This document shows, piece by piece, positions 1 through 64,000 of a DNA stretch of 64,000 bases (positions within the stretch are counted from its first letter, which is position 1; the number at the start of each line of letters is the position of its first letter). The DNA is from Isotricha intestinalis. Lineage: Eukaryota > Ciliophora > Litostomatea > Vestibuliferida > Isotrichidae. Location: the NCBI GenBank assembly GCA_023807065.1, contig JAJJLU010000362.1:1-64000 (forward strand), in the 5' to 3' direction. Made by a program: the position numbers and the translations under genes. The notes under the pieces are model-generated. The model was not told the origin of the DNA, did not search any database, and worked only from the letters and a program-made list of their open reading frames with translations.

Positions 1-34
1 CCCAATCCCCAATCCCCAATCCCCAATCCCCAAT
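1..34. repeat. Telomere, CCCCAAT heptamer repeat
   Basis: The window begins with CCCAAT followed by four perfect CCCCAAT units, the C-rich strand running inward from a left chromosome end. The G-rich strand would be ATTGGGG. The unit resembles ciliate C4A2 and C4A4 telomeres with an added T. The nearest gene ends only about 260 bases away, as is usual for compact macronuclear chromosomes. Confidence 0.93.
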
Positions 35-294
35 AGAAAAAATTTATTTGTTACAAAAACTAAAATCAAAAACAAATTCAAAAAGTAAAAAAGATTAATC
101 ATAATTTAATCTAAAATTTTTATTTAATATTCAAAAAAAAATAAATAATTATTCCGATTAATTGATTAATATAAAATTGTTAAAAACCTTGTACAAAAAA
201 TAATCGAATTTATAATATTATTCAATTATATTCAAATCAAAATAAAAATTTGAAAAAACCCAAAAAAAAAAATATATTCCATACTAAAAATATA

Positions 295-1461
295 TTAATT
301 CTCTTCTCCTAAATTTAAAAAACTTTTTTTAATTTTTTCAAAATAATTATCTCCTTGATAAATATTATCATTATCATTACTAAAATAAAAAAGGCTTCTT
401 CCAATTTGAAAAATTAATCCAAATTCTAAATAAACAGGTTCTTTAGCTAAAACTAAAGTTCCAAATTTACTTCCTAAATCTTCCATAAAAAATTTATCTT
501 CTTTCATAAATATTCTAGCATGAGATCTACTAACACTAATATCAGTAATTCTAATATCACTTTCATGTCCTCTTCCTAAAATATATGAACTTTCATTTTC
601 AATAAACATTAAAACATGAATTGAAAGAGGATAATTATTTTCTTTAATTGAATTTAAACTCTGTAAAATAATATAATTTTGACCTTCTGGAATATTATAA
701 TCTATTAAATTGTAATTTTTATTATTATTCTTTATTGTTATTTGATAAGGTTCATGACATAATTCACAATTAAATTTATTTATTATATAAGATACTCCTG
801 GTTTATTATTCATTTCCTTTATTTCTAATTTTGATTTTAACCATAATTTTAAACATTCTAAATGAAGATTCATTGATCCTTTACATTTACATATTGAAAT
901 CATTGGATTATTTTCATTTGAATTATCATTTGAATAACATATTCTACAATTTTCTTCTTCTATTATTCTTGATAATTTATTTATTTCAAATGGTATAAAA
1001 GTTTCATTTGATTTTAATATTTCTTTTCCTACTATATTCATATCTTTAACTATAAATTTTATTCTTCCTAATTTTATTATGTCATTTTTTTTTAATTCAT
1101 ATATGTAATTTGAAGTGTATTTTTGGGTTTTATATGTTTTTTGCTTTATTACATACCATATTTGCTCTTGTAAACTTTCTAATGTTTCATTATTTATTGT
1201 TAAATCTTTTAATATTCTTTTATATAATATAGGTTTTCCTTTTTGATCATTTAATGATACTAAATATTTCTTTTTTTCATTGTCGTTTTCATATGTTGAT
1301 GTCAAAGTTATTTTGTGATTTATATCTCTGTAAAAAAAACCAAAATTTTGTTCAAAGGATACTTTTGATGTATTGGAACTTTCATAATCAAATAAACCAT
1401 GAGAGTCATGATTCCAAGTTACTGTGTGTATTTTATATTCTGTTTTTGATTCTTCTTGCAT
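295..1461 (-). CDS. RING-CH (MARCH-type) and FHA domain protein
   Basis: A 388-residue protein with a RING-CH zinc finger and a forkhead-associated domain, so probably a ubiquitin E3 ligase that reads phosphothreonine. The RING-CH ligands are visible in order C172, C175, C191, C193, H200, C203, C232, C235; the Cys at the fourth ligand and His at the fifth are the RING-CH arrangement. The FHA domain lies at about 285-345, with GRGHESDI at 296-303 and SRSHA at 311-315, the phosphopeptide-binding residues. An earlier segment (KKNDIIKLGRIKF, 124-136) resembles a partial FHA strand. No membrane segments are seen, unlike animal MARCH ligases. It is the gene nearest the telomere and is transcribed towards it. 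The substrate is unknown. Confidence 0.85.
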   Translation of the reverse strand: MQEESKTEYKIHTVTWNHDSHGLFDYESSNTSKVSFEQNFGFFYRDINHKITLTSTYENDNEKKKYLVSLNDQKGKPILYKRILKDLTINNETLESLQEQIWYVIKQKTYKTQKYTSNYIYELKKNDIIKLGRIKFIVKDMNIVGKEILKSNETFIPFEINKLSRIIEEENCRICYSNDNSNENNPMISICKCKGSMNLHLECLKLWLKSKLEIKEMNNKPGVSYIINKFNCELCHEPYQITIKNNNKNYNLIDYNIPEGQNYIILQSLNSIKENNYPLSIHVLMFIENESSYILGRGHESDIRITDISVSRSHARIFMKEDKFFMEDLGSKFGTLVLAKEPVYLEFGLIFQIGRSLFYFSNDNDNIYQGDNYFEKIKKSFLNLGEEN

Positions 1462-2114
1462 TTATTTTTTTTAATTTTTTTATTTATTTTTTTTTAAATA
1501 TTAAGCTTTAGATGGTTAATTTTTTTTCATGTTTTAAAAAAATAAAATAATAAAATTAAAAAAATTTAAATAATTCAAATTTATAAATCAATTATATTAT
1601 TTGAGAAATTACGGTTTTATAAAATAAAATAATAATATAATAAAAGTGGATTTAAACTGGTTTTATATATATATATTCTTTTTATTTAAATCAAAAAAAG
1701 TTTTATATTTATATATTCAATTTATAATTACTTTCATGAATAGTTTTAGTTGTCAATTTCAAAGAATTAATTTTTGATTCTATATATATGAAAATGAATA
1801 GAATATTTAATTCAGATACTATTGATTAATTATTTATTTCTTCAAAATTATTGTTTGTTTACACAAATTATATTTTGATTGATTGTTTTTTTTATGAATT
1901 AATTTTTTTACATGATTTATGTTTCTATCTTTTAAACATGAATTACACTCTCTTTTAATTTTTTTAAATAATTGAAACTAGTTTATTTTTATCTTCTAAA
2001 TCACCATCCTTATTTATTTTTTAATAATAAATAAAGTATTTTTAACTGAATTCTCCCTTTTAAAAGTATTATCATTTTTATCCTTATCAAATTTAATTAA
2101 TAAAAATTAATAAA
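1462..2114. other. Intergenic, no gene seen
   Basis: About 650 bases of AT-rich DNA between divergent genes, presumably holding both promoters. I see no conserved reading frame, RNA gene or clear repeat. Confidence 0.6.
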
Positions 2115-2774
2115 ATGGCAGAAAATTCAAACGAGACATGTAAAATAGTATTAATAGGAGAATCAGGAGTAGGAAAAACAAGTATAATAAATCAATATGT
2201 AGAAGAAACATTTAAAGAAGACCAATTAACATCAGCAGGAGCATCATTTTCGACAAAAAAAATAGAATTAAAAAATGGTAATATAGGAACATTAGAAATA
2301 TGGGATACAGCAGGACAGGAAAAATTTCGTTCATTAACTCAATTATTTTATAAAGAAGCTTCAGCAGCAATATTAGTATATGATATAACAAGAAAAAATT
2401 CATTTGATGAAATTAAAAATTATTGGATAAAACAAGTAAAAGAAAAATCACCTAATAATGTTATTATTGCTTTAGTAGCAAATAAAATTGATTTATTTGA
2501 AAATGAAGAAGTTGAAGAAAAAGTTGCAAGAGATTTTGCTAATAATGAACGAGCTCTTTTTATGATGACTTCTGCTAAAAATAAAGAAGGTATTGATGAA
2601 TTGTTTGAGAATGTTGCTAATAAAATTTTTAAGTGCTTTGGTGATGATGATACTAATGAAGGAAATACTGTTGATATTATTAAACAAATTAGAGGAAAAA
2701 GCGTTAAGATTACTAATAATAATAATAATAATAATGGAGATAATATTACAAAGAAAAAAAAAGGATGTTGTTAG
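2115..2774 (+). CDS. Rab-family small GTPase (Rab5/22-like)
   Basis: A 219-residue small GTPase of membrane traffic. The P-loop GESGVGKT is at 15-22, WDTAGQE at 64-70, NKID at 124-127 and TSAK at 153-156, and the protein ends in KKKKGCC, the usual site of double geranylgeranylation. The switch region around ASFSTKKI and FRSLTQLFYKEA is closest to the Rab5/Rab22 group, so an endosomal role is likely but not certain. In switch I the Thr that binds magnesium, usually TIG, appears as SAG (S41). An Asn-rich stretch sits in the hypervariable tail. The start is the first ATG and gives a normal Rab N-terminus. The stop is TAG. Confidence 0.93.
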   Translation: MAENSNETCKIVLIGESGVGKTSIINQYVEETFKEDQLTSAGASFSTKKIELKNGNIGTLEIWDTAGQEKFRSLTQLFYKEASAAILVYDITRKNSFDEIKNYWIKQVKEKSPNNVIIALVANKIDLFENEEVEEKVARDFANNERALFMMTSAKNKEGIDELFENVANKIFKCFGDDDTNEGNTVDIIKQIRGKSVKITNNNNNNNGDNITKKKKGCC

Positions 2775-2944
2775 AAATATTAATTTTTTTTAAAAAAATT
2801 TATTTTTATATTTTTGATTATAATTATTCTAATTATTATCATTAATTAATCAAATATTCTTTTTTTTTAAGTTATTTTGAAATGTTATAATTATTCTATT
2901 AATTATCATTAAATATTGAAATTGTTTTTTGAAATTCAATTGAA

Positions 2945-3751
2945 ATGAAAGCACAAAATTTAAATAATGAAAATATTATAAATTTATTAGATGATGATAG
3001 TGAGGAAGAAGATAAATTTACAGAAGAAATTACTTTAAGTAAATCTTATAATAATTCAATGTCATCTGTTCAATCTATTTATGATAATGATAATGATAAT
3101 TATAATATTTTAACTGAAGATGATGTATATAAGATTTTAGATTCTTTTGAAATTCAATTAAATTCTATAAAACAAGGTTTTCAACAATTAAAGCTTTCAA
3201 TTAAAAATTATTTTAATGATAAAAATTATAAAAAATTTAAGATTTCAGATAATATTATTTCTAAAAAGATTTTTAATGCAGAAAAATTATTAACCCAAAA
3301 AATAGATAATCCAATTTCAGAAATTAATAATAATAATAGTAATTATATAGAACATTTTTTTGATTATCAAAATTTTACAAATAAAAAAGAAAAAATAAAA
3401 ATAAAGGAAAAGAAAGAAAGTCGTGGATCATTTAGTTTAATTAATAGTGAAAAATCATGGATATTAAAAGATTATATTCCTCCTAAAAAATATTTTGAAA
3501 ATAATTTAAGTAATAATACAATTAAAAACCCAGAAAATATTTTTGAAACTCATCATAAACAATTTACTAATTTAAATAATCCTTTTATTATAAGTCCAAA
3601 TGCGCTTGAAGATTTATATGATGATGATATAAATTATTATAAAAAATATAATTATAATATAATTAATAATAAGAAAATAAAACAAGTTATTAATTTAAAT
3701 AATGATTATAAAGCTGATAAAAATAATTTTATAGGAAAGAAAAGACAATAA
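2945..3751 (+). CDS. Hypothetical acidic and Asn-rich protein
   Basis: A 268-residue protein that I do not recognise. The first 60 residues are acidic and Ser/Asn-rich. Residues 65-95 may form a short helix (DDVYKILDSFEIQLNSIKQG). The rest is Lys/Asn-rich with a segment SWILKDYIPPKKYFEN near 175-190. No membrane segment or known motif is visible. It follows the Rab gene on the same strand by 170 bases. Codon use matches its neighbours and the frame is uninterrupted, so it is probably a real gene. Confidence 0.7.
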   Translation: MKAQNLNNENIINLLDDDSEEEDKFTEEITLSKSYNNSMSSVQSIYDNDNDNYNILTEDDVYKILDSFEIQLNSIKQGFQQLKLSIKNYFNDKNYKKFKISDNIISKKIFNAEKLLTQKIDNPISEINNNNSNYIEHFFDYQNFTNKKEKIKIKEKKESRGSFSLINSEKSWILKDYIPPKKYFENNLSNNTIKNPENIFETHHKQFTNLNNPFIISPNALEDLYDDDINYYKKYNYNIINNKKIKQVINLNNDYKADKNNFIGKKRQ

Positions 3752-3837
3752 TATTAAAATAATCTTAATAAATAAATTCTTTATTTTATAAAATTTTAAT
3801 ATTATAATTTCGAAAATAAAATTAATTTAAAATAAAA

Positions 3838-4967
3838 ATGTCATTTGGACAAAATGTAAATACAAATATTTATTATTTATAATAGGATTCTTTTGGAATG
3901 CAAATACAAGAAGATGAAAAAATAAATTCAAATGAACAACAAATAAAGTAAAATATAAGTTTAATTACTTTTAGTACTAATTTAGAATTAGAAACAATTC
4001 CTGATTTAATAGAAACAAAAATAAAATCAAATTTATATAACTTAATAAAAATATGTGAAAATAAATTAAACCAAAATACAGAAAGATTATTATTTTCAAA
4101 ACTATACAATTCCAATAATAATAATACTTTAACTCCAGAAGAAAAATTAAAATCAGGAATTATAATGTCAAAAATAAATAATTCCCTAAATTTATTTATA
4201 GATACATATTCATATTATCATAAAAATAGATTAAGTGAAAGTTTTTCAAAATGGAATTTTATGACTCAAACACTTAAATCTTTAGAAAATTTAGAGCCAA
4301 AAATTATAGAAAAATATAATAAAAAATTAAGTGAAAAAACAAAAGAAATAAATAATCAAATTAAAGCAAAAGAAAACGCAAATAATGCTTTAAAAAAAAA
4401 AATAAATGAATTAAATGAAACAATTGCAAAATATAAAAAGACTTTAAAACAAAATGAAGAAAAAGAAGAATTATTAAATAAAAATATTAAAACTTTAGAA
4501 AGAGATAATTCAAAATTAGAACAAGAAATAAAAAATAATGAATCTTTATATGATTCAGGAATTGATAATAGAAAAGAACAATTAGAAAATAAAATTCAAG
4601 AATTAGAAATTACTTTAAAGAATTTAGAAGATGATTTAAGAGATCAAGAACAATATTTAACTAATTATTCAAAAGAAATGAATGAAATGTTAGGTTACTT
4701 TGAAAAAAAATTAGAAGAAAAAGAAGCTTTGAAAAATAATATTGATAATGAATTTCATCAGAAACATAGTAAGATTATTTTTTTAATTTTTTTAATTTAG
4801 ATTCTAAAAATCAAAGTAATTCTAATAGTCAAAGTATGAATTATAAAATTAATGTTTTGAATCATGCTAATCAACAAAAAACTTCTTATAAAACTTCTGG
4901 TCAAAGTAATAATTCTTCTAGAGGAATTTTTATTAATACTTCTAATAATTATAATTCGAAAAAATAA
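3838..4967 (+). CDS. Coiled-coil protein, four exons
   Basis: I rebuilt this gene by splicing. The exons are 3838-3855, 3886-3947, 3975-4768 and 4801-4967, separated by introns of 30, 27 and 32 nt that all start with GTAA and end in TAG. The exons total 1041 bases, an exact 347 codons including TAA. The product has a short N-terminus starting MSFGQN, a helical domain at about 20-110, then a long coiled coil (about 120-280) rich in Glu, Lys, Asn and Leu, and a Ser/Asn/Gln-rich tail. The single open frame at 4165-4800 covers only the middle. The function is unknown; it could be a structural or trafficking scaffold. Confidence 0.8.
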
Positions 4968-5469
4968 GAAAATATTTTTTACAATTTAAAATTATTTTTT
5001 TTTAGATTATTTTTTTTTGATTTGAGAAATAAATAATAAATCATTAAGTTAATATTCTGTTAAAGATTTTAGATAAAAGACTTTCAATTTTTATTAAATA
5101 AATAGTTAACTTTATTATCTTTTTAGTTCATTGAAAAAATTAAATATAATTTTATATTTTTATTTGTATAATTAAATTATAAATTAATTTATTTTAATTT
5201 AAAGGGGCAAATTTTCTTTTTTAAAGGCAGAAAAATTAATTAAAAATTTTTAAAGGCAGAATTATTTTTTTAAAGGCCCTTTTTTAAAGGTAGAATTTAT
5301 AAAATTTTTTATTTTATTTTTTTTAAAGGCCTAAAATTATTTAATTCTTTTTAAAAGGATATAGTTATTATTAGATTAAATAATGTATACAAGATAGACA
5401 TTACCTATTAAATAAATATACCTATTAAAAAACAATTTTCTTTTAATAAATATTAGTTTTAAATTATAG
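4968..5469. other. Intergenic with short repeats
   Basis: No gene is seen. It contains the TTAAAGGC motif cluster listed separately and otherwise plain AT-rich sequence. Confidence 0.6.
5200..5330. repeat. Irregular cluster of TTAAAGGC motifs
   Basis: A motif close to TTTTAAAGGCAGAA recurs at about 5200, 5221, 5250, 5270, 5284 and 5322 with spacings of 14-38 bases and small changes (GGCAG, GGCCC, GGTAG). The G/C-containing core stands out against the surrounding A/T. The function is unknown. Confidence 0.6.
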
Positions 5470-5867
5470 AGATTAAATTTTAAAAGAGCAGGTAATCAAT
5501 GTTCAATTCCATATGCTCAATAAGCTAAATTAATACACTCAATACAATGCTTTGATAGTGTAATTCAATATAATTTTAATAAAACATCAACTAATTCTAA
5601 ACTATATTATAATTTAAATAACATACATTTTTATGTTTTACATTAAATCCAAAAATTTTATCAGATGAAAATATATTTTCATTAATAAACATGAATAATG
5701 TATTGATTCTTCAAATGAATTTTTAGGAAATAACTGATAAAATTTTAGTTTTTGAAGTTAAAGTAAAAAAAATTAAGGAATATTAGATTAAAAAAAATTA
5801 TATTAATCATATTAATAGAATTAGACAAATTGAAGTAGAAGAAAAACTCTTAGTAATAAATCAATGA
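5470..5867 (+). pseudogene. Decayed unidentified protein gene
   Basis: Coding-like sequence broken by stop codons and a frameshift. One frame reads RAGNQCSIPYAQ, then TAA, then AKLIHSIQCFDSVIQYNFN and on to about 5645. A frame shift then leads into NPKILSDENIFSLINMNN, followed by TAG, EITDKILVFEVKVKKIKEY, TAG, and a further open stretch to TGA at 5865. The amino-acid composition and codon choice are like those of intact genes here, unlike normal intergenic DNA. I do not recognise the family. Short introns cannot explain the breaks, because the flanking sequence lacks GT...AG pairs at those points. Confidence 0.6.
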
Positions 5868-6126
5868 TAAAAACAATAATTTCACAATCTAAAATATTTA
5901 ATTATATGCAATTCCTTTTTAATATTTTATATTGATATGAACTTTTTTTCTTTTTTTTATGAAAAGATTTTATTAAATAAATTAATTGAACTTTATTTTT
6001 TATTATTTTAAAATATAAATTCATGTTATTTTTAAATTATATTCCCTAACTTTTTTGTAAATTTTGTATTTATCAAAAAAATAAATAAATATTATATAAT
6101 TAAAAAAAATATTGAAACAAAAATTA

Positions 6127-7008
6127 TTAAAAAACTGTTTTACTCCCATCAATAAATCCATTTCCATCAAAATTATTATAATTATCTAAAGAAATTTTTT
6201 TCTTCCCAAAATTATTTTTCCCATATTTATCTTCATTCATATTATTTAAATTAAATTGAATTTTCTTTTTTCTTAAAACAGGATAAGCTAAACTATATTT
6301 ACTAAAATTAATATTTTTATTAATTTCACCAACATTTAAACTTAATAATAATTTATTTCCTAATCTCGATTTACATAATTCATTTCCTGTTGTTGTCATA
6401 ATTCCTTCATAACCTTTTGAAATTTCTTTTGTATCAATTCTATTAAAATTATTATTTAAAGAAATTTTTGTTTTATTATTTGGTTTTTTATTATTTTCAA
6501 TTTGAGGAATTATTTTTTTTAATTTTTCAATTTGTCTTTTTAATTGATATTTCCTCATTATAAAATCTTCAATTTCATTTTGAACTTTTTGAATATATAG
6601 TAATTCATCTTTTAAATTTGTTTCTATTTGATTATAATTTTTTTTTATTTCTAATATTTTTTTTTCTAAACTTTTTCTTTGATTATTATTATTGTTAGGA
6701 GAATTTTTTTCTTTTTTAATTTTCTTTTTCTTTAAATTTTCTATTATTTTATCTTTAAATAATATCATCTTTTTTAAAGTATTTATTTGCTCTTCTAAAC
6801 TTTGAATTCCAATAACATAAAATTCTTTTTCTATATCTGAATAATGAATTGTGTCATCGTTTATTTTTGTGTCTGTTTTTTTTTTCTCATTTATATTATT
6901 TAATATATTATTATTTTGAGATTGATATTGTGTGAAACTTAAATTTATTTCTTTCTTTTGTAATCTTTCTGAATTTTTACCTCGAAATAAATCGAATCCT
7001 TTTTTCAT
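6127..7008 (-). CDS. Coiled-coil protein, unknown function
   Basis: A 293-residue protein with a coiled coil from about 70 to 170 containing a poly-Asn break. Flanking regions are Lys/Asn-rich and the tail is basic, ending FIDGSKTVF. The N-terminus (MKKGFDLFRGKNSERLQKK) is basic and could be amphipathic. No domain is recognised. The frame is uninterrupted with codon use like its neighbours. The short protein at 23220-23426 also ends in a DGSKT motif, which may be chance. Confidence 0.7.
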   Translation of the reverse strand: MKKGFDLFRGKNSERLQKKEINLSFTQYQSQNNNILNNINEKKKTDTKINDDTIHYSDIEKEFYVIGIQSLEEQINTLKKMILFKDKIIENLKKKKIKKEKNSPNNNNNQRKSLEKKILEIKKNYNQIETNLKDELLYIQKVQNEIEDFIMRKYQLKRQIEKLKKIIPQIENNKKPNNKTKISLNNNFNRIDTKEISKGYEGIMTTTGNELCKSRLGNKLLLSLNVGEINKNINFSKYSLAYPVLRKKKIQFNLNNMNEDKYGKNNFGKKKISLDNYNNFDGNGFIDGSKTVF

Positions 7009-7443
7009 TTTTTTATTTTTAAATTAAATTCTTCTTTAAACAATTAATTTATTTATTAAATATTTTATCAATTGATAATTAGATAACAATTGTTTAACTT
7101 AATAAAAAAGATAAAGTTATATATAAAAAATAACTTATTCTTTTTCTTTATTGCTATTTTCTTTTAAGAATTATTTACATTTTTGGCCTATAATTGTTAA
7201 CAATGAACATAGAAAAAGTCAATAAAATTTAATTAAAATATCTTCTTTTAAAATACCTTTAATTTTAATAAAAGAATATAGATCTGAAAAAACCTTATTA
7301 TCATATTTTAAAAGTATTAAATCTATAATATTAATCAAAAAAAATATTTAAAATTTGAATTATATAAAATTATACTCATTTACAATTTATTATTAAACTT
7401 CTAAGTTTAATAATTTTTTTAAATATTAATTAAATTATAAAAA
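7009..7443. other. Intergenic between divergent genes
   Basis: About 435 bases of AT-rich sequence between two divergently transcribed genes. I see nothing else in it. Confidence 0.6.
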
Positions 7444-8106
7444 ATGAATTTTGATATATTAAGAAAAGCAATTCCTGAAGAATCACTTTCTGCTTTTTTA
7501 GAAAAAAATTCTAGATATGATGGAAGAACTTTCGAACAAATAAGAGAATTTACTTATACAAAAAATATTTTGGATTTTACAAAATATTCTCTTATTGGAA
7601 GTTTAGGTTTAAATAAAGTTATTTTAGTTTTAAAAATTGAAGATATGATAAATTACAATAATAACGATATTCAATTTAATTTTATTTTAGAAAATTTTGA
7701 ATCTTCAAAACAAGAAAATAATTATTCATTAAAGAATTATGTAAATCAAATAATAAAAGATAATATTAATCCCATTAAAGAAACAGCAAAAAATAAATTA
7801 TATACTTTATATATAACAATAGAAAGTATTGATGGAAATATTTATGATACTATTGGTTTAAGTATTCAAAAATTTTTTGAAAAAGGAAATGAATTTAATG
7901 TTGAATTAATAAAAGACTATATAACAAGAACTGTTTGTTTCATTGATGATAAAATTTTAATGGATCCTTCACAAAATGAATTAGATTTATCTACTTTTGC
8001 TTTTAATATAATAAAATTTTCAGACAATAAATATTATATAAATAAAATAATCGGAAATTTCCTCAAATGGAATTCAATAAAATATATTATAGAAAACCTT
8101 AAATAA
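7444..8106 (+). CDS. RNase PH-like exosome ring subunit (Rrp43/EXOSC8-type)
   Basis: A 220-residue protein of the RNase PH-like group that forms the six-subunit ring of the RNA exosome. The N-terminus matches the family pattern: helix, then SRYDGRTFEQIREF (compare RPDGRELGEFR), then SLGLNKVILVLK. LYTLYITIESIDGNIYDT at about 118-135 matches the strand and turn found as LYCDLICLDYDGNILDA in EXOSC8, and ILMDPSQNELDLSTFAFNI matches the DPTxEE segment. It is shorter than human EXOSC8 (276 residues), mostly in loops, and lacks catalytic residues, as expected for eukaryotic ring subunits. Rrp42 or Rrp45 cannot be excluded. It would act in RNA processing and decay in the nucleus and cytoplasm. Confidence 0.7.
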   Translation: MNFDILRKAIPEESLSAFLEKNSRYDGRTFEQIREFTYTKNILDFTKYSLIGSLGLNKVILVLKIEDMINYNNNDIQFNFILENFESSKQENNYSLKNYVNQIIKDNINPIKETAKNKLYTLYITIESIDGNIYDTIGLSIQKFFEKGNEFNVELIKDYITRTVCFIDDKILMDPSQNELDLSTFAFNIIKFSDNKYYINKIIGNFLKWNSIKYIIENLK

Positions 8107-8485
8107 AAATAATTAAATTATTCTAATTAATATAACATATATTACAAATAATTATTAAAATAAAAAAAATGTCAAATATAGGAAAGCATTTAGTCATAAA
8201 ATAAAGGCAATGAAAAAGATAAACAAATTTAGAAAAAGAAATTTTATTTTATATTTTGAATTTCTAAATAAAATATTTAAAGCTCATTATTATTTAATAA
8301 ATAATTCTTTTATTTATATTCTAATACAATTATTACAATTAGTACATCATTTGTGAAATATTCATATAACAATTGAGTATTATTAATACGGTTTTTTCAT
8401 TGAAATAAATTGTGATTGATTTCAATAATAATTTATTTTAATAATTAATTAAAGTTATAAAAATAAGAATTTCATTTTATTTGAG
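8107..8485. other. Intergenic, no gene seen
   Basis: AT-rich sequence between the exosome-subunit gene and the first internal telomere-like tract. No G-strand telomere-like tract is found here, so the join at 8485/8486 is one-sided. Confidence 0.55.
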
Positions 8486-8510
8486 CCCAATCTCCAATCC
8501 CATCCCCAAT
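8486..8510. repeat. Internal telomere-like tract, C-strand
   Basis: Four degenerate units resembling the CCCCAAT telomere: CCCAATC, TCCAATC, CCATC, CCCAAT. The orientation is that of a left chromosome end, as at base 1. The tract lies about 80 bases before the stop codon of the minus-strand arsM gene. In this A/T-dominated sequence such a C-run is very unlikely by chance. Confidence 0.85.
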
Positions 8511-8590
8511 AATTAATTTAAATAATATTAAAAAAAATTATAATTTAATCATAATTAACTAGTATTATCTAAATTAATTAAATTTTTATT

Positions 8591-9454
8591 TTAATTTTTA
8601 TAGGCAAAAATACTAGCAGTAGTTATGTATTCTTTTGGATCATTTCCATTTTCCCATTTAGTTTCAGGAGTCCACTTACTAATATAGCTATTACTATCTT
8701 TGACTTCAATTCTAACATCTTTAAAACCAACATTTGTTAAAAGTTTATTTAAATCATCAATTAATGAAGCATTAGCCATACAACTAGTATAAGATTTCAT
8801 ATCTTTCCTTATTTCTTCAGGAATAGGCTTAAGTGCAACAGGATCACTAAATATTAATCTTCCCCCTTTTTTTAATACAAAATAAACACCTTTTAACACT
8901 TTTTCTTTTTCTGGGGATAAATTGAATACACAATTTGAAATGACTACATCAAATTTTGAATTAAATTTTTCTATATTTTCCAAATCTTCAATTTTACTCA
9001 ACTCATATTGAATATTAGGATATTTTTCTTTTTTGGTTACCTCAATTGCTTTATCTATCATTTCTTGAGTCATATCAATTCCAATAACACTCCCTTTAGG
9101 GCCTACTCTTTTTGAAGCTAATCTACAATCAAATCCTGTGCCACATCCTAAATCCATTACAATTTCCCCTTCTTTTAAATCTGCTAATCCAACAGGATTA
9201 CCACAACTTAAATTACCTATAGGGATATTTTCATCAAGAATATCTTCTTCTGTATATCCTAATGAAATGGCATATTTTTTTGATTTGCAACAACATTGAG
9301 ACTCATCTTTGGCATATTGACTATATACTTTAGAAACCTCATTTCTAATCTCTTCTGCATTATTAGGATTGGATTTACAGCAGCTATTTTCTTTTTTGGA
9401 ACAACAAAAATTTTCTGAGTTATTTTTACAACAACAAGGTTTATTATTTATCAT
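8591..9454 (-). CDS. arsM: Arsenite S-adenosylmethionine methyltransferase
   Basis: A 287-residue class I SAM-dependent methyltransferase that would methylate arsenite to methylated arsenicals, a detoxification reaction. The SAM motif DLGCGTGFD is at 101-109. The three Cys known to bind As(III) in ArsM align at C84 (SCGNP), C175 (SNCVFNLSP) and C225 (SCMAN). The N-terminus is very Cys-rich (CCC at 7-9, CC pairs at 17 and 25, CCC at 54-56), as in many bacterial ArsM proteins. Base composition is visibly richer in G/C than its neighbours and there is no intron, which suits acquisition from a bacterium. It is bracketed by inverted telomere-like tracts at 8486-8510 and 9578-9589. The start is the only sensible ATG. 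Confidence 0.93.
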   Translation of the reverse strand: MINNKPCCCKNNSENFCCSKKENSCCKSNPNNAEEIRNEVSKVYSQYAKDESQCCCKSKKYAISLGYTEEDILDENIPIGNLSCGNPVGLADLKEGEIVMDLGCGTGFDCRLASKRVGPKGSVIGIDMTQEMIDKAIEVTKKEKYPNIQYELSKIEDLENIEKFNSKFDVVISNCVFNLSPEKEKVLKGVYFVLKKGGRLIFSDPVALKPIPEEIRKDMKSYTSCMANASLIDDLNKLLTNVGFKDVRIEVKDSNSYISKWTPETKWENGNDPKEYITTASIFAYKN

Positions 9455-9576
9455 TTTAATTTTTTTTTAAAACAAAAATTTATAATTTTGTAAAAGTTCT
9501 AGAACAGTTTAGAAAAATATTTTTTTTTAAATAATAATTTTAAATAAATAATAGTTAATTGATTAATAATAATGAA

Positions 9577-9599
9577 GATTGGGATTGGGCCGATCCCAT
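9577..9599. repeat. Head-to-head telomere-like junction
   Basis: ATTGGGATTGGG (9578-9589, G-strand, right-end orientation) runs directly into CCGATCCCAT (9590-9599, C-strand, left-end orientation). This is the arrangement expected if two telomere-capped ends had been joined and then decayed. The left half closes the arsM segment; the right half opens the segment with the decayed secreted-protein gene. Confidence 0.75.
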
Positions 9600-9702
9600 T
9601 TATATTTTTATAATATTTTTATAATATTTTTAGCTAATATTTATTATATTTTATTAATTATGATAATAAAATAATTATTATTTTTTATTTATAAAGAAGA
9701 AA

Positions 9703-10640
9703 ATGTCATATAAGTCCATTATTAAAATATTCCTCTTTTTTTCTCTTTTTTCATTTTATTAAATCAATTTATATTTATTCAGGGATAAAAACTCTTAATA
9801 AATTTTTATATTATTCAAGATATAAAGAGTATATTAATCAAAATAAAATCAATATATGCTCTTTAAATAATGGTTCAAATTGCTATTTTATTGAAGTTAA
9901 ATATATTATAATTATGATATAATTAAAAGAAATAATAAATAATAAATGAATTAAACTTAAAATTATGAATATAACCAAATTTTACAATGCTTTAATAATT
10001 ATACAAAAAATTATATTGAAAAAAAGTTCAAAAAAAATTGATAAAGAACAAAATTCTGAAGGTGAAACATTTAAATATTTAATGACTTTTGATACTTTTG
10101 ATGAATACACAATCAAAAAAGATAATTTTTTTGGCCAGCAATTATAAATCCAAAATTTTTATGATAAAGAATAGAATTTAGAAATAAAAGGACAATTAAA
10201 AATATCATATGATAAAGAGGAATCAGAATAAATGCTATAGATAATATATATCCTTCCAAAAGTATGGTATAATTGAATCCAAATCTATAACTATATCTTT
10301 TAAAGGAAAAACTTTTATATATAATTTTTTTTATATTAAATCACATAATAAAAATAATAAATCAGAGCAAATATATTTATATGGATATATAGGAATAAAA
10401 TTGTATACTCTTATAGTTTTAATGATAATAAAGAAAGTTAAGAAAATGATTAAAAGTTTTTTTCCTAAATCTACCCTTTTAAATGCATTATTAATTTCTG
10501 GACTTTATGATATTGATAATTTCTCTTTTAATTTCCCAATTAAATAATATGAAGATTCTAATATTTATAATATATATAATTATAAAAATAAAGAATTACT
10601 TATTAAAAATGAAGATATCTGAGTTGTTTATATTATAATT
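9703..10640 (+). pseudogene. Decayed gene for a secreted protein
   Basis: From ATG at 9703 the frame reads a signal-peptide-like start (MSYKSIIKIFLFFSLFSFY), then TAA. A shifted frame continues as IKTLNKFLYYSRYKEYINQ and on through KINICSLNNGSNCYFIEVKYI, and the same frame runs to about 10230 with interruptions TAA, TGA, TAA, TAG, TAA, TAG, for example FDTFDEYTIKKDNFFGQQL then TAA. A second shifted frame is open for about 100 codons (10246-10544), including SGLYDIDNFSFNFPIK, then TAA and YEDSNIYNIYNYKNKELL. I do not recognise the family. Two frameshifts and many stops mean it cannot make the original protein. It fills the segment between two telomere-like junctions. Confidence 0.65.
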
Positions 10641-10855
10641 TAGAATCTATTTTTGACCTTTTATAAATAGGTATTTTTATTATTATATAAAAGAAATCTA
10701 AATAATAATCTTTTAAAAAAAGAAGATTTATTTTCTTTGCACTTTTTTTAATAAATTATTTTCAATAATTTTTATTAATCTCATTAAGAACTATTATAAT
10801 ATGATAATTTAAAATAAATTCAATAATTTAATTTATATAAAATTAGAATTCTATA

Positions 10856-10902
10856 ATGGGGATTGGAGATTGGATATTGGGCCTAATCCCCAATCATCCA
10901 AT
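10856..10902. repeat. Second head-to-head telomere-like junction
   Basis: A degenerate G-strand tract (ATGGGGATTGG, AGATTGG, ATATTGGG; 10856-10881) is followed at once by a C-strand tract (CCTAATCCCCAATCATCC; 10882-10899). The layout is the same as at 9577-9599 and again resembles a right telomere joined to a left telomere. Confidence 0.85.
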
Positions 10903-10971
10903 TATTTTATATATTTATTATTATTTAAATTATATTTTAATGTTTAAAATGAAATGAAATATTATCATTTT

Positions 10972-11388
10972 TTATTCAGTATAAAATCCCCAAACAATAA
11001 CAGTATAATAAAAAATTATACCTTGATAAATATAAGTAACATAATTATCTAAATAAGAATCCCACCATCATTTTGCAACAATAGTTACTCTTCGATTTTT
11101 TTTCTGCAAATAAACTTGAACATTTATTTTATATCTATTACTTTTCCTGAATTTTGTATAAAATCTTTTATTTTGGTTGCTAAAGAATAAGCTTTTTCTC
11201 CATTTTCTTGGTAATTTCTGGAAAATATTTATATATTTCAAAGATTTATTCTACTACTTGTTTCATTCTTTCTTTATCATCTACTTTAATAAATCTATTT
11301 TTAAAAATAATTAAAAAAATAATTATTAAAAATACTTTTTATTCCATTCTGGTTCTTTTGCTCCTAAAACATTATCTTCATCTGCCAT
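10972..11388 (-). pseudogene. Decayed Tctex-type dynein light chain gene
   Basis: Reading from ATG at 11388 on the minus strand gives MADEDNVLGAKEPEWNK, then an apparent 41-nt intron (11335 down to 11295, GTATTT...AATAG), then FIKVDDKERMKQVVE, a TAA stop, and IFEIYKYFPE. After a frameshift it reads NYQENGEKAYSLATKIKDF, and after a second one YKINVQVYLQKKNRRVTIV, AK, a TGA, WWDSYLDNYVTY, and finally IVWGFYTE and TAA. The closing pattern (strand, WDSYLDNYV, VWGFYTE) is that of the Tctex1/Tctex1D light-chain fold used by axonemal and cytoplasmic dynein. With two frameshifts and two internal stops the gene is dead. It lies just inside the second telomere-like junction. Confidence 0.7.
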
Positions 11389-11639
11389 TATTTATATATT
11401 ATTTTAATTGTTGAAATTATTTTTAAAACTGTTTAAAATATTATTTGGAATATTTCTTTAATCATTATTAACTAAATAATCTTTTTCTTTTATAAATTTT
11501 TTTCTCTTATAATCTTAACAAACTAAGTCTTTTCTAGCAAATAAATCTTTTTTTATTCAAGGAAATAATGTATAACCCATTAAATAAAATTATTTTTAAA
11601 TATATTATCATAAAAACAATTTAAAAAAAATCACAGAAA

Positions 11640-12578
11640 ATGTCAAAAAAATTATCTTTCGAATTAGTTGCTGTAAGAGCAAAAAATGATAAAATAAATT
11701 CAATTAAAAAAATAAATTTATGGGGATGTGAATTAGATGATGTATCAATTTTCAGAAAAATGCCAAATTTAGAAGTAATATCATTAAGTGTTAATAATTT
11801 AAAAACATTAAAAGATTTTAAGGAATTAAAGAATTTAAGAGAATTATATTTAAGAAAAAATAATATAAGTGATATAAGAGAATTAAAATATTTATCTAAT
11901 TGTTCTAAATTAAGAACTTTATGGTTAAGTGAAAATCCAATAAGTCAAAATCCAAATTATAGAATTTCAATAATTAAATATTTACCCTTTTTAGATAAGT
12001 TAGATGATATTATTGTTTCAGAAAATGAAAGAGAAATTGCTTCTCAAATGGATAGTAATGAACTTTTAAATAGTTTTTCTTTTCAAAATAATATAAATAA
12101 TATGATGACAAGTAATGATTTTTCTAATAGAAATTTGAATAAAGATTATCAATATAATGACAAAGGAAATTTAAATATTAATGATTTAAATAATAATAAT
12201 AATCCTCTTATGAGTAGTTATGGAGGAAATAATAGTAAGCAACAAATAAATAATAATTATTCGAATTATAATTTAAGAACCAGTAATAATAATTATAATC
12301 CTTATCAAAGTAATAGTTATAATAACGATAATTTTTTTAATCAAAATGATAATTATAATTCAAATTCAAATATGAATAATTATTATGATAATTATAATTC
12401 AAATAATTTAAGAAGTACAATGGGAAATAATGAATTTATGTCAAGTTTTAAAAATATGGATAATAATACTAGTGATAGTAAAGGTATTATAGATTGTGTG
12501 TTAATTTTATTAAATAAATTAAATAATGATCAACTTGGATATGTTAGAAATGTAATAGATCAAAAAATGCAAAAATAA
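11640..12578 (+). CDS. CFAP410: CFAP410 (C21orf2) leucine-rich ciliary protein
   Basis: A 312-residue protein orthologous to CFAP410, a cilium and basal-body protein that partners NEK1 in animals. The N-terminal leucine-rich repeats (about 20-130) match closely: IKKINLWGCELDDVSIFRKM, LEVISLSVNNLKTL, LRELYLRKNNISDI, LRTLWLSENPI, then the LRR cap through LPFLDKLDD. A long Asn/Ser/Tyr-rich linker (about 145-280) has no counterpart in animals. The C-terminal helix (IIDCVLILLNKLNNDQLGYV) corresponds to the helical oligomerisation segment of CFAP410. The start is the first ATG and gives the usual short lead into the repeats. Confidence 0.87.
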   Translation: MSKKLSFELVAVRAKNDKINSIKKINLWGCELDDVSIFRKMPNLEVISLSVNNLKTLKDFKELKNLRELYLRKNNISDIRELKYLSNCSKLRTLWLSENPISQNPNYRISIIKYLPFLDKLDDIIVSENEREIASQMDSNELLNSFSFQNNINNMMTSNDFSNRNLNKDYQYNDKGNLNINDLNNNNNPLMSSYGGNNSKQQINNNYSNYNLRTSNNNYNPYQSNSYNNDNFFNQNDNYNSNSNMNNYYDNYNSNNLRSTMGNNEFMSSFKNMDNNTSDSKGIIDCVLILLNKLNNDQLGYVRNVIDQKMQK

Positions 12579-12645
12579 TTATTTTTTTTTAATTTAAAAC
12601 CTTTAAAATAACAAATAATAATATTTTATATATTTTTTTATTTAA

Positions 12646-14412
12646 ATGGATAATATTCCCGAAGAAAATATATTTGGTGATATTTTTATTCCTTTAGAAA
12701 ATAATTTAATTAGTAAAAAAGAAAATGAAATAGATGAATATGAAGATATGGAAAAAATATTTAATAATGATTATAAAAAATTTAGAGCAATAATTTTTCA
12801 AAATGAATTATTAAGGTTTTTTGTTGTATTAAAAATATCAAAATCTTCAATATTAATAGAAAAAAATTCTAATTTAGGAAAAATAGAAGATTTAATAAAT
12901 AATTTATATATAAAAATTGAATTATCACAAGATATAGAGAAAAATAATATATCTGAATTAAAAGAATTTAATTCAGATATAAATAACTTTGGGAATTTAA
13001 TAACAGAAATAAAAGAAAAATTAAAAAATGAAATATTAATTAATAATTATATGATAAGGAAAAAAATAATTCCAGAAAAAAATATAGCAATAATAGAAAT
13101 AAAAAAGCATATTATAGTTCCATTGAATTATATAAATAAAAATTTAATTTTAAAAATTAGATTATTAAAAAGAAATAATATTGAGTTTATAAAAAAAGTT
13201 CCAATAGATGAATTACCAAATTATAAATATATAAGTGAATTTATAATAATAAAAACATTATATAAAGAAGTTAAAATAATTAAACCATTATGTGTATCTC
13301 ATACAAAACAATTTGATTGTTCACCTGAAAAATCAATAATAACAATAAAAATAGAAAATATAACTTCATCAATAAATTATATAGATGAGTCTTTAAAAGG
13401 AAATTCTCTTTTAATTAAAAATTCAATAAATGAATTTGATGATGAAGAAAATGAAGAAGAAAATATTTTTTTATCTTATCCTATTTCTTTTCTTATTAAA
13501 GATATTAAAATTTTAAAAGATAAAACTACAATAGATAAAAAAATGACTTTGTATATTGATAAGTTTGAACAACATTCTGATAATGATGAATTTCCAATTT
13601 CAATTGATTCTATATTATTTAATATTGTTAATAAAGATTATCCTATTGAAATTAAACCTGGAGAAGAATATAATATATCTTTAAAAATAGAAAAAGGAAA
13701 AAATATTTTTGAAAGTGATATTAATTCAAAAGATTCATCAAGTGACGAAGAAGAAGAAGGAAAGAAAAAATCGATTTTTTCTATTTTATCTTTTAAAAAA
13801 AAGCATAAAATTACTTCTTCAAATTTAGAAAAATTTTCAGAAAATAATTCTATAAATGTTTTATCTAAAATGGTTACTTCAATGGTAGATTCTAATGAAG
13901 AAAAAATAAATAATGATGAAATTGTAAAATTAAGATTAAATACTCCAATATTACTTTTTTTAGATAATAATAATAATATTTATGATAATATTATGATGAT
14001 GATTTCAATGAAATGGCAAACTGATATTTTTCATAAATTACATATTAAAGTTAAAATTATTGAAAAAGAAATTAAAATATTTAAATTTTTTTCTGTTATT
14101 CTTTCAATTAAAAATACAACTGATAAAACAAGTGAATTTTATATTGAATTTAATGATTCTATTCAAGATTTAAATATTGAAAATAATGATGAATTTATTA
14201 AAAAACCTAATGATAATCTTCCGGGAATAATAAATGAATTTAAAAAATATAATATTGGAAGTTTAAATCCTAATGAAAAAAAAGATATTAAAATTAGATT
14301 TTATCCTATGAAAAAAGGTGATTTATATCCTCCAACTTTTAATATTTTTGATAAAGTTTTTAATCAAAAGTTTTTTATTGTTTTCACAAATAAAATCTTT
14401 GTTGAAAATTAA
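12646..14412 (+). CDS. Beta-rich protein, possibly TRAPP accessory-like
   Basis: A 588-residue protein without a clear assignment. It reads as a series of beta strands with Ig-like character: KPLCVSHTKQFDCSPEKSII at about 223-242 followed by TIKIENITSS, and a C-terminal IGSLNPNEKKDIKIRFYPMKKG leading to DLYPPTFNIFD. Such strand pairs are seen in TRAPPC13/TRAPPC14-type proteins, but the match is only at the level of pattern. An acidic Ser/Glu/Lys-rich insertion occupies about 360-390. No membrane segment or signal peptide is present. It follows CFAP410 by only 67 bases on the same strand. Confidence 0.6.
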   Translation: MDNIPEENIFGDIFIPLENNLISKKENEIDEYEDMEKIFNNDYKKFRAIIFQNELLRFFVVLKISKSSILIEKNSNLGKIEDLINNLYIKIELSQDIEKNNISELKEFNSDINNFGNLITEIKEKLKNEILINNYMIRKKIIPEKNIAIIEIKKHIIVPLNYINKNLILKIRLLKRNNIEFIKKVPIDELPNYKYISEFIIIKTLYKEVKIIKPLCVSHTKQFDCSPEKSIITIKIENITSSINYIDESLKGNSLLIKNSINEFDDEENEEENIFLSYPISFLIKDIKILKDKTTIDKKMTLYIDKFEQHSDNDEFPISIDSILFNIVNKDYPIEIKPGEEYNISLKIEKGKNIFESDINSKDSSSDEEEEGKKKSIFSILSFKKKHKITSSNLEKFSENNSINVLSKMVTSMVDSNEEKINNDEIVKLRLNTPILLFLDNNNNIYDNIMMMISMKWQTDIFHKLHIKVKIIEKEIKIFKFFSVILSIKNTTDKTSEFYIEFNDSIQDLNIENNDEFIKKPNDNLPGIINEFKKYNIGSLNPNEKKDIKIRFYPMKKGDLYPPTFNIFDKVFNQKFFIVFTNKIFVEN

Positions 14413-14478
14413 AATAAAACAAAAAGAAATAATAAATTATTTAGAGAAATATACTTTTCAAATAATACTATTTTAAAC

Positions 14479-15786
14479 TTATAAATTATATTCACATATA
14501 ATTTCAACTTTAAGATTAAATTCAGAATAACAAAATTTAGTAACTAAGTTTCTGATTTTTTGGAATAATTCTAAAATACTTTGATAATGATAAACTCCAT
14601 TTTGAAATTCTCTATATTTTTTAATAATATTCTTAATTTGAGTAACAAATTCTTTATTCATTTGAATATTTTCAAAATATTTCATAGCAGATTCTTGATA
14701 ATTATTTACTTCATCTAAAACAGCTTTATATTTTTCTATAATAATTTCAAATTCAACTGGATTAATTAATTTATATTCTTCTATTCCTTTAATTAAAGTT
14801 TTTTTATATTCAGAAACTAAATTATTTTGAGATTCAAAACATTTTAAAATATGAATAACTTCATTAAAATCTAAATTAGGTAATTCATTGTTACAAAAAT
14901 CTGGTTTTGCTAATAAATTAGCATAATATAATATTTTAGCTCTTTCATTTGAGTTTAAATTTTCATTAAATATTTTTTTTCCTTTTCCTTTAATTCTAAC
15001 TAAATTACTCATTGAATAATAAGGTTTTAACATTTTATTTAATTCAAATTGAATTTGTGAATTAACTTTAACTAAATCAATCATTTTATTTATAAAATCT
15101 AATTTTAATTTTGTTGAACTTTGAGTTCTATTTTTCATATCTTCCATAATATTTTCATATTCTTTATAAGAATTATCTTCTGCAAGTGATTGAATTTCTT
15201 CTTTTAATTTTTTTAAAGGAGTTTTAAACATTGTTTTACTATCTTTAATATATTTTAATAAAGGATGACTCATTTGAACTCTTTTTTGTAATTTAATAAT
15301 AGAATTTTTAATCAAATTTAATGCATTATCTATTATTTTTTTTACTTGATTTATTTTTTCTTCAAACTTCATTTCTGAATGATGAAAATGAGAAATTTGA
15401 TGAAAATGTACACCAAATAATTTTAATCTTTCTTCTACACTTCTAAAAAAATGTTCTACAAATTCTAAATCTAAACATTCTGTAAATTCTTTTAATATCA
15501 TATTTAATAACATTATCATATTATCTATTAATGGTTTATCTGGATAATTATATTCTTTATCATATGAAATTTTTGAATTTGTTGTTTTTGATTCTTCCAT
15601 TAATATATGGTCTAATATTAGGATTTGTTCAAATATTATTTTAAATAAATTGTATATTTCTATAAATCTTACTCTTAGTCCTTCTAAACTTATTTCAAAT
15701 TTTTTACTAAATTGTTGATCTAACCATGGAATGAAATCTTCTGTTTTTAATTTTATTATTTCCTTTTCTTCATTTTCTTCTTCCAT
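14479..15786 (-). CDS. All-helical protein, unknown function
   Basis: A 435-residue protein predicted to be almost entirely alpha-helical, with evenly spread hydrophobic residues and little low-complexity sequence. That points to a folded helical domain more than a plain coiled coil. A His cluster (HFHQISHFHHSE) is near 132-143. The segment ILYYANLLAKPDFCNNELPN at about 285-304 weakly recalls the central part of Mediator subunit 4, but not enough to name it. It converges with the preceding gene, with 66 bases between stops. Confidence 0.7.
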   Translation of the reverse strand: MEEENEEKEIIKLKTEDFIPWLDQQFSKKFEISLEGLRVRFIEIYNLFKIIFEQILILDHILMEESKTTNSKISYDKEYNYPDKPLIDNMIMLLNMILKEFTECLDLEFVEHFFRSVEERLKLFGVHFHQISHFHHSEMKFEEKINQVKKIIDNALNLIKNSIIKLQKRVQMSHPLLKYIKDSKTMFKTPLKKLKEEIQSLAEDNSYKEYENIMEDMKNRTQSSTKLKLDFINKMIDLVKVNSQIQFELNKMLKPYYSMSNLVRIKGKGKKIFNENLNSNERAKILYYANLLAKPDFCNNELPNLDFNEVIHILKCFESQNNLVSEYKKTLIKGIEEYKLINPVEFEIIIEKYKAVLDEVNNYQESAMKYFENIQMNKEFVTQIKNIIKKYREFQNGVYHYQSILELFQKIRNLVTKFCYSEFNLKVEIICEYNL

Positions 15787-16024
15787 TAATTAAATAATTT
15801 TAATTAAAAATATATAATCAATATTATTATATTTAAAATTTTTTTTTTTTTTTTGAAATTAATTTAATTTTCTTAGTTAAATGAAAGAAGTCATTTCAAA
15901 ATAATAAATCATAAAGTATATATTCATATTTTTATGTTATTTAAAATAAAAATAATTTAAATACACTTTAAAATTTTGAAAAAAAATTATTTTTTATTCT
16001 ATGAAATAAATTAAATATACTTAA

Positions 16025-17050
16025 ATGAATATAGAATCTATGAATAATGATCATCAAGAAAACATTGAAAAGAGGATAATATATAAAAAAAATGAATATA
16101 AAATTGTTATTAATTTCTCTTCTGAGAATTTTACTTTTAATCTTCATCAAATTCATCCTTATATTATTTATGAAAATATTTTTTCTTTTAAAGATTTACA
16201 GGGATTCCAATTATTTGATGCGAAAAAAGATTTAAAAGAAATATTTTATTTATTGTTGGAAAAAATCGAAAAACACTCTTTTGAAATAGAAAAAAATGAT
16301 AAAAATATAAAATTTATAATATTACATGAAAATGATAGAATTGAATTAGATTTATTAAAAAAAGAAACAAATTCAAACGATTTAATTGATTTATTATTAG
16401 ATGAAGTATACTTTATAAAACAAAAACTATCAGAAGAAATAAATAAATTAAAAATTGAATTAAAAATAAAAGATAATAGAATAGAAAATTTAAATACAAG
16501 AATTAATTTATTAGAAAAAGAAATATTTTGTTATGATCAAGAGAATAGTAGATTTAAAACATTTAATAAAGATTCTGGTTTAAAAATGTTAACAGGAAAA
16601 GAAGATGATTATAATTATTTATATCAAGAATCACAATTTATAAATAATCATCTGAATTATAATAATTTATCATGTGAAATTATTATAGATAAAAAAATAC
16701 CTGTTAAATTAAAATCTAATTATCAAGGAAAAAAAATACCAGTTAAAGTAAATATTAAAGTTAAAAATAATGGAATTATTCCTATTCCAAATGGATGTAT
16801 ATTAAAATGTAGTAAAGATAATGAATCAGATTTTATTATTATGGATACTTTATTTAATGGAGAACAAATATTACCTAATCAACTTTTTTATGCTACTATC
16901 TTTTTATTTTTTAAAAATATTAATGATATTAAAGAAGGAATTAATGTTTTTCACTTTTTTTTATATCATGAAAAATATGGACGAATTGGTAATGAAGGTT
17001 TGATTCAAATTGAAGTTGTTGATGATACCAAAAATAAAGTAAATGAGTAA
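16025..17050 (+). CDS. Coiled-coil protein with NBR1-like Ig domain
   Basis: A 341-residue protein in three parts. Residues 15-115 form a beta/alpha N-terminal domain (YKIVINFSSENFTFNL, then FKDLQGFQLF, then FIILHENDRIELDL). Residues 120-170 form a coiled coil. Residues 215-335 form a beta sandwich with VKLKSNYQGKKIPVKVNIKV, KNNGIIPIPNGCILKCSKD and a final GLIQIEVVDD, resembling the four-tryptophan Ig-like domain of NBR1 (which reads roughly KNTGTxxWP-GxxL) but lacking most of the tryptophans. The role is unknown. It is divergent from the preceding minus-strand gene. Confidence 0.65.
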   Translation: MNIESMNNDHQENIEKRIIYKKNEYKIVINFSSENFTFNLHQIHPYIIYENIFSFKDLQGFQLFDAKKDLKEIFYLLLEKIEKHSFEIEKNDKNIKFIILHENDRIELDLLKKETNSNDLIDLLLDEVYFIKQKLSEEINKLKIELKIKDNRIENLNTRINLLEKEIFCYDQENSRFKTFNKDSGLKMLTGKEDDYNYLYQESQFINNHLNYNNLSCEIIIDKKIPVKLKSNYQGKKIPVKVNIKVKNNGIIPIPNGCILKCSKDNESDFIIMDTLFNGEQILPNQLFYATIFLFFKNINDIKEGINVFHFFLYHEKYGRIGNEGLIQIEVVDDTKNKVNE

Positions 17051-18447
17051 TTTATTTTTGGTGTAAATTTTGTTAAAAACTTATTTATTATGTTCTTATA
17101 AAATATATACAATAATAAATAAAATTTATTTAAATAATTATCTAAATAAATTATTATATTTCAAGTTTAAATGCCTTGGCTTCTATTAAATAAAATTTAA
17201 ATTTGAAAAAAGATTTATAGCTATTAATATTCTATTATTTTGTCTTTTCTTAATAATTTTGTATTAAAGAAACTTTATTAATTTGAATAAAATTAATTTT
17301 TGTTATTTTTTCATTATAGCAAATAAATTTTGTGAAATATGAATAAAAATTTAACATTTAGGGTTTTGTTAAAAATTCATAGACATTGAATTTTTACATT
17401 TTTCATTGAATAAAAGGTATTGATTAATGTTGATTCAAAAGAAAACCAATTTTTATATAGATAATAATTATTTTAAATAGGAGAATTTAATTATATTTTT
17501 AATTTATTTTTAAAAAATTATAACAATTAATGAGTTTAAAATGTTAAAAATGTACTAATTAATATTTTCTCCTAAATAATTAAAATTCCTAGTTAAGCAT
17601 ATACAATCTTTAAAACACTTAAAAAAATTTCTCAAAGAATAAGATTTTATATTTCCATTAAAGATTTATTATAAATTATAATCTTTTATGAAATAATTAT
17701 TCTTATTATTCATATAAATTTTTTTCTTTTTATTTATTTGATTTATGGTTAATAATTTGTAATATTTGTTTTTAGCATAACTTAATGATGAAGAATAGAA
17801 TTATAAGCTGTTGTTAAAATTAAATTATTAAATTTTTGTATAATTTTATTTTTATTTTATAAATAAAAATTAAGAGAATCAATATATGAAACAAATTATA
17901 TTTATTTTATAACAATTATAAAACCTATTGAAGTTTTATCTTTTTTAATACAATTATAAAGATAATACATTCAATTTGGTAATATTTGATATAAAATATG
18001 ATTCATATAAATTATATTTTTCATTTAACTTACTAAACCCTAGAAATCAAGATCTTTATAGAAATTATCAGATTGAATTTTATTGAATTATTTTAACCAT
18101 AATAATATAAATTTATCTTAAATCTAAAAATCTCTAATTTTCAGGGATTTAATTTATTTTAATATTCAATTATATCAATTAAAAATATAAACACACAAAC
18201 AATAACATTTATTTTATTATAACTGGTTTTTATTTTTTATAAAAGAAAATTATGTAATATGTATTAATTATTAAAAGTATTTTTCATCAAATTATGTAAA
18301 AATTATAAATCAAAAAGATAAATTTAAAAACCACTAATGATTGGATTTAAATAAATAAAAATTAATAAAAATAGTAAAATGAAGTATATGTAATTTTCTA
18401 ATGAATGTTAAAATATAATAAATAAACTAAAATTTTAAAATTAATAA
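17051..18447. other. Long intergenic region, no gene seen
   Basis: About 1.4 kb of AT-rich DNA upstream of the flippase gene. I scanned for interrupted frames like the relics elsewhere in the window and found none convincing, and no tRNA-like or telomere-like sequence. Confidence 0.55.
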
Positions 18448-21400
18448 ATGAATAAGAAAAAAGAAAAAATAAATGATAATAAGAATAATTCCAACTTAAA
18501 CGATGTCGATCCAATAAAAATTTCATTACCAAACACAAAAAATATAATTTTAAATGATAAAGAACAAAAAGAAGGATTACAAACTTTTAAAAGTCCATCA
18601 AATTTTCAATTACAAAATGAAAAATCAAATTTATCAATTAATTATATAAATAAAACAATATTAAATGATTCCAATCCCAAAAAAAATATTCATCAATTAA
18701 ACTTATTCAATAATAATGATAATTTAACTGACCAAAATAATAATCAAGTTATTCAAGATAATTCAAAAGGTCATTCAAATAAAAACAATAATAAAAAAGA
18801 AAATGAAGTTAATTTATTGAAATCATACACTGAAAAAACAACAACTTTTAAAATGAATTTACAAGAATTTTATATAAATAATAATATTAAAAATAAAGAA
18901 TTGAAACATAAAAATAATTTAATATCAACAACAAAATATAATATAATAACATTTATTCCTAAAAGTTTATTAATCCAATTTGGAAGATTATCAAATGTTT
19001 ATTTTTTGGCAACAGCAATTATTCAATCTATACCTTTAATAAGTCCTTTATCTTCAGTAACTGCAATTTTTCCTTTAATATTTGTTTTATCAGTTAGTAT
19101 GATAAGAGATTTAATAGAAGATTTATCAAGATTAACTTATGATAGATTAAATAATAATGAACAAGTTATAGTTTATAGAAAAGGAAAATTTATTCAATCA
19201 ATTAGTGCAGAACTTAAAATTGGAGAATTAATTATTGTTAATGAAAATAAACAAATACCTTGTGATTTAATAGTAATTGATAGTAGTTTAAATGAAGGAA
19301 TGGCTTATGTTGAAACTTCTTCTTTAGATGGTGAAAAAAGTTTAAAACCAAAACTATCTAATAATAATATATGTGGTTTATTTAAAAATTTATTAAATTC
19401 TAGTGAAGAAAATCCTATTGATTGTGATAAATTTATTAATATGGATTTTCAAGGTTTTTGTCAATGTGATTCTCCTAATTCAAATTTACATAAATTAGAT
19501 GGGAAAGTTTCTATTTCTTATAATATTAATAATATATCTAAAGAATGTAAATTTCCTATAACAGAAAGAGAAATGATTTTAAAGGGAAGTGTTTTAAAAA
19601 ATACTAATTGGATTATTGGTTTTGTTTTATATACTGGAATGAATAATAAAATTATATTAAATTCTAAAAGACCAAGAACTAAGGTGTCATTAATTGAAAA
19701 GAAATTGAATAAATATTTAATTGGGATTTTTATTTTTTTAATTATTTTATGTGCTATTAGTTCTTTTATTCATAATGAAAAATATAATCAAAAAAAAAAA
19801 TATTATGAGAGATTTATTTTATTACCAAGATCTCATAATTTAGAAAGTTTTATTACTTTTTTTACTTATTTTCTCCTTTTAAATACTTTAATTCCAATTA
19901 GTTTAATAATAACATTAGAAATTGTAAAAATGATTCAGGGATTTTTTATTTCTTGGGATGCTGAATTATATTCAAAAATAAGACATAAATTTGCAAAAGC
20001 AAAAACAGTTTCAATCAATGAAGAATTAGGAAGTGTAAATTATATTTTCAGTGATAAAACAGGTACATTAACTGCAAATAAAATGCAATTTAAATATTGC
20101 CTTTTATATAATAAATGCTATCAATATGATAAAAAGTTAAATGAGTCTCCATCAAAATTAATTAATGAAATATATTATAAAAAGAAAAGAATAAATAAAG
20201 ATAAAATTCCTTTAGAAAAAAATAAACTTTCTATTATTAAAATTCCTAAAAATTTCTTTAGTGAAATTTTAAAAATAAACAATTATGAATTAGACAAAAA
20301 TATAGAAGAATATAAAATAATAAATGAATTTTGGACAGCAATTTCAATAGCACATGAATGTGTATGTTCAAAGAAAAATATTTATTCTGGAATTTCACCT
20401 GATGATGTAGAATTAGTAAAAACTGCAAATGAACAAGGATATTCTTTTATTCAATCTAGTAATGAAATTAGAGAAATACGAGTGAATGATTATATTCAAA
20501 CTTTTACAGTTTTAAATGTTTTAAATTTTTCTTCTGAAAGAAAAAGAATGAGTATTATAATAAAAGATTCAAAGGGAATTATTAAATTATATAGTAAAGG
20601 AGCTGATTGTGAAATAATAAAACGAATGACAAGGAATTCAAAATTAAATGCAAATTCTAGATTTATATTAAAATCAGTTGATAAATTATCATGTAAAGGC
20701 TATAGAACTTTATTAATAGCTTATAAAATAATAAATGAAGAAGAATATATTAAATGGAATACAGATTTAAAATCATGTGAAATGAATTTAATGAAAAAAG
20801 CTAAATTAGTAGATAAATGTTATGATAAAATAGAACAAGAATTAGAATTAATAGGAGCAACAATAGTTGAAGATAAATTACAAGATAAAGTTCCAGAAAC
20901 AATAAAAGATTTAAGAATGGCAGGAATTAAAATATGGGTTTTAACTGGAGATAAAGTAGATACTGCTGAAAATATTGGTTTAAGTTGTAATTTAATATCA
21001 AGTAATCAAAAATTATTTAAAATATATAATAATAATTCTAGAACAACAGAAAATAATCTTACATATGAAGTTACGAAATTTTTTAATGAATATCACAAAT
21101 TCGAAAGAATAAATAAGCGTAATTACATATATTCAAATACAATAAATTTCAATAAAATAAAGAATCCTTTAACAAATAATATATTAAATTCAAATAACAT
21201 AATTCAAAAAAATATAAATAACATAAATAATATAAATAATATAGAAGCAAGTTCATTAAGTTTTATTCAAAATGCAAGTTTGATAAATAATAATAATAAT
21301 AATAATAATAATGAAAACCAATTTCTAAATGTAAACAATCAAAATAATAATAATATATCATCAAGTAAAAACTCATCTCAAATTATATATTCCAAAATTA

Positions 21401-22848
21401 AACTAACATCATCAATAGCATCACATTCAGACAATTATCTTCCTCCTTTTAGTATAATAATAGAAAGTTCAATTCTTTCAATAATATTATCATCAGAAAA
21501 GAAGAAAAATTTATTTCTTACAATAGCATTAAAAGCAAGTACAGTAATATGTTGTAGAGTATCACCTCTTCAAAAGAGTAAAGTAGTTAAAGAAGTGAAA
21601 AAATATGATAAAAATGCAATAACTTTAGCAATTGGAGATGGAGGAAATGATGTATCAATGATAATGGAAGCTCATATTGGAATTGGAATATTTGGTGAAG
21701 AAGGAATGAGAGCTGTTCAAGCAAGCGATTTTTCTATTGGAGAATTTAAATTTTTAAGAAGATTATTATTCTTTCATGGAAGAAATAATTTAAATAGAAT
21801 TAGTAAAATGATATTATATTTCTTTTATAAAAATTTTGTTTTTTCTGTTGTTCAATTTGTTTATGGATTTTTTTGTATGGGAAGTGGACAAACTATTATT
21901 GATGATTGGTTTATTACTTTTTATAATTTAGTCTTTACTGCTTTTCCTTTAGGTGTTCAAGCAGTTACTGATTTTGATGTTTTAGAAAGTGATTTAGATA
22001 TAATTTCTAAATTTATGCCTTTTTTATATATAGAAAGTAGAGATATTTATCCTGTTTTTAATTTATTTATTTTTGTTATATCACTTGGAAAAGGTTTTGC
22101 CTTTTCTTTCCTTATTTTTTATATTGTTTGTTTTTGCGATTTAGGAAGTGAAATTAATAAACAAGGTGATTATGGAACTTTGTGGTATATGTCTTTTAAA
22201 ACATATACTTGTATTGTCATTTCAGTTAATATGACTTTGTTTTTAAATGTTAGATATATTACTTTTTTAATGCCTTTAATTATGTTTATTACTTCTTTCG
22301 CTTTTTATATTATATTTTTAATTATTGTTAATCATATGACTATGTTTAATTCTTTTGCTGTTATTTTTCATTCTTTAGCTTGTCCTAAAATTTATTTTAG
22401 TATTTCTTTAGTTTGTTCTATGAGTTTTTTATGTGATTATTTAATTGATTCTATTAATATTAATTTTTTCCCAAATCTTTCTGTTCATTTACTTAGGAAA
22501 ATTATTAATAAAGAAAATGATAATATTTTTATGAATAAATATAATGAAAATAGAAAAATGTATTCTAATATTTTCCATACCAATCAAATACAAAATCAAA
22601 GTTTAAGTAAATTAAGTTTTATTTCTGGAGAATACAGTTATAAAGATATTGAATTTAATGGAGAAAATATTATTTTAAAAAAAGCAAGAAGTTCTCAATT
22701 TAGAATTGATAATGGGAATTTGAATGAAATTATTTATAGAGATCAGTTTAGTAAAATGCATTCTTTCTCAAGGTTCAGTTTAATAAAAAATAATATTACT
22801 ACTTTTGATAATCAAAAAGGCAGCTTATTTAAGCCTAATGATAAATGA
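18448..22848 (+). CDS. P4-type ATPase, phospholipid flippase
   Basis: A 1466-residue P4-ATPase that would move phospholipids from the outer to the cytosolic leaflet using ATP. A 150-residue Asn/Lys-rich N-terminus precedes the first membrane pair. The actuator motif is SSLDGEK instead of the usual NLDGET. Membrane segment 4 contains PISL. The phosphorylated aspartate is D536 in DKTGTLT, TGDK is at 834-837 and GDGGNDV starts at 1063. Between TGDK and GDGGNDV lies an Asn-rich insertion of roughly 150 residues. C-terminal membrane segments 5-10 are visible, followed by a Ser-rich tail. It is larger than the usual 1100-1250 residues because of these additions. The stop is TGA. Confidence 0.95.
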   Translation: MNKKKEKINDNKNNSNLNDVDPIKISLPNTKNIILNDKEQKEGLQTFKSPSNFQLQNEKSNLSINYINKTILNDSNPKKNIHQLNLFNNNDNLTDQNNNQVIQDNSKGHSNKNNNKKENEVNLLKSYTEKTTTFKMNLQEFYINNNIKNKELKHKNNLISTTKYNIITFIPKSLLIQFGRLSNVYFLATAIIQSIPLISPLSSVTAIFPLIFVLSVSMIRDLIEDLSRLTYDRLNNNEQVIVYRKGKFIQSISAELKIGELIIVNENKQIPCDLIVIDSSLNEGMAYVETSSLDGEKSLKPKLSNNNICGLFKNLLNSSEENPIDCDKFINMDFQGFCQCDSPNSNLHKLDGKVSISYNINNISKECKFPITEREMILKGSVLKNTNWIIGFVLYTGMNNKIILNSKRPRTKVSLIEKKLNKYLIGIFIFLIILCAISSFIHNEKYNQKKKYYERFILLPRSHNLESFITFFTYFLLLNTLIPISLIITLEIVKMIQGFFISWDAELYSKIRHKFAKAKTVSINEELGSVNYIFSDKTGTLTANKMQFKYCLLYNKCYQYDKKLNESPSKLINEIYYKKKRINKDKIPLEKNKLSIIKIPKNFFSEILKINNYELDKNIEEYKIINEFWTAISIAHECVCSKKNIYSGISPDDVELVKTANEQGYSFIQSSNEIREIRVNDYIQTFTVLNVLNFSSERKRMSIIIKDSKGIIKLYSKGADCEIIKRMTRNSKLNANSRFILKSVDKLSCKGYRTLLIAYKIINEEEYIKWNTDLKSCEMNLMKKAKLVDKCYDKIEQELELIGATIVEDKLQDKVPETIKDLRMAGIKIWVLTGDKVDTAENIGLSCNLISSNQKLFKIYNNNSRTTENNLTYEVTKFFNEYHKFERINKRNYIYSNTINFNKIKNPLTNNILNSNNIIQKNINNINNINNIEASSLSFIQNASLINNNNNNNNNENQFLNVNNQNNNNISSSKNSSQIIYSKIKLTSSIASHSDNYLPPFSIIIESSILSIILSSEKKKNLFLTIALKASTVICCRVSPLQKSKVVKEVKKYDKNAITLAIGDGGNDVSMIMEAHIGIGIFGEEGMRAVQASDFSIGEFKFLRRLLFFHGRNNLNRISKMILYFFYKNFVFSVVQFVYGFFCMGSGQTIIDDWFITFYNLVFTAFPLGVQAVTDFDVLESDLDIISKFMPFLYIESRDIYPVFNLFIFVISLGKGFAFSFLIFYIVCFCDLGSEINKQGDYGTLWYMSFKTYTCIVISVNMTLFLNVRYITFLMPLIMFITSFAFYIIFLIIVNHMTMFNSFAVIFHSLACPKIYFSISLVCSMSFLCDYLIDSININFFPNLSVHLLRKIINKENDNIFMNKYNENRKMYSNIFHTNQIQNQSLSKLSFISGEYSYKDIEFNGENIILKKARSSQFRIDNGNLNEIIYRDQFSKMHSFSRFSLIKNNITTFDNQKGSLFKPNDK

Positions 22849-23219
22849 TTTATGTCAATAATGATTAAAAAGAAGATTTTAGAAGTTTAAATTAATTTTA
22901 TAAATTATTTAGGTAAGTAAGTTTTTTTTATTGTAATTGATTTAAAAAATATAATATATATATTATTATATATTTTATAAATAATCTCTTTTCTAATATT
23001 TAATAATAAAGTTTTAATATTTGATTATTGGATAAACATCTTTTTATCAAAAATATTAAAAAATAAAAAAGATTTGAATTAAAGATAAAAACTAATATTT
23101 TTATATCAAAATTAATTTATCCAAAATTGTATTAAAATTAATAATTAAATCATACTTTAATATATTAAACTTATAATTTTTTACTTTCACTTATATTTTT
23201 TTGCATTTATTTATTTAAA
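22849..23219. other. Intergenic, nothing seen
   Basis: About 370 bases of AT-rich sequence between two plus-strand genes with no recognisable feature. Confidence 0.55.
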
Positions 23220-23426
23220 ATGTCATCCTATCCTAAATCAAAAAAAGTAGAATTAAATAATGATATGATTGATGATTTAACATTAAAATTAATTGTTCAA
23301 AAAGGAAGAGAATGTATGAAATATTTTCCTCCTATGGATTTTAATAAAATAAAAAATCCAATTTTACAAAAAATAAAAGTAAAGCTACCGAATAACAATA
23401 TTAATGATGGCTCTAAAACATCATGA
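23220..23426 (+). CDS. Small hypothetical protein
   Basis: A 68-residue reading frame with a good AAAATG start context and a TGA stop. It begins MSSYPKSKKVELNNDMIDD and contains a balanced segment LTLKLIVQKGRECMKYFPPM before a basic tail ending NDGSKTS. Its non-repetitive composition and Cys, Met and Pro content are unlike random AT-rich sequence, so I think it is expressed. The family is unknown. No continuation by splicing was found downstream. Confidence 0.5.
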   Translation: MSSYPKSKKVELNNDMIDDLTLKLIVQKGRECMKYFPPMDFNKIKNPILQKIKVKLPNNNINDGSKTS

Positions 23427-23853
23427 AAATAAAAAAAATAGTTTCAAGAATGTAAATATGAGTTTTTAGTTTTTTCCATAAATTTATTCTTATTTTTTTA
23501 GAAAGAAATTAGAATTCTTCAAAATAAATATTATTTTGAAGAAATTATTTTTGAAATTTGTTTAAATTATATATTAGTTATATAGATTTTTTATAAAGTT
23601 TATAAACGAAATTGAAGTTGTATTTTAATTTAATTATTTAAAAAAGAAGAGAAAAATTTGTTAATTCATTTACCTTTTTATATATAAATCCTTATCAATA
23701 AAATATTTCAAAAGTATTTCCATTCTAATTTTATTATTTTTAAAAAAATTGATCAGAAAATTTTCGAATAATTTATATAAACAATCAAAAAAATAAAAAA
23801 TAAATGATTTTATATAAAAATATTTAAAATATTTGAAACTATATAAAAAAAGT
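23427..23853. other. Intergenic, nothing convincing
   Basis: AT-rich sequence between convergent genes. A short Phe/Lys-rich minus-strand frame overlaps the end of the SNARE gene and is not accepted as a gene. Confidence 0.5.
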
Positions 23854-24531
23854 TTATTTCCAAACAAATTTTTTGAATATAATTAATAACCCCAGCAAAA
23901 TATTTAATATCAAAAGTAAAAAAATAAGAAAACAAAGAGAACATTTCATACATTTAGCAGTACAAATCATTTTATTTGTAATTTTATTAGCAATATCCAT
24001 TTTTTCATCACTACAATGAACAATATATCTAGCATTATCAATAGTTTCTCCTTGCTTATTAATAGCAACTCCAATATTTTTTAAATTTTCATTAGTTTCT
24101 AAAACATCTTTCTTAATAACATTAATAATTTCACCTTGATTTTCAACTTCATGATATTGATTTTCATATTCTTTTCTTTCAACTTTCGCAGCATCTAAAC
24201 CAGTAATTTCACCATTTTTAAATTTATACCAATTCATTTTTTGAGTATTTTCTTCATCTATTTTATCTATTTTTGATTTTATTATTCTAAATTCTGATGA
24301 TAAATCCTTATATTCTAACATTAAAGGCCTTTTTTCATCAGTTGATAATGATTCTAAAGATATTGATAATTCTTGAAGTTGTTTATCTATATTTGTCATT
24401 TTTTCACGAATTTTCTTTATTTTTAAATCTGTTTCTATGTAATTATCTTTTTTTATTGTATTCATTTCTCTTTCTAATTCATTTATTTTTCCCCTTATTT
24501 CATTTATTTCTGGTTGAAATTCTGAAGACAT
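23854..24531 (-). CDS. Q-SNARE with C-terminal membrane anchor
   Basis: A 225-residue tail-anchored protein. Residues 1-95 form helical bundles. Residues 123-187 are a SNARE motif with heptad hydrophobics and a central glutamine at Q160 (NIGVAINKQGETIDNA), the zero-layer residue. Residues 197-219 form a membrane segment (LCFLIFLLLILNILLGLLII) preceded by a Cys-rich stretch (C190, C194, C197, C200) that may be palmitoylated. This is the layout of single-motif Q-SNAREs used in vesicle fusion. The short N-terminal region and the sequence leave Qb or Qc type open, and the compartment is unknown. Confidence 0.8.
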   Translation of the reverse strand: MSSEFQPEINEIRGKINELEREMNTIKKDNYIETDLKIKKIREKMTNIDKQLQELSISLESLSTDEKRPLMLEYKDLSSEFRIIKSKIDKIDEENTQKMNWYKFKNGEITGLDAAKVERKEYENQYHEVENQGEIINVIKKDVLETNENLKNIGVAINKQGETIDNARYIVHCSDEKMDIANKITNKMICTAKCMKCSLCFLIFLLLILNILLGLLIIFKKFVWK

Positions 24532-24734
24532 ATTACTATTATTTTTATTTTTTTTTGATTAATTTATTAAATCGGTAAATTATTTTGATTTAAATAATTT
24601 TAAATTCTTTTAATTTTTAAAAGTTTATTTAACATTATTTATATTTATATTAACTTATTTTAAATCCCTTCTTTACTTAAGTTTTTCTTTTAAAAACAAT
24701 AATATTTGATATCAACATATTAACATTACAAAAA

Positions 24735-26177
24735 TTAGTTTTTCTTACTTTTATTTTTCTTTTGAATATCAATATTTCGAGGTAAATTATCATTTGAAAC
24801 ACATTCACTTTTATTATTTTTTGATAAAGAAAAATCTGAAAATTCTGAAAAAGCATAATTATCATAATTAATATTTTTATCTAAATTTCCATCTGAAAAA
24901 TCTAATTGATCTAAAATCAATCCATCCATAAATTCAGTAGAAGAAACACTTTGTTGAACTTCTTTCATATAATCTAACATCATATTAATATTAAAATTAT
25001 TATGAGTAATATTATTATCTATATTAACAAAAGTAGAATTATTATCAATTTTTTTATATTTTTCATATTCTTCACTTAAATCAATATTTTCTTTATTTAA
25101 TTTTAAATTTTCTAAATTTAATTGTTCATTTTCATTTTCAATTAATTTAATTTGAATATTTTTATCAACAATATATTTATATAAATATTCAATTAAATCA
25201 GTTAATTTTTCAGTATCACAATTTTTACAATACAAAATATATTCTTCTTGAGTCATTTTACAATTTTTTAAAGCTTCAAACCATTCTGAAGTTAAATCAA
25301 ATTCTTTTTCACTAATTTCTTTAGTTGTTTTTTTTATTCCTTCTAATCTTTTTATTTCATCATAAATTGATTGTTTTCTTTTACTTATTTTTTTTGAATT
25401 ATTTGATAAATTTAAACTAGAACTATTACTTTCATTTAAAGTTAAATAAACTGGTCTATTATTACTGAAACTTTGATTTATTTTTGAAGAATTTAATCCT
25501 GTTAATATATTTAATTGAGATATTATTTTTGCATTATTACTTTTTAATTTTAATTCTTTTATTTCTTTTTCTAAAGTATATAACTTTGAAGTTTTATTTT
25601 GTAATTCTGTGTTTTTTCTTAATAATGCTTCTTTTAATGCTTTTATATGGTTTGTTAATTTTAAATTTATTTCTTTATATGTAAATAAAGTATCATTTAT
25701 TCTGTTTATTACTTTTGATGGTGATGTTATATATAATATTTCGTGTTTTTCATTTTCTTTTTTTTTATGATTTTTTAAAACTTTTATTATACTTTCTTTT
25801 TGCTTTAAAATATTTTCAAATATAAAATTTTTTCCTTTGACAACATCTAATTCATTTTTATAATAATTTAATTCACTTTCTAAAGTTATTATTCTTTTAT
25901 TTTCTTGAACTAAATTATTTATTTTTTCATATAACATTTTATTTTCTTCATTTACTTTTGAATTTAATTCATCATATTTTTTTTCTAAAGATTCATTTTT
26001 AAAAAAACTACTTATAATTTCTTTATTTATTTTTAAATTTTGTATTAAATCTGAATTTTCTTGTTTTAAAATTTTATATTTTAATTGAAGCTCATTTAGA
26101 GATTGTTTAATTTTATTTATCTTAGAATAATTATATACAATTTGAATGTGTTGTTTTGATTTATTTTTATTAAACAT
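24735..26177 (-). CDS. Long coiled-coil protein
   Basis: A 480-residue protein with coiled coil over about 15-230 and 330-390, split by a Ser/Asn-rich linker (about 235-270). Between them, EWFEALKNCKMTQEEYILYC and KNCDTEKLTDLIEYLYKYI look like a small helical domain. The tail is Asn/Asp-rich and ends in a basic cluster. No family is recognised; a centrosomal, basal-body or trafficking scaffold is possible. It lies upstream of the SNARE gene on the same strand. Confidence 0.7.
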   Translation of the reverse strand: MFNKNKSKQHIQIVYNYSKINKIKQSLNELQLKYKILKQENSDLIQNLKINKEIISSFFKNESLEKKYDELNSKVNEENKMLYEKINNLVQENKRIITLESELNYYKNELDVVKGKNFIFENILKQKESIIKVLKNHKKKENEKHEILYITSPSKVINRINDTLFTYKEINLKLTNHIKALKEALLRKNTELQNKTSKLYTLEKEIKELKLKSNNAKIISQLNILTGLNSSKINQSFSNNRPVYLTLNESNSSSLNLSNNSKKISKRKQSIYDEIKRLEGIKKTTKEISEKEFDLTSEWFEALKNCKMTQEEYILYCKNCDTEKLTDLIEYLYKYIVDKNIQIKLIENENEQLNLENLKLNKENIDLSEEYEKYKKIDNNSTFVNIDNNITHNNFNINMMLDYMKEVQQSVSSTEFMDGLILDQLDFSDGNLDKNINYDNYAFSEFSDFSLSKNNKSECVSNDNLPRNIDIQKKNKSKKN

Positions 26178-26311
26178 AATTCTTTAAAAATTAAATTATT
26201 ATTTAAATATATTTTTAAAAATAAAATACCTTTAAAATTACAATTTATTATAGAATTTTTAATTTAAGATAATAATAAACCCAAAAAAAATTTATAATAA
26301 TAATTAAAATA

Positions 26312-27361
26312 TTATGCATTTATAAACCCTTTTTTTGTCATCCATTTTTCTTTATTTTCACTTCTAAATTTATGATTTAATGGATTTTCAGAAGGAGTCA
26401 TTTGAACATAATTACTTATATAATTAGGCTTCATAGAATATTTACCTACTGAAACAAAAAAATGTTTATTTTCTAAAAAATGTTTTTTATTTTCTTTTTC
26501 TTCAAGAACTCTTTGTTCGTTTTCACTTATATAAGGTGATGAATTTCTTATATAATATTGATTGGAATAAAAATCATTTATAATTTCTAAATCACTTTTA
26601 TTAATATCTGATAAAGCATTTTTTTTATGTAAGTTATTAATTAATTTTTGAGAATGTTTTTTTTTTGGTTTATTAAATTTTGAATTATTATAAGATTGAA
26701 AATTATATGATTTACTCAATTTGGAATGTTTAATTGATTTAATCTCATTAGTATTATTTCTTTTAATTCTATGAGTAAATTTTAAATTATCTGTTGTATT
26801 ATTATTATTATTATTAATATTACCAATTTGAATATTTAATTTTTGTAAATCTGGATTTATAGAAGTAATATAATTAAAATAATTTAAAAATTCATTTAAA
26901 GATTGAGAATCATTAAAATTTACTGTAATTTCTCCTATTAAACCACTTGAATCTGAAACAATTTCACATTTTTTTTCTTTATTTATACTATTAAATCCAT
27001 TAATAATGTTTTTAGTATCTTTGTTTGCATTATGAATGATAATAAATTGTTTTTTTTTGTCTGAAAGTTCAGATAAATTTCTTCTTGACATTATATCCTT
27101 TCCAACTTCTGATAAATTATTTTTTTTATTTAGATAAAAAATTGGATTTTTATCATTTTCGATTAACTTATATAAAGGTGAATTATTTAATAAATTTAAA
27201 TTTTGGTTTTTATAGATTATTTCATAATTTTTTTCGTTCAGTGAAAATGATTTAAATAATTCATTTGCAATATTTGATATTAAAGCTGTTTTATCCAATG
27301 TTATTTTATATGATGCATTATCTAATATTAATGTTATTTCACAATCATTTGTAGTTTTCAT
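26312..27361 (-). CDS. Protein with ubiquitin-like N-terminus, unknown
   Basis: A 349-residue protein. Residues 6-80 read as a beta-grasp (ubiquitin-like or PB1-like) fold: EITLILDNASYKITLDKTAL, an alpha-helix ISNIANELFKSF, then YEIIYKNQNLNLL. A second alpha/beta unit follows at about 125-185 (GEITVNFNDSQSLNEFLNYF). The C-terminal 150 residues are basic and Asn/Ser-rich with KYSMKPNYISNYVQMTPSEN near 305-325. The fold reading is mine from the strand pattern; the function is not known. Confidence 0.65.
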   Translation of the reverse strand: MKTTNDCEITLILDNASYKITLDKTALISNIANELFKSFSLNEKNYEIIYKNQNLNLLNNSPLYKLIENDKNPIFYLNKKNNLSEVGKDIMSRRNLSELSDKKKQFIIIHNANKDTKNIINGFNSINKEKKCEIVSDSSGLIGEITVNFNDSQSLNEFLNYFNYITSINPDLQKLNIQIGNINNNNNNTTDNLKFTHRIKRNNTNEIKSIKHSKLSKSYNFQSYNNSKFNKPKKKHSQKLINNLHKKNALSDINKSDLEIINDFYSNQYYIRNSSPYISENEQRVLEEKENKKHFLENKHFFVSVGKYSMKPNYISNYVQMTPSENPLNHKFRSENKEKWMTKKGFINA

Positions 27362-28138
27362 TTTTATTTTAAAAATTAAATATAGTATTTTATACAGAAA
27401 TATATTAGTTTTTTATATATTAAAATTTTAAATATCAAATAATTTAATTAATTTTAAAACTTTTGTAAATGTTGTTATTTTAAGAATAATAAAAATTCAG
27501 ATTTAATAAAATGTTGAAATAAAAACATTTAAATAATAGAGTAATTATTTTAAACTTTTATTATATTTCATTATATTATTTAATATATAAAAAAACTTTT
27601 TTTTCTTTAAGCATAATTAATTTTTGAATTTTTTTTATTGGAATAACCATATTAGTATATATTTAATAATTTTTTTTTCAATTTTAAAATAAAAGTGTTA
27701 AGGATAATTTTATATAAATTTAAAAAAGAATTGTTTGTTTGTACTAAAAATCCTATACAATCAATAAAATATAAATTTCCTTGTTTATCAATATATTTTA
27801 ATTTTCAATTTATACTCTTCCTTCCTTTGATTTTTTTAATTTATTTAATATTTAGATTTAATTTCTTCCTTGATTAAAAATGAAAAACATTTATTTTTTT
27901 CTATTTTCCATAGAGAAAATAAGCAAAAGAATATCAAGAAAATATAATACTCAATCATTAGAATAGTTTATATCAAATCAAATTTAATATATAATCCTTA
28001 AAATATATTTAATTTAAAAAATAAAAAATATTGAAAAACTTATATTAAATATATGATTTTATTGAAAAAAAATTAAAAATAAAAATTCTTCTTTAAAAAA
28101 CTCATAAAAATTTAAAAACCTTTAAAAAAATTCATAAA
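27362..28138. other. Intergenic, no gene seen
   Basis: About 780 bases of AT-rich sequence between two minus-strand genes. A 60-residue frame near 27695 lacks an ATG start and has a Phe/Leu/Ile-rich random composition. Confidence 0.55.
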
Positions 28139-28681
28139 TTATTTTTTATTTTTCAAAGTCACCTTAGCTAATCCATCAAGCCAATCCTGATGTCCATTAA
28201 TCATAGTATTAGGATGAGAATTATGTAACTCAACAGCAGGTTTCCCAATCTGGCTTTCTTGAGTTAGTATCCTACACCTTCCTCCTTCTAGATCTTCAAT
28301 AAGCCATGCATGAACGACATCAAGTCTTTTCTCTGCATCACCTTCAGCCCATCCATGCCAAGCAATTCTAGCTTCCTTTCCATCTTCAGGAGGAACGAAT
28401 TCAATGACTTCTGCTTCAATTGGGAATCCAAAAGTAGAAAAATGAAATTTAGTATCTTTTGCTAAAATTGTTGTGTTTTGATTATACATTTTTATATCTC
28501 CAGAATTTGAATAGTATGTTGGCCATTTTGAAGCATCCACTAAATATGGCCATACTTCTTTTAAGGATATTCCTTTCACTATTATCTCGTTTGATACAAA
28601 GTTGTCTGTTGTTCCTGGAAGATATTCTTTTGGCCAGTTTATTGCATTCATTTTTTCATAGCTTTGACCTTTTTTTTCCAT
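28139..28681 (-). CDS. SRPBCC-family protein, bacterial type
   Basis: A 180-residue protein of the SRPBCC (START/Bet v 1-like) superfamily, small hydrophobic-ligand-binding or cyclase-like proteins. The pattern is typical: NEIIVKGISLKEVWPYLVDA then SKWPTYYSNSGDI, a middle TKFHFSTFGFPIEAEVIEF, ARIAWHGWAEG, then the paired strands VVHAWLIEDLEGGRCRILTQ and a C-terminal helix with HQDWLDGLAKVTLK. The sequence has no Asn runs and its DNA has clearly more G and C than any neighbour, so acquisition from a bacterium is likely. The ligand is unknown. There is no signal peptide, so it should be cytosolic. Confidence 0.87.
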   Translation of the reverse strand: MEKKGQSYEKMNAINWPKEYLPGTTDNFVSNEIIVKGISLKEVWPYLVDASKWPTYYSNSGDIKMYNQNTTILAKDTKFHFSTFGFPIEAEVIEFVPPEDGKEARIAWHGWAEGDAEKRLDVVHAWLIEDLEGGRCRILTQESQIGKPAVELHNSHPNTMINGHQDWLDGLAKVTLKNKK

Positions 28682-29269
28682 TTTTTTTTTGTTTTTATAT
28701 TTTTTTTATTGCTTATATAGTTTGGTAAGTCATTAATTTTTAGTTTTTAATATTTTTTTTACAAGGGATGTTAATTTTTTTTAGGAGATGCTTTTATGAA
28801 TTAAATTATATTTTTTTATTTTTTTTTTTAGGTTTTTTTTGATTTTTTAATGTAATTATAATATAAAAGAGGAAAAGGAAATTTAAAGGTAATTTTAAGA
28901 AAAAAAATGCTGTTTTTATTATTAAAAAATGAAATACGATTTATCTTTAATTTTTCTTATAACATTATTTAATCATAAAATTTAATCAAAAAATATAAAA
29001 AATTTTTATTATAAAAGCTTCAACATTCTAAAATAATAAAAAAAATAAAATAAATAAAACAAATCATACTATCTAATAAATAATTAAAATTTAATTCTTA
29101 AAATTTATAAATTAAATTATTTTTATTTCAAACATAAAAGTCAAAAAACTTTTAAAAAATTTTAAGAATACTCAATTTTAATTAAAATTTTTACTTTTTT
29201 TTTAATTATTTATAAAATGAAATTAACCTAAATTATTGAATAAAAGATTATAAATTTTAAAAACTATAT
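28682..29269. other. Intergenic, no gene seen
   Basis: About 590 bases with long T and A runs. No coding-like frame, repeat or RNA gene is recognised. Confidence 0.55.
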
Positions 29270-32089
29270 TTAATTAAATGTTTTCTTTATTAATTTCACT
29301 CTTCCAGTATTCCTATTTTTTATCACTTTAGAATTAAATCCAGCATTCATAGAATTATATTTGTTATAACTATTGTAACTATTATAACTATTGTAACTAT
29401 TATATAAATTAACATTATTAACATTATTATTTTTATTATTATCAAACATAAATTGATTTCTTTGACTAGGAACAGTATTAACTGAATTAGAGGCGTAATT
29501 ACCATTTTTGTTAATACTATTATTGTTATTCATAATAGAAATTGATTTTACAATATTTTCTCCTGATTGAATTAAAGTTTTTCCTTTTTCACTTTTATTC
29601 ATAATATTTTTATTGTAATTTTGAATCGGTGTATATCTAATTGAAGTTATAGGATTATAATTTAATGGTTTATTTTCTTTAATAAATTTTTTAGCAATTA
29701 TCTTACTTGAAGGTGTTCGATAGTTTTTTATTTTTAATTCAATATCATTTTGAGTTGATATTTGCATTTGAGGTTTCTTTATTTTTATACTTTTACTTTT
29801 TTCTAATGATTTAATGTTTTTTTTATTAATTTTATTTACATTTTGTTGAGTTATTAAAACATTTTCAGTTTCATCTTCATTTTTAAAATTATTAAATATT
29901 ATATTTTTATTTGTTTCATTCTCAATTTTATTATTTTTATCTAATTCTGTATTATTATTATTTATAGTATCTACATTGTTTTTTTCAGTATTTTCACTTT
30001 CAATTTTTTTTTCTTTCTTTTTATTTCCAAATCTAGTTAAAATTTCTTCATCAGAATTATCAGTGTCAGATTCAAATAAATTTAATTGTTTTTCATCTTC
30101 ATTAATATTTAATTCATCCAAACCAATATTTTCAATTCTATCAAAAGAAAAAACATTTTTTTTCCTTTCTTCTTCTTCAAGTCTTTTTTTTTCCAATTCC
30201 TTTAATTCTTCTTTTTTCCTTTTTTCTTCTTCTTGTTGTTTCATTTTCTTTTCTTGTTCTTCTTTTTGAATATCTAATAAATTTGTTTTACCTTTATAAA
30301 TTTTAAATAAATTATTTTTTCTTTCTTCTTTACTATAATTCAATAAATCTTTTTTCATTTTATTAATATTATATCCTTGTTCTTTTCTTTTCTTTTGAAC
30401 TAAATAATAATCAACATTCATATTCATTTTTTTATCAGAAATATTATGATAAGGATTTAAAAAGCCTTTCATTTTATTTCTATAAATTTTAGGATCATTA
30501 ATTCCTAAATGTGATTGAAATTCAAAGAACACATCTTTATAATTAAAATTTTTAATTCTATTATATTCTTTTTCTAACTCATTAATTTCTTTTTCACTTG
30601 ATTTAATTTGATTTTCAATACTTTCTTTATTATCAATATTACTAATATTAGTAAACATTTTAACTTCATTTTCACTTTGTAATTTATTCTTTTCTATTCT
30701 TTCTTTTAAAGTATTAATTCTTTTTTCAATATTATCTTTCTTATTATTATTCATAACATTTCCAATTTTATATAAACAAGCTTTAAATTCATCGAAAGTC
30801 ATATCTCTTTTATTTTTAGTATTTTTTTTAAATAATTCTACTACTTGTTCTTTTGGAATTTTAATTTCAAATTCTTTAAAAAACTTAGAAAATTCTGCAA
30901 TATCCATATGTACTTTTGCAAAGGCAATTTCATCAAAAGTTGGTGAATGTGCCATTGCAAAATGTTGATTAGCATAAAAATAGAATATTTCTTTTAAAGA
31001 ATTTTCCATTTTATTTTCCATTGATAATGTTAATGCTCTCTTATTTTTTCTTAATTGAATTTGTTTCATTTTTTCTTCTTTTAATTTTAATTCTTTCAAT
31101 TCTTCTTGTTTTTTTTCTTCATTTTCTTTAATTCTTAAATTTTCTTTTTCTTTATTTAATTTATTTATAAATTCCTCTAAATAGGAAATGTCATGTCCAC
31201 TTTTTTTCTTATCGTTCATTATATTTGTGTATAAATTTATTTGTTTATCAATTTCTAATTCTTGAGTTAATAAATCATTAATTTTTCCTTCATATTCATA
31301 ATTAGACATTTCTCCTAATTGTTCTTTTAATTTTTTATTATTAGTTTCTAACTTATGTACTATATCACTATCAAATAAATTTTTAATTTCATTATTTAAA
31401 TCTTTATCATCATATTCTGTATTAATAATTACATAATTTAAATTATTTTGAATAAAATCTGCTAAAATAACTGGAAGGGTTTCTATATATAATATATTTT
31501 TTTCATTTTTATTATTTTCATATTCTTTTTGTAAAGAAATTTCATGGAATTGTAGTTTTCCTTCATTTTCTTTATTTAATTCTTTTATTTTATCATTATA
31601 ATATTTTATTTGTCCTTTTTTATCATATTCTACTATTGGAAAATAATCTGAAAAATCATTTTCAATATTTTCTATCATATTTATTTCTAATACTGGTTTT
31701 ATTTTTTTATTATAAAATATTTCGTTGTATTTTTCTAAATTTTCAGTTATATAATTAGTTATTTGATCTAATGCAAATTTAAATTTTTCTTTTATTTTTT
31801 CTTCATTCATATAATCAGAAATAAATAATTCATTTGTAGAGTCTAATTTTATAATAGAAAATTGGGAAATTCTACTTATATCTTCTATTAAAGGTTTAAA
31901 AGAGGATAAATTTATAATTTTAAATCTGAAATTAGTAAAATTTTCTTTGTCTTTTACAAAATATTTTGTATATATTTTACTTATTTCATTTTGATATTTC
32001 TCAAATTTTTTCTTCAAAATATATATTGATCTATATACGGTAATTAAGGAAATTGATCCCTCTTTATTTTCATTATCAAAATTTTGCAT
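29270..32089 (-). CDS. Coiled-coil protein with EF-hand-like (TPPP-like) segment
   Basis: A 939-residue protein. The N-terminal 240 residues are a mixed alpha/beta region. Coiled coil covers about 245-345. At about 385-440 there is an EF-hand-like pair: MDIAEFSKFFKEFEIKIPKE and FKKNTKNKRDMTFDEFKACL, resembling the p25-alpha/TPPP domain of microtubule-binding proteins but without a full calcium loop. Further coiled coil follows at about 450-510 and a Lys/Glu-rich helix (KMKQQEEEKRKKEELKELEK) at about 610-650. The last 250 residues are low-complexity, including repeated Asn-Ser-Tyr. A cytoskeletal or ciliary role is plausible. The function is not established. Confidence 0.7.
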   Translation of the reverse strand: MQNFDNENKEGSISLITVYRSIYILKKKFEKYQNEISKIYTKYFVKDKENFTNFRFKIINLSSFKPLIEDISRISQFSIIKLDSTNELFISDYMNEEKIKEKFKFALDQITNYITENLEKYNEIFYNKKIKPVLEINMIENIENDFSDYFPIVEYDKKGQIKYYNDKIKELNKENEGKLQFHEISLQKEYENNKNEKNILYIETLPVILADFIQNNLNYVIINTEYDDKDLNNEIKNLFDSDIVHKLETNNKKLKEQLGEMSNYEYEGKINDLLTQELEIDKQINLYTNIMNDKKKSGHDISYLEEFINKLNKEKENLRIKENEEKKQEELKELKLKEEKMKQIQLRKNKRALTLSMENKMENSLKEIFYFYANQHFAMAHSPTFDEIAFAKVHMDIAEFSKFFKEFEIKIPKEQVVELFKKNTKNKRDMTFDEFKACLYKIGNVMNNNKKDNIEKRINTLKERIEKNKLQSENEVKMFTNISNIDNKESIENQIKSSEKEINELEKEYNRIKNFNYKDVFFEFQSHLGINDPKIYRNKMKGFLNPYHNISDKKMNMNVDYYLVQKKRKEQGYNINKMKKDLLNYSKEERKNNLFKIYKGKTNLLDIQKEEQEKKMKQQEEEKRKKEELKELEKKRLEEEERKKNVFSFDRIENIGLDELNINEDEKQLNLFESDTDNSDEEILTRFGNKKKEKKIESENTEKNNVDTINNNNTELDKNNKIENETNKNIIFNNFKNEDETENVLITQQNVNKINKKNIKSLEKSKSIKIKKPQMQISTQNDIELKIKNYRTPSSKIIAKKFIKENKPLNYNPITSIRYTPIQNYNKNIMNKSEKGKTLIQSGENIVKSISIMNNNNSINKNGNYASNSVNTVPSQRNQFMFDNNKNNNVNNVNLYNSYNSYNSYNSYNKYNSMNAGFNSKVIKNRNTGRVKLIKKTFN
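29361..29409. repeat. Short coding minisatellite (Asn-Ser-Tyr)
   Basis: A 9-base unit is repeated about five times within the C-terminal end of the minus-strand gene, encoding Tyr-Asn-Ser repeats. The third codon alternates TAT and TAC, so copies differ slightly. Confidence 0.75.
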
Positions 32090-32462
32090 ATTTTTGATTA
32101 GCTTTTATTATAATTAATTAAAAATAAATTTATTTATTTCCAAAAATATAAATAAAATATTAAATCAGAAAAAATTGATTAAAAATTATTCAAAAAGAAT
32201 TAAAATACAAATAAAAAAAAATTTTTTTACCCTCATATTATTTATGATAAATTCAATATTATAATTTTGAAATATTGAAAAAGATTATGAATTATTTTTC
32301 CTTGTAAAAATATTATTATTATTAACAATTTAGATTTTATACATTTAAATAAGATATATAATTATAAAGTAATTTTTAAAGAATTATTTGATAAGTATAA
32401 AAGGAAAGGATTTTTTTATTATAATTAATTAAATAATAAAAAATGAAAAATATTTTTTTATT
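32090..32462. other. Intergenic, nothing seen
   Basis: AT-rich sequence between two minus-strand genes with no recognisable feature. Confidence 0.5.
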
Positions 32463-33071
32463 TTAATTATTTTCTATTATTTCCACACAGCGATTATTAA
32501 ATGAAGTAAAAAATGAATTTTTTCTTTCTATATCTCCAAATTTTAATTCTCTTTTACCTAATTTAAAACTAATTTTTGTTTCATCTTTTACTGCATCTTT
32601 GTATAAATTTATATAATTTTCACAATTTTTTATAAATTTATTCTTTGTGTCTTTAAACATATTAACCATATAATCTTTAAAAATTTCAAAATATTCATTT
32701 TCAAAAACTTCATTAAATAAAATATATTTTAAAATAAATATTTGAATATTTTTATTAAATTTCCACTTTTTCTTTTTAAAATTATTTAAATATTCTTTTG
32801 CTTTTTGAGTTTTTGAATTATTTTTAATTCTATTAAGAAAAGTTTCAACAAATAAATTTATTTCATTATCATTAATTTCTTCTTCTTCTTCATCACTTAA
32901 ATCATTTTTTTCTCCTTCTTCATTGTATTTTTCTCCATTTATTCCATGAAATACAATTTTATCTTTTTTATCTTTATTTTTACTCTTCTTATTTTTTTTA
33001 TTTTTCCTTTTTTTTTTTCTTTTATTATTTACTGAATTATTATTTGGTTTGTGACTTTTCCTTTTTCCCAT
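32463..33071 (-). CDS. WKF-domain protein (C7orf50-like)
   Basis: A 202-residue protein. Residues 1-38 are extremely basic (KRKKKRKNKKNKKSKNKDKK), a likely nucleolar or nuclear targeting tail, followed by an acidic block (DEEEEEINDNE, 60-70). Residues 85-170 match the WKF domain: AKEYLNNFKKKKWKFNKNIQ with WKF at 103-105, then IFILKYILFNEVFENEYFEI. Proteins with this domain, such as human C7orf50, are nucleolar and linked to ribosome biogenesis. The length and layout (basic N-terminus, single C-terminal domain) agree with the family. Confidence 0.72.
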   Translation of the reverse strand: MGKRKSHKPNNNSVNNKRKKKRKNKKNKKSKNKDKKDKIVFHGINGEKYNEEGEKNDLSDEEEEEINDNEINLFVETFLNRIKNNSKTQKAKEYLNNFKKKKWKFNKNIQIFILKYILFNEVFENEYFEIFKDYMVNMFKDTKNKFIKNCENYINLYKDAVKDETKISFKLGKRELKFGDIERKNSFFTSFNNRCVEIIENN

Positions 33072-33648
33072 TTTAGATAAATAATTAATTTATTTTGTTA
33101 TTTAAATTAATTATCATTTTAAATAAAGGCAATAAGGCAATTTTTAAAGAATTATTTTCAATTTATTTTTAATTTTATTGTATTTATTTTTTAATCCATT
33201 GATTATTAATTAGTTTTAAATCAATATTAAGGTTAAATAATAATGTAGTCTTTTTCTCAATGGGAAAAATATATTAGAATTAAAACTAAATTTATAATAG
33301 ATAATAAAGTAATATTGTAAAACAAAAATTCAAAGTTTAAATAATAAATCTTCATACAAAATTAAAGTAATTCCATGAATCAATAACGGAAAAAATATAT
33401 TATAAAAAACTTAATTAAATTATTTATTTAATATTTTAAATCCTTCTAAATTGAAATAACTAGAGAATCTAAATGAAATTTTGTTTTATAATATTTATCC
33501 GATAAGTAAATAGATTATTTATAATTTGTTTTTTAAAAATATAATTTATGAATAAAATTAGGATATTATATAATTTTATTTTTCCTAAAAAAAGTTAATA
33601 AATTATTATAATTATTTATAACAAAAATGAATAGAATAATTATAAAAA
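33072..33648. other. Intergenic between divergent genes
   Basis: About 580 bases of AT-rich sequence. I see no further gene or repeat. Confidence 0.55.
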
Positions 33649-35622
33649 ATGGAATATCCAGTTAAATTATGGATGGGAATGATAATGGGTTGGCATAAAA
33701 GAATAATGATAATTCAAAAAGCAGATTATATAATAAAAAAAAGAAAAAAGAAAGAAAATGATAATATAACAAAAAATACAGAAATAACTTTTTCTTTAAG
33801 AAATGCAAGAGTAATAGATAAGAGTAAGGAAGATGATATAGTTTTAAAAATAGAAACATCAGATTATAAAAATTATATTAAATTAGATTCATTAAATGAG
33901 AAAAATATAATTTTAAATAAATTAAAAGAAGTCATTCACAATTTAAATTCAGAAACAGCTTTTTCTGAAGAATATAAAAATTATACTGAAAGTATAGAAT
34001 CAATTATATTTGGGAATTCCCCTTTTGATTTAATTAATGTAAAATTATCTCATTTTCAAAACTTAATATTAGAACTTACGAAAAAATTAGAAAATTTTAA
34101 AATATGTTTAGAAAAGAAAGAAAAATTAGATCATAATTCCTTATTTTTAATTTCCTCAAATTTAATGGCAATAAAAGATGAAATGAAAAAACAATATGAT
34201 GATTTAGTAACGAAAATATATGATTATCATGATTTAATGGAAGTAAATATTAAACCAGAAGAAAAAAATTTTAAAAGGAAATTATCAATAGAAAATACAA
34301 CAATTAAAGAAATAAAAAATAATCCAATATTACCAAGTGATATAGAAGCTTCATCTGAAGAAGAAAATGATAAATCAAATATAAACATTAAGAAAAAAAA
34401 GTTTATGTGGTTAAATGATAATAAAGTAGAAATAAATAATCCAATTTATGATTCAATAAAAAGAAGTGAATTAATTAAACCAATAAAAACAAATAATAAT
34501 ATGATAAAAGAAATAATGAAATCTGCTACAAAGAAAGAATCTTTACCAATATATTTCAATGAACCAATATCAATGTTACAAAAACAATGTGAAAAATTTT
34601 ATTATATTAATTTATTAAATGAAGCTTCAAAACAAAATACAAAAGAATTATCATTATGTTATATAAGTGCTTTTATAATTGGGGAAATATTTTTAAATTT
34701 AGGTAGATTTTTAAAACCATTTAATCCTATATTAGGAGAAACTTTTGAATTTTATGATAATGAAAAGAAATTTAGATATTTTGCAGAACAAGTTTCTCAT
34801 AATCCACCAATAAGTGCATTTATTGGAGAAAGCGAAGAAATAATATTATTTGGTGATACAAGAAGTTCAAATTCTTTTAAAATTTGGAAAGGTTCTTATG
34901 AATTAGAATTTGGGAATAAAATTCATATTTATTTTAAAAAGAATAAAGATTATTATATATTTAATAGACCTAATATTGCTCTTAAAGGTTTAATTAAACC
35001 TCCTATTCATAATGATTATATTGGAAATGTTATTATTCAAAATATTAATAATAAAAATATTAAATGTGAATTAATATTTGATGAAGAAGGTTGGAATTCA
35101 AATGGGAATTTTTCTGGAAAAGTTTATAATAATGAAAATAAAGTAGTTTATTTAATTAAAGGAAATTGGAATAAAGAAATTTATATGTGTGACCCTGATA
35201 ATAAAAATAAAATTGAATTATTAAAAATTAATGAAGAAGAATATATTCACAATACATATGATAAATATACTTTACCTCATTTTACTTGTAAATTAAATGA
35301 AATTAATAAAGATTTAGAAGAAAATTTACCTAAAACTGATAGTAGATTTAGACCTGATATGAGAGAATATGAAAATGGAAACTGTGAAATAGCACAAAAA
35401 ATGAAAAATGAACAAGAAGAATTTCAAAGGATAAGGAAATTTAATTTAGAAAAAGAAAAAAAGCAATATGAACCTAAATATTTTAAAAATGAAAATAATA
35501 CTATAAGTAATGATTTTATTTATGTTTTTAATGGAAAATATTGGGAAGATAAATTAAATGATAATTATAAAAAATTAAATGATTATGAAATATTTAAAGA
35601 ACCTATTGTGAATAATAAATAA
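33649..35622 (+). CDS. Oxysterol-binding protein-related protein (ORP)
   Basis: A 657-residue lipid-transfer protein. Residues 5-105 form a PH-like domain (MGWHKRIMIIQKADYIIKKR, then TFSLRNARVI, ending in NEKNIILNKLKEVI), expected to bind phosphoinositides. A helical linker follows to about 280. The C-terminal OSBP-related domain begins near 295 with PISMLQKQCEKFYYINLL. The family fingerprint EQVSHNPP is at 380-387, preceded by KPFNPILGETFEF. These are the residues that line the sterol/PI4P tunnel. No FFAT motif or ankyrin repeats are seen. It would shuttle sterol or phosphoinositide between membranes. Confidence 0.93.
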   Translation: MEYPVKLWMGMIMGWHKRIMIIQKADYIIKKRKKKENDNITKNTEITFSLRNARVIDKSKEDDIVLKIETSDYKNYIKLDSLNEKNIILNKLKEVIHNLNSETAFSEEYKNYTESIESIIFGNSPFDLINVKLSHFQNLILELTKKLENFKICLEKKEKLDHNSLFLISSNLMAIKDEMKKQYDDLVTKIYDYHDLMEVNIKPEEKNFKRKLSIENTTIKEIKNNPILPSDIEASSEEENDKSNINIKKKKFMWLNDNKVEINNPIYDSIKRSELIKPIKTNNNMIKEIMKSATKKESLPIYFNEPISMLQKQCEKFYYINLLNEASKQNTKELSLCYISAFIIGEIFLNLGRFLKPFNPILGETFEFYDNEKKFRYFAEQVSHNPPISAFIGESEEIILFGDTRSSNSFKIWKGSYELEFGNKIHIYFKKNKDYYIFNRPNIALKGLIKPPIHNDYIGNVIIQNINNKNIKCELIFDEEGWNSNGNFSGKVYNNENKVVYLIKGNWNKEIYMCDPDNKNKIELLKINEEEYIHNTYDKYTLPHFTCKLNEINKDLEENLPKTDSRFRPDMREYENGNCEIAQKMKNEQEEFQRIRKFNLEKEKKQYEPKYFKNENNTISNDFIYVFNGKYWEDKLNDNYKKLNDYEIFKEPIVNNK

Positions 35623-36247
35623 ACTATTATTATATTAAATATATTATATAAATATTATAATTATATTTATTAATTAAGAAGAATATTTAAATGAGATTAT
35701 CATTAAAAATATTATTGAAATTATTACCATAAATAAAAATATAACAGTTTAAATAAAGAATTATAAATTTATTAAAAATTCTAAAAATATTTAATATCAA
35801 TTCAATTTAATTTTATTCATTTTATGAATCATTATCAATTAATTATTTAAATGTTATTGTTATTATTGTATCATTAATTTCTATCCTTTTAAATATTATT
35901 TTTTGTTTAATGAGAATAATATTAAAGAAAAACTTCTTAATTAATATTAGATTTAGAATTTAAAAATTTTTTAATAATGTTCTTTTATTTGCATATTAAT
36001 GAGATTTTTATTTTAATAAAATATTTTGTTTAAGTATAAACATTATTAAAAATATAACATCAAAAAGGATTATAGAGATTTTTTCTTTTTTTTAATTATG
36101 ATATTCTTTATTTTTTGTTTAATAATCATTTTCTCAATTCAAATATATTCAATTATCTATAAATTAACATATTTAAATATTTTTAAATTTATTTTTTTCA
36201 AATTTTCAATATTATTCATTTTTCATAAATTTAAATAATTTAAATCA
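35623..36247. other. Intergenic, no gene seen
   Basis: About 620 bases of AT-rich sequence upstream of the three-exon gene, with no coding-like frame. Confidence 0.55.
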
Positions 36248-37867
36248 ATGTTATTTGTTGAAAACCCTGATTATTTAAAAGAAATTGAAGATTTCTTATA
36301 TAAAAAAGAAAAAAAGAGTAAATTACCTTTCTAATTTTATTTATAGATAATTTTTTAGGAGAAATTAATTTTGGAAATATAAACAATTTAAGACAACTAT
36401 TTTTTGATTATTGGTTTTCTGAAGAAAAAATTCCGATTTTTAAAAATGAAAATATTTTATTAAATGTACTTTCGTATTTTATTTTAAAAATAAATGAATT
36501 AAGTTTAAAAAATTTAAATCTAGAAGAAATAATGCGTATAAATACTGTATATTCTGATTTTTCAAATCAAATTTTTTTATTAATAGAAAAAGGAGATTTT
36601 TCTTTATTTAATAAATTAGAAGAATTTTTATATGATAATCATTTTTTTAAAGTTTTTATTTTAAAATTAGTTTCCAATTTAGATAAAAATTTTGAAGAAA
36701 AATATAAGGCGCTATCAAAGGTAAAAAATATTATAATTTTTTTTTCATTTATTTTAGATTTTAATTAAACTTTTTGAAGAAAAAGAAGAAAATTTACCAA
36801 TTTTTAAGAATTTAATTATTAAAGAATTAATTCAAAGATATGATTTTATTGATTTAATTGATAATTATGAAGAAAAAATAATACTAAAAAAAGAAATTAT
36901 TAATAAATTAAAGGTAATTATAGAATCAATTGCAGAAAAAAATGGAATTATTTTTAAAAATTTAAATAAATATTTATTTGAGTTTATTCAATCAAGAAAT
37001 ATTAATTTAGAAGAAGAAAAAAATAAAAAAAATTTTGATAATGAAGATAAAGGAAAAATTAAAGTAGAAGTAATAAGATTAAAAAATAAAGAAGATAAAG
37101 GAAATAAAAAAAATAAAAAAAGTATTAAAAATAATTCCAAAGAAAAAAAAGAAGAAAAAAATATAATGTTAGAAGAAGAAGAAAATATAAGAAAAAAAAA
37201 GAATTCTAAAGAAAAAACAAATCAAAAGAAAAAAGAAGAAGAAATATTAAAAACACCTGTAAAAAAAAATCTTTCAGTGAAAAAAGAAATTATTAAAAAT
37301 ACTCCAATCAAAAAAGAAATAAATGAAAGAATTTCAAATAAAAAAGAAATTATTAGCAAATCCCCAATCAAAAAAGAAATGATAAGAAATACTTCAAATA
37401 AAAAAGAACCAAGAAATATTTCAAATAAAAAAGAATTAAGAAATACTTCAAATAAAAAAGAAATTATAAGAAATACTTCAAATAACAATGAATTAAGAAA
37501 TACTTCAAATAAACAAGAAATTAAAAGAAATACTTCATATAAAAAAGAAATTATTAGAAATACTTCAAATAAAAAAGAACCAAGAAATACTTCAAATAAA
37601 AAAGAATTAAGAAATACTTCAAATAAAAAAGAATTAAGAAACACAAAAAAAAAAAAAGATATAAATAAAGATATTTCAAATAAAAAAGATAGAACAAAAG
37701 AAATTTTAAATAAAAATGATAAAAATTTTTATGATTTACCAATTACAACACGTTCTTCTAAAAAAACAATTGAAATGACAAGTAATAAAAAAGATAGAAA
37801 TAAAGAAAAAAGTGAAATAAAATTAACTAAAAAAAGAAATCGAAGTAATTCTCAAAAAAAAAAATAA
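36248..37867 (+). CDS. Basic repeat protein with helical N-terminus, three exons
   Basis: I rebuilt this gene by splicing: exons 36248-36317, 36347-36720 and 36758-37867, with introns of 29 and 37 nt (both GTAA...TAG). The exons sum to 1554 bases, exactly 518 codons including TAA, and the joined frame links two open frames that look separate. The first 250 residues are a well-mixed helical region (for example IEDFLYKKEKK, FFDYWFSEEKI and LVSNLDKNFEEKY). The remainder is highly basic, with about nine copies of RNTSNKKE plus a two- or three-residue spacer, and ends RNRSNSQKKK. The tail suggests a nucleic-acid- or microtubule-binding, perhaps phosphorylated (NTS) region. The family is not recognised. 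Confidence 0.75.
37385..37645. repeat. Coding tandem repeat, RNTSNKKE unit
   Basis: Nine complete copies of an 8-residue unit with a spacer of L, P, II or IK, so the DNA period alternates between 27 and 30 bases. Copies differ at a few positions (NNNEL, NKQEIK, SYKKEII). The opposite strand is also open in places as a mirrored Phe/Leu-rich frame, which is a by-product. Confidence 0.85.
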
Positions 37868-38209
37868 AACACTAATTTTTTGAATAAATAATATTTAAAT
37901 TTAAAAAAAAGTTTGGAAAAATTTGAAAAATTTTTTTAATAAATTCTTAAAAAAAATAATTTCAAACGATATAAAATTTTTAAATAAAAATACAATATAA
38001 TCTAAATTTAAATAAAAAAAATTATCATATTTAATTACAAAATCAAAAATTCACATATGAAAAATTTATAGATATAATAAATAAAGTATTCTCATATTAA
38101 ATTTATCAAAAAAGATAATAAACAAAAAAATCAATATCATAAAAGTCATCATTAAATTCATTAATTGCCAGAAGAAGATAATGAATGAAATATAAATATT
38201 ATAATTCAA
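37868..38209. other. Intergenic, nothing seen
   Basis: AT-rich sequence between the repeat-protein gene and the AP2-like relic. Confidence 0.5.
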
Positions 38210-38695
38210 AAAAAATGCTAAATTTGCATTTCCAAAAGTTTATTGGTAATATATTTATCTATTAGAAAATATGAAAAATATAAAAGAATAACATTATTTC
38301 AAGGAAATGTAGTTTATTTAATTTTAAAGGAACTTATTTATATGAAGTGTTTTCAATTCTTCTGAATTAGCTACTATTGCTTATGATAATTTAATTAAAA
38401 AGTTGACATGAATTAAAAGAGTTAAAAACGAAATGTTCAATATCATTTTAATAAAAATATTCCTTCTCTTAGATAATTGAAAAACGAAGATAGACAATTC
38501 TATTGAATAATATATAAAAATGAAGAATTAATATATAAATTTTTGAATTCAAAATATTTAATCATTAATATTAATGGAATATTTTATATATTAAAATACA
38601 GCTCACTTTAATATAATCATGATAATTCCAAAAAACAAAGTTTTATTAACATTGATTGTAATAATATTTAAGTACAAAATATAAAAAATGAAATC
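38210..38695 (+). pseudogene. Decayed gene with AP2/ERF-like domain
   Basis: Interrupted coding sequence. One frame reads RKCSLFNFKGTYLY (38302-38343), a two-base shift follows, and then SVFNSSELATIAYDNLIKKL, which is the end of an AP2/ERF DNA-binding domain (compare GKxIYLGxFxxxExAAxAYDxAxxKL). TGA follows. Upstream AKFAFPKVYW and downstream YKNEELIYKFLNSKYLIINI are also coding-like, with TAA and TGA stops between. Several breaks in about 500 bases mean the gene is inactive. AP2-type transcription regulators are known in ciliates and apicomplexans as well as plants. Confidence 0.55.
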
Positions 38696-38808
38696 TAATA
38701 AATTAAAAAAAAATATATATAACAACAATTATTTATGTTTATGAAAAATTACAAATGAAAAAATAAAATTCATTAATTTAAAATAATGAATGTTCTAACA
38801 AAATAAAT

Positions 38809-40248
38809 TCATAAAAACCAAATTTTAATATTATTTTGATTATTATTATCTCCAGAATAAGAAATAATTAATCCATTATTCATTTTACATAAACCAAAAA
38901 TCCATCCATTATGAGCTTTATTATAGTTAAAAATTTTAGCAAAATTATCACTTCTATAAACAGAAATATCATTTGATTTTCCACAAACTAAAAAAATACC
39001 TTTTTCTTCAAAGGAACAAATCCCATAACATTCAAAATCAATTTTAACATTATTAATTAAACCCTTAGAAATTGTTATAATTGTAATTATTTTATCATCT
39101 CCTCCTCCAACAATAATTTTATCGTCATTTATTTTATCTAAAGCATTCCAAGTTTCACAAATAACATTTTCATATATTTTATATATTTCTTTATTATATA
39201 AATTTAAAATAATTGTTCTTTCATCTCCAGAAGCAATCAATAAATTTTTACTTTGAATAAGTAAAATAGAAAAAAGACAATTATTACAATTTATTTTTTC
39301 ATCAAATAAATAAGTATTTTCATAATTATATGTTTTTTTTTCCCAAATTTTAATTGTTCCATCCTTTGAACATGAAATAATATTATCATTTTCACAATAA
39401 ATTATTTTACCAATTTTATCAGAATGAGCATTTTCAATTTTATGAAATAATTCAAATTCAAAATTCATTTTTTTAATCCATATTTTAATATCACAATCAG
39501 CAGAACTTGTAATAAAATTAAAATCATCTTTTATACTAACATAAGCAATTCCTTTATTATGAGCATTAGGAATTTTTTGTAGTTGAGTAAAATGAATATT
39601 ATCATATATTCCAATTGATTTATCTTTTGAAACTGAAATAAAATTTCCACAAGGAAAAACTTGAATTGAAGTTATTAATTTTGAATGAGTATTTTCTAAT
39701 GTATTTAATAAATGTAAATTACATGTTTCTAATTGGATTTTTTTTCTATTTTCAATTTGAACTATTTTTTTTTCTATTTCTTCTAATTTCTTTTTATATA
39801 ATAATATTTCTTCTTTTAAATCATCTATTTCTTTTTTATAATTTATTTCTTCTTTTCTCTCATTTCTTAATTGTAATAATTCACAGAGCATATATTTTAT
39901 TACTTCTTCTGAATTTGACTTTTTTTTATTTAAATTTAATTCTACATTAGGAATAGTTTCTACTGTTGATTTTAACACAAAACATAAAGTATTTTTATTA
40001 TCTTTTATTAAAATCTCATTTCTTTTTTTTAATGCACACATGAAATCAAAAATTTCTTTTATTGTTCTGCTTGATAATAATAATCTATTTTTATGAAGTA
40101 AATCTATTGTAAATTCTTCACCAAATATTTCATAGGTATTTAAATCAACAATATAAATTATTATTGTTTCTTTTTTTGGAATTAAATATAATTCCCAATG
40201 ATCAATTATTGTTTTAAAAGGTATTGTTGATTCTATTTCATTTAACAT
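38809..40248 (-). CDS. WD40-repeat protein with coiled coil
   Basis: A 479-residue protein. Residues 1-115 are an alpha/beta N-terminal region that I cannot assign (WELYLIPKKETIIIYIVDL). Residues 120-165 are coiled coil. From about 175 to the end it is a WD40 beta-propeller of about seven blades, for example HSKLITSIQVFPCGNFISVS, HNKGIAYVSIKDDFNFITSS, HSDKIGKIIYCENDNIISCS ending in DGTIKIWE, and the last blade ending NNIKIWFL. It is likely an adaptor for protein complexes. The specific family is unknown. Confidence 0.85.
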   Translation of the reverse strand: MLNEIESTIPFKTIIDHWELYLIPKKETIIIYIVDLNTYEIFGEEFTIDLLHKNRLLLSSRTIKEIFDFMCALKKRNEILIKDNKNTLCFVLKSTVETIPNVELNLNKKKSNSEEVIKYMLCELLQLRNERKEEINYKKEIDDLKEEILLYKKKLEEIEKKIVQIENRKKIQLETCNLHLLNTLENTHSKLITSIQVFPCGNFISVSKDKSIGIYDNIHFTQLQKIPNAHNKGIAYVSIKDDFNFITSSADCDIKIWIKKMNFEFELFHKIENAHSDKIGKIIYCENDNIISCSKDGTIKIWEKKTYNYENTYLFDEKINCNNCLFSILLIQSKNLLIASGDERTIILNLYNKEIYKIYENVICETWNALDKINDDKIIVGGGDDKIITIITISKGLINNVKIDFECYGICSFEEKGIFLVCGKSNDISVYRSDNFAKIFNYNKAHNGWIFGLCKMNNGLIISYSGDNNNQNNIKIWFL

Positions 40249-40439
40249 TTTTTCAATTAAATAGTGATTTTATAATTTATTATTTATTTCCTTTTTTTAA
40301 TTATAATTTAACATATTATTCATTGTTTTATAAAAATCAAACTCAACTAAATAATATTTAACTATTTAAGAAAAAAATAACGATATTGTTATAAAATATA
40401 ATTTTAAAAGGATTAATTTTAGAGTAGGTTTCCCAATTA
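40249..40439. other. Short intergenic region
   Basis: AT-rich leader upstream of the WD40 gene on the minus strand; nothing else seen. Confidence 0.5.
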
Positions 40440-40960
40440 TACAAAAAATGAAAATGATTTTAATTCTGAAATTCAAGAAATTTATATAAATATTGTTAAA
40501 AAAAATATTGATGATTATTATTATCCAAAAAAAGAGGGCAACGACTAATAATAGAATTCTATTTAAAAAAACAAATTTAAATAAAATCATATGATTTCGC
40601 AAATTTAGTAAATTTTCATTCAAATATTCTAACTAATATGAATCATATGTTTGCAGGATTAACTTTTTATTTATATTAAATATTATCAAATTTTATAACT
40701 CATAAAGTTAAAGATATGACAGTTTCAAGATTGTACTTCTTTAATAAAATTGAATTTATTTAATTTTATAACTCAAGTAAGTTTATTATAGTCAATTTTT
40801 TGTAATTATTCATCTTTATTTTTAAAATATATTTCTGGAAACTATGATGAAGTAGGGAAAAACATTGAACTAATCTTATTGTAAATGATAAAAGAATTTT
40901 GAATCAATTACATGAAATTCATATTTTGATACAAACATAGAACAATATTTCAATAAATAG
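40440..40960 (+). pseudogene. Decayed unidentified protein gene
   Basis: Coding-like fragments in shifting frames: NENDFNSEIQEIYINIVKKN then IDDYYYPKKEGND before TAA (40546); then from about 40588 SYDFANLVNFHSNILTNMNH followed by MFAGLTFYLY, TAA, and ILSNFITHKVKDMTVSRLYF, followed by more stops. The part NILTNMNHMFAG weakly recalls the BspA-like repeat (NVTNMSHMFxG), but this is too short to assign. The many Asp, Glu, His and Met residues are unlike random AT-rich sequence. Confidence 0.45.
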
Positions 40961-41062
40961 AAAGTTTATTTATTTTAAATAATTGATAAATTATTGTTAA
41001 GAATCTAATTAAATTGTTTTTTATAAAAAATAATTTATGTGTGATAAATAAATAATACTTTA

Positions 41063-44000
41063 TTAATCATCTAAATTAGTCCATTTATACATATAAGCAG
41101 CTTTATCTAATTCAGAAGAAGTAATTAAATATTGATTATCAAAAGAAAAGAAAATATTACTGATTTTCCCAATATGATCAGTTCTACATAAAAAATATTT
41201 ATCATCTTCATTAGCAGGATATTTAAATAACCTAATACAACCTAAAGTATCTCCAACAGCAACAATATCTTTTTCAGGATGTCTAACAATAATACATTCT
41301 TTAATAGTATCTTCATATATATGATGAATATTTTTTAAATTAGAAGAATATTTTAATCCATTTCCCATCCATTCCATATCAAAAAAACCTTTATTGTTAA
41401 TTACTTTTTTTTGCTGAATATCAATAACTAAAACTTCTTCTAAATAATCTTCTAATAAAATAAATGAACTTTCTTTAGAAAAATCAATAAATTTAATTCT
41501 TGTATTTAAATTTTGAACTTGATTTTTATGAATAAATCCATTTACAATGTCATAAACATCTAAAACAGGATTAGTATTTTCAATTAAAGAAGCAACAGCA
41601 ATTAATTTTTCATTAGGAGAAATTTTAACATCATTAATTTCTCCTGTTTGTAAATCAAAAATTGGTAATTTCTTAAATTTTCCTTCTTCACTAGTATCTA
41701 AAACACTTATAAAATTTTCAAAAACAATTAATAATTTTTTTTGATATTTAAAGTGATAAATATATTTAGCATTAACTTTAAAATCATAAGTATGAATAGA
41801 AGTAAAAGTTTTAATATTCCAAACACTTAATAATCCTTTAGAAGTAATAGAGAAAAAAAAATTAGAATTATTATCTAAAGATATTGAAATTGGAGGATCA
41901 TGATCTTGGAAATTTACATTTCCAATAGGAGTATTTAAAGTATTTGGATTAATAATTTGCATATCATCAGTTATTTGAAATTCTAATATATCTCCACTTT
42001 TAGTTCCAACTGCTATTTTATTCATACCTAAAGCTATACTTTGAACATTATTTTCAGGAGAAGCTAATATTTCTTTTAAAGGAATATCTATATTTTCATC
42101 TATTGTTCTAAAGATTTTAAATAATTTTAATTTTTGAGTTTTGTCATCTACTTTAAATAATATTACTCTTCCATCCATTGAACCAGAAACTAAAAAATTC
42201 ATTTCTTCATTTTTTTCTAATGCTATTATTGGACTATTATGATATTTATTTTTAGTTGTTAAATCTACTTTTTCTAATGTATATAAATTACCATCATCAC
42301 CAGATAATATTGAAAAAGATTTAAATGTTGCTATATTTAAAAATGAACATTTAATATATGAATCAGGATTTTCTTTATATATAACTTTAGTAATTTGATC
42401 AATTTTACTTTTTTCATCAACTAATAAATAACATCCATATTTATTTTCTTCAGTTAATTCATTTATTTTATTATCATCATTTAAATTATCATTATCTTCA
42501 TCACCGTAAGATTTTAATATTTTTAAAGGTATATTTCTATATTCTAAATAACATCCTCTTAAATTCCATAAAGCTAAATGTTGTATTCCAACAGTATAAA
42601 ATTCATCACTTGTAATTCCTACAAAATCCATATCTTTAATTTTTATAGGTAAACTTTGAATTAAAGTTGATGAAGCTATAACAGTAGAAGAATCAACATC
42701 AATAATAAATACAAAAGCATAATAATTTTTATGCAAACCATATCCAATCATTTTCTTTTTATTATAACTATATTTAATTATATTTATTACACAACAAAAA
42801 TTTATTGTGATTTTTGCCAAACTTAATTGTGTTGATATTTCCCATCTTGAAATTATTGCAGTTAATCCATTAAAAGCAATAGCAATTTCTTTTTTGTCAT
42901 ATGATAAAGTAAAAGTTGAAATTTCCATTTGATATTCATTATGATAATTTTCAATAGGAACAAAGAATTCTTGTAGCATTTCTCCTTTAGGAGAAATAGT
43001 TAAATAAACGATATAACTACTAATAGAATAAATTAGTCTATTACTATTATCATATTTAATATTATTTCTTTTATCATTTGCTCTCCTTCCATAAATATGA
43101 ACTAAATCTAATGAAATTTTAGTTTCTTCATCAAATAATCCATTATAAATATCTAAAAGAGAAACTCTATTTTTCCAAGTGGAAATTTTTAAAGCATTAA
43201 ATAAATCAATATTTAAAACATCCATGAAAGGATCATTAATTAAATGATTTAAAGGATAAAAGTCTAAATCCCAAAGAGAATCTTCATTCATAACAAACCA
43301 TTCAATAACACATTGATCAATTGAACTTGAAGTAAAAATAAATTTTTCATCTGTAGTTGATTCTATTTTTGATATTGAACCTATATGCCCTGCATAAGAT
43401 CTATTTGGACCCATTTCATCTAATGATATTTTTTCTATTATAAAATTATTTAATAATTCACTATCAAAAACTAATGATGATGATCTAAATAAATGTAATG
43501 TTCCTTCTTTACTTCCTGCTATTGAAGTAAATGAATGAAAACTTTGCCAAACAGAAGTTAATATTATTTTATCTCTCTCATTATTATTATTTTCATTATT
43601 ATTTAATAAATTTGTTTCTCTATCTGTGTATAAGGAATTTAAATTTCTTGAAAATATTGCTGAACTTGTTGTGAATTTAGGAAAATTTAAAGTATGTAAT
43701 TTTTCTTGATTAACAGTTATTTGATTTTTTGCTAAATCCCAAACAATAAATATAAAATTATTAGGATTATTATTTATTTCCTTTGTAAAAGATAATTGTT
43801 GATGTGTTATTAAAATAAATAAATCATCTTCACTAAAATCTATATGAGTAGAAGCAGTTTCCATTTTATTTAAATTAGTTAATTGATATTGATTATCTGG
43901 AATAGTGATGTCAATATATTTTAAATATAAATCATTACTCATAGTTCTTCTATTTACAATTTGTAATTTTTTACTTAGTCTTAGCATATATATTGAAATC

Positions 44001-47000
44001 ATATTTCCTCCTTGAGGTTTCCCATCTTTTGTTCTTTTATTATCATATGAAATTGCAAGGAAATCACCATGAGTACTAAATTTAGTTAATAAAACTGGAG
44101 TAATTCCTTGATTTTTAACATTTGAATTATTATTATAATATGACGTTGCCATTTGAATAAATTGTATTGGTTCTAAAGTTTGTAGTTTATAACCATATGA
44201 TTTATTATCTCTAATATCTTCTACTATTTCACAATTTATTATCATTACTTTACCATATATTGTTCCTATTGCTATTAATTTTCCATCATGGGAAAATGAT
44301 ATACATGTTGCTGAACTACCTAAATTTTTTATTGATATATTTTCTTTTCTTTCAAAATCATATATTCTTAAAGTTTGATCAACACTTATAATAACTATAA
44401 TAGGTAATAATGGATGAATTGCAAATCGAGTTCTATAATATTTTAAATTTAAATTAAATGAATATGGATATGAATAAATATGATTATATCTAACATTTAA
44501 TTCTGGTAAAGATGCATTTCTTAATGCAATATCACTTGAATTATTTCCACTATAATTATTATTATTAATTAAATCATTTGGATTACTTATATTTATTTCA
44601 ATTAAATCTCCACTTCTAGTTCCTAATAAAAAATATATTGTTCCTTTTTCACAAGTATAAATATCTAAAGATTGAATACCTTTAATTATATTTGAATTTT
44701 CTTCAGATGATATAAAACTTATTTCTTTAACACTATAAATGTCAATAATTCTTAAATTATTATAAAATTGATCCCAAATTTTAATTAAACCATCTTCACC
44801 AGTTGTAATAACATAATATTGAACATTACCATTATTTATTCCTAATTTTGTAGTTGTTTTTATACAATTAATTGAACCTTGATGAGCATTTGTTTTTAAT
44901 AATATAAATTTATTACAACTTATTCCAGTTATATCACCAAAATTAGAACCAATTATTATATCAGTTTCAACAGAATTTCCTAAAGAATAATCTAATAAAT
45001 CACAACATAAAAATATCTTCATTGATAATTTACCATCAATATTCTTAACTTCATCACTTTCAATTTGTTTTATTTTATGTAGCATATTTCCTTTAATATT
45101 CCAAATGGTAATTTTTTTATAACCTAAAGTAATAAAGTTATTTTCATTAGAATTAAAAGGTTTAACATAGAAAATAGGATAATTACCTAAATTACAAAAA
45201 ATAGGAGAAGTTCTATATTTAATACAAAAAATTTGTAAGGAATAAATTAAACCAAAGCCAATAGAAATTAAATATTCATCATTATATGAAAAAACTAAAT
45301 GTAAAATACCTTGTTGATGTCCTGTTTGAATAATATTTATAGTTTCTAAAGTTTCAATTACCCAAACTAAAATAATTGGATTATTACAAACTTCACCACT
45401 TGCTACTAAAGTATTTTTATTATTTAAAGCAATACATCCTATTTTTTCTTTATGACCTTGATAAACTTTTTGAACATTTTTAATAGGATTATAATTTATT
45501 ACAAATCTCGATAAGAAATATATAATTCTCTTACTACAAAATTTATGATTTTCATAAGGATTAAGTGAACTTTTAACTTGACTAAAATTTAATTGTTTAA
45601 TAATTTCATTAATGCTTTTTTTTTCCATATGTTCATTTAATATAGCTTTAATTAATTCAGTATTAGAATCATTTTTATCTTTAAAAGGATCTTCACTGTG
45701 TTCAAATATATGTAAATATCTTACACTATCTCTTCTTTCACAAACATGAGAACCATAAATATATTCCAATAATAAACAAGTTGGTGTTGGTAAGATTAAA
45801 GTATCTTTTTCAAAATTAGTCAAAGCTCTACTAAAAATATTATTTAAATTTGCATTCATAAATCCTCTTACTGAAATATTATTATCATATTTATTCCTAT
45901 TTGAAGAAGTTGTTGAATCATTAGAAAAAGAATAATTTAATTCACTAATTAAATTAACATCATTCATATTTATTTCTTCAATAAAATCACTTTCACTATT
46001 ATATATTTGTTTATTTCCAAAATCACTTTCAAAAGTAGTAATTGCATTTCTATCATTAATAACATTTTCAATTTTCCATTTACAAATCATTTGATCGTTT
46101 AAACCTGAAGAAATTAAAAATTCATCATCAGAAGTAATTTTCATAGTTTGAATATGACTAGAATGAACTCTAAAAATCATTCCTGAATTTTTATTTAATT
46201 CATTAGGATTTTTCCAAAAATGAATATTATCTAATTCATCAGAAGCACAAATAAAATTATGTTTAATTCCAATTAATAAAGTATTAGAAGTCATACTCAT
46301 AGATTTAGGAGAAATAATATATCTTCCATTGAAATTAATCCAAAAAGAAGTATTTAAATCTTCATCTCCTAAACCACTAACCATAAATTTATTTAAATCA
46401 ACAATAGTAAATTTCCAATTAGAAGTTAAAATAATCATTTTATTATAATCACCATCAAAATTAACACTCATAGGATAACCATCTTGAGTTTTTAAACTTT
46501 TAACCTTAACATATTTATTATTTTCAGCAGTTAATTCACAAATAAATAAATCTTTATCTTGAGTACAAACAACTAACATTTTATCATCAATTCCAAATTT
46601 AACTTCTGTTATTGTTTTATCTCCAAATATATCATATTTTTCTATTTCATTTTCCCAATTTAATCTAATAAATACTTCTCCTGTTGAACATCCTATTGCT
46701 GTTACAAATCCACTTTCTTTCATACAAACTGAATCTATTGATGTTATTGTTTTTCCTATTTTAATGTAGTCACTTGGTTCATTTGAATTTAAATTTATTA
46801 ATAATATTATTTGATTATCTCCTCCTATAATTAAATTATTGTCTACTTCATTTATTATTGAAAAAGAATTTATTGTTCCTTCTATTTTTATTATTGAATT
46901 AATTCTTTCATTTTGAATATTTTCTACATCTTTTATAAGTAATTCTACAATATCACCTTCATATGTTACTAATAATATTTTTGTTAAACTTACATCAATA

Positions 47001-48910
47001 TGATATAAGGTTAAACCTATTAATTTTAATTCTAATGAATTTAATTGTAATTCATATTTTTCTTGTAAAGTATCTTTATTTAATATATGTAAACCATTTA
47101 TTGCTGTTCCAATTATAATTCCAATTGAATGAGAATTTATTGCAACAACAGCAGATTTATATTTTGCTATTTGACGAATGAAACCAGAATTAACATTAAA
47201 TAAATTTACTTCTCCTGTCATATAACCCACTAAAATTGCAAAATTTGTATTTTTTAAAGTATTAGACATCATTAATAATTCTATTCTACTTCTACTATTA
47301 CTGTTACTATTATTATTTATATTTTCATTATTATTTTCTTTATCATTATTTTCATTATTTTCTTTCTTTTCATTTTCACTTTCATTTGTTTTTAAATAAC
47401 CAACATCTCCTTTAATCGCAAATATAGAAATCATTTCTTTTTTTGTTAAAGAAGGAGGTATTTGAATATAATAATTATTAATATTAGCATTTTTAATTTG
47501 AATAACTTGAATTTCTTTCGTTGAGCATAAAACAAAATTATTAATAACATCATTTTCATTATTATAATCAAAATATATCATACTAACATCTTGAACAATA
47601 TCTCCCATAGAAAAAGAATAAACAATAATATTTTTCCTCCAATTATATATTAAAATAGGAGAAGATTCTTTTTTTCCGCAAGTTAATAAAAAATCTTCAT
47701 CATAAGCAAAAGACAATAAATGAACACCATTTAAATGATAACCACTTAAGATTTGTAAAGTTTTTCTATTTGAACTTTCCCATATATGAATAGAAGGTCT
47801 ATTTGCTAATTCTCCACTTGCAACATATTCTCCTTTTTTAGGAGAAATTGCTATACTAATTACTTCATTTTGATGTGCTAAATAAAATTTTTGTTCATTA
47901 TATCTTACAAATAATTCAACTACTATTTTACCTATTGAATATATCAATATTGAATTTTGAGAAAAGTCTTTTTCAAATTGATTTGTAAATTGACCTGAAG
48001 AAAAAGAGAAATTTCCTCCATTAATATATTGACATGGTTTTTTTATATCATTTATTCTTATTCCATATACCCATTTTAATTTTAAATTATAATCTATTGT
48101 TGAATTATTGTATATTTGAGGCTTTTCTAATGATCTGTGATATACTAAACGCTTTGATGAATTTTTTATTATATTTTTAAATTTATCAAATCTTGGATTA
48201 TTTATTATTTTTGATGTTTCTAATGTATTTAAATAATATGATTGATTTTCTGAAAATTGATTTAAATTATCTATTAAATAATTTGATTTAAATTGATTAT
48301 ATAAGTCTTTTTGAATTTTAAATTCAATATATCCAAATTTAGTTTTGTTTTTATTTAAAATAGGATGAATTTTAAATAATTTAAAAAAAGTTTTCACTTC
48401 TTTAGATGTTGAAACAAATCTAATTAAATTATTTAATGTACTTCTTTCAGCTTGGAAAAAATAACCACTTAAATATTCTTCAACTTTAATTGTTGGAATT
48501 TGAGTACCAACTTTATGCATTTTAAAACAAGAAGCAATGCAGCTTTCAATCATATAACATAAATCAAAAAATGCTAATGATTGAATTAAATTAAAATCAT
48601 ATAATTCAAATAAGCATTTAACTTTTTCTTCTGTTGAACAATCACAAAATAAAATTAAACCTGAAAATAATTCAAAAGAATCAATTAAACCATTTGTATC
48701 TGTGTCCCATATTATAAATTCTTCATTATTTGGAAAAGTACCAAAAATTTGTTCAAATTCTGTAAAATTTATACTAAATGATTCACATACCATTTTGTAA
48801 TTTGCTAAATATTCTTTTAATTTAAAAAGAGAAATTCCTTTTAATTGACTACAATTTAATATTTCTATTTTTTGATAATCTTCATATAATTTTGAAATAA
48901 AATTTCCCAT
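41063..48910 (-). CDS. Giant EML-like WD40 protein with EF-hand
   Basis: A 2615-residue protein, the largest in the window. It starts MGNFISKL, a good N-myristoylation signal (G2, S6). A canonical EF-hand loop DTDTNGLIDSFE is at 69-80 with a second, poorer hand after it. A HELP-like segment (KWVYGIRINDIKKPCQYING) near 280-300 leads into repeated WD40 propellers that run to the C-terminus and number several (dozens of blades). Examples are GEYVASGELANRPSIHIWES and KNTLVASGEVCNNPIILVWV, both with the ASGE...P.I..W motif of EML proteins. Animal EML5 and EML6 have a similar three-module layout of about 2000 residues. It probably binds microtubules, perhaps at cilia or cortex, in a calcium- and membrane-linked way. 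The frame is unbroken, without introns. Confidence 0.9.
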   Translation of the reverse strand: MGNFISKLYEDYQKIEILNCSQLKGISLFKLKEYLANYKMVCESFSINFTEFEQIFGTFPNNEEFIIWDTDTNGLIDSFELFSGLILFCDCSTEEKVKCLFELYDFNLIQSLAFFDLCYMIESCIASCFKMHKVGTQIPTIKVEEYLSGYFFQAERSTLNNLIRFVSTSKEVKTFFKLFKIHPILNKNKTKFGYIEFKIQKDLYNQFKSNYLIDNLNQFSENQSYYLNTLETSKIINNPRFDKFKNIIKNSSKRLVYHRSLEKPQIYNNSTIDYNLKLKWVYGIRINDIKKPCQYINGGNFSFSSGQFTNQFEKDFSQNSILIYSIGKIVVELFVRYNEQKFYLAHQNEVISIAISPKKGEYVASGELANRPSIHIWESSNRKTLQILSGYHLNGVHLLSFAYDEDFLLTCGKKESSPILIYNWRKNIIVYSFSMGDIVQDVSMIYFDYNNENDVINNFVLCSTKEIQVIQIKNANINNYYIQIPPSLTKKEMISIFAIKGDVGYLKTNESENEKKENNENNDKENNNENINNNSNSNSRSRIELLMMSNTLKNTNFAILVGYMTGEVNLFNVNSGFIRQIAKYKSAVVAINSHSIGIIIGTAINGLHILNKDTLQEKYELQLNSLELKLIGLTLYHIDVSLTKILLVTYEGDIVELLIKDVENIQNERINSIIKIEGTINSFSIINEVDNNLIIGGDNQIILLINLNSNEPSDYIKIGKTITSIDSVCMKESGFVTAIGCSTGEVFIRLNWENEIEKYDIFGDKTITEVKFGIDDKMLVVCTQDKDLFICELTAENNKYVKVKSLKTQDGYPMSVNFDGDYNKMIILTSNWKFTIVDLNKFMVSGLGDEDLNTSFWINFNGRYIISPKSMSMTSNTLLIGIKHNFICASDELDNIHFWKNPNELNKNSGMIFRVHSSHIQTMKITSDDEFLISSGLNDQMICKWKIENVINDRNAITTFESDFGNKQIYNSESDFIEEINMNDVNLISELNYSFSNDSTTSSNRNKYDNNISVRGFMNANLNNIFSRALTNFEKDTLILPTPTCLLLEYIYGSHVCERRDSVRYLHIFEHSEDPFKDKNDSNTELIKAILNEHMEKKSINEIIKQLNFSQVKSSLNPYENHKFCSKRIIYFLSRFVINYNPIKNVQKVYQGHKEKIGCIALNNKNTLVASGEVCNNPIILVWVIETLETINIIQTGHQQGILHLVFSYNDEYLISIGFGLIYSLQIFCIKYRTSPIFCNLGNYPIFYVKPFNSNENNFITLGYKKITIWNIKGNMLHKIKQIESDEVKNIDGKLSMKIFLCCDLLDYSLGNSVETDIIIGSNFGDITGISCNKFILLKTNAHQGSINCIKTTTKLGINNGNVQYYVITTGEDGLIKIWDQFYNNLRIIDIYSVKEISFISSEENSNIIKGIQSLDIYTCEKGTIYFLLGTRSGDLIEINISNPNDLINNNNYSGNNSSDIALRNASLPELNVRYNHIYSYPYSFNLNLKYYRTRFAIHPLLPIIVIISVDQTLRIYDFERKENISIKNLGSSATCISFSHDGKLIAIGTIYGKVMIINCEIVEDIRDNKSYGYKLQTLEPIQFIQMATSYYNNNSNVKNQGITPVLLTKFSTHGDFLAISYDNKRTKDGKPQGGNMISIYMLRLSKKLQIVNRRTMSNDLYLKYIDITIPDNQYQLTNLNKMETASTHIDFSEDDLFILITHQQLSFTKEINNNPNNFIFIVWDLAKNQITVNQEKLHTLNFPKFTTSSAIFSRNLNSLYTDRETNLLNNNENNNNERDKIILTSVWQSFHSFTSIAGSKEGTLHLFRSSSLVFDSELLNNFIIEKISLDEMGPNRSYAGHIGSISKIESTTDEKFIFTSSSIDQCVIEWFVMNEDSLWDLDFYPLNHLINDPFMDVLNIDLFNALKISTWKNRVSLLDIYNGLFDEETKISLDLVHIYGRRANDKRNNIKYDNSNRLIYSISSYIVYLTISPKGEMLQEFFVPIENYHNEYQMEISTFTLSYDKKEIAIAFNGLTAIISRWEISTQLSLAKITINFCCVINIIKYSYNKKKMIGYGLHKNYYAFVFIIDVDSSTVIASSTLIQSLPIKIKDMDFVGITSDEFYTVGIQHLALWNLRGCYLEYRNIPLKILKSYGDEDNDNLNDDNKINELTEENKYGCYLLVDEKSKIDQITKVIYKENPDSYIKCSFLNIATFKSFSILSGDDGNLYTLEKVDLTTKNKYHNSPIIALEKNEEMNFLVSGSMDGRVILFKVDDKTQKLKLFKIFRTIDENIDIPLKEILASPENNVQSIALGMNKIAVGTKSGDILEFQITDDMQIINPNTLNTPIGNVNFQDHDPPISISLDNNSNFFFSITSKGLLSVWNIKTFTSIHTYDFKVNAKYIYHFKYQKKLLIVFENFISVLDTSEEGKFKKLPIFDLQTGEINDVKISPNEKLIAVASLIENTNPVLDVYDIVNGFIHKNQVQNLNTRIKFIDFSKESSFILLEDYLEEVLVIDIQQKKVINNKGFFDMEWMGNGLKYSSNLKNIHHIYEDTIKECIIVRHPEKDIVAVGDTLGCIRLFKYPANEDDKYFLCRTDHIGKISNIFFSFDNQYLITSSELDKAAYMYKWTNLDD

Positions 48911-49100
48911 TTAAATAATTAATATTTAATTAAATTTATTAATTTTTTTAATGTTACATAAATGATAAATATTGAAATTATCGTTAATAAATTTTTAAAA
49001 ATAAAAATCATATATTAAACTTTTTTTTACAGAATATAAAAATTATATATCATTCATTTAATAAAATACACTTTAATTTAATAAAAAATAATAAAAATTA

Positions 49101-50873
49101 ATGGAAAATCAATTCAATAACGATATTTTTAAAGAGCTTTTTAAAGAATTTCCAGATTCTAATAGTTCAAGAAGAGTAATTGAGAAAAAAAAAGTAACAA
49201 TTCCAAGAAGAAGTCCAATTCAATCAATTACTAAATTACATGAATTTGAAATTAATAATATTCAAGGCACAATGTCTTTAAAAAATTATTCAAATATTGA
49301 AAATTTATTAAATGTTCAAAATTCTTTAATCAAATTTAATTTTGATGAAAAAGAAGGTAATATATTTTATAAAAAAGTAAATGATTCCGAATTAAAAATT
49401 GCTTATTATGAAATTTTTAATAATCATAATTTAATTTTTACATATTTATTAAACCCAAATATTTCTTATTTATTTACACCAGATAAAAAAAATGAAAAAG
49501 AACCAGATTTAAATTCTTGTTTTGGAGTACGTTATTATAGAAAATCCCCAAAATTAAAATCACCATATTTTACATTATTAAAAGATAAAGAAGGTTATTT
49601 TATATTAGAAAAAAATAAAGAAATTTTAGATAATGAAGGAAAAACATTTTACAACGAAGAATTAAATTGTTTTAGAATAATGGAAGATAATATATTTTCA
49701 AGATATAAATTAAAAGACAATTCATCGAATGATTATCCTACTTTAGTAGGAGAACATTTAATTGAATTATTAGGTTTTAGTTATTCATTAACTTTAGAAA
49801 ATATAGAATCAATTGAATTTTTACCAATTTTTTTTCAAGAAAAAAATGAAATGATTGATTTAAATAATTTAATCAAAGAAGATAAAATTCATAATAAATT
49901 ATATATATTACCGATATTATATAATGGAGTTATTTCTGTTTTATATTCTTTTAATTCAAAAGAAGGAAAAAAAAATTTTTTATGTGATCCTTCTCATTAT
50001 CATTTTAAAGAAGGTAGTTTATTTGCTAATCTTGAAAAAGAAGGAAATCAAATTCAATTAATTCCTGAATTAGATCTTCAAAAATTTAATTCTTCAGGAA
50101 TGTGGTTTATTATTCAAATGTGTGTAATCTTAAATAAGAAAATTGAATGGGAAAATGATTATAAATATAATAATGCTAATGATATTTTTATTGGAATAAC
50201 TAATAAATCTTTTTTCAGAGATATTCTTAATTGTTATGGTGATCATGTTTATTTACCTAAAAAAATTATAGAATTTGTTCCAGATGTTAAAAACATTATT
50301 TACAATGATGATTATATATATTTTATTTCCAAAAATTCATATGTTAAAATATATAAAAAAGTATTTTTAAATCATTTTATAGATATTCATAATTTATTAT
50401 CATATATATATAATTTTCGTTTAATATCATCTCCTTTTTATATTATTGAAGAATTTCAACAAACTTTAGAAGAATTACATGAAAAATTATTATTGGTTAA
50501 GTTAAATTTAAATTTATTAGAAATAAATGGGAATCAAAATAAAAGTCTTTTAAAAGATTTTGTTATAATAATTAAAAATCTTCAAGTTTTAAATCAATTA
50601 ATATTAGATAATGCAATCACTATTTTAAGATGTAAATCAAATTTAATATATAATAATAATACTAATGAGAAAATAAAAGATGAAATAGAAATAAAAGAAT
50701 ATGGAATGTCAAAATTAATGGTTTCTACTTATTTCTTTGAATTTATAGTTAAAAATTTGAAAGAATATTTTCAAAAATTAGAACAATATTTTTTTTTCCA
50801 TTCTAATAAAGTTAGCTCTAAAATTCTTTTTCCAATTTTAGGATTGCTTTTTAAAGAACCTTTAAATAAATAA
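49101..50873 (+). CDS. Hypothetical protein with papain-fold-like pattern
   Basis: A 590-residue protein, divergent from the EML-like gene by 190 bases. The N-terminus is basic (RRVIEKKKVTIPRRS, 24-38). The middle (about 230-360) reads FLPIFFQEKNEMIDL, LYILPILYNGVISVLYSFN, FLCDPSHYHFKEGSLF and QLIPELDLQKFNSSGMWFII. The order strand, DPS-H, then Gln/Asn-Ser-Ser-Gly-x-Trp resembles the core of Ulp1/YopJ-like cysteine peptidases with the catalytic Cys replaced by Ser. I consider this only a suggestion. The C-terminal 170 residues are helical. It may be an inactive member or unrelated. Confidence 0.6.
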   Translation: MENQFNNDIFKELFKEFPDSNSSRRVIEKKKVTIPRRSPIQSITKLHEFEINNIQGTMSLKNYSNIENLLNVQNSLIKFNFDEKEGNIFYKKVNDSELKIAYYEIFNNHNLIFTYLLNPNISYLFTPDKKNEKEPDLNSCFGVRYYRKSPKLKSPYFTLLKDKEGYFILEKNKEILDNEGKTFYNEELNCFRIMEDNIFSRYKLKDNSSNDYPTLVGEHLIELLGFSYSLTLENIESIEFLPIFFQEKNEMIDLNNLIKEDKIHNKLYILPILYNGVISVLYSFNSKEGKKNFLCDPSHYHFKEGSLFANLEKEGNQIQLIPELDLQKFNSSGMWFIIQMCVILNKKIEWENDYKYNNANDIFIGITNKSFFRDILNCYGDHVYLPKKIIEFVPDVKNIIYNDDYIYFISKNSYVKIYKKVFLNHFIDIHNLLSYIYNFRLISSPFYIIEEFQQTLEELHEKLLLVKLNLNLLEINGNQNKSLLKDFVIIIKNLQVLNQLILDNAITILRCKSNLIYNNNTNEKIKDEIEIKEYGMSKLMVSTYFFEFIVKNLKEYFQKLEQYFFFHSNKVSSKILFPILGLLFKEPLNK

Positions 50874-51065
50874 ATAAAATTAATGGGTTTGTTTGAATAT
50901 TATTTAAAAAACTATTATAAAAATATGTTAATTTTAAATTTACTTTAATTTATCTTTTAACTATAATTTATGAATGATATTTATAATTATAAAATATAAT
51001 GATTAAAAATTAATATATAATATATATAATCAATTTTCAAATTATGATAAACCAATTATTTGATT

Positions 51066-51330
51066 TGTTTTGAACATATTTTTACTATTTATTTATCTAA
51101 AAGAAATCCAAATACTATAGTAATAATAAATTCACCAGCTCAAATATTTATATTAGAAAAAATAATAAAAATATAATATACTTAAGAAATAAGATGTGTT
51201 AATGTATAACATCAATTTTCAAAATATCATTGAATATGTTTTAATAAGAATAAGTATTATAAGGTTTTTTTTAGTTATTTTCTAAAGGAAAACGAAATTG
51301 TTTTTAAGGTTTACTTCTTTTTTTCTTATT
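51066..51330 (+). pseudogene. Possible decayed gene fragment
   Basis: One frame reads FEHIFTIYLSKRNPNTIVII, NSPAQIFILEKIIKI, TAA, YT, TAA, EIRCVNV, TAA, HQFSKYH, TGA, ICFNKNKYYKVFFSYFLKEN and continues to about 51330. The frame is kept across four stops and the composition is protein-like, but no family is recognised and no second line of evidence is available. Confidence 0.35.
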
Positions 51331-51465
51331 TTTTTAATTCTTTTTTCTTAAGTAAATTTATAAATTTTTTTTGAATAGGAGATTATAATTATTTTAGGTA
51401 AATTTATAATTAAAATATAATATTAAAAAAACTTTATTATTTTATTTTGAGATTAAAAAAAGAAA

Positions 51466-54400
51466 ATGGAAATAGAAACATTTCCATCAATAACACCTTT
51501 AACATTATCAAATCACATAAATTTATTCCCCAAGATTTTTTCTTTTGAATCATTCGATAATAATTTTATCTCATATTTAAAAGAAAATCATAAGCCATCA
51601 AATAACATTTGTGCAAAAATATTAAATAATCAAGGAGCATTTCATTGTAAAGAATGTTCTCTATGTGAAAATTCAGTAATATGTATAGAATGTTATGAAA
51701 AAAGTAAAGACATTCATAAAAATCATACTATATCATTTGACACTGTTTTTGATGGTTGTTGTGATTGTGGTAATCCAGAAGCTTTAGTATATTCTGCTTT
51801 TTGTTCTTCACATAAAGGAACCTTTACTAATGATGATGAAATAAATAATTTTATCAAATTAAATTTTAATAATTTTATCATCGAAAAAATTTCTCATTGG
51901 ATTAATGATTTAATTTCTTTTTTAGAACCATATTTTTTAGAAATGGAAAAAGAAGATAATATTTATGATAATAATAATTTAAATAATATTATGAAAGATT
52001 TAACTAAATTTTTATATGAAATTTTTAACTCCAATTCTGCTTTAGCACAATTATTTTTTCAAAAATTTTTAAAAAGTTATCCTTTTAAAACTAATCATAC
52101 TTGTTTAATTACTGATGAAAATAAAGGAATTGAATTTAAAAATTATAATAATAAAGAACATAATTGTGAATGTTCTTTTTTTAAAATCTTTTTAAGTGTT
52201 TGGACTGATAAAATTAAATGTGAAGATTTATTATATTCATTTCTTCAAAATAATAGAATGAAAATTGAATTTGGATTAACATTCATAGGAATGTTTAATA
52301 TAGTTTTAAATAATAATGCAATTGATTTATTTGATTTTTCATGTCAAGTTTATACTTCTGATTCAGTTACAAATTTAATTAAAGAAAGTTATTTAATTGC
52401 AAATATGTTTAAATATTTTCATGAACAAATTCAAAAAATGATCAAACAAGAAAATCAGAATTGGGAATTTTTTTTTGAGAAAACTAAAAGATTTAATTTT
52501 GAAATAAATGATTTAATAAAAGTGAAAACATTAAATTTATTTTCAGAGAATATAGAAATGTTAGAAAATTTTATTAATATCTGTGAAGAATTTAATAATA
52601 TAAATCAATTTGAAGAAACTGAAGTTTTTGAAAGAGAAGGTTTCTCTCTAAATTTAATATACATTGAATATTATATTCTTGATTTATTTTCATTATTAAT
52701 ATCTATCTTTAATTTTAATAATTTTGAAATAATAAAAAGACTATTTAAATATTATCAACAAAAATTTGAAAATTATCAATTTTTAAATTCAAATTGTTAT
52801 TCCTATCATATTACTTTAATTAGAAGTTTTTCAATATTTTTAAATAGATTTTGTATGATTTATTCAATTAAAAATAATTGTGATATTTATGACATATTAA
52901 AAAATGTTATTCAATTATTTCCAAATTATCAAAACATTTTTACAATAATAATCAAAGAAACAATGAAATTTTTTGGTTTTCTTTTATCAATAGAAAGTAA
53001 TCATTTTGTTTATTATGGGGAAGATATGAAAAATTATGTTGATAATTATTTTGATTATTTTATTTTTCATCAATGTGATTTTAATATAATAAAATTCATG
53101 TTATGTTTAGAAGAAAATATTAATTTCTTTTCAATAAATAATATTTTACAATTATGTAGTGTGAATAATTCAAGTACTAAACTAATTAATAACTTTCTCT
53201 CAAATTTAGTTAATCCAAATATAAATTTTATTTCAGATAAAGACGAAGATAAGAATTTAAATTTAAATAAAAAAATTTTTGAATATTTAAATAAATTTAT
53301 CAAGGATCATAGTAGTATATTTGATTTATTTGAATATTCTTTTAAATATCTTAAAGAATTAAAAGTGAATGAAGAAATAACTGATATCTTAATTAATAAA
53401 GAAAAAGAAGCAATATCTAATATAATAAAAGAAAAAATTATAAGAATGTCAGTAAGCAATGAAAATTCATATACTTTTAGATATTTTATTAATTATATTC
53501 ATCTTCCTATTTTTGAGGAAAAATATAATAAAAAAATTTTTGAAGAAATGTCTGATAAAATTATTCAAATTAATGGACAATTTAAATTTTGTTTGAAAAA
53601 TCAATTTTTTCAAAATTTTGATATTGATTATATATTAGAACCTTATTCTATAATAAGTGGTGAAAGATATATTACTGATTTTAAAAAAAAAGAAGTTTCT
53701 TTGTTAAATTATTACTTTTATGAACCTTTCAAGAATTATCAAAAATTAAATTATCATTGTTATTATAATTTCTTTTATTTTAATAACAATATTCAATTGT
53801 TAATTACACTTTCAATTAATTTAATTTCAAAAAAAGACTTTAAAGTCCTTTCAGACTTTTTATTATTTTATATTTTAAAATTAATTGTAAACTTTTTATA
53901 CATTGATAAAAATTTAATTCCTAATGAATTAAAAATAAATAAAGAAGATTTTTATAAAGAAATAAATTATCTTTTAAATAATTTATTATCTTCACTGAAA
54001 AATGAAATAAATTCTAGTGATGAGGATAAGAATTTAATTTATAAATTTATGTTGAAAAATATTTCAACTTATTTAAATTGTGAATATAAAGATATAGAAG
54101 AAAATAAAGGTAATAATCAAATTAATGAAGATAAAAAAAAGGAATTAAAAAATAAAAAGAAGAATTTATTGGAAAAATACAAAAAAAAATTTAAAGCAAA
54201 AAATTTAGAAATATTAAATATAAATAAAGAAGATAATAATGAAAAAACAGAAAATTGTATATTATGTCACTTACCTTTAATAGAAAAAAATGAAAAATCT
54301 GATATTTTTGGATTAATAGGAGTATGTGTTACGGATTATTTTATTAAAAACTCAAAAAAAATTACAATTAAAGAAGAATTTGAAAAACATAATCACAATC

Positions 54401-56085
54401 CAAATTTTACTTTTAATTCATTTTATAATAATGAAAAAGAACTTAGTACTAGAATAGTAAGTTGTAATCATAAAATTCATTCAGAATGTTATAATAAATT
54501 AATAATTGGAGTTTTATCTCATTCTAATATAAAACAATTTTCATGTCCTTTATGTAAAAAATTAGGAAATTTATTTATTCCTTCTTTTAATTTATATAAT
54601 AATAATTCAGATTCATCTAAATTATTAAGTGGATTTAAAGTAAGTGATTTTTTTAATGAAGAATTAAATTTAAAAGAATCTTTAGATGAAAATATTTTTA
54701 TTAAACCAAATGAAATAGAAAATAAAACAATTTTAATTAATTCAATTGCATTTATTGAAGATTTCTTTGATGGAAAATTAATATCTTTTATTAATAATCA
54801 ACAGAATTATATACAAACATTTAATATTTTAGTAAATGAATTTTCAAATTTTATAATATATTATAATATTGTTAAAGATAAAAATACACAAATTAATATT
54901 TGGACTAATTTTATTCTTTCTCTAAGAATTCTTTTAAAAACAAAGACTTTAAATTTTTCTATTTTCGTAATAGAAATTTACAATTTAATTAAATATCTTA
55001 AAACTGGAAAAGATGATTCACAAAAAATTTCATTAGCTTTTTTTAGACATTTTATAGATCAACAATTAGATAAAGTTTTATTTTTATGTTTAATACTTTT
55101 TGATTTAGAAAATCCAGAAAAATTTATAATAGAATTATTTTCACCTTATAATGTAATCACATCTTATATTAAAAAAATATTTTTGGATAATGCATTTAAT
55201 TTATCTCCAAATATTTTAAGAGAATCAATTACTCATGAATTATTTAAGAATTATATTTTAGAAAATGATTTGGATAAAGATATTTATATTAATTTAAAAG
55301 AATCTTTTCAAATTTTTTTGGAAAAAATTTATATTTTTTCTTTAATCAATAATAATAAAAAATGTAATGAAAATTTTTTTAATGAAAATAAAGACATAGA
55401 GTTAATTCCAGTTAATATATATCAACAATTATCTTTAGAAAACTTTGAAAATAAACCTTTTGCAGAAATAATTTTAAAATTAAATGAAAAGTTACCAAAA
55501 GAAGAAAATGAAACATTTAAATTATTATATAAAAATAAAATAAATAATGATAAAATTATAGAAAATATTTTTAAACATTTTAAATTTACTTTTGACAAAA
55601 TTTCAATGAGAATTTATATGAATCAAAACATGTTATCATTTGGTAAAAGAATAAACTTTAAATTTATACCTCTTGAAAAATCAATGATACACTTTTTAAC
55701 AACAATACAAAAAAAAAGTTTCAATTGTGGAAAAGAAGAAAAGCAATTTTTTTATTGTTTATTATGTGGAGAAAAATTATGTGATAATACTTCTTGTATT
55801 CCAAAAGAAGATAATCAAAATAATGATATTTCTTATGTTTATCATTCTAGAATATGCAATTATGGGAATGTGGCTTATATAATTGAAAATGGAAAAGTTA
55901 TCTTTTTATATCATGGAAAAATTGTTTATATTAATAATGGAATTTATTTAAATCAATTTGGAGAAGAACCTCTTCAATATGTAATTACCAATGATTATTT
56001 ATTAGTGGAAAAAGAATATGAAAAATGTCAAAATATTTTTATTGATTTTTCTTATAGAAGTTTACAGGTTTCACAATATCAATAA
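51466..56085 (+). CDS. UBR-type E3 ubiquitin ligase (N-recognin)
   Basis: A 1539-residue ligase of the N-degron pathway. The UBR box that binds basic N-terminal residues spans about 49-116: C49, then FHCKECSLCENSVICIEC, H84, H87, DGCCDCGNP at 97-104, and C113/H116. The central 700 residues are helical. The RING-H2 region runs from C931 (NCILCHLPL) through SCNHKIHSECY to CPLCKK at about 1027. The UBLC/cap domain at the C-terminus has YCLLCGEKLC, then YHSRICNYGNVAYIIENGKV and ends LDxFGEEP-like (LNQFGEEPLQY). It is somewhat shorter than yeast Ubr1 (1950 residues) and no clear ClpS-like domain is seen between the UBR box and the helical region, so it may recognise only basic N-termini. Confidence 0.92.
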   Translation: MEIETFPSITPLTLSNHINLFPKIFSFESFDNNFISYLKENHKPSNNICAKILNNQGAFHCKECSLCENSVICIECYEKSKDIHKNHTISFDTVFDGCCDCGNPEALVYSAFCSSHKGTFTNDDEINNFIKLNFNNFIIEKISHWINDLISFLEPYFLEMEKEDNIYDNNNLNNIMKDLTKFLYEIFNSNSALAQLFFQKFLKSYPFKTNHTCLITDENKGIEFKNYNNKEHNCECSFFKIFLSVWTDKIKCEDLLYSFLQNNRMKIEFGLTFIGMFNIVLNNNAIDLFDFSCQVYTSDSVTNLIKESYLIANMFKYFHEQIQKMIKQENQNWEFFFEKTKRFNFEINDLIKVKTLNLFSENIEMLENFINICEEFNNINQFEETEVFEREGFSLNLIYIEYYILDLFSLLISIFNFNNFEIIKRLFKYYQQKFENYQFLNSNCYSYHITLIRSFSIFLNRFCMIYSIKNNCDIYDILKNVIQLFPNYQNIFTIIIKETMKFFGFLLSIESNHFVYYGEDMKNYVDNYFDYFIFHQCDFNIIKFMLCLEENINFFSINNILQLCSVNNSSTKLINNFLSNLVNPNINFISDKDEDKNLNLNKKIFEYLNKFIKDHSSIFDLFEYSFKYLKELKVNEEITDILINKEKEAISNIIKEKIIRMSVSNENSYTFRYFINYIHLPIFEEKYNKKIFEEMSDKIIQINGQFKFCLKNQFFQNFDIDYILEPYSIISGERYITDFKKKEVSLLNYYFYEPFKNYQKLNYHCYYNFFYFNNNIQLLITLSINLISKKDFKVLSDFLLFYILKLIVNFLYIDKNLIPNELKINKEDFYKEINYLLNNLLSSLKNEINSSDEDKNLIYKFMLKNISTYLNCEYKDIEENKGNNQINEDKKKELKNKKKNLLEKYKKKFKAKNLEILNINKEDNNEKTENCILCHLPLIEKNEKSDIFGLIGVCVTDYFIKNSKKITIKEEFEKHNHNPNFTFNSFYNNEKELSTRIVSCNHKIHSECYNKLIIGVLSHSNIKQFSCPLCKKLGNLFIPSFNLYNNNSDSSKLLSGFKVSDFFNEELNLKESLDENIFIKPNEIENKTILINSIAFIEDFFDGKLISFINNQQNYIQTFNILVNEFSNFIIYYNIVKDKNTQINIWTNFILSLRILLKTKTLNFSIFVIEIYNLIKYLKTGKDDSQKISLAFFRHFIDQQLDKVLFLCLILFDLENPEKFIIELFSPYNVITSYIKKIFLDNAFNLSPNILRESITHELFKNYILENDLDKDIYINLKESFQIFLEKIYIFSLINNNKKCNENFFNENKDIELIPVNIYQQLSLENFENKPFAEIILKLNEKLPKEENETFKLLYKNKINNDKIIENIFKHFKFTFDKISMRIYMNQNMLSFGKRINFKFIPLEKSMIHFLTTIQKKSFNCGKEEKQFFYCLLCGEKLCDNTSCIPKEDNQNNDISYVYHSRICNYGNVAYIIENGKVIFLYHGKIVYINNGIYLNQFGEEPLQYVITNDYLLVEKEYEKCQNIFIDFSYRSLQVSQYQ

Positions 56086-56257
56086 ATATTTATTTAGGGT
56101 TTAATATCCTTCTATTTATTTTGATTAATACATAAATAATTATAACATGATTTTATAAAAATTATCTTATAAAATAATTAAAAATAATTAAATAATTAAT
56201 GATATAAAATAAAAGAAATAAATTATTTGAATAATAATATAATCAAATTTTTCTAAA

Positions 56258-56950
56258 ATGGGAATAATGTGTTTAAAACAAAAAGAACCTGAAAAAGAGC
56301 CTTCAATAAAAGATACAATTGAATTTAATCAATTTGATTTAATTGAAAAAGATTATGATAAAATATTAAAATATAAAATAAATTCTGATGAAGAAGGAAC
56401 AAAAATTTTTTGGAGAGAAAATAAAAATTATTTAGATATTCCAATTAAAAATGATTATGAAAATTCTTATTATATTAATGATGATGTAAAAACAAATTAT
56501 AATATTTTAATTGGACATGATGCAGTTTTAAATGATAGTAATAAATATTTAAATAATAAAGAAGTTATAAAAGAGATAAATAAATTATTTGAAGCAATTG
56601 AAGATAATGAAAAAAAAAATAAAAATAATATTGAAGAAAATAAAGAAGATATATTTAAAATTAAAGAATTAAATTTAAATGAAGAAGATAAAGAAAAAAA
56701 GAATGAATATTTAAAAATTAAAACTGCTTCAGATTTATGTTTAGATGTAAATTTATTTCATAATGATAAACAAAAAAAGAAAAATAATTCAAATAAAAAA
56801 TCAATAATTTTAGATATGTCTACTTTAAAAAAAATGATTAGAAACAATAATATATCAGCAAATACAAATGGCTTAAAAAACAATATAATTGAATCAAAAG
56901 ATAAAATTAAATCTAAAATTATTGGTCCTATTAAAGAAAATAAAGGTTAA
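56258..56950 (+). CDS. Hypothetical protein, candidate N-myristoylated
   Basis: A 230-residue protein beginning MGIMCLKQKEPEKEP. Gly2 with Cys5 is the layout of proteins that are myristoylated and palmitoylated, though position 6 is Leu and not the preferred Ser or Thr. The rest is hydrophilic: an acidic first half, a coiled-coil-prone stretch at about 100-150 and a basic C-terminus. No domain is recognised. It would sit on the inner face of a membrane if lipidated. It follows the UBR gene by 170 bases on the same strand. Confidence 0.65.
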   Translation: MGIMCLKQKEPEKEPSIKDTIEFNQFDLIEKDYDKILKYKINSDEEGTKIFWRENKNYLDIPIKNDYENSYYINDDVKTNYNILIGHDAVLNDSNKYLNNKEVIKEINKLFEAIEDNEKKNKNNIEENKEDIFKIKELNLNEEDKEKKNEYLKIKTASDLCLDVNLFHNDKQKKKNNSNKKSIILDMSTLKKMIRNNNISANTNGLKNNIIESKDKIKSKIIGPIKENKG

Positions 56951-57167
56951 GGGATAAAGGAGACAAATATAAATTTTTTTTGTATAATTTTTTATGAACT
57001 ATATGTAAAAAATTAAAATTTAATTTATTATATGAATTACTTTTAAACCTTAATTTTAAAACAATTTTTCTTCCTTATTTCAAGTATTCTTATTTACTTA
57101 ATTTTTACTCAACAAAATAAAAGATTTTTCCTTAAAGTTTTAATTTAATAAAAAAATAAAATATTAT

Positions 57168-58493
57168 TTAAATAAAATTATCATTTGTATTTTGTTCTAT
57201 ATAAGAATAATCAAATTTTTTTACATTTTTTCTTTTAAAATACCTTCTTATATAAAGTGAAATAAAGATAATATTAATGAAAATAGATGTAACCAATATT
57301 GTTTTAATAATAGGAAACTCTTTATTATTATTCTTTAAATAATATCCAATAAATAAGTCTTTTTCATGGAAAATAAGTTGATATTTAGATAAAAATGGTA
57401 ATCCAATTTCTCCATATCTTAAATCACCATTATTTAATTTTATTAACAAAAAATATGTATTATTTATTTTATAGAATAAATCTGAATAATCTAATTCAAA
57501 TGTGATTTTTTGGATTTTTAATGATAATTTAAATATAGGAAAATCTTTTATATTAATATTATCATTACATATATAAGTATATTTTAAATATTCTAAATCA
57601 TATTTTGTACAATTATTTTTATAAATTGATTGAATAATCTTATCAAATTCTTGGGATAATTCTTTAGGTAAAAGAATATAATTTTCAAAATTAACTTTAA
57701 AATGTATTTTTTTTTCAAGTTCAAATATAATATCATTACTGTTATTCATATTTTTTTCAATAGTATTATTTATTATGGAAAAGTAATTGAAATTTATTAT
57801 CCATTCTTTGAAAAATTCTTTCCCAATTATTTTTAAATTATCTATTTTATAATTTTCAGGTTCATATTCATGAGGAAAACTTCCTATAATAATTTTTCCA
57901 TTGTTTTTTGATTTATCAAAGTTAAATGTAAAAACATTTGAAAAAATATATTCTTTTTCCTTAAGTTGATATAAAAAAGAAATATTGTTTAATTTTCCCT
58001 TTTCAGAAGGAGCTAATCCAATATAATTTTTGTAATATATATTTTTATTTAAAGAATTAACTAAAAAAAAAGACATAACATAATTCCTCTTATTAAGTCT
58101 TAAATCTTTAAAATTAAAGTTATCTTGACATAATATTGTTGTTTCAAAATCTTCATGATACCAATTAAGTTGTTTAGGAGGATTTTCTATAAATTTAAAA
58201 GATAATGATTTTTCTTTTATATAAGTTCCATTTATATTTCTATTTGAAATAAAAAAATGAGAATTTTTTAAACTGATTAATGTTGGAATTATTTGTTCTG
58301 GATCACCTATACCAATATTTGTGTAAATCCCTGTTTTATAAATTTTTTCAAAATTATTTTCTTTAAGTTCTTCAAAAGTTATATTATTTTCTTTTCTTGA
58401 TAAATTTGAATATATTGGTAAAATAATTAATGAAGTTATTATAGGATTATAATAAATAAAACACAAGAATATATTTCTAATTATATTTTTCAT
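57168..58493 (-). CDS. Membrane aspartyl pseudoprotease (pepsin A1 family)
   Basis: A 441-residue protein with an N-terminal signal peptide or anchor (about 5-27), a lumenal A1 pepsin-like fold and a C-terminal membrane segment (about 398-417) followed by a short basic tail. The pattern TNIGIGDPEQIIPTLISLKN aligns with the N-lobe IGIGTPPQxFxVLLDTGS, so the catalytic DTG is replaced by SLK at 74-76. In the C-lobe the expected DTGTS is FEN (VNFENYILLPKEL). Other A1 landmarks remain (YIGLAPSEKGKLN, FTFNFDKSKNNGKIIIGSFP, GEIGLPFLSKYQLIFHEKD). It therefore should not cut proteins and may act as a receptor or chaperone. Several Asn-x-Ser/Thr sites suit a secreted domain. Confidence 0.8.
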   Translation of the reverse strand: MKNIIRNIFLCFIYYNPIITSLIILPIYSNLSRKENNITFEELKENNFEKIYKTGIYTNIGIGDPEQIIPTLISLKNSHFFISNRNINGTYIKEKSLSFKFIENPPKQLNWYHEDFETTILCQDNFNFKDLRLNKRNYVMSFFLVNSLNKNIYYKNYIGLAPSEKGKLNNISFLYQLKEKEYIFSNVFTFNFDKSKNNGKIIIGSFPHEYEPENYKIDNLKIIGKEFFKEWIINFNYFSIINNTIEKNMNNSNDIIFELEKKIHFKVNFENYILLPKELSQEFDKIIQSIYKNNCTKYDLEYLKYTYICNDNINIKDFPIFKLSLKIQKITFELDYSDLFYKINNTYFLLIKLNNGDLRYGEIGLPFLSKYQLIFHEKDLFIGYYLKNNNKEFPIIKTILVTSIFINIIFISLYIRRYFKRKNVKKFDYSYIEQNTNDNFI

Positions 58494-58967
58494 TATATTA
58501 AAATATCGTTAAATAAATAAAGTAAAAAAATAACATTAAATTTTTAAATTATACTCAATTATTGATTTAAAATGAATAAATAAATTTTTTTTTGATTTAT
58601 TATCTCCATAGTTTAAAATGCATTCATCAAATTTAAGAAAACTATAAATATAATTGATATTGTATGAATAAATTTTGAATATATTTGACATTATGTTTTC
58701 TTATATTTTTAAATTTATATTTTTAAAAGCTTAATTTATTATTAAATAAATATTAGAAAGGAGAATGAAAAAGAATTAATTAACAAAAATTATCATATCA
58801 ACTAAACTGAATGATAAAAAATAGCTTTTGAATTTAAATTTCTCCTAACTTGAATTTAAATTTAATATTTATTTATAAAAATATTAACAAATATTACATG
58901 TCTTTTTTATGATTGAATAATTTTAAAATTTATCAAATTATTTTTATGATAATTATTAGAATAAAAA
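58494..58967. other. Intergenic between divergent genes
   Basis: About 470 bases of AT-rich sequence with no recognised feature. Confidence 0.5.
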
Positions 58968-59930
58968 ATGTTAAATAAAATAGTATGTGTTTATGATATT
59001 AAATTAAAAGAATTACAAAAGCCAATTCAATTAATAAATTGTTTAGATAAAGAGAAAAACAAAAATTATTTAATTAAAGAAAAAGAAAATGAAGATGAAT
59101 TAACTGCAAATTGTACTTTATTTTTAAATGATGAAGAAATAAAATTCTCTTTACAAAAAAAACTAACAAAAAAAGGTAAAAACACAATAATTATTGAATG
59201 TGAAAGACTTTTAATAAATATATCTTGGTTTTTTTATAATTGTACCACATTAATAAATTTAGATTTATCAAATTTTAATAGTAGTGAAGTAAATAATATG
59301 TCACATTTATTTCATAATTGTTCTTCTTTAAAAGAATTAGATTTATCTAATTTAAACACAAGTAAAGTAGAAAATATGAGTTATATGTTTTCAGGTTGTA
59401 CATCTTTAGAATATATTGATTTATCAAATTTCATTACTGAAAATGTAAATGATATGAATTGTATGTTTTATAAATGTTCTTTATTAAAAAATTTAGATCT
59501 AAGTAATTTTAATACATGTAATGTTTCAAATATGAAATATTTATTTTATGATTGTTCTAATTTAAAATCTATTAATTTGTCAAATTTTAATACAATAAAA
59601 GTTACTGATATGAGTGGAATGTTTTATAACTGCTTTTCTTTGAAAGAAATTAATTTATTAAATTTTAATACAGAAAATGTTGTTTTTATGAATGATATGT
59701 TTTATAATTGTAAATCTTTGATTTCTTTAGATTTATCTCATTTTAACATTGATAAAGTTAAAACCACTAGTTGGATGTTTTGTAAATGCTTATCATTGAT
59801 TAATTTAAATATACAAAAATTTAATTCTAAAAAAATTAAAGATATAAATTTTATGTGTGAAGGAATTAATAGACATTGTAATATTATATGTAAAGATAGA
59901 GTTATGTTAACAAAAATACTAAATATTTAA
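58968..59930 (+). CDS. BspA-like leucine-rich repeat protein (DUF285 type)
   Basis: A 320-residue protein. Residues 85-290 carry about eight to nine repeats of roughly 23 residues with the pattern L-x-x-LDLSNFNT-x-x-V-x-x-M-x-x-MF-x-x-C, for example SLKELDLSNLNTSKVENMSY. This is the BspA-like/DUF285 repeat of bacterial surface proteins, also expanded in anaerobic and parasitic protists. The first 80 residues are a non-repeat region with NCTLFLNDEEIKFSLQKKL. No signal peptide or membrane segment is seen, so a cytosolic location is likely. The last repeat lacks the MF step and ends in NIICKDRVMLTKILNI. The role is unknown; binding to protein surfaces is expected of the fold. Confidence 0.88.
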   Translation: MLNKIVCVYDIKLKELQKPIQLINCLDKEKNKNYLIKEKENEDELTANCTLFLNDEEIKFSLQKKLTKKGKNTIIIECERLLINISWFFYNCTTLINLDLSNFNSSEVNNMSHLFHNCSSLKELDLSNLNTSKVENMSYMFSGCTSLEYIDLSNFITENVNDMNCMFYKCSLLKNLDLSNFNTCNVSNMKYLFYDCSNLKSINLSNFNTIKVTDMSGMFYNCFSLKEINLLNFNTENVVFMNDMFYNCKSLISLDLSHFNIDKVKTTSWMFCKCLSLINLNIQKFNSKKIKDINFMCEGINRHCNIICKDRVMLTKILNI

Positions 59931-60577
59931 TATTCTCTTTTATATATTAATATAATTAGTTTAGTTTATTTTTTATTTATAAAACATATTATTTTTGTTA
60001 AATTTCCCAATTCCTTCAATAAATAAAAATTTTATATTTTATAATTTTTAAAGACGAAAAATTTAAAAAAAAATTGAATTTTATAAATTTCTTAGTTATA
60101 TATATTATACTATGTTTTAATGAAAGACAATTATATTAATCATAATATATAATATATTTATATCAATTAAAGGTTTTATTGATAAAAGAATTTTTTTGAT
60201 GGGGTGAAAGGAATTTTTGAATTTAATAAACTACAAAATAAAGGAATAATCATTGATATAAATTTTTTTAATTCAATCATTAAAATAGTATAAATATATT
60301 ATATTTACCTTTTTTTTAAAATCATATAATATCTTTTTAAATCTAAAGATATATCTTTAATTAAATAATTCATTATTCAATAATATCGAATTCATGGATA
60401 AAAAATAATAAAAATAAAAATTAATAATTTAAAAAGCAAATTATAATCTTTTTAATTGTATAAATAAAAGTATATGTGAAAAATATTTAATAATATAAAT
60501 TAAATTAATATTAAATTCTTGTTTTAAAAAAATGTAAATTTATTTTAAATTAACAAAATAGAAAATATATTTATATA
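59931..60577. other. Intergenic between convergent genes
   Basis: About 650 bases of AT-rich sequence with no coding-like frame or recognisable RNA gene. Confidence 0.55.
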
Positions 60578-63500
60578 TTATTTTCTCATTTTAAAATCAA
60601 TTTCCTCAAAAGTTTTCTGATACAATTCTTGAATATTAGGATAATAAGTATTTCTTTTTTTATAAAACAAAACATAAGCACTTTTAGAAACAATTTTATT
60701 TTCATCAATTTCAGAAACACAACTATCATTAAATTCATACCATTTATTTTCAAAATTATTTTTACAATAAGCAATATAATGACCTCCATGTAATCCTCCA
60801 AAATGATTTGCAACTGCAAATAAATCATAAATATTATCTGAAGTTTCAATTTCATTATAAGTTATATATTTTCCCATATCTAAACCTTCAATTGGGAAAT
60901 TTACTGTATTACCTAATTTTGAATTATTTTTAAATCTTTTTAAATGAAGGATTAATATTTCTGGACAAGTAAAAATTTCCATTTTTTTTTCTGCTAATTG
61001 ATGTTCTTTGCATTTAGGACAATACCATTTATTTTCTTCAGTTAATTTTTCTTTTTTATTAAAATTTTCTAATAAATCTAATAAATTTAAATCTGGTTCA
61101 TCATCATCACTATGATACCAATAAGTTCTTTTTTCTATTTTTTCCATTGAATTATAATCATTAAGTCTTTGTGCATATTCTGGTAACCAAGCAATTTTAA
61201 AATTTAACTGATAATCTTTAATAGATTCATTTTCTTGAAAGTTTATTTTTGCAATGTTTTCTTTTATTATATATTTATTTTCTGAAATTTCTAATATATT
61301 ATTTTCTTCTGATTTATTCAACAATAAATTTTCTTCATCTTGATTATATGCATTTATATTTTTTAAAAATATTATTACAAAAGGATATTTATATTTTTCA
61401 TGAATTGAATATGTAATATTAAAATCTTCTGTTTCATTTACTTTTTGAGAATTTTCTTCATAATCATTAAAATATTCTTGTTTTAAATTATCTTCAATTT
61501 CATTTCTATCATAAATTACTCTATAATAATTTACTAGATAATTAAAAATTTGAGAATTATTCCATTCAATATTAAAGTAAAAAACTCTAGGAAATAAAAA
61601 GCTATCTTTTGGTGGATATTCATTTTTTTGATCTTCACTGATATCATTTATATTATAAGTAAAATTATAAAAAAGACATCTAATATATTTTGTCTTATCA
61701 TATGTTTCTTCTATTTGTTCAAAATCTTCTATTTTTCCTTTATTTTTATCAAATTTTTTTATTCTATCAAAAAGAAGATTACTACTTGTAATTTCATTAT
61801 ATGTATTTTCAATTTCTGTATTTTCTTTTTGAAAAACATGACTGGAAATCTGATTCAAAAAAATAAATGTTTCTTCACCCAAAAAATCCACGATTTTATT
61901 ATATTTACTTTCATCAATTAATTTCAATTCATTATCATTGTGAACTAAATAAATTTCAAAAGTATTTAATCCACATCTTAAAAGATAATTAATTTTTTCT
62001 CTAAAATACCTAATAGTAGTGTCTCTATTAATTTCAATATTAAATTTAATAACTTTAAATTTAACATTTTCATAAATAAAAAAAACAGTAATATTCATAT
62101 TAGAATCAGTTTTCATAGTAAAAGGAAGACTTATAATGGCATAAGGATCAAAAGTATTACTAATATTAAGACAATTAATATTAGGACAAAATAAAGTAGA
62201 TTTAAACATTCCATAAAATAAATCAACAATTAAAGATTGATTTCTTGCTAAAAATAATCTTTTATAATATTTAAATTCTTCAATATTATTTTCAAAAGTT
62301 AAATCATCTTCAGGACAAGTATAAGGTTTATTTAATACTTTATTTAAATCTTCATGTAATCCATCTAATAAAAAAGATAAAAATTCTTGAGTATCTTGTT
62401 GTTGATAACCACGAAATATAGTTCTAATATCTCCTATAGTTTCTTTAAAACCATATGGTTCAATAGAATCTTCTTGACCATACCATAAATGTTTTATTAA
62501 TTCAGAATATGCTTCAACTAATTTTCCTTGAGAACCTATTGGATTATTTTCATTTATAAATTGTTTATATGTATCTTCTAAGAAATAATCCGTTAAAATA
62601 TTACAATTTGATAAACATTGTAATGATGTATTCATATAACATGTATTTCCTATATTTCTTAAACCTACTAATCCATGTTTATTATCATTTTTATCTAAAG
62701 TTTGTCTTTGTAATGTTGTTCTTCTATCATAAAAATAATTTTTTGGAGAAGATTTTTTTCTTTTTGGTTTTTTTACGTCATCTTTTTTTTCTAAATATAA
62801 ATTAAATTTATCCTCATCATTCGCAAAAATTCTATTATTAGTTTTTCCTATTTTATCTCTAGGAACTGAGTCTTTATTTATGTAATCAATATCATTATCA
62901 TTTATAAGATAATCAAACAATTCTCCTTTTTTATTATATGAAAATTCTATAATTAAATTGCTATATAGTAATTGATTTATTTGAAATTTTTCTGGAATTT
63001 TTTGAAGATAATTACTTCCTAAAATTCTCTTATCTTTCTTTAATTCTTTTATATTTCTATATATAAAATCTTTAAAATATTTTAATTTATTATCTTTGTG
63101 TAAACGATATATTCTTATAAAAGATTTTAATAATTGCTTGTTTATCATTGAAAGTCCTAAATCTTTCTTTATTTTTTTATTCTTATCCATATTTAAGATA
63201 TTTGATAAAAATTGATATAAATGTTCTTCAGTTAATAATAATGGAATATATATTTTATTTGTTATAATTTTTGAACCTTCAATCAATGAATGTTTTGATG
63301 GTATAAATGAAACATAAAATTCCTTTGAATAAATATTATATTTTTTTAAATTTGTGTTTCTCACATCCATTAATTGACTTTTTATTATATAATCATATCC
63401 AAATTCTTCCTTTAATAAATCAAAACTTTCTTTTGGTAAAATTTTATAATCTATTTTTTCTTTTTTATTTTCTTTCAAAAGGTTATTATTAGGTAATAAA

Positions 63501-63889
63501 CAATCTTTTTCATCTTTTATAATTAGAGATGCATTATTAATTTCACCTGGAAATTTATTTGAGTCTAGTTTATAAATAATAGGTTTTTTAGATAAATATA
63601 ATTCAGGATTTCTAGAAGTACTTTTTACTTCTTTATATCTGATATATTCTTTAAATTTATTATACCATTCAGCATTAATTAAGTATATTTCATTAGAATA
63701 TTTAAATTTTTTAATATCATTATGATATAAAACTTCATTAAAATATATTTTTCTTGCTAAAGAAAGGGTTTTTTCTGATTCTTTATTTTCTGTAATTATT
63801 GTCTTATCTATTAATTCTTTGTTATATTTATTCCCATATTTATCGATTATTTCCTCAAGTTTTTTACTCATATTTGAATCAGATTCCAT
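60578..63889 (-). CDS. Ubiquitin-specific protease (USP, C19)
   Basis: A 1103-residue deubiquitinase. A DUSP-like domain at about 70-175 (YLINAEWYNKFKEYIRYKEV) comes first. The catalytic domain begins at GLVGLRNIGNTCYMNTSLQC with nucleophile C417, includes QQQDTQEFLSFLLDGLHEDL, and ends with the His box GGLHGGHYIAY (H1037) and D1055 in WYEFNDS. Zinc-binding pairs are visible at FCPNINCLN and WYCPKCKEHQ. A long insertion (about 600-900) between the two halves of the domain holds a ubiquitin-like stretch (FEIYLVHNDNELKLI). This is the arrangement of USP4/USP15/USP11 and yeast Ubp12. All catalytic residues are present, so it should be active. Confidence 0.95.
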   Translation of the reverse strand: MESDSNMSKKLEEIIDKYGNKYNKELIDKTIITENKESEKTLSLARKIYFNEVLYHNDIKKFKYSNEIYLINAEWYNKFKEYIRYKEVKSTSRNPELYLSKKPIIYKLDSNKFPGEINNASLIIKDEKDCLLPNNNLLKENKKEKIDYKILPKESFDLLKEEFGYDYIIKSQLMDVRNTNLKKYNIYSKEFYVSFIPSKHSLIEGSKIITNKIYIPLLLTEEHLYQFLSNILNMDKNKKIKKDLGLSMINKQLLKSFIRIYRLHKDNKLKYFKDFIYRNIKELKKDKRILGSNYLQKIPEKFQINQLLYSNLIIEFSYNKKGELFDYLINDNDIDYINKDSVPRDKIGKTNNRIFANDEDKFNLYLEKKDDVKKPKRKKSSPKNYFYDRRTTLQRQTLDKNDNKHGLVGLRNIGNTCYMNTSLQCLSNCNILTDYFLEDTYKQFINENNPIGSQGKLVEAYSELIKHLWYGQEDSIEPYGFKETIGDIRTIFRGYQQQDTQEFLSFLLDGLHEDLNKVLNKPYTCPEDDLTFENNIEEFKYYKRLFLARNQSLIVDLFYGMFKSTLFCPNINCLNISNTFDPYAIISLPFTMKTDSNMNITVFFIYENVKFKVIKFNIEINRDTTIRYFREKINYLLRCGLNTFEIYLVHNDNELKLIDESKYNKIVDFLGEETFIFLNQISSHVFQKENTEIENTYNEITSSNLLFDRIKKFDKNKGKIEDFEQIEETYDKTKYIRCLFYNFTYNINDISEDQKNEYPPKDSFLFPRVFYFNIEWNNSQIFNYLVNYYRVIYDRNEIEDNLKQEYFNDYEENSQKVNETEDFNITYSIHEKYKYPFVIIFLKNINAYNQDEENLLLNKSEENNILEISENKYIIKENIAKINFQENESIKDYQLNFKIAWLPEYAQRLNDYNSMEKIEKRTYWYHSDDDEPDLNLLDLLENFNKKEKLTEENKWYCPKCKEHQLAEKKMEIFTCPEILILHLKRFKNNSKLGNTVNFPIEGLDMGKYITYNEIETSDNIYDLFAVANHFGGLHGGHYIAYCKNNFENKWYEFNDSCVSEIDENKIVSKSAYVLFYKKRNTYYPNIQELYQKTFEEIDFKMRK

Positions 63890-64000
63890 TATTAAATAAA
63901 TAATTTTTGATTAAACACTATTTTATTAAATTCTAATTATTTATTTTTTAAACTCAAATTAATTATTTAAAGAATTTTTAATAAATAATAAAGTATATTA

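Follow-up and report, generated by a model that had tools for sequence, protein, structure and literature searches.

What is a single gene, enclosed between a C-strand telomere-like tract and an opposed G-strand one, doing in the interior of a ciliate contig? The question is raised by positions 8486–9589 of the window, the 64,000-nucleotide stretch of DNA analysed here, which comprises bases 1–64000 of the 68,349-base contig C162 in an assembly of 57.3 Mb and 2,153 contigs. The telomere at the left end of this contig is built of CCCCAAT units, the unit also described for the rumen ciliate Entodinium caudatum (PMC6211341) and, according to passages of PMC10978948 and PMC11316547, for Balantidium ctenopharyngodoni and Muniziella cunhai, respectively. 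This points to a litostome ciliate, probably a gut-dwelling one. The window has a G+C content of 15–22% in 2-kb steps, and its long reading frames are open in the standard code, with 28 ORFs of at least 150 aa terminating at TAA (24), TAG (2) or TGA (2). All assembly contigs displayed are at least 10,000 bp long, so short chromosomes seem to be missing from the assembly.

The preliminary description placed two opposed tracts across 1.1 kb holding exactly one gene, arsM; the coordinates and the single ORF are confirmed, arsM being the only ORF of at least 90 aa between the tracts. Specifically, the C-arm at 8486–8510 reads CCCAATCTCCAATCCCATCCCCAAT and is directly preceded by GAG, with no recognisable G-arm to the left of 8486. 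The same GAG/CCC centre (the slash marks the middle of a junction) recurs in another contig, L017, at about 1748, where a G-arm is present. On the right, the G-arm GATTGGGATTGGG occupies 9577–9589 and is followed directly by the inverted C-arm CCGATCCCAT at 9590–9599. Both boundaries described earlier stand; this right C-arm had been missed, as had a third tract at 10857–10902, which is stronger than that at 9577–9599 and closes a 1.29-kb segment neighbouring arsM. The polarity of a fusion scar, a G-strand array followed by a C-strand array, is seen at 9589/9590 and 10881/10882, two junctions that differ from each other, and at 8486 its G-arm is missing. Segments 1 and 2 adjoin directly at 9589/9590. 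The coordinates of all features are collected in Table 1.

Table 1. Features of the window around the arsM segment (positions in window coordinates; strand given where assigned).
Feature	Position	Strand	Basis
Real telomere, (CCCCAAT)n, perfect, left end of contig	1..34	+	Sequence reading
Left boundary of the arsM segment, GAG/CCC centre, 25-nt C-arm	8483..8510	+	Sequence, telomere alignment
Gene-sized segment 1, 1,104 bp, one intact gene	8486..9589		Sequence and ORF reading
arsM, arsenite methyltransferase-like, 287 aa	8591..9454	-	Pfam, NCBIfam and PDB matches
G-to-C junction GATTGGGATTGGG/CCGATCCCAT, centre 9589/9590	9577..9599		Sequence, telomere alignment
Gene-sized segment 2, 1,292 bp, apparent single decayed gene with stop-to-stop frames of at most 100 aa	9590..10881		ORF reading
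Segment-2 gene, first open piece, 60 aa, without Pfam match	9965..10147	+	ORFs, Pfam
Segment-2 gene, second open piece, different frame, 100 aa	10245..10547	+	ORFs
G-to-C junction, 25-nt G-arm and 21-nt C-arm, centre 10881/10882	10857..10902		Alignment, junction detector

By sequence comparison, the product of arsM is arsenite methyltransferase-like. It matches Pfam Methyltransf_31, its best NCBIfam match is PRK11873.1, arsenite methyltransferase (230 bits, under the cut-off of 263), and it matches the PDB arsenic methyltransferases 4kw7 and 4fr0 over the SAM domain with an E value of 5e-29. Read from the sequence alone, the translation contains cysteines. A second arsM copy was not found in the assembly, of which the contigs seen are all at least 10,000 bp, and the IMG/VR search returned no arsM relative. 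The closest listed organism-named match of arsM is the anaerobic gut fungus Neocallimastix (57%), and that of a serpin encoded in contig C3 (L018, 154–1632) is the anaerobic gut fungus Anaeromyces (51%). In a 32-row tree, fungal ArsM is surrounded by unnamed metagenome sequences within the large group that also contains the query, apart from the bacterial sequences. The fungal placement of arsM, together with the fungal named matches of both genes, may hint that genes have been exchanged between gut organisms.

The decayed gene of segment 2 has no recognisable paralog: 90 aa of its second piece matched nothing else in the assembly, again among contigs of at least 10,000 bp. Just to the right of the 10881 junction, positions 10960–11428 belong to a gene family with relatives at C932, C2071 and C1161 (73–85% identity). 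This family gives the strongest of the 48 matches between window positions 8300–11500 and the assembly, the others being short or AT-rich, and a common repeat family was rejected.

Likeness to telomeres was scored as local alignment to (CCCCAAT)n and compared with 200 dinucleotide-preserving shuffles of the window from which the terminal telomere had first been taken out. Scores of 41 for the left tract and 38 for the G-arm at 10857 are both far beyond chance, because the shuffles never exceeded 31 (a score of 36 was reached in 0/200 and of 30 in 2/200). The right G-arm of arsM scores 24, a value reached in 42/200 shuffles, so it is by itself not beyond chance and gains weight only because it forms part of a G-to-C junction in phase with others. 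Applied to the window, a stricter junction detector finds the 10881 junction only, the tracts bounding arsM at 8486 and 9589 having degraded too far for it.

Across the assembly, inverted telomere-like tracts are strongly enriched in one polarity; the lack of enrichment that would have spoken against the preliminary description was thus not seen. The G-to-C pattern ATTGGGN{0,16}CCCAAT has 232 forward matches, nested matches included, against 2 for its reversed-pattern control; the opposite order, CCCAATN{0,16}ATTGGG, has 7 matches, with 2 in its control. A chance origin of the junctions was set aside in view of the shuffles and this orientation control. The 232 matches correspond to about 170 sites (estimate 172), or approximately one per 330 kb. 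Among the matches listed, 50 forward rows of the 232 resolve into 37 distinct sites, of which 22 carry the exact centre ATTGGG/CCCAAT and 14 are near variants with substitutions or with a base lost at the centre, while a single site, in C318, is non-telomeric. Moreover, GGATTGGGCCCAATCC has 67 matches in the assembly and none in its control, and the centre GGGG/CCCC, searched as ATTGGGGCCCCAAT, has 0 matches in the assembly.

Had the 7-base unit been joined at any of its positions indiscriminately, many different centres would be expected. Because one phase is seen, we infer that it corresponds to the point where the double-stranded part of a telomere naturally ends, and its constancy predicts a natural C-strand 5′ end of 5′-CCCAATCCCC. 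At the left ends of contigs, 19 of 28 start with CCC or CCCC (hand counts, p 0.001), a statistic given no weight because the three right ends seen disagree, none of them ending at the CCC phase.

The junctions also share a genomic context. The stricter detector, which allows every phase, was applied to 255 kb, made up of 19 loci fetched for the motif, the window and the right end of contig C162 (L025), which overlaps the window and in which no junction was detected; the loci read had been picked for the motif, and junction densities are therefore taken from the pattern counts alone. It finds 24 junctions there, against 0 in the reversed and 0 in the complemented sequence. None of the 24 falls within an ORF of at least 90 aa; such ORFs occupy 58% of the bases, which gives this arrangement a chance of about 1e-9 if sites were random. 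In addition, the sites cluster at gene-sized spacing, five pairs lying at most 4 kb apart among 50 sites against 0.23 expected, and five among 36 sites against 0.43 expected. In 20 junctions of this genome, the ungapped arms measure 6–32 nt and mostly 9–16 nt, by a measure that cuts short those arms that hold indels, as some do; telomere-length arms in other records measure 37–60 nt. Either the arms have shrunk since, or short telomeres took part in the joins from the start. When 34 of 35 junctions were scored for flank likeness against 100 shuffles each, three beat the best shuffle: C529, L066, where the long telomere arms explain the score, and L017 at 5541, by one point. At C529:10078 (L089, about 199), the inverted symmetry extends about 13 nt past the telomere repeats, giving 26-nt arms with one mismatch.

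The junctions and telomere tracts delimit 13 bounded segments of 0.2–2.7 kb, drawn from 16 stretches after leaving out two gaps (106 and 133 bp) as well as a two-gene 3.5-kb stretch of C230. As to whether such tracts flank single genes, four segments hold one clearly intact gene, one holds a possibly intact gene, a ubiquitin-family ORF in C1, and eight hold decayed genes or none. The intact single genes are arsM, the C3 serpin, a 488-aa ORF in C164 and a 761-aa SET-domain ORF in C221, the left bound of the last segment being a one-armed tract. The serpin lies in the terminal segment of C3 (1–1751), which runs from a real telomere to a junction, and at C164 66105–67764 a junction, the single 488-aa ORF and the contig telomere fall within 1.66 kb. 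Segments of C264, C284 and C342 likewise end at a real telomere, without an intact gene. A 73-aa piece of the decayed segment of C221 is matched at ten further places in the assembly, all free of internal stops. Contig L017 (C1), with three sites resembling junctions in its 10 kb (1–10000) and few ORFs intact, may consist of joined segments that have decayed one after another along its length.

Relatives of the segment genes in other records reside on contigs of comparable size. From the best 120 of 929 rows, 84 arsM relatives were kept at 78% identity or more over at least 280 aa, six shorter rows at 81–97% identity, with longest contigs of 787–1559 bp, being dropped. Those at 78–84% identity form 78 clusters with 136 contigs, whose longest contigs measure 910–1403 bp (median 1139), including one 32-contig cluster with a longest contig of 1294 bp. 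The closest clusters among the rows listed (88–99%) have longest contigs of 1814, 1476, 915, 4117, 1483 and 1072 bp; the named organisms in the same table are represented by a 173-kb contig of the bacterium Proteiniborus and a 599-kb contig of the fungus Neocallimastix. Similarly, the first 22 relatives of the C3 serpin, all full-length and taken from the best 120 of 278 rows, have longest contigs of 1525–2865 bp (median 1670). A control gene, window 11640–12578, was evaluated from the top four matches and the general range of the best 120 of 202 rows. Its relatives on contigs of 7.5 and 8.4 kb share 73% and 57% identity, and that on an 11.4-kb contig 62% across 45% of the query; the closest cluster (98%) is short too, at 1714 bp, and among the matches listed many distant relatives (about 38%) lie on 1.0–1.3 kb contigs. 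Since control-gene relatives are also short, gene-sized chromosomes seem general in that group rather than peculiar to arsM. This evidence concerns relatives, and so no free arsM chromosome is demonstrated for this species.

On balance, and with only a little more confidence than doubt, we regard the arsM stretch as a former telomere-capped chromosome of about 1.1 kb and the junctions as fossil telomere-to-telomere joins of gene-sized chromosomes. The earlier suggestion of a minichromosome joined into a larger chromosome is thus kept as the best reading, supported by polarity (232 against 7), phase, clustering, the long-armed junctions of identical phase in other records and the roughly 1.1-kb contigs of arsM relatives. 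Anatomy, intergenic position and wear complete its observed basis, from which we infer the joining event itself, the processing of its ends and its passage through the germline. In such a sequence of events, the single-stranded G overhang would be lost from telomere ends, and the resulting double-stranded ends, each starting with 5′-CCCAATCCCC, would be ligated to give ATTGGG/CCCAAT. The arsM chromosome would in this way have become joined to its neighbours telomere to telomere, with the second chromosome (9590–10881) joined beside it and its gene decaying afterwards. The joined state would then have reached fixation, whether in the germline or in a somatic lineage that persisted for a very long time; it appears to be inherited, because the arms have gained substitutions and lost repeats. 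Several observations count against a simple fusion. The arms are short relative to the 37–60 nt of telomere-length arms elsewhere, the left boundary of the arsM segment lacks a G-arm, the segment-2 gene is unmatched elsewhere, and arsM is single-copy in an assembly from which short contigs are absent. The eight bounded segments with decayed genes or none, the three right ends out of the CCC phase and the restriction of the contig-length evidence to relatives also weigh on this side.

The main rival, unlikely in our judgement yet deserving real weight, interprets each junction as a germline chromosome-breakage palindrome that carries its own telomere seeds and was left uncut, or was cut in some copies only, as in alternative fragmentation. 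A cut at GGG/CCC would leave both ends telomerase-ready. The one constant phase and the fairly uniform short arms resemble a defined motif, and intergenic position and gene-sized spacing suit breakage signals as well. For Oxytricha, moreover, a passage of PMC6937825 records internal sites of telomere addition in about 25% of chromosomes. However, the 67 perfect 16-mer palindromes stand uncut in the assembly, the estimated sites average about one per 330 kb, and many small segments contain decayed genes or none. The Tetrahymena Cbs and Euplotes E-Cbs breakage signals are not known to contain telomere repeats. The uncut perfect palindromes, the decayed segments and the decayed piece with ten open relatives fit telomere-to-telomere fusion better than breakage.

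A mobile element with telomere-like terminal repeats, comparable to Oxytricha TBE or Tetrahymena Tel-1 and carrying arsM as cargo, is improbable, and the transposon alternative raised in the preliminary description is correspondingly weak. The C-left and G-right ends of the segment do oppose each other like terminal inverted repeats, and TBE elements bearing telomere repeats exist (PMC3558436, in part). Nevertheless, Pfam detected no transposase among six segment ORFs and pieces, finding instead cellular-type methyltransferase, serpin, ubiquitin, SET and TLD domains and, for the 488-aa ORF and the segment-2 piece, no match at all. The segment contents also differ, an all-against-all comparison of the 13 segments yielding only three short matches of 50–115 bp at 71–84%, and segments 1 and 2 abut directly. 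No target-site duplication was recognised by eye around the arsM segment.

Least probable, and very unlikely for this genome, are library or assembly chimeras in which blunt telomere ends were ligated in the tube and then assembled: such an artefact would be pristine, whereas the junctions here are worn, short-armed and, for the two in the window, unlike each other. The process itself has precedents, since in Balantidium about 48% of Nanopore reads after correction, and about 3% of contigs after assembly, contain embedded telomeres (passages of PMC10978948), and Oxytricha PacBio reads were filtered for both orders, one of the patterns being GGGG/CCCC (passages of PMC6937825).

Chimeras of this kind may well account for the long-armed junctions of other records. 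Outside this genome, the 18-mer GGGATTGGGCCCAATCCC occurs in six stretches in GTDB and four in IMG/VR. L066, AT-rich throughout and telomere-bearing, has an internal junction of identical phase with both arms of telomere length, while L069, L076, L079 and L080 have identical-phase junctions with one telomere-length arm and a second arm cut by the contig end (in L069, at both ends). L076, L079 and L080, filed as gut bacterial MAG contigs, look chimeric in any case: they are mostly of bacterial-like G+C with an AT-rich, telomere-capped end of about 500 bp in L076, 1.7 kb with a ciliate-like ORF in L080 and less than 100 bp in L079. L076 and L080 are likely assembly chimeras because the composition change seems to fall inside a gene; less probably, the three contigs may represent telomere-capped bacterial DNA inside a ciliate. 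L069 (IMGVR_UViG_3300010998_001116) is AT-rich, 3,253 bp long and capped by CCCCAAT telomeres at both ends, with one 928-aa ORF matching an SNF2 helicase in Pfam; although filed in a viral collection, it looks like a complete ciliate nanochromosome. L077, from goat omasum, has an internal short-armed junction with AT-rich flanks on both sides. In this 3.5-kb MAG contig, the junction is flanked by a Rho-like ORF at 568–1440 (by eye; Pfam ATP-synt_ab, 40% G+C) and an AT-rich ORF at 2105–3391. L075 and L078 (both with 45% G+C flanks) and L081 and L082 (38–39% G+C, one unrelated palindrome) were counted as chance. A promoter or terminator hairpin was set aside on account of the multi-repeat telomere units and the exact phase, with the caveat that the same 18-mer occurs in the unrelated palindrome of L081 and L082. 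The viral-collection contigs L057, L061, L067 and L070 (63–67% G+C) bear short CCCCAAT-type arrays in a non-ciliate composition.

Several known systems resemble this architecture in part. Interstitial telomeric sequences formed by telomere–telomere fusion likewise show head-to-head G-to-C arrays at a former chromosome end; the present case differs in its gene-sized segments, its roughly 170 estimated sites, its constant phase and its occurrence in a ciliate with relatives that apparently carry gene-sized chromosomes. Nanochromosomes, as in Balantidium ctenopharyngodoni (CCCCAAT) and Oxytricha, likewise carry one gene with short flanks and a C-rich telomere at each end, a layout that fits the 1,104-bp arsM segment with its one ORF between two worn telomere tracts; here, however, the segment is internal to a 68-kb contig. 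Tetrahymena Tel-1 has telomere repeats as inverted termini and, like Oxytricha TBE, resembles the present case in placing them at the ends of an internal segment, whereas here no transposase or common body sequence was found and cellular genes lie inside. Ciliate alternative fragmentation and chromosome-breakage sites are also internal, located at gene boundaries and able to define chromosome ends, but the junctions here carry telomere repeats in both directions and their cutting is only putative. Literature searches outside subscription journals, mostly at the level of listings, brought up no earlier description of telomere joins preserved as fossils in the somatic chromosomes of ciliates; one study reportedly concerns chromosome fusions in Oxytricha.

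If the junctions were breakage signals, they would be a kind encoding its own telomere seed. Fossil fusions, if that is what the joins are, document how large ciliate somatic chromosomes can be built from gene-sized ones, and perhaps also the entry of somatic chromosomes into the inherited genome. A further and rather doubtful extension holds that telomere-capped single-gene chromosomes act as mobile units, either somatic copies or chromosomes of other gut ciliates eaten or met, that are joined end to end and then inherited. Were this true, the barrier between soma and germline would be broken and a vehicle for gene transfer provided, of which the roughly 170 estimated joins in the genome, two or three of them in the window, would be the record.
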